A DNA stretch of 64,000 nt, taken from positions 64,015 to 128,014 of the forward strand of contig JACVRA010000057.1 of assembly GCA_019828545.1 (NCBI GenBank). Direction: 5' to 3'. The translations under genes and the position numbers were made by a program. How positions within the stretch are numbered: the stretch's first letter is position 1; every line of letters begins with the position of its first letter. Under the pieces are notes generated by a model. The model worked only from the letters and a program-made list of their open reading frames with translations. It searched no databases and was not told the origin of the DNA. The stretch is from Paracamarosporium sp. OC-R06-R3. Its lineage: Eukaryota; Ascomycota; Dothideomycetes; Pleosporales; Didymosphaeriaceae. This document shows, piece after piece, positions 1-64,000 of this stretch.

Positions 1-195
1 CTTGAGAAAACTAAGCAGTCTCCGCTCTTCTACGAGCAATGGGTCGCAATATTCCAACGCTACCTGCATTTCGGTGTGACCATAAAGAAATTCCAAGACT
101 TTCCAGATGAAGTCGGCCAGGCCATAAAGGAGGCCGGAGTACAGCTGAAGCAGCTCAACATTGGAGATGACCTTTGTGAGCACATGGAGCTTTGA
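1..195 (+). CDS. 3' end of an unidentified protein-coding gene
   Basis: Frame 1 is open from the first base to a TGA at 193-195, giving the last 64 residues of a protein that begins outside the window. The segment is helix-like and charged, with many Lys and Glu, one Trp near residue 14 and a C-terminus ending CEHMEL. Codon use looks like real fungal coding sequence. No domain can be named from 64 residues and no splice site interrupts the segment. The coding call rests on frame continuity up to the window edge; the function is unknown. Confidence 0.55.
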   Translation, partial: LEKTKQSPLFYEQWVAIFQRYLHFGVTIKKFQDFPDEVGQAIKEAGVQLKQLNIGDDLCEHMEL

Positions 196-840
196 TTTGT
201 AGGATTGTCACGCGTGCGGCGGCCGTTTGCGTCCTCGGCCCTGTTGGTGAGCAGGACAATACGGTACTAAAGTATCTTGACTTTGCAGATTGTAGGCTAG
301 CGGGATCAATGAGGACCTCACACGCTCCTCTTGTTTTCTATACAGAATAGTTCGTTCTAGTCCACGAAATTCCGCATCGGATTTTCATTTCCACCTTGCA
401 ATGTTTTGTGCTTCCTTTAGTGGTTAGAGAAATAGAATTGAACCGAGTAAATTGATATGAACTGCTTTTGATCATTCGTTCATCGTACAACATGTCAACA
501 CCGCCATTAGGAAGACCGTTTGCTCGTGGCGTGTAGAGAGCGCACGGTACGTTGTGGCGCCAGCATCGTCATACACAACCAAACGGTCGTCATCGGTGAT
601 CCTCTAACTCAAAAGCTTGCGATCGTTCCCAGCTTATTCCTAGACTTGTCATTGCACAATGCCCGAGGATTTTTCGCTTTTCCTATCAACGACAACACTG
701 GCCTGTCCTGTCACCTTGTATACTCGATCTTGCCTCTTGAAATTTTGTGCCAACGCTTCTCCAACCTCTCAAGCCAATACGATAGCGTGACTGGCACGTT
801 TTTACCTGATCAATCGAACAAAGACCACACTGTCAGTACG
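196..840. other. Intergenic, no gene seen
   Basis: This is the 3' flank of the left-edge gene and the upstream region of the weak candidate at 841. The frame of that candidate stays open upstream to about 520 but without a convincing start context. No RNA gene or repeat was recognised. Confidence 0.4.
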
Positions 841-1514
841 ATGCCAGAACCTCCAAGTACGGATGCACCCGTTGTCGGCACGTACGATCTCGGTGGCGGA
901 CGTAGGGGGGCTGTATCGGCACCAAGTGAGTTATACGTCGGCACCACGTGGGCTTTTATTGATGACCCTTCCCTGGAGGTGGACAGACAACCAATGAGCC
1001 ACAATCCAGCGGGATTACACAGTAATTCGCCTCTTAGCAGCATGGGATCTGATAGATGGTTGCCACGGAATTTCTGGATGCACTATCGAACTGGTACGTA
1101 CTATTTCTTGAGGTCTGCGCTGGTCGCGTCAAAGACCGACTAACACTTGCAGCCAGGCCACTTGTTGCTGCACCCATGTACGATGGGCCAATTATCGGAG
1201 AGAATTCACCTTGCCGTCACTCCTCTTCTAAAAGTTCTTTGTACTTTCTCAGACTTTCCTACTACAAGCCTTGCTTTCGTAAGTATGCCTCACGCACCAC
1301 CGAACCAACACTCCAGCTAACCGCTTGAGGCACATGGCCATAACTCTAAGTAGGCAATGTTCTCGCAGGACTAGCGACTACACCTTGGCTGGACGTTTGT
1401 GCTCACATAAGCATTTCGGGTTGCGGATGCCGACTTGACTGTAGATGTTGTTCCAAGAGTTCAGCCTTCTCATGCGAAACAGATAATCAATACGATAAAT
1501 GTTTAGTTTCCTGA
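841..1514 (+). CDS. Possible three-exon hypothetical protein with Cys-rich C-terminus
   Basis: Tentative model with exons 841-1093, 1153-1278 and 1369-1514 (174 aa). Intron 1 (59 nt) has a GTACGT donor and a CTAAC branch-like site just before a TTGCAG acceptor. Intron 2 (90 nt) has a GTAAGT donor, a CTAAC and a CGCAG acceptor. Frames join cleanly at both junctions and end in TGA. Exon 3 would encode a tail with eight cysteines in under 40 residues (GCGC, DC, RCC, SC, KC). No signal peptide is visible and no family is recognised. An alternative donor (GTGAGT near 926) also exists, so exon 1 is uncertain. The locus could be noncoding. Confidence 0.28.
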
Positions 1515-2447
1515 ATTATCATGTGATTGCAGGCCAATCGTGTATGAAACACGCATTTTGTGGACCGTGAGTATTAGTAAGTTTAGGATTACAGAATAAA
1601 CGAACAAGCGGAATGATCATCGCGAATATATCCTGGATTGCTGCTTACGTTGCATATCTAAATCGATCTGCACAGTCACCTAACCATAGCTTTGAACGTT
1701 TATGGACTAGACGCCGGACGCCTAACGCAGAGTCTTACCTACAGCAACACCAAACTTCTTGGCAATCATTCCTGAACGACATCGTCGCACATGATGAAAG
1801 CAACATGCCCTTGTAGATATCCTAATTTGGTAACCGCGCCTGTCTCTAGCTTTTCAGTAGACTGATTTGTATACAAAAAACGTCTATACTATACACAGTA
1901 TTGTGTACATGAGTCGATTTCTGGTGGATGCGCTAGGAAGTCCGATTGAGCTGCTACGATGATGTACACGAGAAGACACGATTGGTGTAGCAATCAGGCA
2001 TGACTAGTACTTGATGGTGCATTGCCACGCTCAGCTCAGATTGCAGGGAAGTAGCCACTCCAAGAGGTTGTGTATACGCTGGTGTGGATCCTCATATTCC
2101 AGAGTCTGGCCTATAACGGTTGGGTTAAACACTAATCAATAGCTGACCGTCTGTTTTCAACCCAGTTTCACGCACCTTTCTTTTTTCTAATTAGGGCTCA
2201 GACTACCCTGGTCAACCCGTATGGATCGAACTCCACGTAGCCTGACCCCGTACTAGTTTAACGCTGTGTTCAGTTAGGTATATGTACATCATCCTTGAAA
2301 ACGAACGTTGAAAAAATGGCGGATCCGTGTTGCCGAGCTGTGATTCAGCTCTCTGCCTAATACATAAAAGGTCCAACTGTGCCACATGTAACTATCCAAC
2401 TCTTTCCCCACTTCTCTTCATCCTAAACACATCCAACGCTACCCCAA
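1515..2447. other. Intergenic / promoter of the dehydrogenase gene
   Basis: No supportable gene. A 67-codon open stretch at 1613-1816 has no splice partner or recognisable content. A TATA-like TACATAAAAG lies at 2361-2370, about 80 bp upstream of the dehydrogenase ATG, and may be its core promoter. Confidence 0.4.
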
Positions 2448-3425
2448 ATGGCACCAAAGACATGGCTAATCACCGGCTGCACTTCTGGCTTCGGTGCAGA
2501 TTTTGTACGTGAAGCTCTCTGCCGAGGCGACAAGGCCATAGCGACTGGTCGTGGTGACTTATCCCGCCTCTCTGCACTGAGGGAGGCGGGCGCACATGTG
2601 TACACGCTCGATGTCACGGCGCCGGCGGAAACGATCAACGCGACTGTTGCGAAAATGATTGAAGAAGTCGGGGATATCGACGTTCTGGTCAATAATGCAG
2701 GGTATCTGCAGATGGGTCTTGTGGGGGAGATGCAGTAAGCTTGCTCTACGTTTCTACCTAATCTCTGGGCCACCGTAATGGCTGATACACCTACCAGCCT
2801 ACAAGATTGGCGGGACATCTTCGAGACGAACTTTTTCGGTTCGCTCAAAATGACCCAAGCACTCCTGCCTCACTTTCGCTCGCGCAAGACAGGAGATTTC
2901 GTTTTCATTGGCTCAATGTTTGGTCTCGTAGGCCCGCTCGGCGCCGTCTCGTACTCGACGACCAAATTCGCACTTGAAGGCTTGCACGATGCATTGAGAG
3001 CTGAGGTAGCACAATTCGGGATTCGCTCGTTCATGTTCGAGCCGGGCGTCTGTCGCACGGCAGTAGTATCCAACGCAGGCCACATCCTTCAGACCACTCC
3101 TACAACCGAGGTGGAAGAGCTGGCTCCCATCCGCAATTTTCTAAAGACAGTCAACAGTATGATGATAGGCCACGAGATCGGTGATTCGAAGAAGGTTGTC
3201 GATATTATAGTTGACATAGTAAGGGGAGAGGGCGTTGCAGAGGGGAAGGAGGTCCCGGATCGATTGCCGCTTGGAAGCGACACTATGGAAAATGTTAAGC
3301 CGAAGACGGAGACTATGCTGAAGCAGTGGGAGGAGTGGAAAGATGTGATTTCGAGTGTGGATTGCGATGATGTGAAATCAGGAGGGGTGCCCGAGTATCT
3401 GAAGATGATGCGTTCAGTCCAGTAG
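2448..3425 (+). CDS. Short-chain dehydrogenase/reductase (classical SDR)
   Basis: Exons 2448-2734 and 2798-3425 encode 304 aa. The 63-nt intron has GTAAGC and CTACCAG ends; in-frame TAA codons lie inside it, so splicing is required. The Rossmann NAD(P)-binding motif TGCTSGFG is at residues 9-16, NNAG at 82-85, the catalytic Ser at about 135 and the YSTTK (Y148, K152) active site follow, which is a complete classical SDR signature. Length is normal for the family. It probably oxidises or reduces a small alcohol or ketone in the cytosol; the substrate cannot be read from sequence. The closest style is the fungal oxidoreductase/retinol-dehydrogenase-like SDRs. There is no biosynthetic partner adjacent. 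Confidence 0.93.
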
Positions 3426-3743
3426 AGCTTGTGGAGTACAAAGGTTAGGTGCACGTCTCTTCATACCTCGTTTCCTGCCGAAGTATGCTTGACTTCATGC
3501 CACATCAAGAAATCCTGGTTTTATCGTAACAGCTAAATGTGAGTATCGAGGGGGTGTGGTCTTGGGGAATCCATGTCGGGACAGTTTACGTTCAAATTAA
3601 GTGACGTCGTTGGTTGCCCTTTTTCGCGACTTCCTAACAAATCTCGCGTTCATTCTCTCACTTCAACTCTGAAGGCCTCTTTCCTCAACACCAAGCTCAA
3701 TATTTCCACCTCACGCTTTTCCTCCAACTTCTAGACGCCCACC
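3426..3743. other. Intergenic promoter region
   Basis: A 318-bp spacer between two co-directional genes. Pyrimidine-rich stretches (about 3640-3740) precede the next ATG, as is common in fungal leaders. No other feature seen. Confidence 0.4.
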
Positions 3744-5400
3744 ATGAAGCTTGTCTTCGCTGCAGGTCTTCTGGCTCTTGCTTCTGTCGCTGCGGCAGAG
3801 ACAGCATCTTCTTCGGCTCCCACGCACCGCCTAGAGGGTTACCAACGTTTTCTACCGTTCCAGAGCCCGCGTAGAAGCCGTGACGAAGTCTCGCCCGCCC
3901 CACCTGCCCCTACTACGGCCGCCCGTAAACGCGATGACTCCGCATCTGCCTCTCCTCTGACAGTGCTCCCGCCATTTACGACGCCGGTCGATACTGAAGA
4001 AATTATAGAGCCGTGGCCGTTGGATGATTTCACAGGATCCTTCACTAGCTCTGAGTCAACGACCGCTTCTTCAACACCAGCCACAGCAACGGGAACTTCA
4101 GGACCCTCATCAAGTTGGCTGCCGGATCCCGCAAATGACTCGGATTGGGAAGATGCTGCAAATCACGGATGTCGAATGGTCGACGCCATGCGTATCTCCG
4201 ACCATGACGCAGGCCAACTTTACAACCCGGTGAGAGATTCCGTACAAAGCACGTTGATGAGCTATGAGGACTTCACAAGCTGGGGTTGGAACGCAAATCA
4301 AGTTGATGGCGGAAACTTTACCAGTTTTGATGGTGGTGAGAATAGCTCCGATGCTGGTTGGGGTATAGGGCACGCTCTTCGGGCGTTAGGCCTTTCGGAT
4401 AAAATGAAGACCCAAGGGGGTAAGAATATTGTAATCGATGCCGTTCATGGGAAGGATCCTTTTACGCAGGGGTATATGAAAAATGGAAAGATGTATCCGG
4501 TACGTGATGGGTGTCAGCCTACAGCCGGTAGACGAAAATTTGAGGACCATTGCCTGTTGGATGCTGGTCTCGGATATCACAACGGCCGGAGTTTTTTTAC
4601 CCCACTGCTCAGATATGGCTGACAGGTGCTCCAGGCAACTGGCGCAGAATTCAAGATCGGTATCAACACCGATGAGGGAGGTGCGTAGGCTAAGCTCACA
4701 ACTCGAACACTTAGTACTTACCTAAAGGTAGTCTTGATGACCTTCGATCGGATTTCGCTTGCTACTGCAGCTAAGAAGCGGAACCCTCCGATTTCAAACG
4801 ACGATCTTCCGGATATGCATACCTTCTCAGACATTGGCTACCTGAATTACAAAAATATGCTCGGGACCGATCCCACGAACCTGCGGTACATGATGTCCCT
4901 GATGATCACTAACGAGAAAACTACGCGCATCATCTCCAAGGCCTTAAACGGCAAGAGTTTGGGTCCCTGGCCAGGCGAGACTTTTTCGTGGCGTTCGAAA
5001 GAATTCAAGGCACTTCTCGGTGCGGTTTCTCTGTTGTGATGATTGTTATGCGGTAGGTGCTGTTTGCTAATTTTGCGTAGGATCACCCAACGGCATGGGA
5101 TTTGGCTACCTCCTTGTCCAACATAAGCCTCATCTTGGGAAACTGTTCATCAAGCAAGTACAAGTCTTCCACAGCGAGACCTGGCATCGCCTGCCTAACA
5201 TGGTCTTCACCTTGGAGGAACAGAATGGGCAGGAACCCCCACCAAAACCATCCGGCTCACCTCCCCAAATGGAAGAGTCTGGGTCGGTCACTGTACCTAG
5301 TAGAGTGAGGCGTGGGGCAGCAGCACCAGTAGAGACGAAGATTTATGTCCAAGGAGCGAAGAATTTTGTGAGGGCGCATATAGTGCATGCCGAGCTGTAG
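3744..5400 (+). CDS. Secreted protein of unnamed fungal family
   Basis: Best model: exons 3744-4499, 4626-4680, 4732-5019 and 5081-5400 (472 aa). Residues 1-19 form a clear signal peptide (hydrophobic, ending AAAE). A Ser/Thr/Pro-rich region of about 100 residues follows, then a globular part beginning HGCRMVDAM. The first intron (126 nt, GTACGT donor, CTGACAG acceptor) contains an in-frame TGA, and the frame resumes exactly in phase. The 51- and 61-nt introns are canonical or nearly so. The C-terminal exons read ...LLGSPNG-MGFGYLLVQHK and join smoothly, so all four exons belong together. I do not recognise a named domain. It is probably an extracellular or cell-wall protein, and the Ser/Thr stretch is likely O-glycosylated. 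Without the first splice the protein would stop at 4620. Confidence 0.75.
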
Positions 5401-6051
5401 GCGGGTTGTTAGTCCGGGTAAACAACGCTATAATAGGCCCAATAGTCATTTGCTAGTTCAGGCGAATGCGTTATTGCTCTTTGGCCTGGAAAGATCTTCT
5501 AGTCCATAGCATTTTCGGGCTATTTGAGCTAGCCACGAAGATCAAGGTTTGGCTTCCGCTTTTCAGGCGAATTAACATTTGCATTACAAGTCAGTTTGAT
5601 CTTATATGCAGTATCACTGTTTAATTGGTTCTTCTTTATGGGTTGGTGGAGATGAGACGGAGAGCTAAAGTACGATCGTGGGAGCTAGACCGAGGGACGC
5701 GCAAACTACACTTGCGCGCTGTGAGACTTCATTTTGTGCTCTTTTTCTTTTCCTTGGTTTCGGATCTCCTTCCATGCATCTTTTCTTAATTCGATGTCTG
5801 ATCTCCCTTCACAAGTTGTGCGAGCTGTTACACGCTGTCCCGACTGATGCACAAGCGTGACGTCATACGGACACGCGACAGCTGTTGGGCTGCACTATGC
5901 CACGAAAGCAAAGGGTCACGCATGCAGTAACCTGCTCGAAATGCAATGGGACAAAAGTGTGCAAACCTTATAAAACGTTGAAGAATGCTGCCCCGCAGTG
6001 TCCTTGTCACTGCTTTTCACGAACCTCCTCCGAGGACCAGCATACGCAAAC
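5401..6051. other. Intergenic region
   Basis: No gene supported. The stretch contains AT-rich 3' flank of the secreted gene and, at its right end, the core promoter of the next gene. Short open frames here lack introns, domains or coding character. Confidence 0.4.
5969..5975 (+). promoter_or_regulatory. TATA box of the membrane-protein gene
   Basis: TATAAAA lies 77 bp upstream of the ATG at 6052, at a plausible distance for a fungal core promoter. No mapped transcription start supports it. Confidence 0.5.
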
Positions 6052-6978
6052 ATGGCTGACGCTCCGCTCCTTGGGAGAGCCAACGATACATCACGTACCA
6101 CAGGTAGTCGTATCAGGAACGCACGAAACGTGGATAGTCATGTAAGATGTTTCCTACTGTTGGGTGACACGCGACAAGCTGAAAATATTCTAGGCAAGCA
6201 TCCTTCACTCCATCTTCAAGATCTTCAGCGGCGGTCTGATCGCACCAGCTGATACTACATACGCCACCATGATGATTATTCTGAACTGTACAGACCCTCA
6301 GGAGCAAGATCATCTCACGAGGCAATGGCGTGATCACAAGCTGAACGAGTTGAGCTTTATTGGTGTCGTGGTACGCCAACCCGCTCTGCCCTCTGTTATG
6401 ACTTGTGGAAAAGGATTGCGCACAGCGCTAAGTTTGAGTAGAGCCCTCTTACCGCAGTGTGTCTAGTTAGTACCGGTTCTTGGCCAGAGATATCATCGAA
6501 GCCATGGTACATCCGCGCCATTTGGTACTCGGGCATCGTCTTCGCCCTCTTCTCTGTTCTCACGGCTGCCCAGCAGTCTCTCCGCCTCCACCGACTATCG
6601 GCACACAGAGATGGTTTACACCTTATTCGTCTCTGCCTTGTGCGTGACCGCAAGCCGCTAGACAGCGAAGACGGCCAACTAAAATTAGTACCCAAGCCGT
6701 TCCAGGTATGGAGTTGGCAGAGCTCGATGATGTTCTTGCTTATGGCTGTCACAAGTTTGCTTATAGGCATGCTAGTGCTGGTATGGAGTGCGGTTGTGAA
6801 GGAGACAGATAAAGTCACGTACGATGAAAACCTCAATGTAAGTGTGTGTTGTAGCGGCGTGATGGGTGGCGCTGACGAGGAATAGCTTGCGATTACGGTG
6901 ACGACCGTGCTCTCTGTTACTGTTGTGTACTTCTTTGCTACGCAAATCAGTCTTATGGTTGGTGTGAGCGTGGAGTAA
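6052..6978 (+). CDS. Small multi-span membrane protein, unnamed fungal family
   Basis: Four exons, 6052-6141, 6194-6370, 6442-6837 and 6886-6978, encode 251 aa. Introns are 52, 71 and 48 nt with GTAAGA, GTACGC and GTAAGT donors and TAG acceptors, all phase 0. The second exon has a short soluble segment (NCTDPQEQDHLTRQWRD). Hydrophobic spans follow: around FIGVV in exons 2/3, around WYSGIVFALFSVLTA, around MMFLLMAVTSLLIGMLVLVW, and in exon 4 around LAITVTTVLSVTVVYFFA. Between spans lies the polar motif QQSLRLHRLSAHRDGL, which I recall as characteristic of a recurrent unnamed family of fungal membrane proteins. Location is probably plasma or organelle membrane; function unknown. The 71-nt intron acceptor was chosen because alternatives introduce a stop. 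Confidence 0.75.
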
Positions 6979-7278
6979 GGACTTGATGGATGCGTTCCTG
7001 TGGCGGTACATTGTGAAGCAAGAGTGAGTGGTATGACCCACCTTGTGGATAATGTCCTCACGCGAAGTGAGTGGACTCCCTTTGAATATGCTAGAAGACA
7101 CGATCAAGCCCATGATCAAGAAACATTGTGTATGGACGCACTGTAACATTGTTTTGTGGCAGGTATAAGAATGAAGCCAAGGGTCTATATGAAGCGCGAG
7201 GGAGAACCAGAATCCTAAAGAAAGCAATGCAATCGCCTTGGCTTCTTGGTTGAAACAAGTCCACCACAGCACATAGAG

Positions 7279-8220
7279 ATGCCTCCCTACTCTTTTTCCC
7301 CCCGTGTCGGTGTCTGGGTTGATGGTACCGTTGTTCTCAAAGTTGGTGAATATGGTGCTAAGAATATCACCCATCTGCTAGGCATTGGTCGACAACAACT
7401 CCTGAAAGAGAAGCGCCACTCCCTTCATTTGCCGCATTGCATTGGTGTTGTTACTGCTCGCCAGATCCTGGAATGGGTGAACCATGCGCTCCCTCTCACA
7501 GCCGACGACTGGACAGCTCCCGTAATGCCTCCCCTAGACTTTCCTCATGCTCGGCACTCTCTCCAACTAAGCTTGAAGATCGATTTCTACATGGCATTGC
7601 TGAACATTGGAACCCGGTCTGATGTACTGTTTCATGTTGCTGCTGACATATTCGTGGCCTTCAGGAACGAGTGGCGCACGATGAGTGATAAGTCAATCGT
7701 AGCCCTTGATGGAGCTTTACGTACCACATGCGAAATCTTCGAAGACGACGATCGTGACCTTTTCCGAGACCCCGTCGTTAGGATGGTTGCTCACACGTTC
7801 GCCTATGGAATCCAGCAGGAGCAATTCCCCGACCTACAGATGGTTCAGTACGTGTTGCATTGGACTTGTCCTGCATTGAAAAGTTTCATCGACAAAGCTG
7901 GGTTCGTACGCGATCCAATCTGTAGCCTCGTAGCTTCTCCTACAGTCTATGAGCTGCTAGCTCTGCGTTGCTCGGCCCATTCCAACGACCAAAGGCATGT
8001 AGATTTGCCGGGCGGGGATATACTGCGCTCGCATGTACCTTCTGGAGTATCTTCCCTGGATAATAAGAATCTGGCGCCGAGCCCGCGACATTGGTCCATA
8101 AGGAGCTCTATTTCAGTAAGTAACTTAGACATGGGATTGGATGGGTTTGTCATGTTCGTGGATGTTAATGAGCAAGAAAACGAAAACGAAGACCTAGTCA
8201 TTGGTAACATAGAAGATTAG
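7279..8220 (+). CDS. Hypothetical protein, possibly BTB-like
   Basis: A single open frame of 313 aa from the first ATG at 7279 to TAG at 8218-8220. The N-terminal 40 residues (PRVGVWVDGTVVLKVG) are beta-like. The middle (about 110-190) alternates helices resembling the second half of fungal BTB/POZ proteins (IDFYMALLNIG, then DDDRDLFRDPVVRMV), but this is a loose resemblance, not a motif match. The C-terminus is acidic. There is no signal peptide or membrane span. The 300-bp gap from the preceding gene contains no better start, but an upstream exon cannot be excluded. Confidence 0.55.
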   Translation: MPPYSFSPRVGVWVDGTVVLKVGEYGAKNITHLLGIGRQQLLKEKRHSLHLPHCIGVVTARQILEWVNHALPLTADDWTAPVMPPLDFPHARHSLQLSLKIDFYMALLNIGTRSDVLFHVAADIFVAFRNEWRTMSDKSIVALDGALRTTCEIFEDDDRDLFRDPVVRMVAHTFAYGIQQEQFPDLQMVQYVLHWTCPALKSFIDKAGFVRDPICSLVASPTVYELLALRCSAHSNDQRHVDLPGGDILRSHVPSGVSSLDNKNLAPSPRHWSIRSSISVSNLDMGLDGFVMFVDVNEQENENEDLVIGNIED

Positions 8221-10199
8221 GCCCAAAAGAACAGAAGAGCGATGTCAAAAGTAGATTGACAGTGTCCAGAACGAAGTTGTGGTACAAGTTATGGTTAAGA
8301 TGTTGAAAGCTTTATGGATCAAGGAAGTGAGCCAATGGATTTAGATGTAGAAGTTCAGATTGTGGGTATGGCATTACTGTGGAGAGCAGACAACCGTGTC
8401 GGATCACGGCAGCAGAGTCACGGTATTCACGATGTAGAGAATTGCATGACGGCATGAACAACGATGTATAATTTCAATGTAATATCATAAAAAAGAAATA
8501 CTCTTTCTTATGTAGCATCAAGGAGAAAGACACAGTGATGAAGAGAAAGTGACAATATGACGATATCCTGGTGTCAAACGGAAACGGCATATCAACAACA
8601 GGGGCCACCTGCCGACTGTGAGGATTCTGGAACCTACTAGACACATGAGATTTAGGTATACATAATATGAGTACGCTATATTTAGACAAGAATAGACGAC
8701 ATATGTTCAACCCATGTTGGCAAAACAATTGTTTTTGGCACATCCGCGTTTCTAGAGGCATTTGGGATCTTCCCTAAGAGACACGTAGCTGATTCCCAAG
8801 TTCCTTGTGTGTACTCTACAAAGACACGTATGCTCATACTCTACACTATCAATATCGGAGAGCGAGCGAAGCACGTCTGAAAAAAAGAACGCGAGCATTT
8901 ATTCATCTAACTTCAAGCTCAAAAGCTTACACACAATGTACAAACAGCAACTTCGCCGTCCTCGACAAAAACTTTAACTGATTCTCCTCTAGCTTTGCGA
9001 GCTCAACCATACAGTGCTTGTAGGGGATCGCGGGTGTATTCACGTTCCCATGGCGGTGTACCAACAGTTTTTGATGACAGACGTAATGTTATTTATGTAT
9101 ACCATATAAATCGTTCGAGGTTTAGCCGTGGGTCTTCGAACAATTAATGCGAAATCTCAAGACAGTTCGTACAGGCACATAAGGCGAGATGTACGTGACC
9201 TGGTTTCAACAGGGGCAATCCACATTTGGTCATGGATCTTTGAGTAGGTAGTTTGGGTGTGTGATTTTCGTATTGAGGCTAACCCGGCACATACGACTTG
9301 GAAATGGTGCTACAAAGTAAACAAAACGACAATGACAGACTTCTATGTCTTTGTTTCCTGGAAAAGAGAGCAAGGATTGCGTCATGATAAAGGTTTATAT
9401 TGAGCGTACACGGAAATCTCCATAATTCATCTTCCGACATTGTTTGGTGTCAACGTATCTGGGAAGTGGGCTCATAAATAAAAAGAGACACACGATGAGG
9501 ATACCGAAGCGGCATGTAGGTATCCAGGCCACGAAATCAAGTCCGCATGTTTTAGGATTGGAATAATTTGATAGATCCATTTCTATCCGCATAGCCTTCT
9601 ACTCCGCTCTGCTCGCGTGCATTTGAATGTTTAAGCGAGAGAAAAAAGCGCGTACTTTCGTGGCTTCCGAACTTTTACAACCGGCAAGGCAAGCAACTCA
9701 TTCTCACAACGCGCCGGTCCGCCGAGAGATGGTGCAAGTGATTGCACCCAGCTTACATCTAGACGATTTGGAGCTGGTTAGTCGTCCGCAACGCAAACAC
9801 ACACATGTATACCGGGGTTTGGATCTAGATGGCGGTGCTTTTGGAACTGGGACCGACGACAAGAAGCATTGTTGAACTCGAATTTTGTTTCCGGAAGCAA
9901 GTGTGGAGAGATTCCACTCCAGGACCCGGACACATATCGTTTTGGCATCGAAATGTTTGGAGGCGCTCACCGACGCTCATAACGATCATTTAGGCCAAAA
10001 CAAAAAAAGAACCCCATGACCATTCATAATAATGATTTTAGTAGCAAATTGCTAGAAAGTGACGTTCCGTGGCCTGTAACAGCGAGCAAGAACGACCGCT
10101 TATATAGACAAACACTAGCTGAACCTTGACGCGACGACGCACTCTAACTTAAAAAAAAAAGCCCCAAAGCCACTCACACCCCATCACCGATTGATCTCC
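8221..10199. other. Gene-poor intergenic region, about 2 kb
   Basis: No supportable gene on either strand: open frames are under 100 codons, overlap one another and have no splice partners. No tRNA, tandem repeat or transposon end was recognised. It holds the 3' flanks of the converging genes at 8220 (plus) and 10200 (minus). Composition is mixed, with A-rich runs around 8880 and 10000-10160. Confidence 0.4.
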
Positions 10200-11275
10200 T
10201 CACCCCCCCTCAACAGCCGCATACGTCCCCTCCCTATTCCGCCTATTTTCCTCCACCCTCCACCTCTCAATATACTCCTCTGTCCCCCCTTCTCCCCCAA
10301 CAAACCCATTATCCTTGCCCGCCACCGGCTCCCCCCACTGCAACCACACAGGCAACACGCCCGTCCAGACACTCCCCCTCAAGCTCTCATCCTTGAGATC
10401 CTTCCTGTCGTCCGAGGGGCCACCAGTGCGTATTTTTGCGGACGCAGAGACGATGCGTACGCGGAGGATGGAGGTGGATTTTAGTTCGGTGGGGGTCGGG
10501 GGGTTGCGCGAGTGCTGCCAGCGGGTGGGGAGGAGGTTGTTCGTTATGTCTGGGGGTGTTATGTTAGGATGGGGATGTGGTGGTGGGGGGAGTCACGTAC
10601 GGGTCATGGCGTAGAGGCGTTCTGCTTCGTCCGTGACGAGGGTTGCGTAGCCGTAGGCGACGGCGGAGCGGTAGTTGCATGAGTTGTCTAGGTTTCAGTT
10701 GGTGAGTTTCTTGTTGTGTGCAGTGGTAGGGTACGTACGGAAGGGAGCCAGTGCGAGGACTAGGCCGTCTATGTGTCTGTAGTTTTTCATCAGCATGCTT
10801 TCTCCTCACATTAGTATCAGTCGAACTCACGATGCTGCAACCGTAACAGGTAGTCCTTCGCCCTCACTATCCTTCCCCTGTCTAAACATCCTCCCACTCA
10901 CGTACCTGATTGGATGTTAGTACACCGCTGATTCTCGTATCACTCAACCAGCATCTCAAGTCACTCACCCATGGATATACACATCCTGCACCGAACTCCC
11001 TGGCCCAGCATCCTGGTCCTCAAACCTCCCCGTGCATCCCAGCATAGGCAGCACGACGGGGAAAGGATGCTCCGGATCGTTGAATGAGACGTGCAGGATG
11101 GGACTAGAATTGATGATGCTATGTACGGTGGCATAGTCGTACGTGCCTGGTGAGATACAACGTAGTCAGTACACATTTACACAGAAAGGGGTGGAAGGGC
11201 AGCAACGAACGGACCTCTCTTCGGTAGGCGTCCCAGCTTGTTGATAGCTGTCTTGGAGTACTCCGGCGTCGCCAT
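10200..11275 (-). CDS. Flavin-nucleotide-binding split-barrel protein (PNPOx-like / NimA-like)
   Basis: Six exons on the minus strand, 11275-11215, 11146-10969, 10905-10831, 10776-10739, 10687-10601 and 10549-10200, give 262 aa. Introns are 51-68 nt with GTCCGT, GTGAGT, GTGAGT, GTACGT and GTACGT donors and phases that join without stops. The reconstructed protein runs TYDYATVHSIINSS, HVSFNDPEHPFPVVLPM, then HIDGLVLALAPF-HNCNYRSAVAYGYA and TNNLLPTRW. These are the hallmarks of the fungal FMN-binding split-barrel family related to pyridoxamine-phosphate oxidase and nitroimidazole reductase. It likely binds FMN and acts as a cytosolic reductase or detoxification protein; the substrate is unknown. 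The C-terminal 60 residues are Gly/Glu/Arg-rich. Confidence 0.85.
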
Positions 11276-12107
11276 GAATGATAGGAGGAAACGATATATT
11301 TAGGATGTAATTATCTCTGTGAATTGTTGTGGTTTTAATGGTCTTGCTTCGACTAATGCAAGTATATCGTGCATTCACTTGATGGCTCTCCCACCGTCGT
11401 CAAACCAAGCTTCGATCTTTATACCACCATCTACCCTTTCGCTTACTTCATGCCCACATCTAAGATACTCTAACATCACACATTGATCGACCCCGGCTGA
11501 TACCAAACTCTTTCATCCAACGCCCTGCCGTGTCATCGGCTGCACTAGCCGCGTCTGTCGTGCGCGCGGGGTACTAACCACGACGCTGTAATTGGCTGAG
11601 CTTCACTCGTGGATAGCGTTTGAGGCGTGTGCGAAGGGATTGTCGTTTAGAAGAGATGCGTAGGCGGGATATTGAAGGATAGTCAAGGACAGGTGTGTGA
11701 ATGTGGTGGTGGATGACTGAGATGAACGCATACGAGGTATTCGCGTGTTTGACGCAGGATGCAATGATCGATGGATGAGCATACGTCTGCACCGAGACTG
11801 CTCACGGCACGGCACAGTACAGCACAGGATCATATATGATTCGTCTGCATATGATGTATCTGAGCTTCGCAGCGTCTACACACTCTACTCGGCACAACGC
11901 ATATGCTCTTGTGCCTCTCACATCTCCTTCTAGCCCTCACTACCCTCAAGTCTAAGCTGAGGTAAGAATTCAAAATGTATGCGCCGCAACGGGCCCCAAA
12001 CGCCGTGACATGATGAACCATCGTCTATCCAGAGACCTAAAAGTGAAAACGCCATCCATGCAGTAAGAATATCGAGACACGTCATTTCTTCGCCTCTCAA
12101 CATGCTA
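11276..12107. other. Intergenic: promoter of the flavin protein gene
   Basis: An 832-bp spacer between two minus-strand genes. It carries the 5' leader of the flavin gene and the 3' flank of the GID4-family gene. Open frames here are short and have no coding character. Confidence 0.4.
11417..11423 (-). promoter_or_regulatory. TATA box of the flavin protein gene
   Basis: TATAAAG on the minus strand, about 145 bp upstream of the ATG at 11275. The position suits a core promoter; no start-site data. Confidence 0.45.
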
Positions 12108-14349
12108 TCATCTAAATCCCCACGCTGGAAAAACGCCTCCCCTCACACTCTCCAGCTTCAAACACTGATACGGACTGCTCTGCGGGTCGAAATATAGGCC
12201 CTCAAGCCTTCCATCACTTCGCCTCAGACAAACGTAGTAGAAGCCGCTAATCGTGAGGCCGCACCCAGAATCGTCGAAGGAGGAGTGGTCGGCATCTCCG
12301 CTGCCACGGATGGTACTGCCCTCGCCCCAGATGTGCTGCTGGTCAGATGGTGAAGAATGGAAACTGTGCGTGTGACGCGAAGGCTCGGGCGGTATGGTCG
12401 TCGATGCCGGGGGCTGTACTGGGTCTGTCGTGGAGCGGTTGAGGGATTTGACGAAGCATCTCTCCTTCCACCGCATCAGGATCCACTCCTTGCTAAGGAC
12501 CTCGTCGAACCACGTCCTGCTCGTTAAACACATGACCATGTCCTCGTCTGTCATGCCCTGGAATATCGGCAATTTCCTCCAATACGTCGCATCGTTGCCA
12601 GCCGTAGATTTGAACGACTCGGTGAGTAGAGTGTGCGCGTTGAAATCCAGGATCTCGCCTTCGAGATACGTGGTAATGGATGAGGTGCGTGTGAAAGGGG
12701 GAGCGTCGGGTGTGGAGCTGTTGAGCAGAGATTGGTGGCTATGTGGGTGGCTCGGGACGTTATACGCTTCCATGGTTGCGGAAAGGGCCATGTGCTCGTA
12801 ATCTACGGAATGAATGGTCACTTTGACGGGCCAGCGGTCCTGCTGCGGGGAGTGCGATGTCACGACGTCGGGACCTGAATCATGCGCAGCTCGATCATCT
12901 AGTGAAGCGTAGGTGGAGGGATTCCCCGGTACGTTACGCGTATCCGATAGAATAGCGGTCGGGTTTCTATTGCCGGTATGCGTGAAGCGGTACAGTGTTG
13001 TGCTGGTCCCCAACCCTGTGGTGGTGACGGTGGATGTGACGGTCGTGGCATGCTGGCAGCCGGATAGCACAGCACCGGGGGCCAGCCACGACGTCACCGC
13101 AGGCGGTGGTATCGTGGAAGGGTCCAGTACGAAGTCCCGGTGGCCTTGGAAAAAGTAGTTTTTACTGAGAAAGCCTGCATCTATGGCATAGTTCAAGCTG
13201 TCGTCAATGCTACTCGAATGACGTATCTGCGACAGATACTTGATGGTCTGCTCCAGCATAGGCGAGACGGTGGACGACGTATTCGAGAGGCGATCCAGGT
13301 AGCTCCGGCGGTAGGACTCGACTCTCAGCATCAGGTCGCGATCGGATGGCTGTTGCTGGGCAAAGCGTTCCGAGGTCGCACGCCTCGACTCGGATGTCAT
13401 GTAGGACCTGTCTCTCCAGTCGCTCGGATGGGGTGAGGCACTGGCGGCATCTCTGTCAGCATGGCGCTGGGCAAGATCTCGGGTGCGGGCAGAGAATCTG
13501 GGGTTTCTCCGCACGGATTGCAGGAGGGCAGCAGACCTCAGAGAGCTGTCGGCCGACTGCGACGGCTGGGACGAGTTGAGCAGCCGCGACACGGCAGCCC
13601 GCGAGCGCTCGCGTTCCGAGTCCAGCTGCGAACGGCCCAGCACGCGCAGGATCTCGGGGTGGGTGTTGGGCTGCTCGCGCCGCAGCTCGGCCAGGATGCC
13701 CTCGAGCTCGGTGTCGTCGTCGGCGTCGGTGGCGGGCGACCAGTCGTACAGGCTGTTGCGGCTGGGGACGCGGTCGCCGTACGCAGCGGTGCGGGCCTCG
13801 TTGTGGAGGGATGCCAGGCGGTCCTGCCGGGGGATGTACTCGCTGCTCGCGGCGCTGCGGTAGGGCCCGCGTGTCTCGTCGTGGAGGCGCCCCAGGCGGT
13901 TCATGACCCTCCGCAGGCGGTCTGCGCGGTCGCGGTGCTCCAGGTCGGCGCGCGCGCGCTCGCGCTCCAGCGTCCTCGCCCGGTCGCGCGGCCGCTCGGT
14001 GCGCTGGGGGCGGCCCAGGCTGGCGTCGTGCTGGTCGAGGTGCACGCCGATCTGCGTGAGGGCGGCCGTGTGCTCGTCGAGGTCTGCGCGCAGCGAGCGC
14101 AGCGTGGCGTCGTAGTGGGCGTGCTCGTCGTGCTGCGTGGTGAGGGTGGCGGCCAGGTTGTACACGTCCTGGGGACTCTCGAGCGCTTCGGCGAGGGCCT
14201 GCGAGATGTACGACGGCGGCGTCTGCGCGTCCTGCAGGCGGAGCAGTCAGTCATTGCGTGCCCGCAGGCTGCGCGGCCCAGCCGAGACGTACCTGCCGCC
14301 CGCCGTCGTCGTCTGGCGGGCTGGGATAGCGGGAGCTTGCGGGGGGCAT
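12108..14349 (-). CDS. GID4/Vid24-family protein (CTLH/GID ubiquitin ligase receptor-like)
   Basis: Exons 14349-14293 and 14231-12108 (minus) encode 726 aa. The 61-nt intron has a perfect GTACGT donor and CTGCAG acceptor. The C-terminal domain (about 488-726) shows the family pattern: KVTIHSVDYEHMALSATMEAY, TYLEGEILDFNAHTLLTE, DATYWRKLPIF, ILMRWKERCFV and, after a Ser/Pro-rich insert, LTISGFYYVCLRR...GLYFDP. In yeast such proteins bind N-terminal degrons and recruit substrates to the GID E3 ligase during metabolic shifts. The first 200 residues are very rich in Arg, Asp and Glu and probably form coiled coil; yeast Gid4 lacks such an extension. The domain has a long Ser/Thr/Pro insertion between the last two blocks. 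It may be one of the extra GID receptors of filamentous fungi rather than the direct Gid4 orthologue. Confidence 0.85.
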
Positions 14350-15635
14350 TGTCCGCTGTCGCTGTCTTCAGTCTCCTATCGGGCGGGCGCATGCATCGCG
14401 GGACGGAGAGGCGGGCAGGGCGAGGGTACAGATGTCGACACGCTGAGGTCAGGTCGCAGCTTCGGCTTTGTTTCTGCCGCAGCATCACACCGGTTCTTTG
14501 TGTTTGCCAGCCTCTGCCTAGGCACCCCAAGGCTACCGCTACATGAAACAGGCGCCGCCGCGTGCAAACGTCGCAGCACTCGACCGCCTCCGGTCGACCC
14601 TCAGGCTGCTCTGCCATCGCGACTCCGGTTGTCTGGCTGCAGGATCCGCTGAGTCGGTAACACATCACTCGCACAAGGAACCCTTTCACATGTCAAAAGT
14701 TTCGTTTTTTATTAATTTACGCTATAAAGAAGCTTGCTTCTGCCCAGCATCCGATTCACCCCGCCCGGGGGTGCTTCTTCCAAGACGCAGTCCTGAAGAG
14801 TAGGAGATGAACCTACAGTCCTTTGCTCCGCCCTCGATCCGACCCACGACGAGCGCTTTTCGCGTGCGCCAGGAAGTGTTTGTTCCGCAAGCAGAAGACC
14901 ACAAGCCTGAGAGCAAGACACGCCACGGGCGTGCTCCTGTCTCTTGCACCGAGAGCCGCTCCTCGTTGGGTCGCATCCAAGGCCGGGGCGCGGGGACGAA
15001 GATTACAGTACAGCGGCATCCCAGATGCTTGTGTGTATCTCATGTCGTTGTCTCCCAGCATGTCCTGCTGGCACTCAATGCCAGTCCGAGTAGACGAGAA
15101 CGTAACTGCGTATCAATCATGAGTGGCATGCCATGCTCAATGAAGAGATGCCCAGCCTTCGTCCAAACGACATTAGGAAAAAGGAAATGAACCCAGCCGA
15201 GTATACCTGCTCGTAGCCGTGAGGCTGATCCGTCTTTAAAATGCCCGACATGCAAACCTCCCAGAGATGCAAAAGGAAACAGTCCTTGTCCGGCGGCTGG
15301 ATGCTCGAAAGCCACAAAGGAAAACGCTAGAGAACACAGACAAAAAAAAGCGGATATCAAGGAAACTTTGTACGAGAGAAGAGAGAAGAGAGGAGGAAAA
15401 AAAAAAAAGTCAAACGCTCGCTAAATCGATCAAACGCCGTCCCATGCCTTGGTATATGATGTGGGTGTTGTACATCACTTTTGTGCATATCGCATATTTC
15501 GTCTCGTGTCGTGCTCAAGCCGCGAGGTTGTGCGCATCAACCTGCTGCGACGTGGGAAGGTCAGGGGGACTGGCCAGGTCCGCGCTTCCCAGGCAGTGTG
15601 ACAGAGGACAAGTACCACGTTTCGGGTGTACGCTC
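14350..15635. other. Long intergenic / 5' region of the GID4-family gene
   Basis: A 1.29-kb spacer between two minus-strand genes, likely containing a long 5' leader. It includes A-rich stretches at 15342-15350 and 15400-15410. Overlapping open frames on both strands look like chance. No RNA gene was recognised. Confidence 0.4.
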
Positions 15636-16679
15636 TTAGGTAAAGGCAGCGTACTGTGGTGCAAATCCAGTATCCCACCCGAACCCGCTGCTGAATCCGG
15701 AGTGCACAGCGCTTGACCCACATTGCTGGGCCAGCACGCTAGGCAGCGGAAGAGCAGGTATCGGGGCAACTGCCTGGGGCGGGCTGTAGTACTGACTCGT
15801 GGTGTTGAATGGCTGGCTGAAGGAAGGCGTCGGCGACGGCAGCTGCACGGCCTCCAGGCCCATTGTGCTCCAAAACGACGGCGAGGTTTCACCGCAGGTG
15901 GCAATGGTCGGGCTCGGTGTGGACGAAAGCGTTCTCCAGGACTCGACCGGGGCGGGTGTCGACTGCAGAACGTGCCCGGGCCACCAGTTTGTAGCACCGG
16001 GCGAGCTTGGGAGCAGCGGTGCCGGTCGCACGACGTCGACGATTCTGGGTGGAGGAGGAAGAAGCGGGTGGAACAGCCCCATGATGGCGCCCTTGACGTC
16101 CTCACCTCGGCCCTCAAGAAGTTCGCCCGCTCCTTCCTCTTCCATGCCTTCGAGTGCGCGTGCGCCGGTGCGGAAGACGTAGCGGTTGACGGCCTGTACG
16201 AACTCGTCCTGAAGCTTCTTCAGCTGAGCCTCCTTCTCGGGCCAGGTCCAGGTGCTGGCCGACACGTCGACCGAGTAGATGTCCTTGTGGTACTCGGTAA
16301 GCGCCTCGATGGTTTCAGGCGTGAGCTTGAATGCAACCTCGTGCTGCGAGACCATGTCGACGTGCACGACGTAGGCCTCGACGTGGATGACCTGGTAGTT
16401 GAAGATGGCCTCGACGAGCGGGTTGGCGTCCTTGCGCAGTTCGGCATCGGGGGCCTTGGGGACCATTATCGAGCACAGCGACCAGATGGCATTGGAGCCC
16501 GACAGGGTTTCGGTGAGGCAGCGCGTGTGCTGCTGGACGCTATTGAGGGGTCGCTTAACCCGATTTATCCTCTTGAGGGTCTGCGTTAACCACGGCTCCA
16601 CCTTGGAGTTGAGTACGACGTTGACGGTGGAGCGCGGCGCAAAGGCGGCCGCCGAGGCTGGTAATAATTGAATGGGCAT
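15636..16679 (-). CDS. Hypothetical fungal protein, 347 aa
   Basis: One open frame on the minus strand from ATG at 16679 to a stop at 15636. Residues 1-200 look globular, with a helical N-terminal part (LTQTLKRINRVKRPLNSVQQ) and a segment rich in Val/His (YQVIHVEAYVVHVDMVSQHE). A charged helix (KEAQLKKLQDEFVQAVNRYVF) and an acidic run EGMEEEGAGELLEG follow. Residues 210-347 are Pro/Ser/Thr/Gln-rich and probably disordered. No signal peptide, membrane span or known domain is seen. The codon pattern and length favour a real gene. The layout (folded N-terminus, low-complexity tail) would suit a nuclear or cytosolic regulator, but that is a guess. Confidence 0.65.
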   Translation of the reverse strand: MPIQLLPASAAAFAPRSTVNVVLNSKVEPWLTQTLKRINRVKRPLNSVQQHTRCLTETLSGSNAIWSLCSIMVPKAPDAELRKDANPLVEAIFNYQVIHVEAYVVHVDMVSQHEVAFKLTPETIEALTEYHKDIYSVDVSASTWTWPEKEAQLKKLQDEFVQAVNRYVFRTGARALEGMEEEGAGELLEGRGEDVKGAIMGLFHPLLPPPPRIVDVVRPAPLLPSSPGATNWWPGHVLQSTPAPVESWRTLSSTPSPTIATCGETSPSFWSTMGLEAVQLPSPTPSFSQPFNTTSQYYSPPQAVAPIPALPLPSVLAQQCGSSAVHSGFSSGFGWDTGFAPQYAAFT

Positions 16680-17928
16680 TTTCTTTTTCTGGCGGAGGGC
16701 GAGACGAAGCGGTATTATGTGGGACGGCGGACCAAGGTAACGAAAGTAACAAAAGAGAAGAGCAAAAGAGGAGTCTCAGGCGGAATTAGGGTTGTGCGGA
16801 GCGCCTTGGGTTGAGGAGGGAGACAAGAAAGGGACGGGCGAATGAGAGGGGAGGAAGGCGAGGTGAGAGGTGAGGGTAGAGAAACTAGTCGGGTGGAGGG
16901 TGGGCATACCTTAAGAGCTTGACGAGGGCGACGATGACTGGCCGGGTCGGGCGTGGCCACAGGGCGGGCCAGGGTGTATGCACACTGCCCCGTTTGGCTG
17001 CGCTGCGCATCTAGCTTGCTTAATCGTGCATGTATGGCGACGATGCAGCTGCACGTCTAGCGGGATCCAAGCTGACCGACGGGCATACCGTTGGGGCGCG
17101 TGGATAGGCCGAGGGTGCGCGAGGGCATATTGCGAAGCCCTCATGGCCGCCACGAGCCCGCCTGGACTGACAGGCGGAGATGAGACATGTACAGAGGCGC
17201 TCCATGGCCTTCTACAGCAGCGCAGTAGCTGAAGGCCATGCGAGGCGCCATGCCGTCTGGGGCATCTGGCATTGGGCTCGCGCACCAGAGTGCAACCTCG
17301 ATGGCCCTGCGCGCGGCTTTCTGGAAGCTTTTGGCGGCACCCAAAAGCGGAACGCACCGCAGCGGTGATGCTGCCACATCGAGCGCTCGTGGGAGAGGGG
17401 GCCACGGCGGATAGAGTGCGGTGCCAAAGTCTGGTCCGAGGGGGTGGAGGCAGGTGGGATAGTTGGACGTTGTCTTGGAGCCACGACAGGCCGACGTTGG
17501 TTGCAAGCAAAAATGGGCTCCCGGCAGGCGGGCCAATCAGCGCCGCGCGCCGGGGTGCGAGCAGGGAGCCGGTGCGCCTCCAAGCTGCTCCCGCGGGCCT
17601 CATGTGATGGACCGGGCCTCCAGACGCGGTCCAGAAGAGCCCCAGCGTGCCGTCGCGGGCGCCTACTGAAGCAGCACGCTCGCATCTCTCTCGCCATCAT
17701 CATGGCGAGCGACGGATGGGCAGGGTCGGTCTGCTCGCTGCACGTGCTGTGGCAGTGCGCCGTGGCTGGGGCCGCCGTGGCGTCACCCGTCGATCATCCT
17801 CGGAGTCGCCTTTACCCTTGCACACACGTCGCCTGTCTCCGACTCTCCACACGGTCATGGCCGACCACCGGCACTATCTACTGTCTACTGTCTACACTAT
17901 CCGGCTAGCCTCGCACCCGAGGTCCTCT

Positions 17929-17948
17929 AGAGCAGAGCAGAGCAGAGC
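17929..17948. repeat. Pentanucleotide microsatellite (AGAGC)4
   Basis: Four perfect tandem copies of AGAGC inside the GC-rich gene-free region. It is short and probably of no function. Confidence 0.8.
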
Positions 17949-19587
17949 ACAGCACGCTGCAGCCGCTCGCCGTTTCACCCGTCGCTCTCTCCTTTTGCGC
18001 CGTCGTCGTCAGTGGAGCAGCGCATCCTCTGCCATTGCCCAAGTCTCGTTGCGAGCAGACCCCGGATTCACCTATCACTGACCCATAACAGCGGTGCTAT
18101 CGATAGCAGCCCACGTCTGCGTGTTTCGAAATCTGCAAAGGCGACGCCGACGCCTGCACCTCGCATCCTGGCCGACTGCGCCTCACAGACGACGCTTCGC
18201 TTCCGGCCCGGCAGTGGCGGTGGGCATTCGTCACTCGCCTCTTTGGTGTTTCGCTATCTCGCAACAATTCCCCGCGCCTCGCACGGCCGATCGCCCATCT
18301 TGCGCATGAAGCACTGGACGTCTTTTTCCGCTTTCGGTGCCGTCTGGTGGCTTTTCAGCTTGACCAGGGTGTGAGCCCAACACGGATCCCGCCGTCAGGT
18401 GCTCGGTAATACGGCTACCGGCGGCCATGTCGAGCGCCTCACTCTGTATACTCCAACATCGACCCATCTCACCATCCTGAGCTTCCACGTCGTCCGTACA
18501 GAATCTATTCGCCGCCATCTAGCTCAGAGACTGACGTTGGCTGTCGTTTCAGAATCTGCACATGGGGCCTGGTTGCATACGCGGCTGCAAGCTGCATGCG
18601 CTTCGACGTGTTTTGCGGTGACTCATCACCCATCGCGACACCTCAAGCTTGAATTGGACTTGAGGAAAGCTCCGGATGCCCAACCACCTCAGGTGAGCTG
18701 TTGATTTTTTCTGCTCGCTTTGCAGATGCTGTCTCCTGCATATCCATATCCAACCCGTCCAATGGAAACGACTCCTGTAAGCCCTCGGTCGGACATGGGT
18801 TGGTCTTGAAGGAGTGATCACGGGTACGTACCCCGATTGCCAGTATCGTCGCTTTGGCCATCGAATGCGCCTGAGCTTATTCTCTGCCGCCGCCACATGG
18901 TGAGAATCTGGGGAAGCAGTATACGCTCGTAAAATCGCGCAGGTCACATCTTCTCCGCCCCAGCGTTGCCGTCTCTTGGAATGTTCTTATCCAGTCGAAT
19001 AGTCATCACCTGCATGGTACTCGAACAAAGTCTGAACATTTGCTGCATCAGGTGGCACATCAGGGCGTCGTCTTTGCCGTCGAATGCGCCTCTGGTGATA
19101 GCATCTGGCTACTATCGACTGATGGCTCTCGATAGAGTTTCGATTATCATTCTATCATCGATTAAGGCCAGTATCCTGTCAACGCTCCCTTACATGTTAT
19201 TTTGGGTATCATCAGATCCCATCTCGTTCGGCGAAGTGACGCAAGCCATCAAGCATTTACAGGTGGAACCTGTACAATAGAACAAGCCGTGACGGTTCTA
19301 GGGCGTTACTGTCAAGCAAGGAGGCGGCGCTCACATTAGCTGATCCGTGACGCGCGCCCTGATTATCAAGCCACTGCAACGAGGAGATTCCATCTTCCCT
19401 GTTTTCTATACGCCTCGATTATCTGCATTTGCTCATTCGATAATTTGCATTTAAATGCCTCACCTGACTTTAGAAACTGCTGCGACTTTGACATGTTCGT
19501 TTGGATACTATGAACAACTCGATTATACTTCACATTGAGTCAAAAGTTCCGAACGCCTTGCAAAATGCAGGCAATGCAGGGTGCAAC

Positions 19588-19622
19588 TTTTTTTTTTTTT
19601 TTTTGGATGCTAGGATTGAACC
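19588..19622 (-). other. B-box-like motif followed by poly(A): possible SINE/retro-tRNA remnant
   Basis: On the minus strand GGTTCAATCC (19622-19613), which resembles the Pol III B box of tRNA genes, is followed eight bases later by a run of 17 A (T17 on the plus strand at 19588-19604). No matching acceptor stem or clear A box lies upstream, so it is not an intact tRNA. The arrangement recalls the 3' end of a tRNA-derived retroelement, but it could be chance. Confidence 0.25.
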
Positions 19623-20749
19623 ACTCCGCTGTTTTGCTACTCAAGTAGAACGGTCATTTTGGTGCAGCTGACGATATGATGGATGCAGTAAGTGATAAGG
19701 TGGAACGCATGTCCACTATGGAGGTTCGGCTTGAATTAGACGTGGCCACCGAATCACTGTTTCTATTTTGTACCGATGACCGGATCGTCTCGGTTTTTCA
19801 AATGGAGCAATGCTGATCTGGGTGATTGAATTTGATGTAAAGTCGATCGTCTCCCGTAAATGATCGTGCACGGACGGACGGTACATTACACCTTCCTTGG
19901 AATACCGGGTTCAGAAACTTTTACACCTTGAAGTTATCAACTTTCAAACACGATGTGCATCTTCGCGTAATGCGTCGACAGCTTAATCCAAGGCAACGCT
20001 TGAATCGCCGCCACGTGTGAGCAACGTTGATGATGTCCTGGATACTGCTCCCCAACAAACCGCTCCGAATCGGGGGTAGACTGAATCGTTGGGGCTCGGC
20101 AATTGTACCTCTCGCGGCCAATACCCAACTGCCGACCAGCTACCAAGACCACGACCAACTCCTATCGTTCAGACCCAGCTTAGCCGCTGAGTCGGCAGTT
20201 CGTTCTCACTTGCAAGATCCTTTCGTGAACGACCAAGCGTGGCAGCCAGCCCAACCAGCGCCGATACACTACGACGGGCACAATAATTCCACGATGGGTA
20301 TCATGCAAAACCGGGGAGCACCAGACGTAAGCAAGTGATCAGCGCCTCTATATGAAGAGATCGAGATAAGGGGAGCGTTCGCGACAGTGCCATGGCAAAG
20401 GAACGCGGGTAGGATGGGATTGTGGACCCTGCCCCCGCGTTCTTAGTAGTCCACGGGCCAGTAACCATAAGCCTTCTTTGAGGGGACACTGGTGGGACTT
20501 TATCTCCGCTGACCTGATGCTGCGCTACCACAGTTCATCAACTGCCGACTTGCATCATCACGTTGCTCCAACCCGGCACGGCCGCCATGCGAAGTCCCGT
20601 GCGATCGAGAGCGTTGTGCTCGCACGGCAATCAGGCCTGCAGAGCGCCGCGGCTGCCCCCTCATATACCGCCGCCTCCACCATCTAGATATGAAAGCTAA
20701 GCCATCCCCTCGTTAATTTCCACTTTGCTTCCATTCAACATTAGCCACA

Positions 20750-22491
20750 ATGCTGCTCAACGGAGTGTTGTCGCTGCTAGCTCAGCACTGGCCGCTTGTT
20801 CTCGCTTCGCTCACCCTCGGCTGGCTGCTTAACAACAAGTTTTGGAAGGGCCTGAATCGGTATCCGGGACACTGGGTCGCAAGTTACACAAACTGGTGGA
20901 GGTTTTGGGATGTGTGGGGGAGGCAGCACCACTGGACCATCATCAAGCTGCATCGCGAGCATGGCGATGTCGTGAGATTGGGCCCGAATGTCTTGTCTTT
21001 CGCAGATCCGAGGGCTATCAAGGTTATCTATGGACTGAACAAGGGCATGGTTAAGGTATGCTTACTTACGCCCTGGTGTGGCTCGATCGGTGAAGATCTG
21101 ACAGTGCCTAGTCCGACTTCTACCCTGTACAGAATGCTGTCGCAAAAGGTCGACGACTTCAGTCGCTCTTCTCTACGGTCGACGAAGACTATCATGCGAG
21201 GTATCGTCGCTGTGTCAACAATGCCTTTGCCATGAGTTCGCTCGTCAACTACGAGCCGCTGGTCAGCTCAACTGTTGGCGTGTTCCTCGACAAGACGCAA
21301 GAGATGTATGCGAACACAGGAAGGAGTTGCAACTTTAGTCAGTGGTTGCAGTATTTCGCTTTCGACGTCATTGGAGATTTGACTTGGAGCAAGAGGTTGG
21401 GGTTTGTTGAAGAGAACCGGGACGTGGATGGCATCATCGCCTTCCTACAACACTTCTTAAGCTATGCTGGTCCTGTAAGTCAAAGACTCGTACAGCTGTT
21501 ATTACCTAAGCTAACAAATGAGTAGATTGGCCAGATGCCTATTCTTGATCTCTTCCTGGAAAAGAATCCCATATCCCTCTTTCTACAGCGCATTGGCCTA
21601 AACAAAACCGTCTTCCCTGTGACCCTTTTCGCACAAACCCGCTCTAATGAACGCGCCGGCCAAATCCAAAAGATCAAAACCTACGGCCTCCCCGAAGACG
21701 AAGCAAACCCACGCGGCGTAGACCTTCTCTCGAAATTTGCCCAGGCTGCCCATGACCACCCCGATTTTATGGACGACACACGCATTCTCTCATCCTGCAC
21801 CTCCATGGTCTTCGCCGGTTCAGAAACGACCGCCATCTCCTTATCAAGCGTCTTCTACTTCTTGCTCAAGCACCCAGCCGTCTACGCCAAGCTGATGCAG
21901 GAACTAGACGAAGCCGTCGCAAACGGTACCATCGAACCTCGCGCGGATAAAACCGTCTCGTGGTCCGAGTCCCAAAAGCTTCCCTACCTCGACGCAGTCA
22001 TCCAGGAATCTTTCCGGATACACCCTGCCGCGGGACTTATCCTCGAGCGCATCGTCCCACCGCAGGGCATGGATATCCTCGGCGACTTCATCCCCGGCGG
22101 TACCATCGTCGGATGCAATCCCTGGGCTCTGCACCGCCGACCCGAAGTCTTCGGCGCGGACGTCGATGCGTTCAGGCCGGAACGCTGGATTGAGGCACCG
22201 CCTCACAAGCTCAAGGAAATGAAAGCTACCATGTTCCAGTTTGGTGCCGGCGCACGAACATGCATTGGTAAGAACGTCAGTTTGTTGGAGGTGTACAAGC
22301 TGGTGCCGAGTTTCCTGAGGAGATTCGAGGTGAGTTGTTTCTGCTGGAAAGCTACCCGGGGGACGTCTGAGCTAATGGTATCGCAGATTGAACTTGAGCG
22401 GCCGGATGCAGAGTGGAAGACGCATAATGCGTGGTTTGTACGGCAGATGGATTTCAATACGAGGTTCAGGCCGAGGGAGAGCTCGGTGTGA
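20750..22491 (+). CDS. Cytochrome P450 monooxygenase
   Basis: Exons 20750-21055, 21112-21474, 21526-22329 and 22387-22491 encode 525 aa, full length for a microsomal P450. An N-terminal hydrophobic anchor (about residues 12-28) precedes the PGHW hinge. Diagnostic motifs are the I-helix AGSETT (320-325), the K-helix ESFR (384-387), FRPERW, and the heme loop FGAGARTCIG with the ligand Cys at about 469. All three introns (56, 51, 57 nt) are phase 0 with GTATGC, GTAAGT and GTGAGT donors. The style (HWTIIKLHREHGDVVRLGPN, PVQNAVAKGRR) is that of the fungal pisatin-demethylase/benzoate-hydroxylase-like group. It is probably ER-bound and hydroxylates a small hydrophobic substrate, perhaps a plant phenolic. 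It stands alone, with no backbone synthase near. Confidence 0.93.
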
Positions 22492-24104
22492 GTGGGTAGG
22501 GGATGGGAAGGGATGGGAAGTCAGGGGACGTGATATTTCATCGGCATTTTAGCGTCTCATACTTTGGGTTTTGCATTGCCAGGTTCAAATTGAGTGTGCT
22601 TGGCTCGGTCCAGATTGTGCTTCGACTGTTTCTCATTTCGGAAAACGGGGCTCTATGGGAAGATTTCTTCTATGACGTACATTGCAAGGCTACACGTTGC
22701 GGATTTGAAGCGACTGTAGATTCCATCTGGAAAGTGTGTACTTAGTCTGCGACTAATGCGGTAGATGTGATCGTTCATTTTTGAACTTCCAATGGCCATA
22801 CAAATGCTAAAGTGCAAGTACACACCTACGACGTATAGAATCCATGCTACTTCGTTTTTCTTATTACGCTCTTTTTTTTTTGTACCGATTCGCAGGGGAA
22901 CCACCTTTTTTGTATCATTTTTTTGTATGCCGAATTTTCGTCAAAAACAACACTCCAGACCCATGCTTCATGAAGGTTGGGTTGTTACGATGGTACCGAC
23001 AAATGTAGTTTGCTAGCATGAGAGAAAGGAAGCGGTGTACTGTGCGCTGGTTTACTCGGGGGAATGGCTCTCGAGTTTTGAGGGTTGTTGTGTGGTATGG
23101 AATTACGTGGAGGAGGTGCAATTTTGAAGTATACATTGTTGTACGGGATGGCTTTTGTTATGTTTACTGTGGTGGTGGTGGTCGTCGTCGTTGGTTAGTT
23201 GTTCTTGAAGCGCAATTTTTACGTGTTGTTCATGGGTTGGCATTTGTAATTCATAGTTTTGGGTCTGATACTGGAGTTCGCTGGGTAGGTATGCAGTGCG
23301 AGCTTGTCTGTCCTTGTGCTTTTCTTGATTTCTATTTCTAGGCTAATATGCAGTATCGTAGGTGTATGGGATAGTAAGCAGCCAATGATCTAATGTTTAT
23401 AGCTGTTCATCTACTCCCATGTAAGAAGTTCGGAAGAGGTCTTACATTGTTGTAGTCTTTACCATCATAGTAACACATTATCATGTTTTGCCTGTTTAGA
23501 GCATCGAGAGGAAACCTAACTCTCTTCCCGACAACCGATTTTCTCTTCTACGCCCTTCACTCCTCATTCAATAGCCCCATGCGCCCATTAGACTACGCCG
23601 CACGATCTGAAAAGTACCACTCCCTGTATACCAACGGACACACTTGCAAACGCACCCCTTCACAAATAACATCCCCCAACGGCCAGCGGTACGTCCTTCA
23701 CTCAATTTCCTTTCACATTGGTTCTCACATGACGTGACCGCGATCTTCATCGGTTTCTTCATTCACCTGTCACTTGCCTTTTTTGGACCAAAATAGCAAA
23801 TCCGGTAACTCAAATTACGGCAGCGCACTGGGCGACAGTCCGAAGCGCAACGAAACCCACGAGCGCCACGACAACTGCGCGCAACGCCAGCGCACCAGTA
23901 CCCTCGGCCTCTGCGACAACAAGCTATACAGGTGTCCCTCTGCTTGACAGTTACTTTGCCATCGCATACAACGCATGACATTACCCCACTTTGGACGCCC
24001 GCAATCTTTACGATACTTTCGGTAAGTTGATAATTGCAACTTGTTGACTACCCTGCCCTACCCACACTAGAGCTACTAACGAGCCCACTGTTGCGCTATA
24101 CACA
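22492..24104. other. Intergenic region, about 1.6 kb
   Basis: Nothing coding supported. A short direct repeat GGGATGGGAA follows the P450 stop. T-rich runs lie at 22860-22930. Open frames near 23483-23737 and 23018-23341 have no splice partners or recognisable content. Confidence 0.4.
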
Positions 24105-25466
24105 ATGGGTCTTAGTTGGTTTGTAGACGAGAAGAAGGAGAAGGCAGAGGCCTTCACGGCTGAGTTGCGTGCCGTCACTCGCAGCGCTTCGTTGGAGAAG
24201 CAGGTTGTGGCCACCAGCGCGATGTCTTCCACAACATCTTTGGCGACTACAGTGTCCGACGACGAGAGCACTACTACTTGCGCGACCGAGCACTCTGGTG
24301 GTCCGAATGCCAGATTTCTATTGCAGAAGAAACATGTCGGATATATCGGCCAGCCTCCACCAGGCGCGCAGCTCCCCCGCTACAACGTTGCGTCTCTAGT
24401 AGACAAGACGAAGGGCAACAACACCAGCGTCGTGCTCCCGTTCCGCGCACGCTCGGCCACACAAGCTCTCACCAATACGGCAGGAAAGAAAGAGCCATGG
24501 AAGTTCAACGATGAAGAGATTCCTCTACGAGACGACGCCGATACGTTCATTGTAACAAAACAAGTTTACCCCTCAGAGATGAACGGGACTCTGAAGAACG
24601 AGATGGCCGCAGCTGTCCGCGCACCTAGGGCCGCCGCCTCTCAGGCTGGCCAGATGTGCAAGCGCAAAGCAGAAGAGATGCTGGCGCCAGACACATTGAA
24701 GCGCACCTTCGACAATGTGACGGGCGCTGTAGTTGACGAGATTTCTACGCATATCAACAACGCCGCGGTGGGCTACGATCTCCCGGAGATGGCAGGCCTC
24801 GTCATCGAGCCGCTCGTGAACCTTCGATGCAAATTTCCCACTCGCGCGCAGGCGAGCAGGTTCGTGGACTCCTTCACGGATCGAGTCCAGGGCGCGTTGA
24901 AGCCTAAGATGCGCCGGTCAATGTCAGTTGATGACAATATGGACGACATGGAAGGCGCACATCGCGTGTTCGCTCGCAAGATGGGTGCGAAGGTTCTATC
25001 GATGTTAGTCACCGAGCGCATATGCCACGACTGGCAGATTGCGACCGACCGTCGCACTATGAAATGGCAACGCACCCTTCAATATGCTTTGGTAAGTAAT
25101 TCGGTATTCTCAGACAAGCATAGACACTGACGCGATGTGCAGGAGGCATTCTATATCGAGCACAAGCAATATATGCTAGCGAAGGAGCTCATGGATGCGA
25201 CACCCTGCTGGGTTCCCGACAAGGAGAAGGGATGCTTCACGCTGAAGCTGTGGGTTGAGTGGAGGGTGTACAAGGACCCGGATATCAGCCATCGGGGCCA
25301 GTTCCTGTCTACCGACTTTGAGCTCGATGAATCGTACTGCAAGGTTCAGGTCTCCGATATTGACCGCGGTTCTTCTACCGATACGGAAGACGAAGACAAC
25401 ATTATTGTCGATGGTTACGAGTACGACGACGCCGAGGAAACCTGGCATGTCATGGACGACGACTAA
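24105..25466 (+). CDS. Hypothetical protein with acidic C-terminus
   Basis: Exons 24105-25091 and 25143-25466, joined over a 51-nt GTAAGT/GTGCAG intron, encode 436 aa from an ATG in good context. The N-terminus is charged and Ser/Thr-rich. Residues about 180-330 are helical and basic (KRKAEEMLAPDTLKRTFDNVTG, MRRSMSVDDNMDDMEG). Exon 2 has a WVPDKEKGCFTLKLWVEWR segment, and the last 45 residues are strongly acidic (STDTEDEDN, DDAEETWHVMDDD). No signal peptide, membrane span or known domain is seen. RRSMS looks like a basophilic kinase site. A nuclear or cytosolic role is possible but not shown. Confidence 0.7.
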
Positions 25467-25962
25467 GGAACCGAGCTCTATGGCTGCAGCAGCAATGAGG
25501 TGGACTCTTCCCCACTCTTTCTCTGCATCATGAATGCCTTTTGAATGCGTCGTCTGAGGACGCTTCTTCTTCAATTCATGGTTCTTATTTTGTCGCGAAT
25601 GCCGCATACTACGGCGACTTCGGCTTGGCTAAGATTGGATACTGAATGTAATTAAAAGTGGTTTTGCCAGTATAGCTTTGTGCAGCGTTTATGACGGCAT
25701 TTTGAATTATTTCTCTTGGTACAGCATGCACTGAAGTCGAATGCTGGAGTGAGATGGAGGAGGTGAGGTGGTAGAAGTGGGTCCCAAAGCGGGCCTGAGG
25801 CTCTGCGCCAAGCCAAGCCCCCGGCGCAACGCATGCAGGGATGTTTGTTTGGGTAAGTCCCGCTCCTCCCAGATGTGATCTCATTGTTTACCACCCAAAC
25901 CCAAACCCAAACCCACCCAAATCCATGAGGGACATGCAACCCGATCGCTAGCCTTGCCGCCA
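25467..25962. other. Intergenic: promoter of the GT90 gene
   Basis: A 496-bp spacer between co-directional genes. It contains a C-rich, G-quadruplex-capable tract close to the GT90 start, listed separately. Confidence 0.45.
25894..25918 (-). other. G-quadruplex-capable (CCCAAA)n tract
   Basis: Five CCC runs at 25894-25896, 25900-25902, 25906-25908, 25912-25914 and 25916-25918, spaced by AAA or A. The minus strand therefore reads GGG repeats separated by 1-3 nt, a canonical four-tetrad-run motif. It lies 45-70 bp upstream of the GT90 ATG, so it may fall in the core promoter or 5' leader. It is not the TTAGGG telomere repeat. Confidence 0.7.
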
Positions 25963-28900
25963 ATGCACCCGGCTGCCTCCTTCGTTGCGGACCATGCGCG
26001 CAGGAACCACCACCTTTTCGTTCCCCTGCTCTTCTCCGTCCTCGCCGCAACCGCCAACGTCCACGCTCCCGTACAACACCAACTGCTCATAACTGCCGTG
26101 TCTTGGGCCGCCGTATGCGTTCCGACTCTCTTTTGGGCGGGCATTAGGTCACAAGATGCAGCAAGGAGAAGGAAAAGCTGGCTCGCGGGCGGCTTCCTGG
26201 CCCTATCCCAGATATGCGACAGGGCAGCGTGCGACAAGGAGGGCACATGGTCGACCAAGGTACCATTGGCATGGAGCACATTTGGAACGAGCATTGACAC
26301 TCTCTAGGGTCTTCTCCCCTTACTCGTAGTCTTCTTGTCTGAGAACGACGTCTGCTCGAAGCTCCTCGTACTGCCGACTCATGCTCTGTCCACCGACCCC
26401 TCCAAAGAAAGCACCATAGCTGCAGAACAGCGGACGCAGTCGCCTTCTTTCCGATTGCTAGCTGTACTCACCCTCTCTGCGAGCCTTGCCTTGTTCACAC
26501 GTTTCACCGCGTCCCCAACCTCTACCCTCGGTATCAGTAGCGTCATATTCGCCGCTGTCGGCTTCGTCTTGTTCGAAAATGCGTTGAAATCTTCAAGCAA
26601 TGACGGGATACTCAGCAAGTCACCACAGATATCCGTGAACAGTACCCCTGCACGCCCGAGCTCAGGCGACGAAACTGCAAAGCGGCAGCATCTCATTGTG
26701 CTTCGAGATGTTGCCGTGGTCATGGCTTTGGTCTGCGGTCTGTCAGCTTATCTTATCGAGCCGCGCATCACTTCGTCTACCGTCTCGTGGGAGCCTGTCT
26801 ACCGTTTTGGTGGTGGTTCAGTCAAATCGGTTCGGCATTACAGGACAGTACAGCTAGTCCTGGTGCTCATTCCTGTTAATATACTTGTAAATGTGTTGAC
26901 GTTTCTCATGGTAAGTCTTCCCATTGCCGGGTTTTTGTACGGTCAAGATGCGTTCCCTCCTTTCAGCCCTTGCGTCATCAGCATCAGGAAATATAGTGGA
27001 GTAACCTACTGTTTCAACATACTGTGCTATCCCGCGCCGTTGGGCCTAGCTACAAAAAGGGCTACTAAACATGTGTTTATCATTTACTGACTGAATCCTT
27101 CAGCTTTCGCGTCAAAGCGCCATGTATACTTCATGTCTATATCTATTTACATACATTTGCGCCAGATTGCGTTTCGGCACCACCATTTCAGGTGTCTGGT
27201 TTACACTTTTATACGGTGTCTCGGCTCTCGCATTTCTGTCCGGTGGTTCTGCATCATCTCTCGAGACCCGATCATCTTTACGATTTAGACGGGGTCTATT
27301 CGTTGTCACGGCGCTTTCGGTTGCTTTCATTTTCTTACAAGATACCCTCACAGCGCGATATAGTCTACCGCAGGGCAGTCGTTCTACGATGCACACCTCT
27401 CCTCCTGCATTTACGCACGGACCAGTCCAAATGGACATGACCAAAGGACATCCCGCCGCACAGCTCATTGAATCCGCCGAGAAGAATTTTCGGGATCTGC
27501 TTGACAGGCAGTCCAAAACGCTGGGAGAGGCGGTGATCGAGTACCGTCGACGAAACGGAATTGCGCCGCCGCCACATTTCGACAAGTGGTACGAGTTTGC
27601 GACTCGCAACGGTGTCGTACTTATCGATGAGTTCGACACGATCACGCAATCGCTGATTCCGTACTGGAGTTTGAAACCTTCGACTATCCGGTCACGAATC
27701 AGGAATGCTCTCGGTATTGAGGATAGTGCACTAATCGCCATCATCATACGTGATGGCAGTGTGATCAAAGCGGAAGGTGACCCTGAATGGCAACGAGAGG
27801 CTACCGCAGGGATGATGGAGAAATTTGTGCAGTATCTTCCAGATATGGACCTAGGATTTAACATCCACGACGAACCACGAGTTGTAGTTCCGAATGACCA
27901 TCTCTCGGCGATGGTGGCGAGAGCGCAAGAAGTGCTATCCGCTGTCGCAAAGAAGGATCTACCCAAGAATGGCTTTTCTCCTCGTCCATCCGATGTCAAC
28001 AATGGGCAGAGGATAGAAGAAGTGAGCTACAGTCGCTTCAACAGATTCGCGCATCAGCAGACATGGACGCATTCTCGGCTTTCCTGCCCGGCGAATAGCC
28101 AAGCACAACAGTTTGAGGATCAAGTTCCAGATAATTTGACTGCATACGCTGCTGGTCCGCTCAACTACGTTCTCAATCAAACCGCCTTTACCGATATTTG
28201 CAACTCGCCCTCTTTCTCGGGATCCTACGGCTTCTTCGAGCGCCCAAACGCATTTAGCATTGTCCACGACCTCACCCCTATCTTCTCCCAGTCGAAAATC
28301 TCAAGCTTCCAGGATATCTTGTATCCAAGCCCATGGTATTGGTTTGGCAAGGTAGGCTACGATGACTGGCATGACACCGCATGGGAAAACAAGACGAACA
28401 GCCTATACTGGCGTGGGTCTACCACCGGCGGGTTCAGTCGTAAGGGTGGCTGGCGTCGTCAGCACCGCCAGCGCATCGTTCGCCGCCTTAATGCTCTTGA
28501 TCGAGCGAATATCTCTATTCCTACCAACAATGCGGACAAGGGTTCTACAGCACTAGCCCATGAAATTCAAGAAGCCGACCGCACACTCTATAAGTCGCTC
28601 ATCGACGTCAAGTTCAGTCATATCGGGCAGTGTGACCCGGGAGACTGCGATGCGCAAAAGGAATTTTTCTACGTCGCTGAACATGCTGACGGCCAAGACG
28701 CCTGGTACTACAAACACCTCCTCGATATGGATGGAAATGCTTTTTCTGGTCGCTTCTACTCCTTCCTCAAGTCTCGTAGCTTGACCTACAAAATGGCAGT
28801 GTTTCGCGAATGGCATAACGAGTGGCTTACGCCATGGGTGCATTACATTCCGTTTAGTCTCATCGGAGACGAGCATCTCGATCTCGTGCGGTGGTTCTCA

Positions 28901-29131
28901 GGCACTGGAGTCAGGAAGGGAGAGGCAGATGTGAAAAAGGAAGCAGATAAGGGCGGCAACGGAGACAGCCTGGGCGAGAAGAAGGCAAGAGAAATCGCCG
29001 AAAGGAGCACGGAGTGGGCGGGCAAGGCGTTGAGGAACGTGGACTTTGAGGCTTGGTTCTTCAGGCTTTTACTGGAGTATGGTCGAGTCATTGATGACGA
29101 TAGGGAGAACATCGGATATCCTGGGCCTTGA
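25963..29131 (+). CDS. Membrane-bound GT90 / CAP10-like glycosyltransferase
   Basis: Model: exons 25963-26259, 26308-26910 and 27104-29131 (975 aa). The N-terminal third has several hydrophobic spans (FVPLLFSVLAAT, LLPLLVVFLS, LLAVLTLSASLALF, VVMALVCGLSAYLI, VQLVLVLIPVNILVNVLTFLM, TTISGVWFTLLYGVSALAF). The C-terminal part carries CAP10/GT90 signatures: SLYWRGSTTGG (about 733-743) followed by the basic RKGGWRRQHRQR, then KHLLDMDGNAFSGRFYSFLKS and WLTPWVHYIPFSL. Related proteins add xylose or other sugars to glycans in the secretory pathway, as in Cryptococcus capsule genes. Intron 1 is 48 nt. Intron 2 is modelled as 193 nt, but its 5' part stays open for about 60 codons, so a small extra exon or alternative splicing is possible. 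Confidence 0.87.
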
Positions 29132-29663
29132 GCAAGGTGCACATAGAGGTGTTTAGGGAGTATCTTGATTTGGGTGGCGTTTTAGACGAATTCATGAATT
29201 GACGATTTCCGACTTGAGTTTGTGCTGTTTGCTTTTATACTCTTGCGCAGTGAAGCCTTGATGGGAATAGAGGCGCCAAGTGTGCCTTTCGTAAAGGATA
29301 GGTATGGCCTACGAGATCTTGAATCTAGACTTATTATCTGGGAGGAAAATTGGGCATACACTTGAAGATTGAGTTGTTGACGTGTGGATTATGAGTAATC
29401 GGTGACGATTAACGTCGAAGTTCATCTGGGAACTTGGATGATTCATCGGGCGTTGCACTATTTTTTTAATTTACTAGATTAAGCATTGATATGTCGGGAA
29501 GAAGACAAGGGGTATGAGTTGAGTATGAAGTAAACTATCTGGTACAATCCGCTGAACACTAAACATGATATGATGCTTCACCCTTACGCCTTAGCCAGAG
29601 CCTGATCAATGAAACTTGACGAGACAAAAGTAAAAAGATGAAAGAATCCAACAAGTCGTAATA
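29132..29663. other. Intergenic, tail to tail
   Basis: The 3' flanks of the converging GT90 and FAD monooxygenase genes. It is AT-rich near 29460. No gene or repeat seen. Confidence 0.45.
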
Positions 29664-30959
29664 TCACCACCCGTACTCTGGCAACTTCCACCCCTTACTA
29701 TCGTCCCCACCAAAGGTCGTCGAGGCCCACGTCGCCAGCTGCTGTACCCTCAAGAAAGCCAACATCCGAAGAATAGTATAGAGCACCCAACATCCCCACG
29801 TGGACTGCGGATTCGCCAACTGCGGAAACCCAGGCGGCATCCATTCGTATTTCGTGACATATGGCCTAAATACGTCTTCGTACTTCTGCAACGCTTGCGA
29901 TACCTCCTCGGACGATTCAATCTTTGAAAGTTCACCGGCGATGCAGTATGCGCCAATCATGGCAAGACTGGTGCCTATGCCCATCGTAGCAAAGGCTGCA
30001 TCTCCGAGAGTCACGCATCGTCCTTTGGCCCATTGCGGCGTGCGTACTTGACACCAGTGCGTCATGTAGAAGTCGTCTGATGCATCGAGTCCATCGAGGA
30101 AGCGTTTGACTTGCCAGGTGCATTTTGAACTCTGGAAACGCTGGTGTAGATACTTCTTCTGCGTAGCAACATCGGCATGCACAACGGCTTCGAGATCCGG
30201 GTTCCGCTCTTTTTTAGCATTGCAAATGCTGAGGTACACACCCATTGTCTTCCCATTGCGGTGTGGGCGCAAGTGGATGGCCAGGCCGGGAGGGAACGTA
30301 GCCCAGTGCCAAAGCTGGTCGTCTTCGGAGATTCGTGGGATGGAGAAGAAGGCGAGGTACATTCCTGACGGGTGGACATGCTCACGCTTGTCGTCCTTGC
30401 CAAAGATGAAGGACCGCGTGCTGGAGGAAATGCCGTCTGCTGCTACCACGACGTCGTATCTCTGGTCTTCAAGCTTGCCTCTTGCAAAGCACACATCTAC
30501 CCCAGTGCCATCTGCTCGATCCTCCAGGGATTGGATCGTTTCGCCATACACGACCTTGATATTTACACCATCCTTTTTCGATTTGTCGACACCGTCTAGT
30601 AACAGTGCGGTCAACTCGCCCCGAAGGATTTCGTACTCGCTCGTGGCACTTTGAACTTTGGCATCACCCGTCGCAGGGAAGTATGCTACGGTGTTGCCCT
30701 TGCCATCGAGAAGCGCAAGGCCCTGCTCGGTGGTATGTCTGGCTTTGATCTCCTGCTCCCAACCAAGCTTTCGAATGAGATCCACGGCGGGTCCACGGAT
30801 ATCAATTGATTGTCCTGTTGTGCGTGGTTGGGGAGAGCGCTCGATGAGCGTGATGTACGGTTGCGTTTTGAATCCGGGCTGGCGAGCAAGCGTGAGGGCT
30901 AGCGAAACCCCAGCAACGCCCGCACCAGATATGAGGATAGAAAGAGGCCTTTCAGACAT
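29664..30959 (-). CDS. FAD-dependent monooxygenase, TetX/PHBH-like
   Basis: Intronless, 431 aa if started at the ATG at 30959 (MSERPLSIL). An upstream in-frame ATG at 31049 would add 30 polar residues and is less likely because the FAD motif normally sits at the extreme N-terminus. The dinucleotide-binding motif GAGVAG is at residues 12-17, followed by an E-rich strand (LIERSPQ). A central DG motif lies within VVVAADGISS. The second FAD-binding motif, GDAAFATMG, starts at about 319 and is followed by GTSLAMIGAY. These define the group A flavoprotein hydroxylases that use NAD(P)H and O2. A C-terminal hydrophobic segment (WGCWVLYTILRMLAFL) may associate with membranes. The next upstream gene, on the same strand, is a drug-exporter-like MFS protein, which suggests joint detoxification or a small metabolite pathway. 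Confidence 0.9.
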   Translation of the reverse strand: MSERPLSILISGAGVAGVSLALTLARQPGFKTQPYITLIERSPQPRTTGQSIDIRGPAVDLIRKLGWEQEIKARHTTEQGLALLDGKGNTVAYFPATGDAKVQSATSEYEILRGELTALLLDGVDKSKKDGVNIKVVYGETIQSLEDRADGTGVDVCFARGKLEDQRYDVVVAADGISSSTRSFIFGKDDKREHVHPSGMYLAFFSIPRISEDDQLWHWATFPPGLAIHLRPHRNGKTMGVYLSICNAKKERNPDLEAVVHADVATQKKYLHQRFQSSKCTWQVKRFLDGLDASDDFYMTHWCQVRTPQWAKGRCVTLGDAAFATMGIGTSLAMIGAYCIAGELSKIESSEEVSQALQKYEDVFRPYVTKYEWMPPGFPQLANPQSTWGCWVLYTILRMLAFLRVQQLATWASTTFGGDDSKGWKLPEYGW

Positions 30960-31615
30960 GATGGTAATGGATTGACCCTTCTGCGAAAGAATTTGCTTGC
31001 GTAGGTAGCGATTAGCCAAAGGCCAAGGCGAGGCCGTATTTATCAACACTATCTACCTGAGATCTAACCTCCGAGCGTCTGCCTAAACGTACTCCTAAGG
31101 CCCGAAAGCTTTGTGTATGGCTCCGAGAGCGCCGAGCCCCCGAGAGGTAAAGCTCGCGCTTTGTCGCTCTGGCGAGGGTAACTAGACGCATAGTGCTAGC
31201 GACTGCAAGACGTGACATCATCATTTTGCGCGTCCATCACATCGCGGGTGCCTAAAGACGCACGATGTCGTTTTGGTGCCGTTGGTGTTCAAAAGTAGCT
31301 ACGCAGCAAGCTTTCTGAGAGTGGTCCTCCGCATTGCGTGGCTTGTTTTGGGTTTCACGAAGAGAAATCGGGATCGGTTCGGAGGTTGAGAAGTCTGCGG
31401 CATCCCGATCGCCGACTAACTTCATTGATCCCTCTGCTTTAGTCCCATTGGACATCGGCGAAAACTGGCCGTCTCCAGCAATTGCATGGTTGAACTACGT
31501 CTCCACAAGAATGTCGTGAAGAGTCTTTTTTGGCGCGAAACTGAATGTAAGGTACCATGTGTAATATTTACATGATGCTGCATCCGTCGATTGGACAGCA
31601 TGAACAACTGAACGT
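30960..31615. other. Intergenic promoter of the FAD monooxygenase
   Basis: A 656-bp spacer between two minus-strand genes. It contains the 5' region of the monooxygenase gene. No supported gene or repeat. Confidence 0.45.
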
Positions 31616-33733
31616 CTATGCAGTGTCCTTGTCAAACCTTTCGTCCTTGCGCATCGACTTTCCAGCAACAGTCTTGTTGACAAAGGATGTCATGTACTTG
31701 CTAATGTCTGACACAAAGAGAGACGCGATCAAAGCAACACCTCCGAACGCAATAGTACTCAGGTACACCGTGGAAAAACCAGAAGAGTAGGCGCGTTTCG
31801 TACCAGCACCGATGGCGGCTAGGATTGTGCTATTGACTCCAGGAACTTCTTGCATGGCAGCCGCAGTACCGTTCGCAAGAGAGGCGAGCAAAGAGGAAGT
31901 GCTAGATGCTGGAAGTCCAGCGTCAAGCGCGTACGAAGTCACGGTGTTCGGAAGCCCTGTTTTGATCTTGCCGTTGTAGATGGCGAGGTAGATTGACGCT
32001 GCTAATCGTCAGTGCTGCTGTGAAGTAGTGGCTGAAATGAATAGACTTACTTGCGACTGTAGCAGTGACTGCTCGAGTAGATCCATGGAAGGCTTGCGCA
32101 ACTCCAATCGTCTCGGGTGGAACTACTAAACCAGCCATAACGATAGAGATGAGCTCGCACCAACCCACAAAGAAGCCAGTCATGGCAGTAAATGCGATGG
32201 CCATGCTCTTCCTATTTTCGTCTGCAGCCGCCATCGCGGCGCCGAAAGCTAGAAGCCCGACAACGGCAGCAATCATCTGAAATCGTATGTGGCCCAGTTT
32301 GAAAACCGGAGACATGACGACTTCTCCAACGGCGAGAGCAACGCCGGTAGTACACTGCAACGTAGGTGTCAAACAGATTCAAGAAATATTATGTATAAAT
32401 CTCTTACCGACATCCAACCAACCTCAACGCTGTTGGTGGTGTATAACAACGAGCTTTGCGATGGCCACAGAATATTCAAAGCGTAATAAGACATCTGAGC
32501 GATACTGCCAACCATGACGGCGATACTGTAGTTGCGGATTTTGAACAATTTCATGGGTAACAAAGGCTGTGATAACGGCACGTATATTTCTGTAAGTTTT
32601 CATCAGCGAATACGATCATCAACGGACCTAGACTCCTCACCGTAGAGGACGAAACCGATCAGGACCAGGCATCCAACTACCAAGAGCGCGATAATCTTTC
32701 CACTGGACCAAGGATACGTTTGACCACCCCAGGCTAGGAGCTCTTGTTAACTTTGAAGTTGCAAAGCAGCGGGTAGACTTACTCAGCCCAAGAAGAAGGC
32801 AAACTATGCTGCCTGCATAAAGGACGAAACCAATATAGTCAATCTCTCTGAGCTGTTCCCACTTCGTCTTCCCATTCTGGAGATCATGGAATGTCGGCGG
32901 GAAGTAAAATAGCGCGAAGAGAATCATGGCAATCCCGTTGACTATGGCTCCGAGCCAAAATGTAAACCTAGCACTCTCATCAGTTCCCAGTCGCACAGAG
33001 TACGATAAGCAACCTACCTCCATCCTCCTGTCACGTTTTCTGCCACCGTCCGCCCGATCACAGGACCGAAGCCCAAGCTCGGAATCACAAGCAGACATAT
33101 TGTGCCTTGGGCGTAGCCTCGGTGTTTGTTCGGGACGATCTCCATGACGAGGAGAGGATATGTGAGCTGGGTTGCTGCGGCGATTCCAGTGAAGACGGTC
33201 GAGCCGATTAGGGTGTTGATGTCCTTGGAAACGGCACCGATGATGGCTCCGATGACGCCGAAGAGCTGGCCTCCGATCAAGAACCATCGTCGACCGATTG
33301 CGTCGGAGAGGTATCCGACAAGCAAAAAGACGATGCCTGTACGTATTAGGTTGTAGTGGATAATGGCTCGTGGAGAACGCACCTTGGCAGAGAGTGTTGA
33401 TCAAGGTAACGAGCGATATGTCTGCGGAAGGTCCAATGTCTGCGTTGATAAGGCTTAGAAGATTTACCTGCCAGTGTGAGTGACATTCTCAAGACTGCAA
33501 GGATACGCTCCTACCGGAATGGCATAGCCAAAGAACAAACTGTTTGCCTGGAAAACGATTCCAAGACAAGAACCGAGGAAGCGCGGCGACTTCCAGTATC
33601 CGGGAACGATCTCCTCTGAGTTCAAACCCACGTTGGTAGGTCCATGATGTTCTTCAGATTTATGCTCATCTGACAGAGAAATATCGTCGATCATCGTAGT
33701 CTCTGCCTTCGTGTTGTCGATTGTGTCCGTCAT
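31616..33733 (-). CDS. MFS transporter, TRI12 (trichothecene/siderophore efflux) type
   Basis: Eight exons on the minus strand, 33733-33515, 33467-33383, 33336-33018, 32967-32783, 32733-32641, 32589-32408, 32354-32051 and 31998-31616, give 589 aa, standard for a 14-span MFS. Introns are 46-53 nt and all phases agree. The protein begins with a polar tail, then [19 protein letters not shown] and [19 protein letters not shown], followed by the MFS signature [36 protein letters not shown] and further spans follow, ending in [19 protein letters not shown]. The order matches the fungal TRI12 family of plasma-membrane exporters (trichothecenes, siderophores, drugs). The neighbouring FAD monooxygenase makes toxin or drug handling plausible; the substrate is unknown. 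Confidence 0.92.
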
Positions 33734-34922
33734 GGTGATGGCAGAGGAATGTTTGAAAATGTGGTTATCTCGACATACCCTGCTGGGGATTCAAGAACTG
33801 CAATGAAATAGATCAACATAACAATGAGATTTCTTTAAATGCATTGTTCAGCAGATACCAACGGTCGGGGATGGTCGGATCAGGTCGCCTTCCCCTCATG
33901 TCGATAGCTTGGTTTCGCTTGCACTAACGGGCTGGACCTGACCCAACCAAGATGCCGGAATCTTGGACGGGGCCGGAACCATCGCCGCTGCGTCTCTGGT
34001 TGGGTGGTCATGGCTGTGGCTGCTCGGCTAGGTGTCCCTTACGAGGCAGTGAGGTAGCGTAGAGGAAGCGCTAGTGAAGGGACATCAGCCTCCAAAGCTT
34101 CCCCAGACTTGCACTAAGCGTTCCCCACGGGGTATGTGAAGGTATGTGCAATGTCTCGCATTTTACTAGGGTTTGTAGGCGCGTTCGAACCAATCACGTT
34201 GTGTTGCTGCCAAGGGTTGCGGGTAACCTTTTCCCAAGCGGGATCCAAATCCCGACACTGCGTTGTATATCCAGTAGCATTCCAAATCGATTAATACGAA
34301 CGCGACGCATAGATTCGTCAAAGAACCTAGTTTCTCCAAGCTGCGGACTCTCTGTCCTAAAGTTGGACCCGACGCGTCCGTGTCGATCTGCTATCACCGT
34401 GCCTTCTATGCTGATAGTAAAACCACACGTGTAAAGCACACTTAATATGGTAGCAAGCCTTTTTCATGTCAAAAATCGTTCCCTAAAGAGCTCGTGTGCT
34501 TCGTATGTTCCAGGCCCTTCACTACCGGGCCACGTACAAATATGCTCTAGGTATCGATCTGAGAATCATCAACTAGCACTAGTCTCTCTTGTGCGAGTCT
34601 TGATGCTCAGGTGACCCTTTTCAGCTTGTCAACGTAATATTTCATCGCCCAGAGGAGCGCTAGTGCTTGCCAAACGCGTTCTATATTTATGAGTGTATAA
34701 TATTCGCCTCTGGAGATCGACAACTGGTACTTACACCAGACTGAAACATCCAATGAGCGGCTTGAGAATGCAACTCTTTGAAATCACGTTCATGCTGAAG
34801 GTCAGAAAGTGAACGATAGACTCATTGCTAGTCGAATGTACAGCGAGCGCAGAGATGGGTATGCTCGGTAAAACTTCTATCGTACAACGCGCTCGAGTCG
34901 CTCCTGCCCCGGTCAAGTTATC
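33734..34922. other. Intergenic region, about 1.2 kb
   Basis: Promoter of the MFS gene and 3' flank of AIM18. A TTCGAACC string near 34185 is not part of a foldable tRNA. Open frames at 34144-34439 on both strands mirror each other and lack coding character. Nothing else was recognised. Confidence 0.45.
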
Positions 34923-36257
34923 TTACAACACCCTGCCCTCGACCGTCCCAACCGGCCGCTCCACGATGCCAATGCATCCATCCACGATGCTCTTCCTGGC
35001 CTCCTCAGAGCTCACAGTCTGGCCACTGAGATACAGTTGCCAGACAAGCTTGCTAACCCTCTCATCTTTCACACCACCCAACCGGATCGTCTCGCCCATC
35101 TTCTCGCCCTTGTTCGTCTTGACGGTTGGCTGGTAGAGCGCACCCAGCTCTCCATCCTTGCCGCGCGTCAATATCAGAACGCTGCCTTTTGGTGCCTTTC
35201 CTCTCCCCTGGAAGATGCCTTTGAATTCCTTCATCGCAAGCCCAAAACTCTCGTCTCCAAATTCGCCCTCGTCGACTGGCTTCGGTAATGCAATCTGCTT
35301 GTTTTCCGAAGCTTGTTGGCGGAGAAGATCGGCCTGCCTCTTTCGTACCTCATCAGTCCGTGAAGCGATACCACGCATCCATCCGTCTCTTAGATGTCCG
35401 AAGTCTGTGCCGCGTGTGGGCACGACGCGGAACGCCATGTCCACAGCATCAACGCCCTTCCTTGCTAATATAGCGTCCCAAATCTGACCGCTCTTCTCTG
35501 GGTCCAGGAGCGCCTTCCTGAGGTCTTCTTTTTCGCCTGGGATCAAAGCGGAGGCGGTGGGGTTTACCGTGTTGATGAGATGGTTTTGCAGAATATGCAA
35601 GTCCGAGCTACGCACGTATAGACCAACGACGTAGACCTGCACCCGCAGAAACGAGACTTTGCGGATGCCCAAACCCAGCAATTGATACTCTGCTTGGCTT
35701 TCTACGGCTTCAGGCCCGGTGGGAACGGGCAGAGAAATCGTTTTGGGGAAGTAAGGCACGTACGATGTGCCTGTCTCAACCAACTCTATGGTATCTACAT
35801 CCGAGGCCGTGGGGTGGTCGGCGTCTGTGGGCGCAGCAATAACCTTGTCTCCTGGGGCTATGACGACTTTCTTGCCCTGAAATTCATCGGATGCTGCGCG
35901 AGGAGAGTCTGTGGAAGTCGGGCGGGGTTTAATAAGATCCAATACGCTTCCATTTTGGTTTTCTTCTTTCTGTGCGTTCTTGTTCTGCTCGTCTGGTGGC
36001 GGCAGGTCCCAGAATCGCACCAAGATCATGGGCGCGATCATAGACAATGCAGCGCCCAGTGCGAGCCAGTTCCGCCTCCGTATGAGCTGCGCCCGGCGCA
36101 TTGCCTCAGCGCGGTGTACGGAGACATATTCAAGGTCGGAGAGGCGTTGTCCTTGGGGCCTCGATTGCTGAGCAAGACGGCGGAGCTGTGGGCGAGCTGC
36201 AGGAGCATTGAGACACCTGAAGACAGGACGGCGGGCTGCTAGGCGTATGGGCGTCAT
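34923..36257 (-). CDS. AIM18: AIM18-like mitochondrial protein with chalcone-isomerase fold
   Basis: A single minus-strand frame of 444 aa. The first 60 residues are Arg/Ala-rich without acidic clusters, as in mitochondrial presequences, and are followed by one membrane span (about 64-82, LALGAALSMIAPMILVRFW). The C-terminal two thirds show the chalcone-isomerase-like domain of the AIM18/AIM46 family: LLGLGIRKVSFLRVQVYVVGLYV, then MAFRVVPTRGTDFGHLRDGWMRG, MKEFKGIFQGRGKAPKGSVLIL and a final LVWQLYLSG. The yeast protein is named for altered inheritance of mitochondria; the family has no proven enzyme activity. It is divergent from NSE3 across only 184 bp, so the two share a promoter region. Confidence 0.9.
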   Translation of the reverse strand: MTPIRLAARRPVFRCLNAPAARPQLRRLAQQSRPQGQRLSDLEYVSVHRAEAMRRAQLIRRRNWLALGAALSMIAPMILVRFWDLPPPDEQNKNAQKEENQNGSVLDLIKPRPTSTDSPRAASDEFQGKKVVIAPGDKVIAAPTDADHPTASDVDTIELVETGTSYVPYFPKTISLPVPTGPEAVESQAEYQLLGLGIRKVSFLRVQVYVVGLYVRSSDLHILQNHLINTVNPTASALIPGEKEDLRKALLDPEKSGQIWDAILARKGVDAVDMAFRVVPTRGTDFGHLRDGWMRGIASRTDEVRKRQADLLRQQASENKQIALPKPVDEGEFGDESFGLAMKEFKGIFQGRGKAPKGSVLILTRGKDGELGALYQPTVKTNKGEKMGETIRLGGVKDERVSKLVWQLYLSGQTVSSEEARKSIVDGCIGIVERPVGTVEGRVL

Positions 36258-36441
36258 CTCGTTCCGTTCTGGCGATAATCTGGCCGCATGGGTAGAGGTG
36301 GATGATGGACGTCGAGCTCAGACGATGATGTCGAAGCCAAGCCGAGGGTTTAGCGCGGAACGCGTCGCGTGCATCAGCCCTACCGCGGAGTAATGCCCCA
36401 CATTCATCCGAGTTCACCACTCGAGTTCAGTCAATCACAGA

Positions 36442-37491
36442 ATGCCACCTCTATCACGAAAACGGAGAGCGGTCAGTGCGAATGTGCCCATGTTTCGATC
36501 GCTACTGATTCTTGTAGCCGGTAGATGACGACGATGAGCCAATTCCTACGCAACGACGGCAAACGCAGGTCGAGGACGACGGTGATGAGCTAGACGAGCC
36601 AGAGGAAGACAGTGGTAGTGGAAGCATCGCACAGCTATCTAAGAATCTAGTCCGGTATGCATTGTCTTGCGAGTTTTCCCGCACGCCCATAAAACGACAA
36701 GACATCTCACAGAAGGTGCTTGGGACGCATTCACGGTCGTTCAAAGAGGTCTTTGCTGCGGCAAACACGCATCTTATGGACGTCTTCGGCATGCGAATGG
36801 TAGAGCTCCCAAATCGAGAGAAAGTTACGTTGCGTCAGAAACGCGGTAGGAGCTGTGCCCGCAGTCCGTTGTAACGTACAACTGACGGTTGCCAGCTGCT
36901 GCAGGGCAAGACTCGCAGGCAAAAAGCAGTAATACATGGGTGCTACAGAACATCCTCCCCGAGCAGTATCGCAGCCTACCTGTGATCGGCCCCGGTATAG
37001 CACCCGAAGACGAGACGGTGCCTGACCTCGACGGCGCATACGTCGGCTTGTACAGCATGGTCATCTCCCTTATATTGTTGTCTGGCGGCACGTTGCCAGA
37101 GGGAAAGCTCGACCGCTTCATGAAGCGCATGAATGCTGGAGACACGACGCCTGTTGATACTACAGACAGAGTTCTTGCGCGTATGGCCAAGGACGGGTAC
37201 ATTGTCAAGATCAAGGACACGCAGGGCGGTGATGAGGTTGTTGACTACGTGGTGGGACCGCGGGGCAAGGTGGAGGTGGGCAAGGAAGGCGTCGCCAACT
37301 TTGTGCGCACCGTGTATGGCAACGACGTCGAGGATCTGGACGAGCGACTGAAGCGCAGTCTCGGATTGGGCGACGTCGACGCGAATGTTGTTGCGGACGG
37401 CGGTGACCATGCAGCGCCTGCGCAGACCGTCGAGCGGCGAGCGCCAAGGCAGCAAAGGCGGGAGGAGGCCATGGACGACGAGTCCGAGTGA
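36442..37491 (+). CDS. NSE3: NSE3-like MAGE-domain subunit of the SMC5/6 complex
   Basis: Exons 36442-36471, 36518-36845 and 36896-37491 encode 317 aa; introns are 46 nt (GTCAGT/TTGTAG) and 50 nt (GTAGGA/TTGCCAG). A short basic start (MPPLSRKRRA) is followed by an acidic linker rich in Asp/Glu. The MAGE homology domain begins near residue 53: LVRYALSCEFSRTPIKRQDISQKVL, SFKEVFAAANTHLMDVFGMRMVEL, then after the intron SNTWVLQNILPE, GLYSMVISLILLSGGTLPEGKLDRFMKRMN and DYVVGPRGKVEVG. This is the tandem winged-helix layout of Nse3, which binds Nse1/Nse4 and DNA in the nuclear SMC5/6 genome-maintenance complex. The C-terminal 60 residues are low complexity. Fungi usually have one MAGE gene, so the assignment is strong. 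Confidence 0.9.
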
Positions 37492-37902
37492 AGGAATACG
37501 TTGGGGAGACATCTGTTAGAGCTTGCATCCAGCAAAGGTTAGACATTGGGCGAGCAGAGCGGGTCGAGGTCGGCCATGGGCGACAAGGGACGCAAGATGG
37601 GACGACGCCTCTCCGGTGAAAGCACGCAGGTAGCACAAAGCATGCAAACGAGATACCAAGGCATTTGTCAGCTTCCCGAGATGGTTGTCGCTATGTCGTG
37701 GTTATGAGGTAGCGCCGTCGCCCTCGGTCCCGCCGCCAAGCTGGCTCAGCTCTGCCCATCATCGACTCGGACCCAATTTCCTCTCCAACCGTCGCCGTCG
37801 CAACTTTTCCGCCCACACCGACGCTTTTCCCTCCACGCGCCCTTGTCCAGCTCCCACCATGACCGTCGCACTCCCGCTGTTCCTCTCGTAGACACCGGCA
37901 CC
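37492..37902. other. Intergenic: SPP1 leader and promoter
   Basis: A 411-bp spacer between the NSE3 stop and the SPP1 start. The last 150 bp are pyrimidine-rich, as in many fungal 5' leaders, and contain a short upstream ORF listed separately. Confidence 0.5.
37859..37891 (+). promoter_or_regulatory. Upstream ORF in the SPP1 leader
   Basis: An ATG in strong context (CACCATGACC) opens a 10-codon frame (MTVALPLFLS) ending in TAG at 37889-37891, 11 nt before the main ATG at 37903. It is out of frame with the main ORF. If it lies in the mRNA, ribosomes would have to leak past it or reinitiate, which could dampen SPP1 translation. Confidence 0.55.
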
Positions 37903-40119
37903 ATGAGCAGCATCGACTCCCTCCTCAACCACGACCCCAACAAGGGCGACCAGCAGACGCGCTCCGAGCACTTCATCGCGCCCACGACCTACGACGCCGC
38001 CGACGCACTCGCGACCCTCGCGACCCTGGGCAGCGGCCAGCAGTACGTCTCGCGCGAGCTCCCCTCGCCAACTGCCTTTGCGCACCCACCGCGCCGCAGC
38101 AGCAGCTTCAGCTCCCACGCCGCACCCGTCGAGCCGTCGCCGCCCATCGAGCAGCCCCAGGCGCATTCCCCGACGCTCGAGCAGTACCACCACGGCTCCA
38201 ATTCGCCCGAGGCGCAGCGTCGCCTGTCGTTAGCACTGGCTCGATCATCGCCTGCGCCCGTTCTGGCGCCCATTCAGAACCTTTCCACTAGCCTGCAGGA
38301 CCAGATAAGCGACCCTGCAGCCTCGTATGGCCACGACGCATCGCAGGTGGTGTCGTCGCCATCACAGCCTGGCGAGAATGCGGGCCGCGATGAAACCCAG
38401 GACCGCGAACCGGCATTCGTGCGCCATGAACCAACAACGTCCCAGATCCGCGTGCCCGATTCACCCAACGATCTACCTACACTCAAGGTTGAGCCTTCTG
38501 ACACACCGCAAGCTCCCGCTCAGTCAGTCGAACACCGCCGTTCCATCACAGCAGAGAGCGTGGATGCCGACACGCTGAAAGCGATTGAGATCGCAAAGCA
38601 AAGCGACCTGGGCTTACGCATTAAACGGAACGCCAGCGTGGCCGAGAGCATTACCTCACCCACAGAACAATCGAAACCTGCGCCGTCGAAGAAGCGTCCT
38701 GCGCCCACTGGAGCGACGATCAAGAAGAAGGGCACCGCAATGGCCAAGAAACCACCATCGAAGAGACGAAAACTCGACACAGAAGCAGACGGACACACGC
38801 GCTCCGTTACGCCCTCGTCGAAGGTTGCGAAGACAACATCAGGCAGGAGTGGAAAGAAGGGCTCACAAGCGGGTACACCGGTCGCAGGATCGTCACCTGC
38901 GCCCGATCACTCCTCACAGGTACACCCCACCGACGACGAGGGCGATTCCTCCGAGGACAATTCACTTTACTGCATATGCAGGAAGCCAGATAACCACAAG
39001 TGGATGATTGGCTGCGACGGCGGCTGTGATGACTGGTTCCACGGCAGCTGTGTCAACATGGAGCAAGCAGATGAAGACCTGGTGGATAGATTCATCTGTC
39101 CGCTGTGCGAAGAAAAGGGCCGTGGGCAGACATCGTGGAAGCCCATGTGCAGGCGTGACGGGTGCCGCAAGCCCGCACGTGTGACCAAAGGGAAAGAAAG
39201 CAAATATTGCTCAGACGAATGCGGTACACTTTTCATGAGCGAACAGGTACAACGGACGGCGGGCGCAAAAGCACCAAAAAAGAAGGGCAAGAAAAAGAGT
39301 GTGAAGAACGGTGAAGAGCCGGTTTCGGACGATGATGACGAACCCACACCTCTCGGTGGCGTCCTGCGTGCAAAAGATCTCAAGGCGCTTCTTGACCAGG
39401 CCAAAGACATACAAGCTTTCAAAAGCCTCGGTTCCGGCGTGCTATCCCCTCCACGGACGGCATCTCCCACGAAACCTTCCTTCGACGGGGTCAATGGTAC
39501 CTCACGACCTGCAGAGGATCTAGCCCTCACCGTCGGTGAAACGGAACGTCTCAACGCCCTTCACAACGAGAAGAGCCAACTCAAGGACCGCCTCGAAGTC
39601 CTCAAGGACCGTGAGAAGTTTGTTAGTCTGGTCAAGGACCAGGTGACCCGCATCGCCGAGCGAGAGAAAATGAAAGCGAAGGAACTCTGCGGATACGACT
39701 CTCGTCTTTCGTGGTCGGACGCAGAGTTTCTGCAGTGGCGAAACAGCAGGACTGGCAAAGCGAGCTTCAAGTTCATGACACTTGCGCCTACTCCCGACCA
39801 ACTCGCCGATCTCGAGCCCGCACATGACGAAGATCCCGATCTACCAATGTCGGAGGAACAGCAAGCCGAGTCCATCTGCCTGAAGAAGCGTTGCCAGAAA
39901 CATGCACAGTGGCAGAAGCAGAACCTCCAGGATGCGCGCTTCGAAGAGGTGGAGATCGCCGAGTCGATTAGAGAGTGCGAGAAAGAAGAGAAGAGTGTAC
40001 GCGAACGTGCGCTTCGCCGCGGAGCAAAAGACAAGATGGCCCGTGAACTAAGAGTTGGTGACGCGAACAATCGCGAGGAAAGGAATCGAGAGGGGTGGGT
40101 CGAAGTGCTGAAGACGTAG
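37903..40119 (+). CDS. SPP1: SPP1-like PHD-finger subunit of the COMPASS (Set1) complex
   Basis: Intronless, 738 aa. The start is ATG 37903 (MSSIDSLLNHDP); the frame is open further upstream but without an ATG. The N-terminal 350 residues are low complexity with basic patches (KKRPAPTGATIKKK, PPSKRRKLD) suited to nuclear import. A C4HC3 PHD finger lies at about 355-405 (LYCICRKPDNHKWMIGCD, WFHGSCVN, ICPLC). It is followed by the second Cys-rich module typical of Spp1/CXXC1 (CRRDGCRKPARV...YCSDECG) and a charged coiled coil (ERLNALHNEKSQLKDRLEVL). The family reads H3K4me3 and supports Set1 methylation of H3K4. The human relative CFP1 adds a CXXC domain, which is absent here as expected for fungi. 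Confidence 0.9.
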   Translation: MSSIDSLLNHDPNKGDQQTRSEHFIAPTTYDAADALATLATLGSGQQYVSRELPSPTAFAHPPRRSSSFSSHAAPVEPSPPIEQPQAHSPTLEQYHHGSNSPEAQRRLSLALARSSPAPVLAPIQNLSTSLQDQISDPAASYGHDASQVVSSPSQPGENAGRDETQDREPAFVRHEPTTSQIRVPDSPNDLPTLKVEPSDTPQAPAQSVEHRRSITAESVDADTLKAIEIAKQSDLGLRIKRNASVAESITSPTEQSKPAPSKKRPAPTGATIKKKGTAMAKKPPSKRRKLDTEADGHTRSVTPSSKVAKTTSGRSGKKGSQAGTPVAGSSPAPDHSSQVHPTDDEGDSSEDNSLYCICRKPDNHKWMIGCDGGCDDWFHGSCVNMEQADEDLVDRFICPLCEEKGRGQTSWKPMCRRDGCRKPARVTKGKESKYCSDECGTLFMSEQVQRTAGAKAPKKKGKKKSVKNGEEPVSDDDDEPTPLGGVLRAKDLKALLDQAKDIQAFKSLGSGVLSPPRTASPTKPSFDGVNGTSRPAEDLALTVGETERLNALHNEKSQLKDRLEVLKDREKFVSLVKDQVTRIAEREKMKAKELCGYDSRLSWSDAEFLQWRNSRTGKASFKFMTLAPTPDQLADLEPAHDEDPDLPMSEEQQAESICLKKRCQKHAQWQKQNLQDARFEEVEIAESIRECEKEEKSVRERALRRGAKDKMARELRVGDANNREERNREGWVEVLKT

Positions 40120-41061
40120 ATGGCGTAGCAGACATGGCCGTACATATTACTTTGCGCATGTCATTCACCAATTAGACGAAGCAAGGCGGGAGGGAGACAT
40201 AACATCTCGGCACCGAGAGACGGGGAGAAGTTATCGGAGGAGGTGACGGATTGGATTGATTATACCCCGTCCGAGGCGTTGGGCGTCCGACGTCTGGGAC
40301 TCTGTTTCGTCATTGATAAAAGTTAGCATTTGTGCGTTTTTGCCGCGCATGGTGTTTTGCTGCTTCGGCATTGTTTGCGCCGAATAACGGTCGAGCATGT
40401 ACAAAATGGGTTGAATCTTAATTGGTAGTGTGGTTTAATGATATTCGAACTTGGTCTCCGGGATCGGGAGGTTCGCTACTCTTTACTTCTCTGCGGTTTT
40501 ACTCGAAGAGGTGCTGGTTCAGTGCGTGATGCTCGTTGCCGTAGGCTTGATTCTCGTGAAGTGGACTAGTCTCATGAACGCTCTCTTCGCGAAATCAGAT
40601 TTACACGCTTATCCTGCACTGACGGTTCGAGTCCATCTACGATCCCACAGAACACCTCAATATATCCTTAGACACAGCTTCATCTACAAAGAACACACAA
40701 TCTACGAAAGAAGCATGAAGCAAAAAAACCTCGCATATTCATACAATCTAGCCAAAGTAGTAAGTAGAGCGGGACCTAAGCACAAGCCCATGAAACGTAA
40801 AGTCGTGAGAAATATACAACATTTACATCGTCTCCTCCGCCTTGCCGCACGCCTTGCCGCATCGATTTTTGTCAGAGGCACAGCCTCAACCTCCATATCC
40901 ACCTCCAACGCAACAGACCCACGCCGCCTTTTACAATATACATTGACCATTACACAGCAGCGCTGTCTTTTCCCTCCAAAACGCCCGTCCGTCACTGACC
41001 GACTGACGCCAAAAGAAATATTTTCACTTAGTGCGAATCTTTGTTTTTTTTCGTTTTCTCG
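40120..41061. other. Intergenic, tail to tail
   Basis: The 3' flanks of SPP1 (plus) and the Zn2Cys6 regulator (minus). A B-box-like GGTTCGAGTCC occurs at about 40624 but no acceptor stem pairs with it. The open frame at 40451-41113 runs into the regulator's 3' end and has no coding character. Confidence 0.45.
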
Positions 41062-44000
41062 TCACCGCATACCGTTCATCGCGTTCCCGTTGAACCCACT
41101 CGTCCCGTGGTGATTTTCTTCGCCTCCGAAGTCAGGAAGCACGCCGTTCATGGAGATGCCGTCTTCGTAGCCGCCGCTGAATCCACCTGTCCCCGTCATG
41201 TCTGCCCAGTCCCACTCGAGCGTCATGGGCATCTTCCACAGGTCTTGCGGTACGTTGTTGAATGTTTGGTCGAATGTACCCATGGACATGACGCCGTCCA
41301 TGGATGTCATAGGCATATGTGCGGGATGAGAGGAGGTCTGGGGAAGCATTGAGGTGGCGAGAGAGGGCGAGAAATTTGCGGAGAGGTGCGACGGTTGTTG
41401 GAGGTTGGCGTGGGAGAAGTTGGGTGAGAAGGGGAAAGGCTAGAACACTGTCAGTGTAGAATGATAACAAAAAGGGCAGGGCGTACCTCATTGAATCCAT
41501 GGAAGTCTGGGTTGAAGATCATTTCCTGCTGTGGGTTCGGTTGCGGGCTTGCTTTGTTTTGTGGTGGTGATTGCTGTCCTTTTCGACCCGTGGAAAGTAA
41601 TTCGCGCTCTGTGGCAGCGATCTCGGCATCTTGTTCGCTGTCGCCTTGTTTTCGCTTGCGCCGGGATGCATGCTCGCGGTCTGTCTTATCAAGTACGGCA
41701 GTAGCTATGCGCTCGAACTCGGTGCACACACTCAGCATACGTTTCACACTTCCATTGCCTTGTTCGTTCTTGAGTAAGCCTAGGAAGCTGACTACAAGCT
41801 TCATGAGTTTGAGATCGGATCTTGATCGCGTATCTTGCGGGTTCTGCAATATATTCGCGAAGAGCGTGACGAGGGCAGTAACGGGGAAGTAGATTATGAG
41901 CCAGACGCAGGACTGATCGCCTTTGGGGATGTATTTGAGAAGATGTATGGATGCTCTTGCTGCTTGTACGCACAGTTGGGCGGACATAAAGACGCGTGGA
42001 TTCAAGGGCCGTGCGTTGAGGCCTTGGATGGCAAAATTGGAGAGTCGACTTGTCCAGTAGCCATGATGGACGCTCATACGATGGATGGTGGTTAAACAGT
42101 TGTAATAGCCTAGATGGAGCACAGCAACCTGGAGAATGAGGGGTGTATGTGATGCCTTGATTTCGTGTTCAGGTCGGAACTCGAGCGGGATCTCGTCTTT
42201 CCACGTTTCTAGCTCCCTGTCTAGCTCGCCGATGGTATTGAGAAGTTCGCCGTCCGTTTGCTTTGTCGCTTTCACGGAATATAGTCGCTTGTAGACATGG
42301 CTCTGGATGATGGAGAAGGTGCACATCAAGCGGAACAGGTTCATCTTGCCTTTGCCGTCAGCCAGTGGGATGTTGCCAATGTTGTCTGGAGGGTCTTCGC
42401 TAGGAAGCTCAACATTCATGTCGTCATCGTCTTGGATAGGTGGCCGTCCAGACCGTAAGCAGATACTATGTGCTGTTAGCATGATCCAGTATGAGATCAC
42501 ATTTACTCACTCTCTGTCAAGCATATAGGCAATCCAGAACACTCGCTTTCGTTGCTCAACTTCTGAAGTGTTCAAATTGAAGCCTGCTCCTTTCTTGTGT
42601 AGTCCAATGCTATGTGATAATCGAATAGCAGCTGCTATGAAGAAGTACGTCGGTTGGGGATTGGGTGTGCCAAGCAGAAATAGGCCCTACATAAGTTAGT
42701 CACGTGAGAACGTGTAGACATAGAGGTTTCGCTTACAATTCCAAGCAGTGCTTGTACACTAAGGAGGTCAGTGTTCCGCATGGTCAATTCCACCTGCACG
42801 CTCATAGCGTTCTTGAGATATTGCCATGCCTTCTCATCTTCTTCCTGGGGCACCAGATTGCTCATGACCCTTAGTCGATGCGCAAAAGCCAGCGCAACGT
42901 TCAAGCTAGCCCACCATCCCGATCCCTCGTACGGATCCTTTGAATAGTGCTTGTCGACCAAGTGCATAAATGTGGGTTCGTGGAAGAGGGGGAACATGCA
43001 GTTGAAGTTTTCAAAGTAGTCTTTCAATAAGGAGAGGGCCTCGGGCTTGGGCGGAAGCTGCCGGTATACCCGCCGCTTGAAGATGTCTTGGAATACGTCT
43101 GGTCGCCATTGTATCCACTTGTTATCTTCTATGGCGGCCGTCGATATCATGTCCTGGAATGAGTCGTCCCCGGTCTTTTCGTTGACCCATTGTATTCCCT
43201 TTGGTGAAAAGATGGAGAAGCCCGAAGATGATCCTGCCACAGTCAGCATTTGGAATTATTGCTCCTCTCATATACCTACCAATATACCGTGTTTCTCCGC
43301 AGTTGTTGGTGACCAACGAACACATCATCTCAGCGAGCGCATCCTCGTCCTTTTCGCGCTTCCCGTTCTGTTGCGGCGGTTCCGGCGACGCCGTGCCGCT
43401 TCGTGGGCTAGGTAGACCTGGCTGCGTGGGCGTTCCTTCCGGCTGTTCCGTAGACATGTGTACCGAAGAGGCCCTCCTTTCTTGCGGACTCGGTGCTCTA
43501 GGTGTCCCACTCTGCCTGGCCCGGTCTGCTAACCGCTTCTCCAACGTTGCGAGGTCCGTACTGCCGTCGTCGTCGTCAGGGAGAACGCCCGAGAGGCGCA
43601 TCAACGACTCCATGCGGGCGAGGCGGTTCTCGAGGCCTTCAATGTATTTGGCCCTGCACTTGTCAGTCGTAATCCCTTCCGCACCAGCGTGTTGCATACC
43701 CCTTTGGCGGCTGGCGCTTCTTCTCGACCTGTGTGAAGATGCACTCGGTCTTGTAATTGAGGCAGTGGGTGCAGGCAGGCATCTTGCCGTCGCACTTGAT
43801 CTTCTTCTTGCGGCACATGTCGCATGCCTAGAGCAATCAGCATTCGCGTCCACCAGCGGCTCCCTCGCGTGCACTGCGTACCCTTGCGATTCTCCGCCTC
43901 TTGGGATCGCCCTGGTCGTGGCCGTCATCCAAGTCTTCCGGGGCGAACATGTTTGCAGCCAGCGAGGCGGGAATGGGCGAGCCGTTTGCGCTGAGGTTCC

Positions 44001-44064
44001 CAAAGATGCGCGGCGGCGGATTCATGAGCGGCGGACCGCCGTAGAAGCCGTTGGTCTGATCCAT
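41062..44064 (-). CDS. Zn2Cys6 transcription factor with fungal_trans domain
   Basis: Seven exons on the minus strand, 44064-43882, 43827-43700, 43653-43280, 43233-42737, 42686-42511, 42465-41487 and 41439-41062, give 904 aa; all phases agree and introns are 45-54 nt. The binuclear cluster has six cysteines at residues 63, 66, 73, 80, 83 and 90 (CX2CX6CX6CX2CX6C), followed by a basic linker and a heptad-like helix ([20 protein letters not shown]). The middle homology region includes [55 protein letters not shown] and [23 protein letters not shown], the fungal_trans signature. The C-terminus is rich in Gln, Ser, Met and Gly, a likely activation region. It is nuclear; targets are unknown. It is divergent from an alpha/beta hydrolase, which may be under its control. 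Confidence 0.93.
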
Positions 44065-44716
44065 GGCGGAGATCTGTCGAGGAAGCGAGCGGGGAATGCG
44101 TATCGTGTCAATTGGGGGCTGCGCGGGGGCTCATGGAGTTTTGATAGAAGCGTGCAGAGGGGTCGTCCAGGCCCTGAAACACTGCCGGGGACGTGACTCT
44201 TTGAAATGCGCTCGGCGTTAAGGACGATGCGCCATGTCGTCCGACGCTCCCGCGGTGCTTCGTAAGGTGAGCTAAAAGTGGGCTCCGCCGCGCCCAAAGA
44301 AGCATGCAAGCCACGGCTCTGGGAGTGATGGGCAAAGGCAAGCTCCACCGCCCATGAAATCATCGCTCGCTACCGAGGCACAAGGCAACTCTATATCGAC
44401 CTCCACCCCCCGAGCCCGGCCGCCCGCAAATCGCTGCCTGCGACACGCCCGTGTTTTTGTCCGGCCGAGAATACACGGTATGTGAACGTTTTTGCTCCCG
44501 TGCAGTAGCTCTTGGCAGGCCCTGCGTTTGAAACCGGGATGTGCCATATGATGCGCCGTCGTCAAACCATACTAACTTTATCCCGCCCATCACTAAGGGC
44601 ACAGCCACCATCGCTTCCAAGGCCATCCTTTGTCCCGTTGCATCTTATCTCATCGAGGCACAGCTGCTAATCGCTGCATTAGGCATTTGGTTGGGTAGTG
44701 TATACGTCGGAGCACC
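44065..44716. promoter_or_regulatory. Shared divergent promoter region
   Basis: 652 bp separate the start codons of the Zn2Cys6 regulator (minus) and the hydrolase (plus). Several CGG and CCG triplets occur, the half-sites such factors often bind, but in GC-rich DNA this is weak evidence. No TATA box is clear. Confidence 0.4.
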
Positions 44717-46527
44717 ATGGCACCCAAGCCCATGACAGCCGACGAGCTGCTCAAGCATCCCGAGTATGAACACACCATCTGGGACCTCAAGCCCACCAAG
44801 GCTGGCAAAGTCGCCGTCGCTGCGGACAGAGGCGGCCCTCTCAACATAGCATACGAGCTCCACGGCCATGGTAACATTCACGTCGTCGTACGTTGCTTCT
44901 TTCATTAATTCCCAAATATAACGTTCCTGCATATAGCGTCGTCTGGACGGCTCCAGATTAGGCACATCTTACAGCTGGATTTGTCACTCTGTGTATGATG
45001 TGCGCAGGCCCCATTCCCGCCAATAGGAACTCGGCGAGTACGCGACGAGTAGGACTTGTTTCGTTTCAGTCGCATTGGCCGTCTCAAGTCGGCAGTCCCT
45101 CGATGTCCGTCTCACCTATACTGCATGTTCCACGGTGTTTTCGATCACATCACCACTTCAACACCATCAAATTCTTAATATCTAACCACAATGTAGTTCG
45201 TAATGGGCCTCGGCGGCATGAAGTACGCCTGGCAGCGCCAAACTAAAGACTTGGCCCACACCCAGTCCTCCACGTACTCTGTCCTCACCTTGGACAACCG
45301 TGGCATTGGGGAGTCGGACAAACCATTCTTCCGCTACTCGACCTCTGAAATGGCGAAAGACGTCGTCGAGGTTTTGGACCATGTTGGTTGGACAGGGAAG
45401 AGGGAATGTCATATTGTAGGAATCAGCATGGGAGGCATGATCGCGCAGGAGTTGGTGAGTCCCTTTATTTTTCCTTTACTCTTATCTGCTTCGATTCTGC
45501 TTCAGCGTATGGCGTACATGTACGGGTCCGGATACTACAGCATCCGGTCAGGCAACGCCGTAGTAGCCATGGTTTGACTTGAGGCGCTTTTGAGGCAGAA
45601 CGCTTGGCAGTGAAACGCCTTCGCGTATCAACGTGGAGACCCCTGCAATCTCACCCACGCTTGGCTATCCGCTCCGCTCCACCTCCAGAGCGATAACGCT
45701 TGGCCAGATGGTTCCTCGTCTTTGATGGACACGAGTTAGCATACATGAGATGAAGTTAACCATGACAGGCAATGCTGATACCAGAACGCATCTGCACGCT
45801 CTCCCTTGTATCAACAGGAGCCGGATTGTTCCGCACAACGGTAAGTCCTATGGTTCCTTTTGTTATCGAATCTTTCTCCATGACGAGAATCGGAGCTCAA
45901 TCATGGGTGGAGAAATGGATAGAGGTTGACATGTTCTAGGGCTTCCTCGAGAATCTGTACGCTCGTGCCAACCTCTTCATCCCCAAAGCCATTGACGTTC
46001 AAATCGAGAACGTGAAACACAACCTCTATACTGAAGAATGGCTTAACGCGCCGGATACACTCGAACATGTTGTCGAGTCCTTCCCTACCAACGGTGATCG
46101 CTTTGCTGCCAACGAAATGTGGAAGCGTTCGCACCCGACCTACTTTCAGAAAGGTGGCTTCATCTTGCAAGCAGCTGCTGCGTGGCTACACTACAAAAGC
46201 CCAGAAGATCTTCACAAAATTGCGAACACTATTGGCAAGAAGCGCATCATGGTGGTGCACGGCACGAAAGACCGCATGATCACCTTCCCGCATGGTGTCG
46301 TTGTCTGGAGAGGTTTGGAGAAAGGTGAAGGGAGAACTGGTAAGGAGAACTGGCTGGGAATCGAGGAAGAAAAGGATGTCTGGGAAGACGGTGGAGTCGA
46401 GAAACACTTCGTCAAGGGCCAAGCGCATGTGGTGCCGATTGAGCAGAGAGAAGTATTCGGGAGCTGGATGGAAGGCTTAATCAAGAGAGGCGAAGAACTG
46501 AACGTGAAGGAGAATATTCAAAGGTAA
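44717..46527 (+). CDS. Alpha/beta hydrolase
   Basis: Exons 44717-44887, 45197-45454, 45769-45840 and 45940-46527 encode 362 aa, all phase 0. Features: HGHGNIHVV-FVMGLGGMKYAW (the oxyanion-strand region), LTLDNRGIGESDKP, the nucleophile elbow HIVGISMGG (Ser about 134), an acid in MVVHGTKDRM (Asp about 278) and a His in GQAHVVPIE (about 330), so the triad is complete. It is probably cytosolic; it could be an esterase, lipase or epoxide-hydrolase-like enzyme, and the substrate is unknown. The first two introns are 309 and 314 nt, far longer than others here. The stop codon overlaps a GTAAGT donor with a CCTAG acceptor downstream, so a C-terminal extension is possible. Confidence 0.85.
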
Positions 46528-47114
46528 GTACGTGCAGCCTTACCTTCGACTGACTTCCCCACCCATCCAACGTTACCTAGAATACCCATAGAACATAACG
46601 ATAGACCGCCCCGTGAATTCGCATTGCAATACTACATATTCATGCCAGCCTTTGGGCACAGTAGTGTTACGGCTTGTTGCGCATCTCGATCTAACAGAAA
46701 CCATCTTGCATGATTAGCAGAGGCAACTAGTTTGATGGTGTCACATATTAGCGCACCGCTTCTGCTCGACACTTTTCCTGGTGGACCCTTCACATATCTC
46801 TACCGCCCCAGGACCAATTGCCGAGTGCTGATCTCCCGCAACCTATCCTGCATACCTCCGCCCTATCAACGATATATTTACGCACTCTGGACACCCTAGC
46901 AGATTGCGGTTAAATCGAAAGAACCACCACGCCAGTTCCAGCAGACATAGATACGATATTAAAAATGTGGGGTATGGTTCACTGCAATGTGCATCATCTA
47001 TCTCGGCCTTGCCTCAATCAATCCTGGAAAATATACGGGTACCCGCATAAAGGCCGTGGGGTGCGCGCGAACTCACACCTTCCAGCACCTTAAATCGAAA
47101 AAGGAATACTCACC
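46528..47114. other. Intergenic region
   Basis: The 3' flank of the hydrolase and promoter of the DUF8021 gene. If the last hydrolase intron is used, a 3' exon could extend to about 46710. No other feature seen. Confidence 0.4.
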
Positions 47115-47990
47115 ATGATCCCTCAACTCTCCCTTGCCGCTCTGGCACTGGCTGCCTCTGCATCTGCAGCATGCGACCGCGCAGTCCTACAAGCCGCGAC
47201 CGCGGCCCTGGTCAAAGCCCAGACTGATGGAAAACCAAGCTCCCTACCTCTCGCAGCAAATGCGACATACTTCGAAAACGACGCGCCAGTCGACATCACA
47301 AAAGGTGTTCTCTCCCAAGCCATCAAAATCGACCTCGACCGCTCACTCCTCGACACAACCCAATGCGCGACCTTCACTGAGATCATCGCGGCAACGGGCT
47401 CCCACCCTTACGTTCTCATGACACGCCTGCTTCTCACGCCCGACGGCTCTTCCATCACATCCATCCAGAATGTCGTCGCTGATGCAGGAGATTGGCTGTT
47501 CAACGCCAACGGCTCGCTGACGAACAGTAAGAAGGAGACTTGGGACACCATCGCTGCGGGTAAAAGGGACTCGCGAGACGTGATCAAGGCTGCTGGGGAT
47601 GCGTATCTCGACTCATGGTCTGATGGGAAGGTCAAGGTGCCATATGGGTCGCCGTGCGCGAGGCTGGAGGGTGGCTCGTATACGACGAATTGCAAGATGC
47701 CCGAGTTTCCGAAGGAGTTTAAGGATGCGGGAGGGTAAGCTGCCTTTTCTTCTTTGCTAGTTCCTTTTCGCGAAAGTAGGATTGGGATACTGACGCGGCG
47801 CAGTGCGAAGAACCGACGATACGTCATTGATGAGGAAGTTGGTGCGGTGGATATCTTCAACGACTTCCCTTTCCTCGATAAATCGAAGCCGAATGGAACG
47901 AGTAGCACAAACCTGGTGAGGGTGGAAGGCGGTCAGATAAGGTATATTCACGAGGTTACTATCTGTACACAGAAGAATTGTGGGAGGTAG
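47115..47990 (+). CDS. Secreted DUF8021-domain protein
   Basis: Exons 47115-47734 and 47804-47990 encode 268 aa; the 69-nt intron has a GTAAGC donor overlapping an in-frame TAA and a GCGCAG acceptor. A signal peptide (MIPQLSLAALALAASASA) is followed by CDRAVLQAAT. Family marks are IKIDLDRSLLDTTQCATFTEIIA, VVADAGDWLFNANG, KRDSRDVIKAAGDAYLDSWSDG, YGSPCARLEGG and, in exon 2, NRRYVIDEEVGAVDIFNDFPFLD and VEGGQIRYIHEVTIC. This is the pattern of DUF8021, an NTF2-like secreted family common in ascomycetes. It is extracellular; four or more cysteines likely form disulfides. The biochemical role is unknown. Confidence 0.88.
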
Positions 47991-49149
47991 GGAAACTGTT
48001 TTTATGTTGGGTACATATGTATCTTGGCGATCTCCTCAATCTCCTAGTTGCATCAGCCTACGCTATACTGAGATGCAAATAACTATTCAAGCGCGTATCA
48101 CTTGTCGACACATGGAAACAGATTGTGTGCTGTTGTGTATACCGTGCGGTTGGAGTGGGAATTCATTGATAGCTACCTGGCCGATTGATTATCTAACAGC
48201 AGGAAAAGTGTCTGAATAAATCGGTGCCAAGAGCATAGACTTCAGTATCTTATTCTGGAGTAGCAAATCTTGCGGATGACGCTACAAGTGTCAATTCTAC
48301 CTGTAAATATGGACATTGGGTACTGACTCGTGTAGACGAGCTTAGTATCGAACGAAAGAGGCTGTCTTTTAGTACTAGGAAGTTTCCCGGCACAAGAACG
48401 CCAGGGAAAGCGCGCATTCATTGCAAGATTCAAAGCCAACCGCCCAGACAACATTTGAAATATGCCAGTGACACACTTCTAATTCTTTGATATCCTTGAT
48501 ATCCCGCCGGGGGATCCACAGCACCCAGAAGGGATTGATCGGACTCAAGCCGCGCATCATCCGATCAAAACTCTATACTGCCCTCCTATTGAATCATATT
48601 GTTGATATGTCTCTCAATGGTACACCCTGCTATACTTCTGGACGCAATTTACAGCCCACGTCTGGCAACAGTCTTGATTCTATGCACCCGTTATATCCTG
48701 TAACGATGCCTCTGTCGCAAGCATACTCAGAGTATCGCAGTGCTTTCTGGATTTGTTTCAGGTCCGTCGGTAATTCTTGAAATCCCCCTTCACCTGACCC
48801 GATACTCTTTTGATGTCAGTAAGGATCCCGACTACAATTACCTGCGTTGCTTTCGACTTCATGTTGACCGCATGACGGCTCAACCCACATCTGATCGTCT
48901 TGCTAACTTTATTTCATCTTTCAAGTGATCATTATAATCTCGATTCTGTGAGAATCTAGTTGGAACGTGTTTCGGGTCAAGAGTACGCGATTGTCGGGAA
49001 ACAGAGACGAATGCCGGCAGCCGTATCTTTTCTTGTGTTCAATAAATCACCCTTCCGTATATATCCGGATACTTTTAAGGGTTAAGGAGCCTTCCGGTTT
49101 AAAGTTACAGTTATCGGGTAACGTCGTGGCGAAAATCGCGGCATGGTAA
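47991..49149. other. Intergenic region before the tandem array
   Basis: No supportable gene. Short open frames (for example 48487-48780) lack splice partners and domains. Sequence resembling the array unit starts to be visible only after about 49050, and weakly. Confidence 0.4.
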
Positions 49150-52100
49150 GTCTCCAACCAGCGCACAGCGATCCCGCTTCTGATATCCTTTCCCACGTAT
49201 GTCCCGGGTCTTCCCTACGGTATTTCTTTGTTTGCATCTGCGGGGAGATTGTTTTGAAATGCGCGGGTGTTGTACCAATGGAGATAACATGGCTGGTCGC
49301 GAGCACGGGCACATCCTCTTCACGACAATGCTTCCATAGGATCGCAGCCCTTCATACTCCCAGGATGCTCCTCGCGGCCCGCGATGCATCAATTCTCTGT
49401 CAAAGTTTATCTGAACATGAGGGGTAGTGTACCTGTGGAGATATGCTCCTGAGATAGATTGTACAATTTTAATGTGTCAACCCCAACAACGATATCTCTA
49501 CAGAATCACGGCCCCTGGTACTTCCGGGAGACCCCCTGTATCCCTTTACGCCTCGATTTACTTGTAAAGTTTATCTCGATATTGAGGATAGCGTGGGTGT
49601 TCAGTAAGCTCCTACGATACCTTGTCATACAATCTTAGTGTGCGCAACACCGATAACTCTATCATGTCACATTCCCTTATACTCTGAGAAGACTCCCTGT
49701 AGCTTTTGAGATCTTCGCTATCTCTCAAGATGTATTTCAAAAGCACGGGATAGTATAGTCTAGAAATATTCTCGGGAGAACTTTGTCATACCATTCCAGT
49801 GGGCATAACGCCAACGACGATATCTTTGTTATACCGCAGCCCCTAATACTCCCAGGACACTCCTTGTGATCCTCCACCTGCTGGGTATGTTTAAGAAAAT
49901 GTCGCAAAGGCACGGGGCGATGCAATTGGGGTATTTGTTCAACAGTACTTTGTCTTATAACTTTGGCCTGCACAACGCCAACGACGATATCTCAATCACA
50001 TCGCAACCCCTAATACTTCCGGAGGCACCCCTATGATCCTTGGGCTTCTGAATATCCTTTTGTATGTATTTTAAAAGCGCGGAGTAGCGTATAAAGGGGA
50101 TATGTTTGAGAGCTTTCTGCCGTATACTTTTGGCGTGCACAGCGCCAACGACGACATCTTTATCATATCACAACCCCTGATACTTCCGGGGGCTTCCTTA
50201 TAATCCTTAATATGTTTACCAGGTTCCAGAAACGTCACAAAAGCACGGGACAGTGCGATCAATGAGATACGCGCAAGGGTACTTTGCCATACAGTCTTGG
50301 TGTGCATAACACCAACGACGATATCTCCATGGAACTGCGACCTCCGATACTTCCAGAAGTCTCCCTGAGACCACTCGTATCTTATGTATCTAGTAGGATT
50401 TGTTGAAAAGGCACGGAGTGGTGTTTCGTAAACATATACAGTGTCGTACAATTTTGGTGTGCACAATAGCACCAACAATATTTCTGTCAAATCGCGACCC
50501 CTGATATTTCCGGTCTCCTTGTATCCCGTGTGCTCTGAGGGCTACTACGAGCTTTATTCTAAACTCTGGGGTAGCGTAGTTGTCAACATCGTCGTGATCA
50601 AATTCTACTATGCAGTTTTAGTGTACACAACAACGCCAACAATGTCTATACCAAATCGCGGTCCTTAATACTTCCGGGACTCTCCCTGTAATCCGTATAC
50701 TCTGCGGATTATCACAAACTTTATTCTAATTGCTAGGGTAGCGTACTCATTAACATTGTCGTGGTCGAATTCTGCCATACAAATTTAGTGTGCACAACAA
50801 CGCCAACGATATCTTAGTCAAATCATAGCCCCTGATATTTCCGAGGGTATCCCTGTAACCCGTCAGCTCTACAGATTACTATGGCCTTTACTTTACACGT
50901 GCGGGGAACGTAGCCGCTAATATTACCATGATCAGATTCTGCCATACAAATTGATGTGCACAACAACACCAATGATATCTTAGTCAAATCATAGCCCCTG
51001 ATATTTCCGAGGGTATCCCTGTGACCCGTCAGCTCTAAGGATTACTACAGGGTTTGTTTTGCACGCGCGGGCAAAGTAGCTGTCAATATTGCTGTGATCA
51101 GATCCTGCCATACAAATCCAGTGCACACAACGTGTGTACAATAGATGGTACTCTCTGATACCTCCGGTTATCTCCTTGTTACCCGTCGGATCCATAGAAT
51201 CTCGGAAATGCCGTGTCGTATGCGCGGGCAGCATAGTCGTTGATACCGCTGTGATCAGATTCTGCCATCTAAATTCTGGTGGGTGGAACGCCAACAACAA
51301 TATCCACACAGGATTACATTCCCTCATACTTCCGGAGGTCTCCTTATTACCCGTCCGCTCTACAGATCAATAGGAAGTTTGTTTGAAACGCGCGGATAAC
51401 ATATTCGTGATAATCCCTATCCCATAATTTTGATAGGCATAATTGCGACGACGATATCCTTACAGAGTCACTTCCCCTCATACTTCCGGAAGCTCCCTCA
51501 TCTCCCGCTAGCTCTTCGAATTACTTCAGACTTTGTTTGAAACGCAAGGATAATGTAATCGTTGTGATTTATATTCTCTATCTTTCAATGTTAGTCGGCA
51601 TGACTGCGACGACAATATCTCTACAGGATCGTATCCCCTGATGCTTCCGGAAACCTCCTTGTTACCCACCAGCTCTACGGTTTACTACCGAATTTGTTTA
51701 AATCGTGAGGACAACGTATTTGTTGTGATTTGTGATGGCTCGCAATTTTGGTGATATGACGGCGACGATATTATCTTTACAACATCGCATTCCCTGATAC
51801 TTCCGGAAGTCTCCCTCTGTTCCGGCGGCTCCATAGATGACCGCATACTGTAATTCATGCGAGCGGGCAATGTAATTGTCAATATCGTTGTAATGGTATC
51901 TTGCCATACAATCTTGGTGGGCAGAATATCAATGACAATATCTTCACATCCCCTAACACTTCCGGGCATTTCCCTGTGGCCCGATGCTTTCCTCTGTTAT
52001 CATGAGCTTTGTTTTCTACTCGCGGAAAATGTAGTCGTGAATATTGCTGTCACCGTATTCTACAAGGCATGTTAGATAAGATACTATTGATGACAACACC

Positions 52101-55100
52101 TCTACATCTCCTGACACTTCCCAGTGTTTCCCTGTGTTCCGAGGCACTCTTCCGTTATCGTGAGCATTGTTTTATACGCCCGGGCGACGTAATCGTCTAC
52201 CAGGCAATGTCGGATACGACACCAACAATAAGAATTTCACAGGATCGTAGCCCGCTGGTGCTTTAGGAGTCTCCCTGTGACCCGCAAGCCCTGTAGATTA
52301 TCCTGAACTACTTTTCATACGAGCGGGTGACGTGGTCGTCGCTCGCGATGTGATCGTACGCCGCCACATTCTTGGTATGCACAACTGGTGTACAACCCAG
52401 CAACAACATCCACGCATGCCGCGAAGTCCCGAAGTTTCCGGCCGACCAAAGGAAGTCTGCGGACAATGAGGGAACAACAAGGAGCGTAAAATTGGACGTG
52501 TTGGTAGGTGTACAGACAATGAGCGGTGTTTGGCTCACCCGGGGATTGCAAAGCTTTGCAGTACTACGTCCAAAGGTCCCCTTGTAACCCGCTATCTCTA
52601 CGGGTTATCGGGGAGTTTGCTTTGTATACACAGGCGACGTAGCCATCGATGCTGATGCGCTGGTCTTCTACTACATATTCTTGGCGTACAAGCATCAACA
52701 CCCATTCAAAATCCGGCTTCCCTACATGCCTCCGGTAATATCCCATGATTCCGGCGGGACTGCGGGTTATCGGGAATGTTCATTCGTATGCGCGGGGTAA
52801 CGTTTGACGATGCTGGTATACTAGCCGTCTGCCACATACTTTTGGTGTGCAAGCATCAATGCCCATCCCCAATCTGGCTTCCCCATATACTCTAGATAGT
52901 AGTCCGGGGTTGTGGAGTGATGACGGGTTATCGGGACGGTACTCTGCACACTTGGGGGGATGATCGACCATAGTGGCATTTTGTCACGTGTTCTTAGTGT
53001 ACAAAGTACCAACACTCCCCCTTCCTTAATCCGGCTTCCCCACGTGCTCCCGGTAGTATCCCCTGATACCGGAGAGACTGCGGGTCATTAGGGTGTTATT
53101 CAAAATATGTGGGCGTGAGAGAACAATAAGACAATACTAGCCCTATCTTCGTGCACATATTAACACCCCGTAAAAACTTCCCCACACTTTCCCACATACT
53201 TCCGGGAGTAGCATATTGCTCAAGATGGTCCACAGGATATTGGGAATACTCTGTACACGTAGCGGAGCAACTAATCGAAAATCTGGCACTCAACTATATA
53301 TTCTCAGCGTACAAAGTATCAACACTCGCCCTTCTTTAACCTAGCTTCCCCGCGTGTTTCTGGTAGTATCCCCTGATACCGGGAAGATTGCGGATCATCA
53401 GGAATCTATTCAAAATACATGGGTGTAAGAGAACAATTGACAATACTTAGCTTCTGCTACATGTTCTTGGTGTATAAGCTGCATCAACACCCACCAAGAA
53501 TTTAGCTTGCCCACATGCTCCCAGTAGTACCCCCTTATTCCGGAGGGTCCAATGGCCATCAGGGCTGTTCTGTACACGTGGGGGATAATCGATAATACTG
53601 GGACTCTGTCACAAATTCTTGGTGTGCAAGCATGAACACTCACCCTAAACCAGACTTCCCCACACAGTTCCTGTAATACCCGGTAATTCCGGGGTAACTG
53701 TCTGGTATAGAGAAACTTTGTTTTAGGGGGAATAGTTGACGATGCTCGTGTGCTGGCCTTTGCTAAATATTCTTAGTGTACAAGTATCATCACCTACCTT
53801 CCTCTGATGTCGCTTCCCCATAAGCTCCTGGTAGTACCCTCTGATTTCAAAGAAAGCATGTGATATCGGGAATTTCGTTTTGTACACTCGGGGGAACGAT
53901 TGACGATACCGGCCATGTTGTACAGGTATCTACACTCACCCTTCTCCGACCTCGCTTCCCCGCGCTTCCCCACCTGTTTCCGGCAGTCCCCCACGATGCC
54001 GGAGGGAATTTGAGCTATCAGGAATCTTACTATGTGCACGCGGAGTGAACTGTCGTTGGTGCCGATGTGCTGGCGTAGGTACGTTACCAACACCCACCGT
54101 TCTCCCACCATTCTTGAACCTAGCTTCCCCACATACTTCTTGTGGTCCCCCTTAGTACTAGAGTAGGTACGGGGCAGTCTGCGATGTGTTTTATGCGCGC
54201 GGGGAGGACAATCGTCGATCCCGATATGTTGGTCTTCTGTCACACAGTATTGGTGTGTACAGTATTGACCCTCACTGACACTCGCCCTTCTTAAACCTGG
54301 CTTCCCCAAACATTTCCGGTAGTCTACAGATACCGGAGTTGCTACGGGTAGACCTTCGCTTTGTTTTATACACTTGGGGGAAACGCTCACCCACGCTCAC
54401 CTTTCTCACACCCACCCTTCATGAGCCTGGCTTTCCCGTATGATTCCGGCGGTCTCCCTCAACACCGGAGAAGCTACGGGCTGGCATGCATTTTGTTTTA
54501 TGTTATCGGACGGCATACTCGTTGATATCGGTGTGCTGCTAGTTTGCCATACATTCTTAGCGTGCACAGTATAAACGCCTCCCCTTCATAAACCTGACTC
54601 CCCCACGTACTCCCGGTAGTCTCCCCTGATTCCAGAGCAGTCACGGTTTAGCCCATGATTTCCCTTAGGCAAAGGTTTACATGTTGCTCTACCATACAAT
54701 TTTGGTGCGCACAGTATCCCTCCCTCGCCCCCCGCCCTTCCCACTTGACTGCCCCTCATACCTCCGATAGTCTCCCCTAATACTAGAGTAACTACGGGTT
54801 AGTTTTTGGTTTACTTCAGACGAGCGGGCTACGTGTTGGTGGGAATACTTTTACAAATATCCTTCTTGGCGCGCACGGTATTAACATCCTCCCCTTTCCT
54901 ACCTGGCCTCCCCTCATATCTCCGGTACTCTCCCTTAATAGCAGAGTACCTATGGGTCATCGTATGGTTTGACTTAGGTAAGCGGGCCACGTGTTGGTGG
55001 AAATACGTTTATAGGTGTCCTTTCTATATAATTTTGGTGCGCACCGTATCAACACACCCCCTCTTCCCGCCTGGCTTCCCCTTGTCTTCGCACTAATATC

Positions 55101-56650
55101 CCATTAAACCGCGATAACTACGGGTTAATCCGTGTTCATTCTCAAGCGAGCGGGTCATGTATTGATTGAGATACTTCCAACCATATTCTACCATAGTATT
55201 TTGGTGGGGAAGGTATCAACACTCACCCTTCTTTAAATTCACTTCCCTACATACTCCGGACAGTATCCCCCAACTTTGGGGTGTCTACGGGTTAACTTGC
55301 GGTGTTTCTTGACCAAGGGGGCGATGTTGTTGTTGACGTTGTATTATACCACGCAATTTCGGGGTCACCTACCCCTCCACAGTCTCGCTTTCCCACATAT
55401 TATTACTTGCATCCCATTAGCCCGTAATGCCTACGGATCAACATGTGGTATATCTCGGGCGAGCGGGTTATGTATCGATGGAGATACTTTCAGCGATATT
55501 TTGCTATACAATTTGTGCACAGTACTGACAGTCACCTTTCTCCAATCTCGCATTACTACAAACCCCTAATAACATCCCTTGAAGCCGCAACAGCTGCGGG
55601 TTAATCTGCAGTGTAACGTATGTCGGCGGGGTGTGTATTGGTGGAGATATTTTCAGCGATATTTTGCTATACAATTTGTGCACAGTACTGACAGCCACCT
55701 TTTTCCAACCTCGCTTTGCTACAGACTCTTAATAATATCCTTTGAAGCCGCAATGCCTACGGATCAATCTGTGTTACATCTTAGGCCAGCGGGTCGTGTA
55801 TTGATGGAGATACTGTTAGTAATATTTTGCCATACAACATGTGCATGATACCAGCACCTACCTTTCTCCAGCCTCACTTTACCGCATGATTCTTCCGGTA
55901 TCCCCTGAAATATCGGTGCCTACGGGTTAACTCGCGCTTTGTCTTAGGTGGTGGGGACACGTAACCGTAGAGAAACCGTAGAGACAGTTGGTGTACAATC
56001 TTGGTGGTGGACGGGGAACCTCACGTAGTCCGGCACCATTCCGGAGGCGCTAACGTACTCCGCTAGGTCTAGGAGAAATATCCCATCTTATCTGAAATGA
56101 AGGGGCCACGTAATGGTGGAGATGATGGATGAGAGATGGTACCATACAATTGAGGTGGATGTAAAACACGAGTCCGGCACCCTTCCGGAGCTACCATCAT
56201 ACTCCGCTGGGCTTAGGAGCTATATCGCATCTTATCTGGAATGAGGGGGCCACATAGTGGTGGAGATAACAGCAGAGAGATTCTACCATACAAATTAGGC
56301 GGACGTGGAACCTCGTAGCACGCAAAGACCTACACGCCTCCCGTAGTCTTAATTTACTCCGCAGGGGTTAAAAAGCACATTACACTTTACCTAGGATACA
56401 GGGGCCGCGTAATGGTGGAGCTAGCAGAAGAGAGATTATGCTATACAAATTAGGTGGACATGGAACCTCACGGCACATGAAGCCCAGCGCACTTCCAGAG
56501 GTGCCAATAGATTATTTGGAGGCCGAGAAAGAGATTACATTTTATCCGGCATACTTGGATCAAGTAATGGTGGAGCTAACTTGGTGGAGATACTTTGGTG
56601 GGCAGCTCAGCAATCCCTTCTGCCTCCCAATATCGAAGCCCTGAGCTTTT
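49150..56650. repeat. Diverged tandem (satellite-like) array, period about 160-167 bp, about 45 units
   Basis: The whole 7.5 kb is built from one repeating pattern. Each unit contains a block like CTTCCGGNAGTCTCCCTG, then CTACGGGTTA, then TTTGTTT with a CGCGGG run, then a core like CCATACAATTTTGGTGTG, then CAACGCCAACGACGATATC. GATATC-type anchors fall at 49491, 49652, 49819, 49986, 50153, 50320, 50808, 50974, 51300, 51453 and 51614, steps of 153-167 or simple multiples. From 52.7 kb CTTCCCC anchors continue at 52717, 52878 and 53035, then with more varied steps to about 55870. Neighbouring units are usually far from identical; 55493 and 55657 start two unusually similar units. Three zones grade into each other: 49.1-52.3, 52.6-55.9 and 55.9-56.65 kb. 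There is no open frame longer than about 200 codons and no transposon domain. Confidence 0.9.
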
Positions 56651-58665
56651 CCGTAACCACTATCACGACCTCGGACAGTGGCAGAAACAGCAGCATCGGC
56701 TGCGAGATAGCGGGCACATTGACCATGGAGATTTGCACGCAGATACCCTAGCGCACAGTTTCGGTGAGGGGCATATCACGCCCACCATTTGCGGCACTGA
56801 CTCCGGCTAAAGATTTCACTCCATTGAACCATGATGGGCCGTTTCACAAGAGATCTTGCCATAGGGAAGCACAATGGTGAAGTTAAGTCGTGGAATCTTG
56901 ACGTGCATGTTCTGCCACCTGCATTGCTTTTAAGATTTTCGCTTCCCGGTGGCTTGCTTTGCGTTGAGTATTGCTTTGGATATTTCGCCGGAGCCAAATG
57001 ATCCACGTTTGGAGTTTGCGGAAAGCGTCGATGTGGAGATGTCTTGTTGCATACAAATGGTGCTATACATGGGTGCTTTATATTGCAACATACGAGAGCA
57101 TATCTATTGCAGAAGGCACAACAAAACAGCTTCAGCTTCATGGCGACGAGCAAATGAGTTGACGTCTTAAAGTGTACCCATGCATGTCAGGATGGCCGGA
57201 GTTGGCGAGGATGCTCACCTTTAGTTTGCGGCTCTTTCAATTCATCGGAAACTTCCCCGACAGTTTGCTCGTAGATTCCAACACGACAAGACACAATCCC
57301 AGTGGGGGATTCCCTATAACGTCTAGGTTGAAGCACAAAATGAAATTTAATGAAATGGCAGAATGGTGCAGGATTCATATACACTGTAGGATTACAGCCA
57401 TCTGTGATAATTCCGCGAAGGTGTGATTGTGTGCGTGCTATTGCTACTTCTAAAATGTTGACACCTCTTGCTATTTCTCATCACCACGAGAGTCTAGATG
57501 TAGAAAACTAAATGATATGCGAGCATGCGGGGTTCCGTCCACAGGTATGGGAAAAGGGCAGTCTAGAAGTCTCAAGGGGCGGAGGATCGATATCAAAATT
57601 CCTGAAGTCAGCGCCGCACAGGCCGTTTTGCGCTATTAAGCAAAGTTTATTTGGAAGGCTGCGGGGGCGAAAGCGGGACGACACACGGGACAAGCTTTTA
57701 GTATCGATGACGGAGATCAGCTATTTCCCGATTACGTTCTCAAGCAATAAACAAGTCCGTCAGTTAAGGCATCTATGCACATTAGTTCCTGGTCATGGAA
57801 TGGTGGAAACACGCTGTTCATCATTACTTGATGGAGCTTGATATTTGTGTAACACCAGAACAAGAAAATTTGATCGCTCGATCAAGGAAGCACAGTCAGC
57901 CCGCTTGTGTAACCACAATGTTTTGTTTGCTTTTGACGATGACTCGTTGGAAGAAACTGCACGGACCGCAATGGGAACCATCGTTCTGTCGGCTTTCCCG
58001 TCCCTTCACCGCTGCCGTATCGCAGCCATTATCAACATTCGGAAACCGCATTAACGAAATCAATTTTCACATGTCTCCTTCGCATTGGAGTAGTCCATTC
58101 TTCTTTGACGATATTTACTATGTGATATTCAAGGTGTTATAATCTTCGTCTAACCTATCCTCGAAATGCATAGACTCTTCAATCACTTAGGTCGGCGAGC
58201 TGTCAACCAAGATTATTGTTGCCACGCAATCCTGAAGTGGCGGTACGGAGTGTAATACTAGCCAATAGATGCCTTCATACCCACAAGCTGCGTCCTTCCA
58301 GGTCATCTTGGCTAGTGCTTACAGGAACGGTCCTCAGTACACATTGGGATGATTATATTCCCTCCACGGCTCTCTATAGGGCGTCAAAGGAACTTTGATG
58401 TAGACTCTCGTATTTCATCTCCACTCTCATCAAGGCAAATAATGTATCAGCGCCGCCAGACAGTGGCATTGGAATGTTGAGCAGCTTGGCGCTCGTATTG
58501 CTAGGCTTTGGAGCACGTACCTGAAGTGAGACTGTATATAAAGAGCACGCAATCGCCTGTTGTTGATCGTGTACACTGTCTTCTGCATCTGAATAGCTTC
58601 GAGCACAACTGGCTTTTTCATCGATTCATTCAATAGGACCTATTCGTATCCGAACAATTGTCATC
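56651..58665. other. Decayed gene-poor sequence right of the array
   Basis: No intact gene. A protein-like stretch near 56638-56755 (plus, ALSFSVTTITTSDSG...TMEICTQIP) is broken by a TAG and could be a relic or chance. Open frames at 57512-57841 and 57795-58142 overlap and lack domains. The right end is the promoter of the first small secreted protein. Confidence 0.4.
58535..58543 (+). promoter_or_regulatory. TATA box of the 73-aa secreted protein gene
   Basis: TATATAAAG, a perfect TATA box, lies about 123 bp upstream of the ATG at 58666. Strong TATA boxes often mark inducible genes, in line with an effector-like product. Confidence 0.6.
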
Positions 58666-58999
58666 ATGCGCTTCGCCATCGCCATCTTTATGCTCATTGC
58701 AGCCGCTGTTGCTGCTCCTACGCCAGCTGCTGCTCTGGACCCAGCTCCTCCTGCTGGCTCGCCTTGCACCTGTGGTATACGTAAGTTTGTTGTATTATTA
58801 GCTGCATTTGATGGTAGAGTATACTACCTTTTATCCTCGTCGAGATCGCCAGTTACGGCCTGACGATTGTTGCTGACTTCGATGGCCTATAGCACCGGAA
58901 GTTGTCTACAGCAGATGCTTCTCGAACCCAGATGGCACCACTGTCATTTATCTCTGCCAAACATCATGCACCTGGCAGTCTCTTGGTACCGGATGCTAG
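58666..58999 (+). CDS. Small cysteine-rich secreted protein (73 aa), effector-like
   Basis: Exons 58666-58780 and 58893-58999; the 112-nt intron has a GTAAGT donor and a CCTATAG acceptor. An alternative donor (GTATAC, six bases upstream) keeps the frame and would remove two residues. A signal peptide (about 1-17, MRFAIAIFMLIAAAVAA) is followed by a Pro/Ala-rich stretch and a mature domain with six cysteines at residues 34, 36, 47, 60, 64 and 73, the last being the C-terminal residue. The pattern DGTTVIYLCQTSCTW resembles other short fungal secreted proteins, but no named family is claimed. It is extracellular, presumably disulfide-bonded. A second cysteine-rich secreted gene lies 248 bp away in the opposite direction. 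Confidence 0.72.
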
Positions 59000-59247
59000 A
59001 CGCATCGCGATGTTTTGCAAGGAAGGAGTTTACGTGAGCAGCACCGACCAATAATGAGGTCATGCCTCTTACATGAGAGCACGTGAGATTGTGGAAAGGG
59101 TGGCTCAGCAATGGTACCACCTGAACGTTGAACATTGTCATCTGCTGGGCCTAGATCAAGAAGTAATCGTAATCCATTCGTGGGGGGTCTGTATATAGTT
59201 CCTCCTGTAGTAATCAAATTCCGTAATGCGCATTCGTCTATGCCTTT

Positions 59248-59726
59248 CTATACGCAGTCCGATCCCCCGGGAACAAAAGTCCCGTCCGAGTTCTCGCATC
59301 CGCACTCGCCGTCGTCCGGGTTCTTGATGCACCCTACACCCTCACCCTCGCTCTCTCCGGCGTCGCTCCAGAAGAATGTCCAAGCGTCCGCACTAGCTGT
59401 CATGGAAGTGCCAGGCTCACAGTTGTAAGCTTTGCAAGTACCGTATGGTGCACCATTGACGTTGTCATACTGGTGGTCGGTCGTAAAGACGGCAAAGGTT
59501 TGCTTGCTGGTGCGGGTGTTGTGGGAACATTCTGCAGCCTGGATGGCATTCGATGTCTTTACGGCTATCGAGTCATTAGCGCATGGTGCGTAGTAGAAGT
59601 GTGATATTTACGTGAACAGCTAGGGCTGCTGGGGTATTTTCCTTTGGTGTTCGTGTCAGCCGGATCGAGCGTTGCGGTAACGCTGGCGGCCAAAGCCAAC
59701 AATGCAACAAGAGAGAAGCTGCGCAT
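59248..59726 (-). CDS. Small cysteine-rich secreted protein (143 aa), effector-like
   Basis: Exons 59726-59612 and 59564-59248 (minus); the 47-nt intron has a GTAAAT donor, a GCTAATG branch-like site and a GATAG acceptor. A signal peptide (about 1-18, ending SVTA) is followed by a mature protein with eight cysteines at residues 37, 51, 82, 87, 117, 126, 128 and 142. Blocks include NGAPYGTCKAYNCEPG, ADAWTFFWSDAGESEGEG, VGCIKNPDDGECGCENSDG and TFVPGGSDCV. The even Cys number and clean frame across the intron support a real gene. I recall similar CGCxxSxGTF-ending small secreted proteins in Dothideomycetes but cannot name a family. It is extracellular; a host-interaction role is inferred only from size and Cys content. 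A TATA-like CATAAATA (minus, near 59852-59859) sits about 130 bp upstream. Confidence 0.75.
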
Positions 59727-60793
59727 TATGATGATATCAAAGCGATCGAAGCAGAGAGCGTGTACTTGACTATGATCTAGATCAAGTTTGCAGTAGAGCT
59801 AAGCGAGTGGATGGTGAACCGATGGTAACGCATTGCAAGTGATCAGCATTGTATTTATGTATTTCACGTCGAATGATAGCCCCTTTGCATCTAACGTGGT
59901 GCATGGAAATAATCCTCCGAGAACCACTGTCCTGGTTTTTGGGTGCTCCGTGTTGATGAAATGTGGAGTTAGCGTCCTAACAAACGGCCCGCTAGTGACG
60001 TGTTTCAGGCGTTCCGACCGTTTCACGGTTTCACTCTAGACCACACGGACACCTTGACGGTCGAGAACATGTCCTCGAATTTGCGATGAGCGTGCACAAA
60101 TATAAGTCAACTTTGCTTTTGGCGCGTCCATACTGACGCCCGTCCACGACAGCTCATTACGAACCAAGCCGACCATGAAATGCCAGTAGGTTCCGTTGAT
60201 CAACGCAATCATGACAAGGACCATCGATGTGATTGTTGAAAGAGATGCTCATCAGCAGCATGCTTATGATCTCAGTTCGAAACTGGAGTGGATAGATGCA
60301 ATGTAAAATGGGTACGTTCCGTTCCAAACATAACGTGGATCCCTGAATCAACCTGATCTAGTATGATAAACAAATAGCAAAAGACTCGAGATGAGATTCC
60401 TGTTCAGGCTGAGGAACTCAAGAATACGAGCGTGGAGACTGACGAAATGCTGCACACGCACCAAGTATGAGGAACATGGATCAAAGCCCATGCGCGAGGT
60501 ATCCTAACAATCTTCCCCCAGCTCGGAAGATATCTAGGGAGGAATAGATTCGAGAAAGTGTGGTTGCGGTAACCAATATCAACCGGTGCGACTTCCTTTA
60601 CCCCGCATTTGAGTAAAAGTGAGTCACTTGCACCTGAGGCCAAGAAGTCGTATTTGAGGCAACAGCTATCTGCAATATGACTGCAGTTCCAGAACCACCT
60701 CTATGCATTTAAGAGGCACTGTAATTCTTTCTGGCCAAGGTTGAAGGCCGCACGACGCGCTCATCTCGACTCCACAGCAATCGAGCCCCAGCA
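59727..60793. promoter_or_regulatory. Divergent promoter region (secreted protein / MFS transporter)
   Basis: 1067 bp between the minus-strand secreted gene and the plus-strand transporter. It carries both promoters: the CATAAATA element near 59855 for the secreted gene, and a weak CATTTAAG near 60706 for the transporter. No gene seen. Confidence 0.45.
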
Positions 60794-62479
60794 ATGACGG
60801 GTACACTAACAGCGCCACGTACGGACCGGTCCGAACCCAGGCCACCCCCAATCACGGTCCAACATGACACAGAAAACGAAAAAGTTACATCGAATCCATC
60901 GGAAATATTCGAGGCCGTCTCGCAATACACCAAAGTGCAATGGTTCTTGATCTGCGTTGCCGTGTGCTCATCGGCGCTGTTATACGGCCTCGATACTACT
61001 ATTGTAGCCGTCCTTCAGGGCCCTATCGTATCTCGGTTCGGTAAGGTCGACAAGTTGGGCTGGCTAGGTATCGGCTTTCCACTCGGCTCTATCGCGACTG
61101 TCGCTGCCTGGAGTAAAGCATATGGCACCTTCGACACGAAATGGATGTACATTGGCAGCCTCGTTCATTTCGCTGCCGGAAGCGCACTTTGTGGAGCTGC
61201 TCCGAACATGGACACACTGATTGTAGGAAGAGTGTGGGCAGGTGCGGGTGGTGCAGGCCTATATCTGGGGCAGTTGAACATCTGGACGCAAAACACAAGC
61301 TTAGAGAAAAGATCACGTTACATCAGCGTCAGTGGTGTCACTTGGAGCTTAGGATGCATTATAGGACCCTTGATTGGAGGAGCATTTGCCGATAGCCCTG
61401 CGACATGGCGATGGGCGTTCTACTTAAACTTGGTCCTATTTGGTCTCTTCGCGCCGGTTTACGTGTTGGTGTTGCATTCGCATATTCCGCAACCTGGAGT
61501 GTCCATTACTACTCGCCTGAAGGAATTTGATTGGGTGGGCATCACGCTCAATGCAGGAATGTATACTGCTTTCGTCATCAGTTTTGCCATTGGTGGCACG
61601 CTCTGGCCTTGGAACGACGGGAGAACGATCGGAACCATCATCGCTTTTGGATTGACACTCACGTTATTCATCTGTCAACAAAAATTCACCATACTGACGA
61701 CACGAGAACATCGGGTATTTCCGGTACGCTTCTTGGGAAAGAGAGGCTTCATCCTGCTCTACGTCGTGCAGTCGAGCGTCCAGACAGCCCTTGCAGTGCC
61801 ACTGTACTACATTCCACTATTCTTCCAATTCACACGCGCAGAATCAGCTGTAGAATCCGCCGTTCGTCTCCTCCCGTTCATCATCGTGAACTGCGTGGTC
61901 GTTTTCTCAAGCGGCTTTCTACTCCCTAAATATGGTCGCTACATGTTCTGGTACCTTTGCTCTGGAATCTTCAACACGATTGGTGGCGCCTTGTTCTTTG
62001 CTCGACTTGAGTCCGACACTTCTGTTGGTGAGATCTACGGATTTAGCATCCTTCTCGCACTGGGAGCTGGCCTTGCGCAGCAGACTGCCTACTCAGTGGC
62101 TTCTGCTAAAGCGCCGGACGATCTGTCCGATGCGCTTGGTTTCATCAACTCGGCACAGGTTGGCTCAGTTGTACTTGCCCTTACTTTTACATCGCTCATC
62201 TTTCAAAATGTTGGATACCACAACATCAAGCAGGTTGTAATCGGACAAGAAGTAGATAATGCAGACATCAGGGCTGCATTGGGCGGAACCCAAAGCCATA
62301 TTTTCGACGATGGATTTGCGACTGGTGAAATACGATCGAGAGTTGAGACTGGCATCGTCGATGCGTTACGCTGGAGCTTTGTCACCGTTCTGATTGCCGG
62401 TGTACTTGAGACTATAGTGGCTCTATGTATGAAGCGCGAACGGCTCTTTGTACAGGAAGAGACTGAAAACAGTCAGTGA
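60794..62479 (+). CDS. MFS transporter, DHA2-type drug/toxin exporter
   Basis: Intronless, 561 aa, about 14 membrane spans. After a polar N-terminus the first span carries LLYGLDTTIVAVLQGPI (DHA2 motif D1), followed by LGWLGIGFPLGSIATVAAW. Next come VGRVWAGAGGAGLYLGQLNIW, GVTWSLGCIIGPLIGGAFAD and TWRWAFYLNLVLFG (motif C region). The later half has VQTALAVPLYYIPLFFQF, AVRLLPFIIVNCVVVFSSGFLLPKYGRY and LGAGLAQQTAYSVASA. This matches fungal exporters of the HC-toxin-pump/aflatoxin-pump type in the plasma membrane. It is unlike the eight-exon TRI12-type exporter at 31.6 kb, so the two are not recent duplicates. Substrate unknown. Confidence 0.92.
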   Translation: MTGTLTAPRTDRSEPRPPPITVQHDTENEKVTSNPSEIFEAVSQYTKVQWFLICVAVCSSALLYGLDTTIVAVLQGPIVSRFGKVDKLGWLGIGFPLGSIATVAAWSKAYGTFDTKWMYIGSLVHFAAGSALCGAAPNMDTLIVGRVWAGAGGAGLYLGQLNIWTQNTSLEKRSRYISVSGVTWSLGCIIGPLIGGAFADSPATWRWAFYLNLVLFGLFAPVYVLVLHSHIPQPGVSITTRLKEFDWVGITLNAGMYTAFVISFAIGGTLWPWNDGRTIGTIIAFGLTLTLFICQQKFTILTTREHRVFPVRFLGKRGFILLYVVQSSVQTALAVPLYYIPLFFQFTRAESAVESAVRLLPFIIVNCVVVFSSGFLLPKYGRYMFWYLCSGIFNTIGGALFFARLESDTSVGEIYGFSILLALGAGLAQQTAYSVASAKAPDDLSDALGFINSAQVGSVVLALTFTSLIFQNVGYHNIKQVVIGQEVDNADIRAALGGTQSHIFDDGFATGEIRSRVETGIVDALRWSFVTVLIAGVLETIVALCMKRERLFVQEETENSQ

Positions 62480-62564
62480 AAGACACAGGCGCTAAAGCAA
62501 AGGTGCAGTGCACTGACTGACGGTTTGTTGCCTCACACGATTCCACACACAAACTATCACCCAT

Positions 62565-63000
62565 ATGTTGCTTCGTTTTCGCTCTTCACGTTTGCCCCAC
62601 AAAAACTCACCTTCAACCCTTAACCGTGACCTCATGAATCCGACGACTGGCGAACCAGTCACCCAATACTTTTACGAAGCTCTTCATTCGCATCGAAATC
62701 AAACATCTGATGCTACGGTACGCACAATATCTGGTAAGCTATCCTCTCCATATCGAAAGCTCAGACTAACATCATACAGAAGCACTCGCGGCAAAAGCTA
62801 AACGCATTCAACATATCAACGGCCTCCTTTCTTCTTCCGACTCCTTGCGTATGAGTTTTGGGGAAGTCAACAAGAGGGGAATACGGAACATAACTGCATA
62901 TGTCATCCGTGGCGCAAGGCAGACGAGGGTCGAGTGGGTGGCTGTCAAAGAAACAGACAACATTGTCGAGGCCTTTGGAAAGAAGGTGGGAAAACTCTGA
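62565..63000 (+). CDS. Small hypothetical protein, 129 aa
   Basis: Exons 62565-62733 and 62780-63000, joined over a 46-nt intron (GTAAGC donor, CTAAC branch-like site, CATACAG acceptor). The start may instead be ATG 62634 (MNPTTGEPVTQYF), which would remove 23 basic residues. Exon 2 is helical then strand-like (EALAAKAKRIQHINGLLSSS, then RNITAYVIRGARQTRVEWVAVK). No signal peptide, membrane span or known domain. The splice signals and continued frame support a gene; the function is unknown. It begins 85 bp after the transporter stop. Confidence 0.6.
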
Positions 63001-63116
63001 TTAACTTGGCCATTGACGAAAGGTTTCAAATATTTTAAGATATCAATACTCCGCAATCCACATTCTCGATGTGTTTAATAGTGTTATGTGTCGGTCTGGT
63101 CGCTCTATTTAATATC

Positions 63117-63962
63117 TTACTCTTCGCTTCCCTCCGGCTCATTCTCGAAGTCCCAGGGTTTCCAAACATGCCCATAGGGTCCCGAGCCCCAACTAACAAT
63201 ATGCTTATATCCTGGCACACATGGCTCCGTGGATGTCGAAGCTCTTAGTATCTTGTGGCCTTTGCACCATGCCGCAATGCCCGGGAACAAGGTTCTAAAG
63301 ACTCGCATATCTTCTACTGTCGGAGGTGAGTATGTATCTGTTGACGTTAGTAAGGTTAGCTCTGTAGAAGTTGGATCCTTACCGTCCCTGTATCCGTATT
63401 CACCTATCATTGATACGGTAAATTCGACAGAACAATCCTTGAACGCTGAGATAATATGTCTCACGTCGGGACGAGGCATTTTGGGTTGGACAGTTCGAGT
63501 TGCAGATTGGTTCCAATTGAGAGTGAACTCAACGGCTTTCAATTGGGGAAATGAGCCTTCAAAATAGCCGCCATAGATACTGTTACTAGTTTCAACGATA
63601 AAAGCGTCGATGTTAGTCCATGTCTCGACCATTGTTGATTCCGTGAAATGTACAACGAGGTATTCCAGAGACGGAGGTAGGTATTCGACAATGTTTCGTG
63701 GGGGTTCATTTCCGATTAACAGGCTGTATGGTATCTGGAGATGTTTAAGAGATATCAAGCTTGAAGTATTCTTGAATGGACCAGGTTGATGTTCACTGGG
63801 GAACCTGAGCTCGCCCAAAATGACGCTTTCTAAAGTACCCGCGTGATTGAGTAGTGCACTGGAAACCTGGGTGTACCAATCCCCCATCTTGTACCAGTTT
63901 CTAAGTTCGGCGGTGCAATCGAATTTTTTCAGCGCGGTGCACGCCAACACTAGTTTACTCGT
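63117..63962 (-). CDS. 3' exon of a hypothetical (F-box/LRR-like) gene, truncated by window edge
   Basis: A minus-strand frame runs from the right side to a stop at 63117, giving about 281 residues. Upstream it hits an in-frame TAG at 63965-63963 that forms a CTTTAG acceptor, so 63962 is probably an exon start and the 5' exons lie outside. Content resembles fungal F-box/leucine-rich hypothetical proteins: CTALKKFDCTAELRNWYKMG, LNHAGTLESVILGEL, SLISLKHLQIPYSLL, YLPPSLEYLVVHF, FPQLKAVEFTLNW. The F-box itself would be in the missing N-terminus. The resemblance is general; the role is unknown. Confidence 0.6.
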   Translation of the reverse strand, partial: TSKLVLACTALKKFDCTAELRNWYKMGDWYTQVSSALLNHAGTLESVILGELRFPSEHQPGPFKNTSSLISLKHLQIPYSLLIGNEPPRNIVEYLPPSLEYLVVHFTESTMVETWTNIDAFIVETSNSIYGGYFEGSFPQLKAVEFTLNWNQSATRTVQPKMPRPDVRHIISAFKDCSVEFTVSMIGEYGYRDGKDPTSTELTLLTSTDTYSPPTVEDMRVFRTLFPGIAAWCKGHKILRASTSTEPCVPGYKHIVSWGSGPYGHVWKPWDFENEPEGSEE

Positions 63963-64000
63963 CTAAAGTTTGACAAGAGTGAGCAAGCAATCCGAGCCTT

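What the first reader, a model, noticed from the sequence alone, without database searches (positions are those of the whole stretch)
49150..56650. 7.5-kb diverged tandem array with a near-nucleosomal period
About 45 units of one ancestral sequence repeat every 160-167 bp across 7.5 kb without any gene. Five successive anchor steps in the left third are 167, 167, 167, 167 and 166-167 where measured cleanly, then the register loosens. Units share conserved blocks yet differ widely, so this is an old array, not a recent expansion. A period close to fungal nucleosome spacing suggests a phasing or heterochromatin role. I know of no described element of this form in this kind of genome.
Basis: partly seen in the sequence, partly recalled or inferred. 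Interest (0 to 1): 0.88.

Follow-up and report, generated by a model that had tools for sequence, protein, structure and literature searches.

The report
Old, decayed tandem array in fungus
A 7.3-kb stretch of a fungal chromosome is made of about 45 worn copies of one roughly 160-base sequence, which seems to have grown by copying neighbouring units and then decayed by ordinary mutation; the repeat is real and was found at one place only, but nothing in the sequence supports a nucleosome-spacing or heterochromatin role.

Summary
A profile finds 44 head-to-tail units on one strand, 49321-56411, one more unit to 56604 and a damaged one at 52366. Unit length is 159 +/- 8.7 bp, often 167 on the left. 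Searches of the 43-Mb, probably pleosporalean genome find this one locus. The interpretation gets no support. Neighbouring units are 60% identical, distant ones 43-45%, and the tree roughly follows the order: stepwise local duplication. Site rates are fairly even (alpha 6.2) and hardly agree between halves, so most "conserved blocks" are shared ancestry. Length scatter fits neutral indel drift. No helical periodicity, RNA fold or clear coding signal. Transposon copies here carry TAG-type stops of repeat-induced point mutation; the array shows a slight CpA excess only, though its dinucleotide indices lean that way. Best reading: an old monomeric-type satellite array, mostly neutral. A few CC/GG positions are slower than simulated, so a weak function is not excluded.

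The parts
49296..56604 (+). diverged tandem array, about 45 head-to-tail units
   Evidence: profile hits; autocorrelation
49199..49287 (+). hint of an older unit piece at the left edge, not significant alone (E 2.2)
49296..51267 (+). units 1-12, most regular part, steps 157-167 bp
50777..51109 (+). closest pair of all (units 10 and 11), 85% identical, K2P 0.18
52199..52504 (+). long unit 19 (306 bp): a unit followed by a damaged unit start at 52366 and poorly matching sequence
52986..53458 (+). units 23 and 25, 80% identical across a strongly diverged unit 24; lag-310 signal
55506..55831 (+). units 39 and 40, 79% identical
55990..56604 (+). right-edge units 42-45, a separate sub-family; first three steps 151, 143 and 153 bp
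56720..56785 (+). doubtful further decayed unit piece (E 0.008 with one right-hand profile)

Best explanation
An old, single-locus satellite-type array of the monomeric kind. One roughly 160-bp intergenic sequence was copied head to tail. The array then grew over a long time by duplications of one or two neighbouring units (unequal exchange or replication slippage; inferred). Homogenisation was too weak to keep copies alike, so units drifted apart by ordinary, transition-biased point mutation and small indels. Shown: the units, their order-dependent kinship, the nearly even site rates, the length scatter of neutral drift, a single locus as far as searched. Inferred: the exchange mechanism, the age, and that one-unit steps are too short to attract strong repeat-induced point mutation.
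For: Identity falls with distance, from 0.602 at lag 1 to 0.43-0.45 at the printed lags 18 to 42. Identity against lag has Spearman -0.569, lowest of 500 permutations -0.135; 25 of 44 units have an adjacent unit as nearest relative and 33 of 44 one within two. The maximum-likelihood tree runs roughly in physical order, and GTR+G alpha is 6.2. Site rates of units 1-20 and 21-41 correlate at rho 0.15 (p 0.054; 162 columns), and at 0.08 (p 0.40) in the 99 columns with the same majority base after removing base means; shifting one half by 3 or 4 columns gives a larger rho, 0.23. Unit-length SD is 8.7 against simulated medians of 6.1 and 8.9 at indel/substitution ratios of 0.03 and 0.06; the observed ratio is 0.04 of uncorrected mismatches. 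No copy found elsewhere; flanks single copy.
Against: Rate variation is small but real: 2 x delta lnL 54.9 and 20 of 164 columns at or above 80% identity, against -1.3 to 5.4 and 2-6 columns in 6 of 6 uniform-rate simulations. CC at 54-55, CC at 75-76 and GG at 127-128 are slow in both halves. The array's RIP index is -0.05, and +0.10 in 52-56 kb, against -0.30 to -0.68 in the other 4-kb blocks. The least diverged pairs (3 below 25%) have ts/tv 3.74 where the fitted model expects about 2. No related genome could be read, so age is untested.
Confidence: 0.72

Rival explanations
1. Nucleosome-phasing or heterochromatin-nucleating array whose near-nucleosomal period is held by selection.
For: Mean unit of 159 bp and 167-bp steps on the left lie near fungal nucleosome spacing as recalled; tandem arrays can nucleate heterochromatin (recalled).
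Against: Unit length varies from 134 to 178 (the 306-bp unit 19 left out) with the scatter of neutral indels; no 10-bp WW periodicity beyond other blocks; no helical spacing of slow sites.
Confidence: 0.08
2. Cluster of protein-binding sites or a regulatory array in which a few short motifs per unit (around the CC and GG positions) are kept while the rest drifts.
For: 20 of 164 columns at or above 80% identity against 2-6 in six simulations; CC, CC and GG pairs slow in both halves; CC kept at 0.74 in majority-CC columns, GG at 0.64, the other ten dinucleotides counted at 0.51-0.60.
Against: Rates barely agree between halves once base is removed, and shifted columns agree as well or better; C before C shows the lowest C/T exchange by context (0.217 against 0.275-0.309); 11 sites slow in both halves against 6.5 expected.
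Confidence: 0.1
3. Array diversified chiefly by repeat-induced point mutation (RIP): each new copy was hit by C-to-T changes until too unlike to be recognised.
For: In-frame stops in 80 DDE_1 matches of this genome are mostly TAG (hand tally 184 TAG, 42 TAA, 6 TGA). Close unit pairs are transition-rich (159 to 56 in six pairs; ts/tv 3.74 in the three pairs below 25% divergence, model about 2). The array's index is shifted towards RIP and exceeds the whole-locus index of 11 of 12 DDE_1 loci, though the central 600 bases of 7 of those 12 are positive, 0.02 to 0.76.
Against: CpA/TpA exchange is only 1.19 times the other contexts (1.11-1.27), and 0.185 against 0.143-0.160 in the six closest pairs; GC only mildly lowered; a non-reversible model has a worse BIC.
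Confidence: 0.07
4. Array of structured noncoding RNA genes or a long RNA with a repeated fold.
For: Two - strand profile hits show a dyad in units 23 and 25; mean folding z of units is a little below that of 43 control pieces.
Against: RNAalifold finds 0 pairs in 44 units; folding z -0.16 and 0.01 on the two strands, 0 of 44 units below -2 on either, control 0.31; no Rfam match at the gathering score, two at E 1.7 and 8 below it.
Confidence: 0.03

Closest known systems
Monomeric alpha satellite of primate pericentromeres (about 171-bp units without higher-order repeats)
   Same: Head-to-tail units of about nucleosomal length, strongly diverged, without higher-order homogenisation; the paper says that the repeats in such segments show extensive sequence divergence (PMC1994983, passages seen).
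   Different: No sequence comparison was made; one 7.3-kb locus inside a gene-bearing contig, not large tracts beside a centromere; no CENP-B box was looked for.
Tandem repeats of ascomycete genomes (e.g. the 2-200-nt repeats surveyed in dermatophytes)
   Same: Tandem units in an ascomycete genome (PMC5502367, abstract start and two passages).
   Different: The passages seen concern repeats in genes, found with Tandem Repeats Finder; here about 45 diverged units without a clear coding signal, mostly missed by that program at its threshold.
Repeats mutated by RIP in filamentous ascomycetes
   Same: Repeated DNA in a genome whose DDE_1 copies carry TAG-type stops; index shifted in that direction.
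   Different: Only a slight CpA excess, although interspersed homology of 36% identity over 500 bp can trigger RIP in Neurospora (PMC4858203, abstract and passages).

Membership tests
Satellite-type tandem array, monomeric kind | head-to-tail units of one ancestry | tested here: met
   44 + strand hits; identity against shuffles
Satellite-type tandem array, monomeric kind | no higher-order homogenised blocks | tested here: met
   best pair 85%; one lag-2 pair (0.80) far above its lag-1 neighbours (0.46, 0.44)
Satellite-type tandem array, monomeric kind | kinship falls with distance along the array (local duplication) | tested here: met
Satellite-type tandem array, monomeric kind | heterochromatic or pericentromeric location | not testable with these tools
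   no chromatin data; mid-contig among genes
Nucleosome-phasing array | unit length held against indel drift | tested here: not met
   SD 8.7, within the range of neutral drift
Nucleosome-phasing array | 10-bp sequence periodicity | tested here: not met
Nucleosome-phasing array | phased nucleosomes in vivo | not testable with these tools
   no MNase data
RIP-mutated repeat | strong C-to-T excess at CpA | tested here: not met
   1.19 times other contexts; six closest pairs; undirected counts only
RIP-mutated repeat | dinucleotide indices shifted towards RIP | tested here: inconclusive
   TA/AT 0.96, substrate index 1.01, composite -0.05; +0.10 in 52-56 kb; 44 copies of one unit share their composition
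Structured RNA array | common fold with covariation | tested here: not met
Coding repeat | open frame, codon-phase rates, indels in threes | tested here: not met
   rates by phase 1.07/0.98/0.99 (SE 0.035), indels of a length divisible by three 25 of 102, stops 0.038-0.042 per codon on the + strand against 0.046 expected
Part of a dispersed mobile element | further copies of array or flanks in the genome, or repeats shared by the flanks | tested here: not met
   (counts are lower bounds); no flank-to-flank match

The most novel reading that the evidence does not exclude
A natural weak-homology array: some 45 units, mostly 43-60% identical, in head-to-tail order, kept for a very long time in a genome with RIP footprints, with three dinucleotides per unit under selection. 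It would act as a protein-bound or homology-paired chromatin element that is recognised without being mutated away.
Probability: 0.09. Interest if true: 0.72.

Novelty: new member of a known kind. Interest (0 to 1): 0.3.

Why it matters
It is a long and old non-coding tandem array in a filamentous fungus, with so little homogenisation that its duplication order can be read from the units. In a genome whose transposons carry RIP-type stops it gives a natural test of which repeats escape that defence. It also shows that a near-nucleosomal period and 'conserved blocks' can come from descent alone.

Tried and rejected
RNA structure: no consensus pairs, no excess stability, no Rfam match at threshold. 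Coding origin: no clear phase signal and no Pfam match in the two longest ORFs of the array, both on the - strand. Mobile element: flanks single copy; within the flanks only short repeats, the longest an inverted pair of 25 nt at 76%; no match between the two flanks. Helical or nucleosomal signal: none; an apparent 10-bp spacing among slow columns did not survive permutation. RIP as the chief cause: rejected on context counts, though dinucleotide indices and young-pair transitions lean that way. Other copies: of 30 loci fetched by a 19-base pattern, 6 lie in the array and 24 elsewhere; in a profile scan of the 37 loci held then, the best match outside the array loci was E 0.003 over 33 bases and the next 0.018, both in loci picked by that pattern. 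Bacterial promoter and terminator patterns were near chance and do not apply to a fungus. Paper searches (listings of 0 to 15 papers) showed no title on such an array in Pleosporales. Passages only were seen of PMC4938642, PMC4858203, PMC1994983, PMC5502367 and PMC2441463; of the rest only listings. PMC4938642's passages gave no repeat-length figure, so fungal nucleosome spacing is recalled.

Full report
What was given.

Where it lies. One protein was used to place it: the MFS transporter at 60.8-62.5 kb is closest to proteins labelled Kalmusia sp. IMI 367209 (76% over 99%) and Karstenula rhodostoma (71% over 93%), then several at 60-64% whose names I recall as mostly Pleosporales. The host is therefore probably a pleosporalean fungus. 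ORFs of genes lie on both sides: a secreted-type ORF at 47.1-47.7 kb without a Pfam match, and the MFS gene.

Repeated 8-mers are 4.2 times the simulated number; controls are 1.0-1.26 times. Autocorrelation z in 14 windows of 1.2 kb in and at the edge of the array was 3.1-19.5. Of 244 windows scanned in all (this window, three 10-kb neighbours, 24 other loci), the best away from the array was 5.5 and their median 3.2. The iterated profile converged on 44 + strand units at E <= 0.01. One more unit lies on the right, a doubtful piece beyond it, and only a non-significant hint on the left. A damaged unit start lies inside unit 19. All units run in one direction: self-BLAST gave 127 + strand hits, the self match included, and no - strand hit at E 1e-3.

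It was found at one place. The whole array, left and right consensus units, and a 19-base pattern were searched in the genome. All matches lie inside the array. The pattern also hits single places elsewhere, near the level of its reversed control (61 and 40 against 46 and 38, array hits included). The tool warns that such counts are lower bounds, and arrays of another unit would not be seen this way.

How it grew. Mean identity is 0.602 at lag 1, 0.568 at lag 2, 0.516 at lag 5, 0.479 at lag 10 and 0.43-0.45 at the printed lags 18 to 42. The permutation test on this is strong. The tree runs roughly along the array. This is the pattern of many successive local duplications, not of one amplification. 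Homogenisation is slight: the best pair is 85% identical and the median adjacent K2P is 0.63. Units 23 and 25 are 80% alike across a very different unit 24, a sign of a two-unit step or a local conversion.

Is it conserved? Among-site rate variation is small (alpha 6.2) but exceeds six uniform-rate simulations with realignment, which were fitted with a faster tree search. In a cross-check by halves, site rates of units 1-20 and 21-41 (units 42-44 left out) correlate at only 0.15 (p 0.054), and at 0.08 after removing base; C columns alone give 0.35 (p 0.086). Shifts of 3 or 4 columns give 0.23, more than the true register. Three dinucleotide positions stay slow in both halves. I read this as mostly neutral decay with a possible weak constraint or a context effect: C before C had the lowest C/T exchange (0.217 against 0.275-0.309).

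Is the period held? Unit lengths scatter with SD 8.7. Neutral indels at 0.03 and 0.06 per substitution give median SDs of 6.1 (4.0-10.4) and 8.9 (6.2-13.5). The observed ratio is 0.04 of uncorrected mismatches, so per true substitution it is lower; at 0.02 the simulated median is 4.9 (2.8-8.8). The observed scatter is not smaller than drift predicts. The 167-bp steps occur among related left units. No 10-bp signal was found in WW dinucleotides (1.36 times the median against 0.81-1.37 in eight 7.2-kb blocks, two of which overlap the array) or in site rates. These tests are weak against a true chromatin role, which only chromatin data can settle.

RIP. In-frame stops in 80 DDE_1 matches were tallied by hand as 184 TAG, 42 TAA and 6 TGA, the footprint expected of C-to-T change at CpA. 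Seven cytosine-methyltransferase-type matches were found. In the array, CpA/TpA exchange is only 1.19 times the other contexts, and in the six closest pairs 0.185 against 0.143-0.160. Against this, the array's composite index is -0.05, and +0.10 in 52-56 kb, against -0.30 to -0.68 in the other 4-kb blocks. That is above the whole-locus index of 11 of 12 DDE_1 loci, of which 7 are positive in their central 600 bases. The three pairs below 25% divergence have ts/tv 3.74 where the fitted model expects about 2. My reading: light or old RIP at most. In Neurospora, interspersed homology of 36% identity over 500 bp can be detected (PMC4858203, abstract and passages), so the lack of strong RIP here is of some interest, but the species differ.

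Not a structured RNA, no clear sign of a protein, not a dispersed element as far as searched.

Verdict. A real, old, single-locus monomeric-type satellite array. The listed paper searches showed no description of it; the kind is known. Interest 0.3.

Noticed in passing
genome-wide, loci L058-L069 and 68 further matches: DDE_1 transposase copies carry in-frame stops that are mostly TAG (hand tally 184 TAG, 42 TAA, 6 TGA), a RIP-type footprint.
   Followed up: partly
58597-58863 + and 59248-59607 - with 59565-59798 -: Small ORFs right of the array: two contain a start followed by a signal-peptide-like stretch (my reading), and the - strand piece 59248-59607 is rich in cysteine; the two - strand ORFs may be exons of one gene.
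   Followed up: no
9600-10800: Weak autocorrelation at lag 55 (z 5.5), the strongest outside the array among the windows scanned.
   Followed up: no
52986-53458: Units 23 and 25 each contain a quasi-palindrome of about 77 bp that the profile matches on the opposite strand.
   Followed up: partly
52366-52565: Damaged unit whose sequence after the first 33 bases is not matched by the unit profile.
   Followed up: partly
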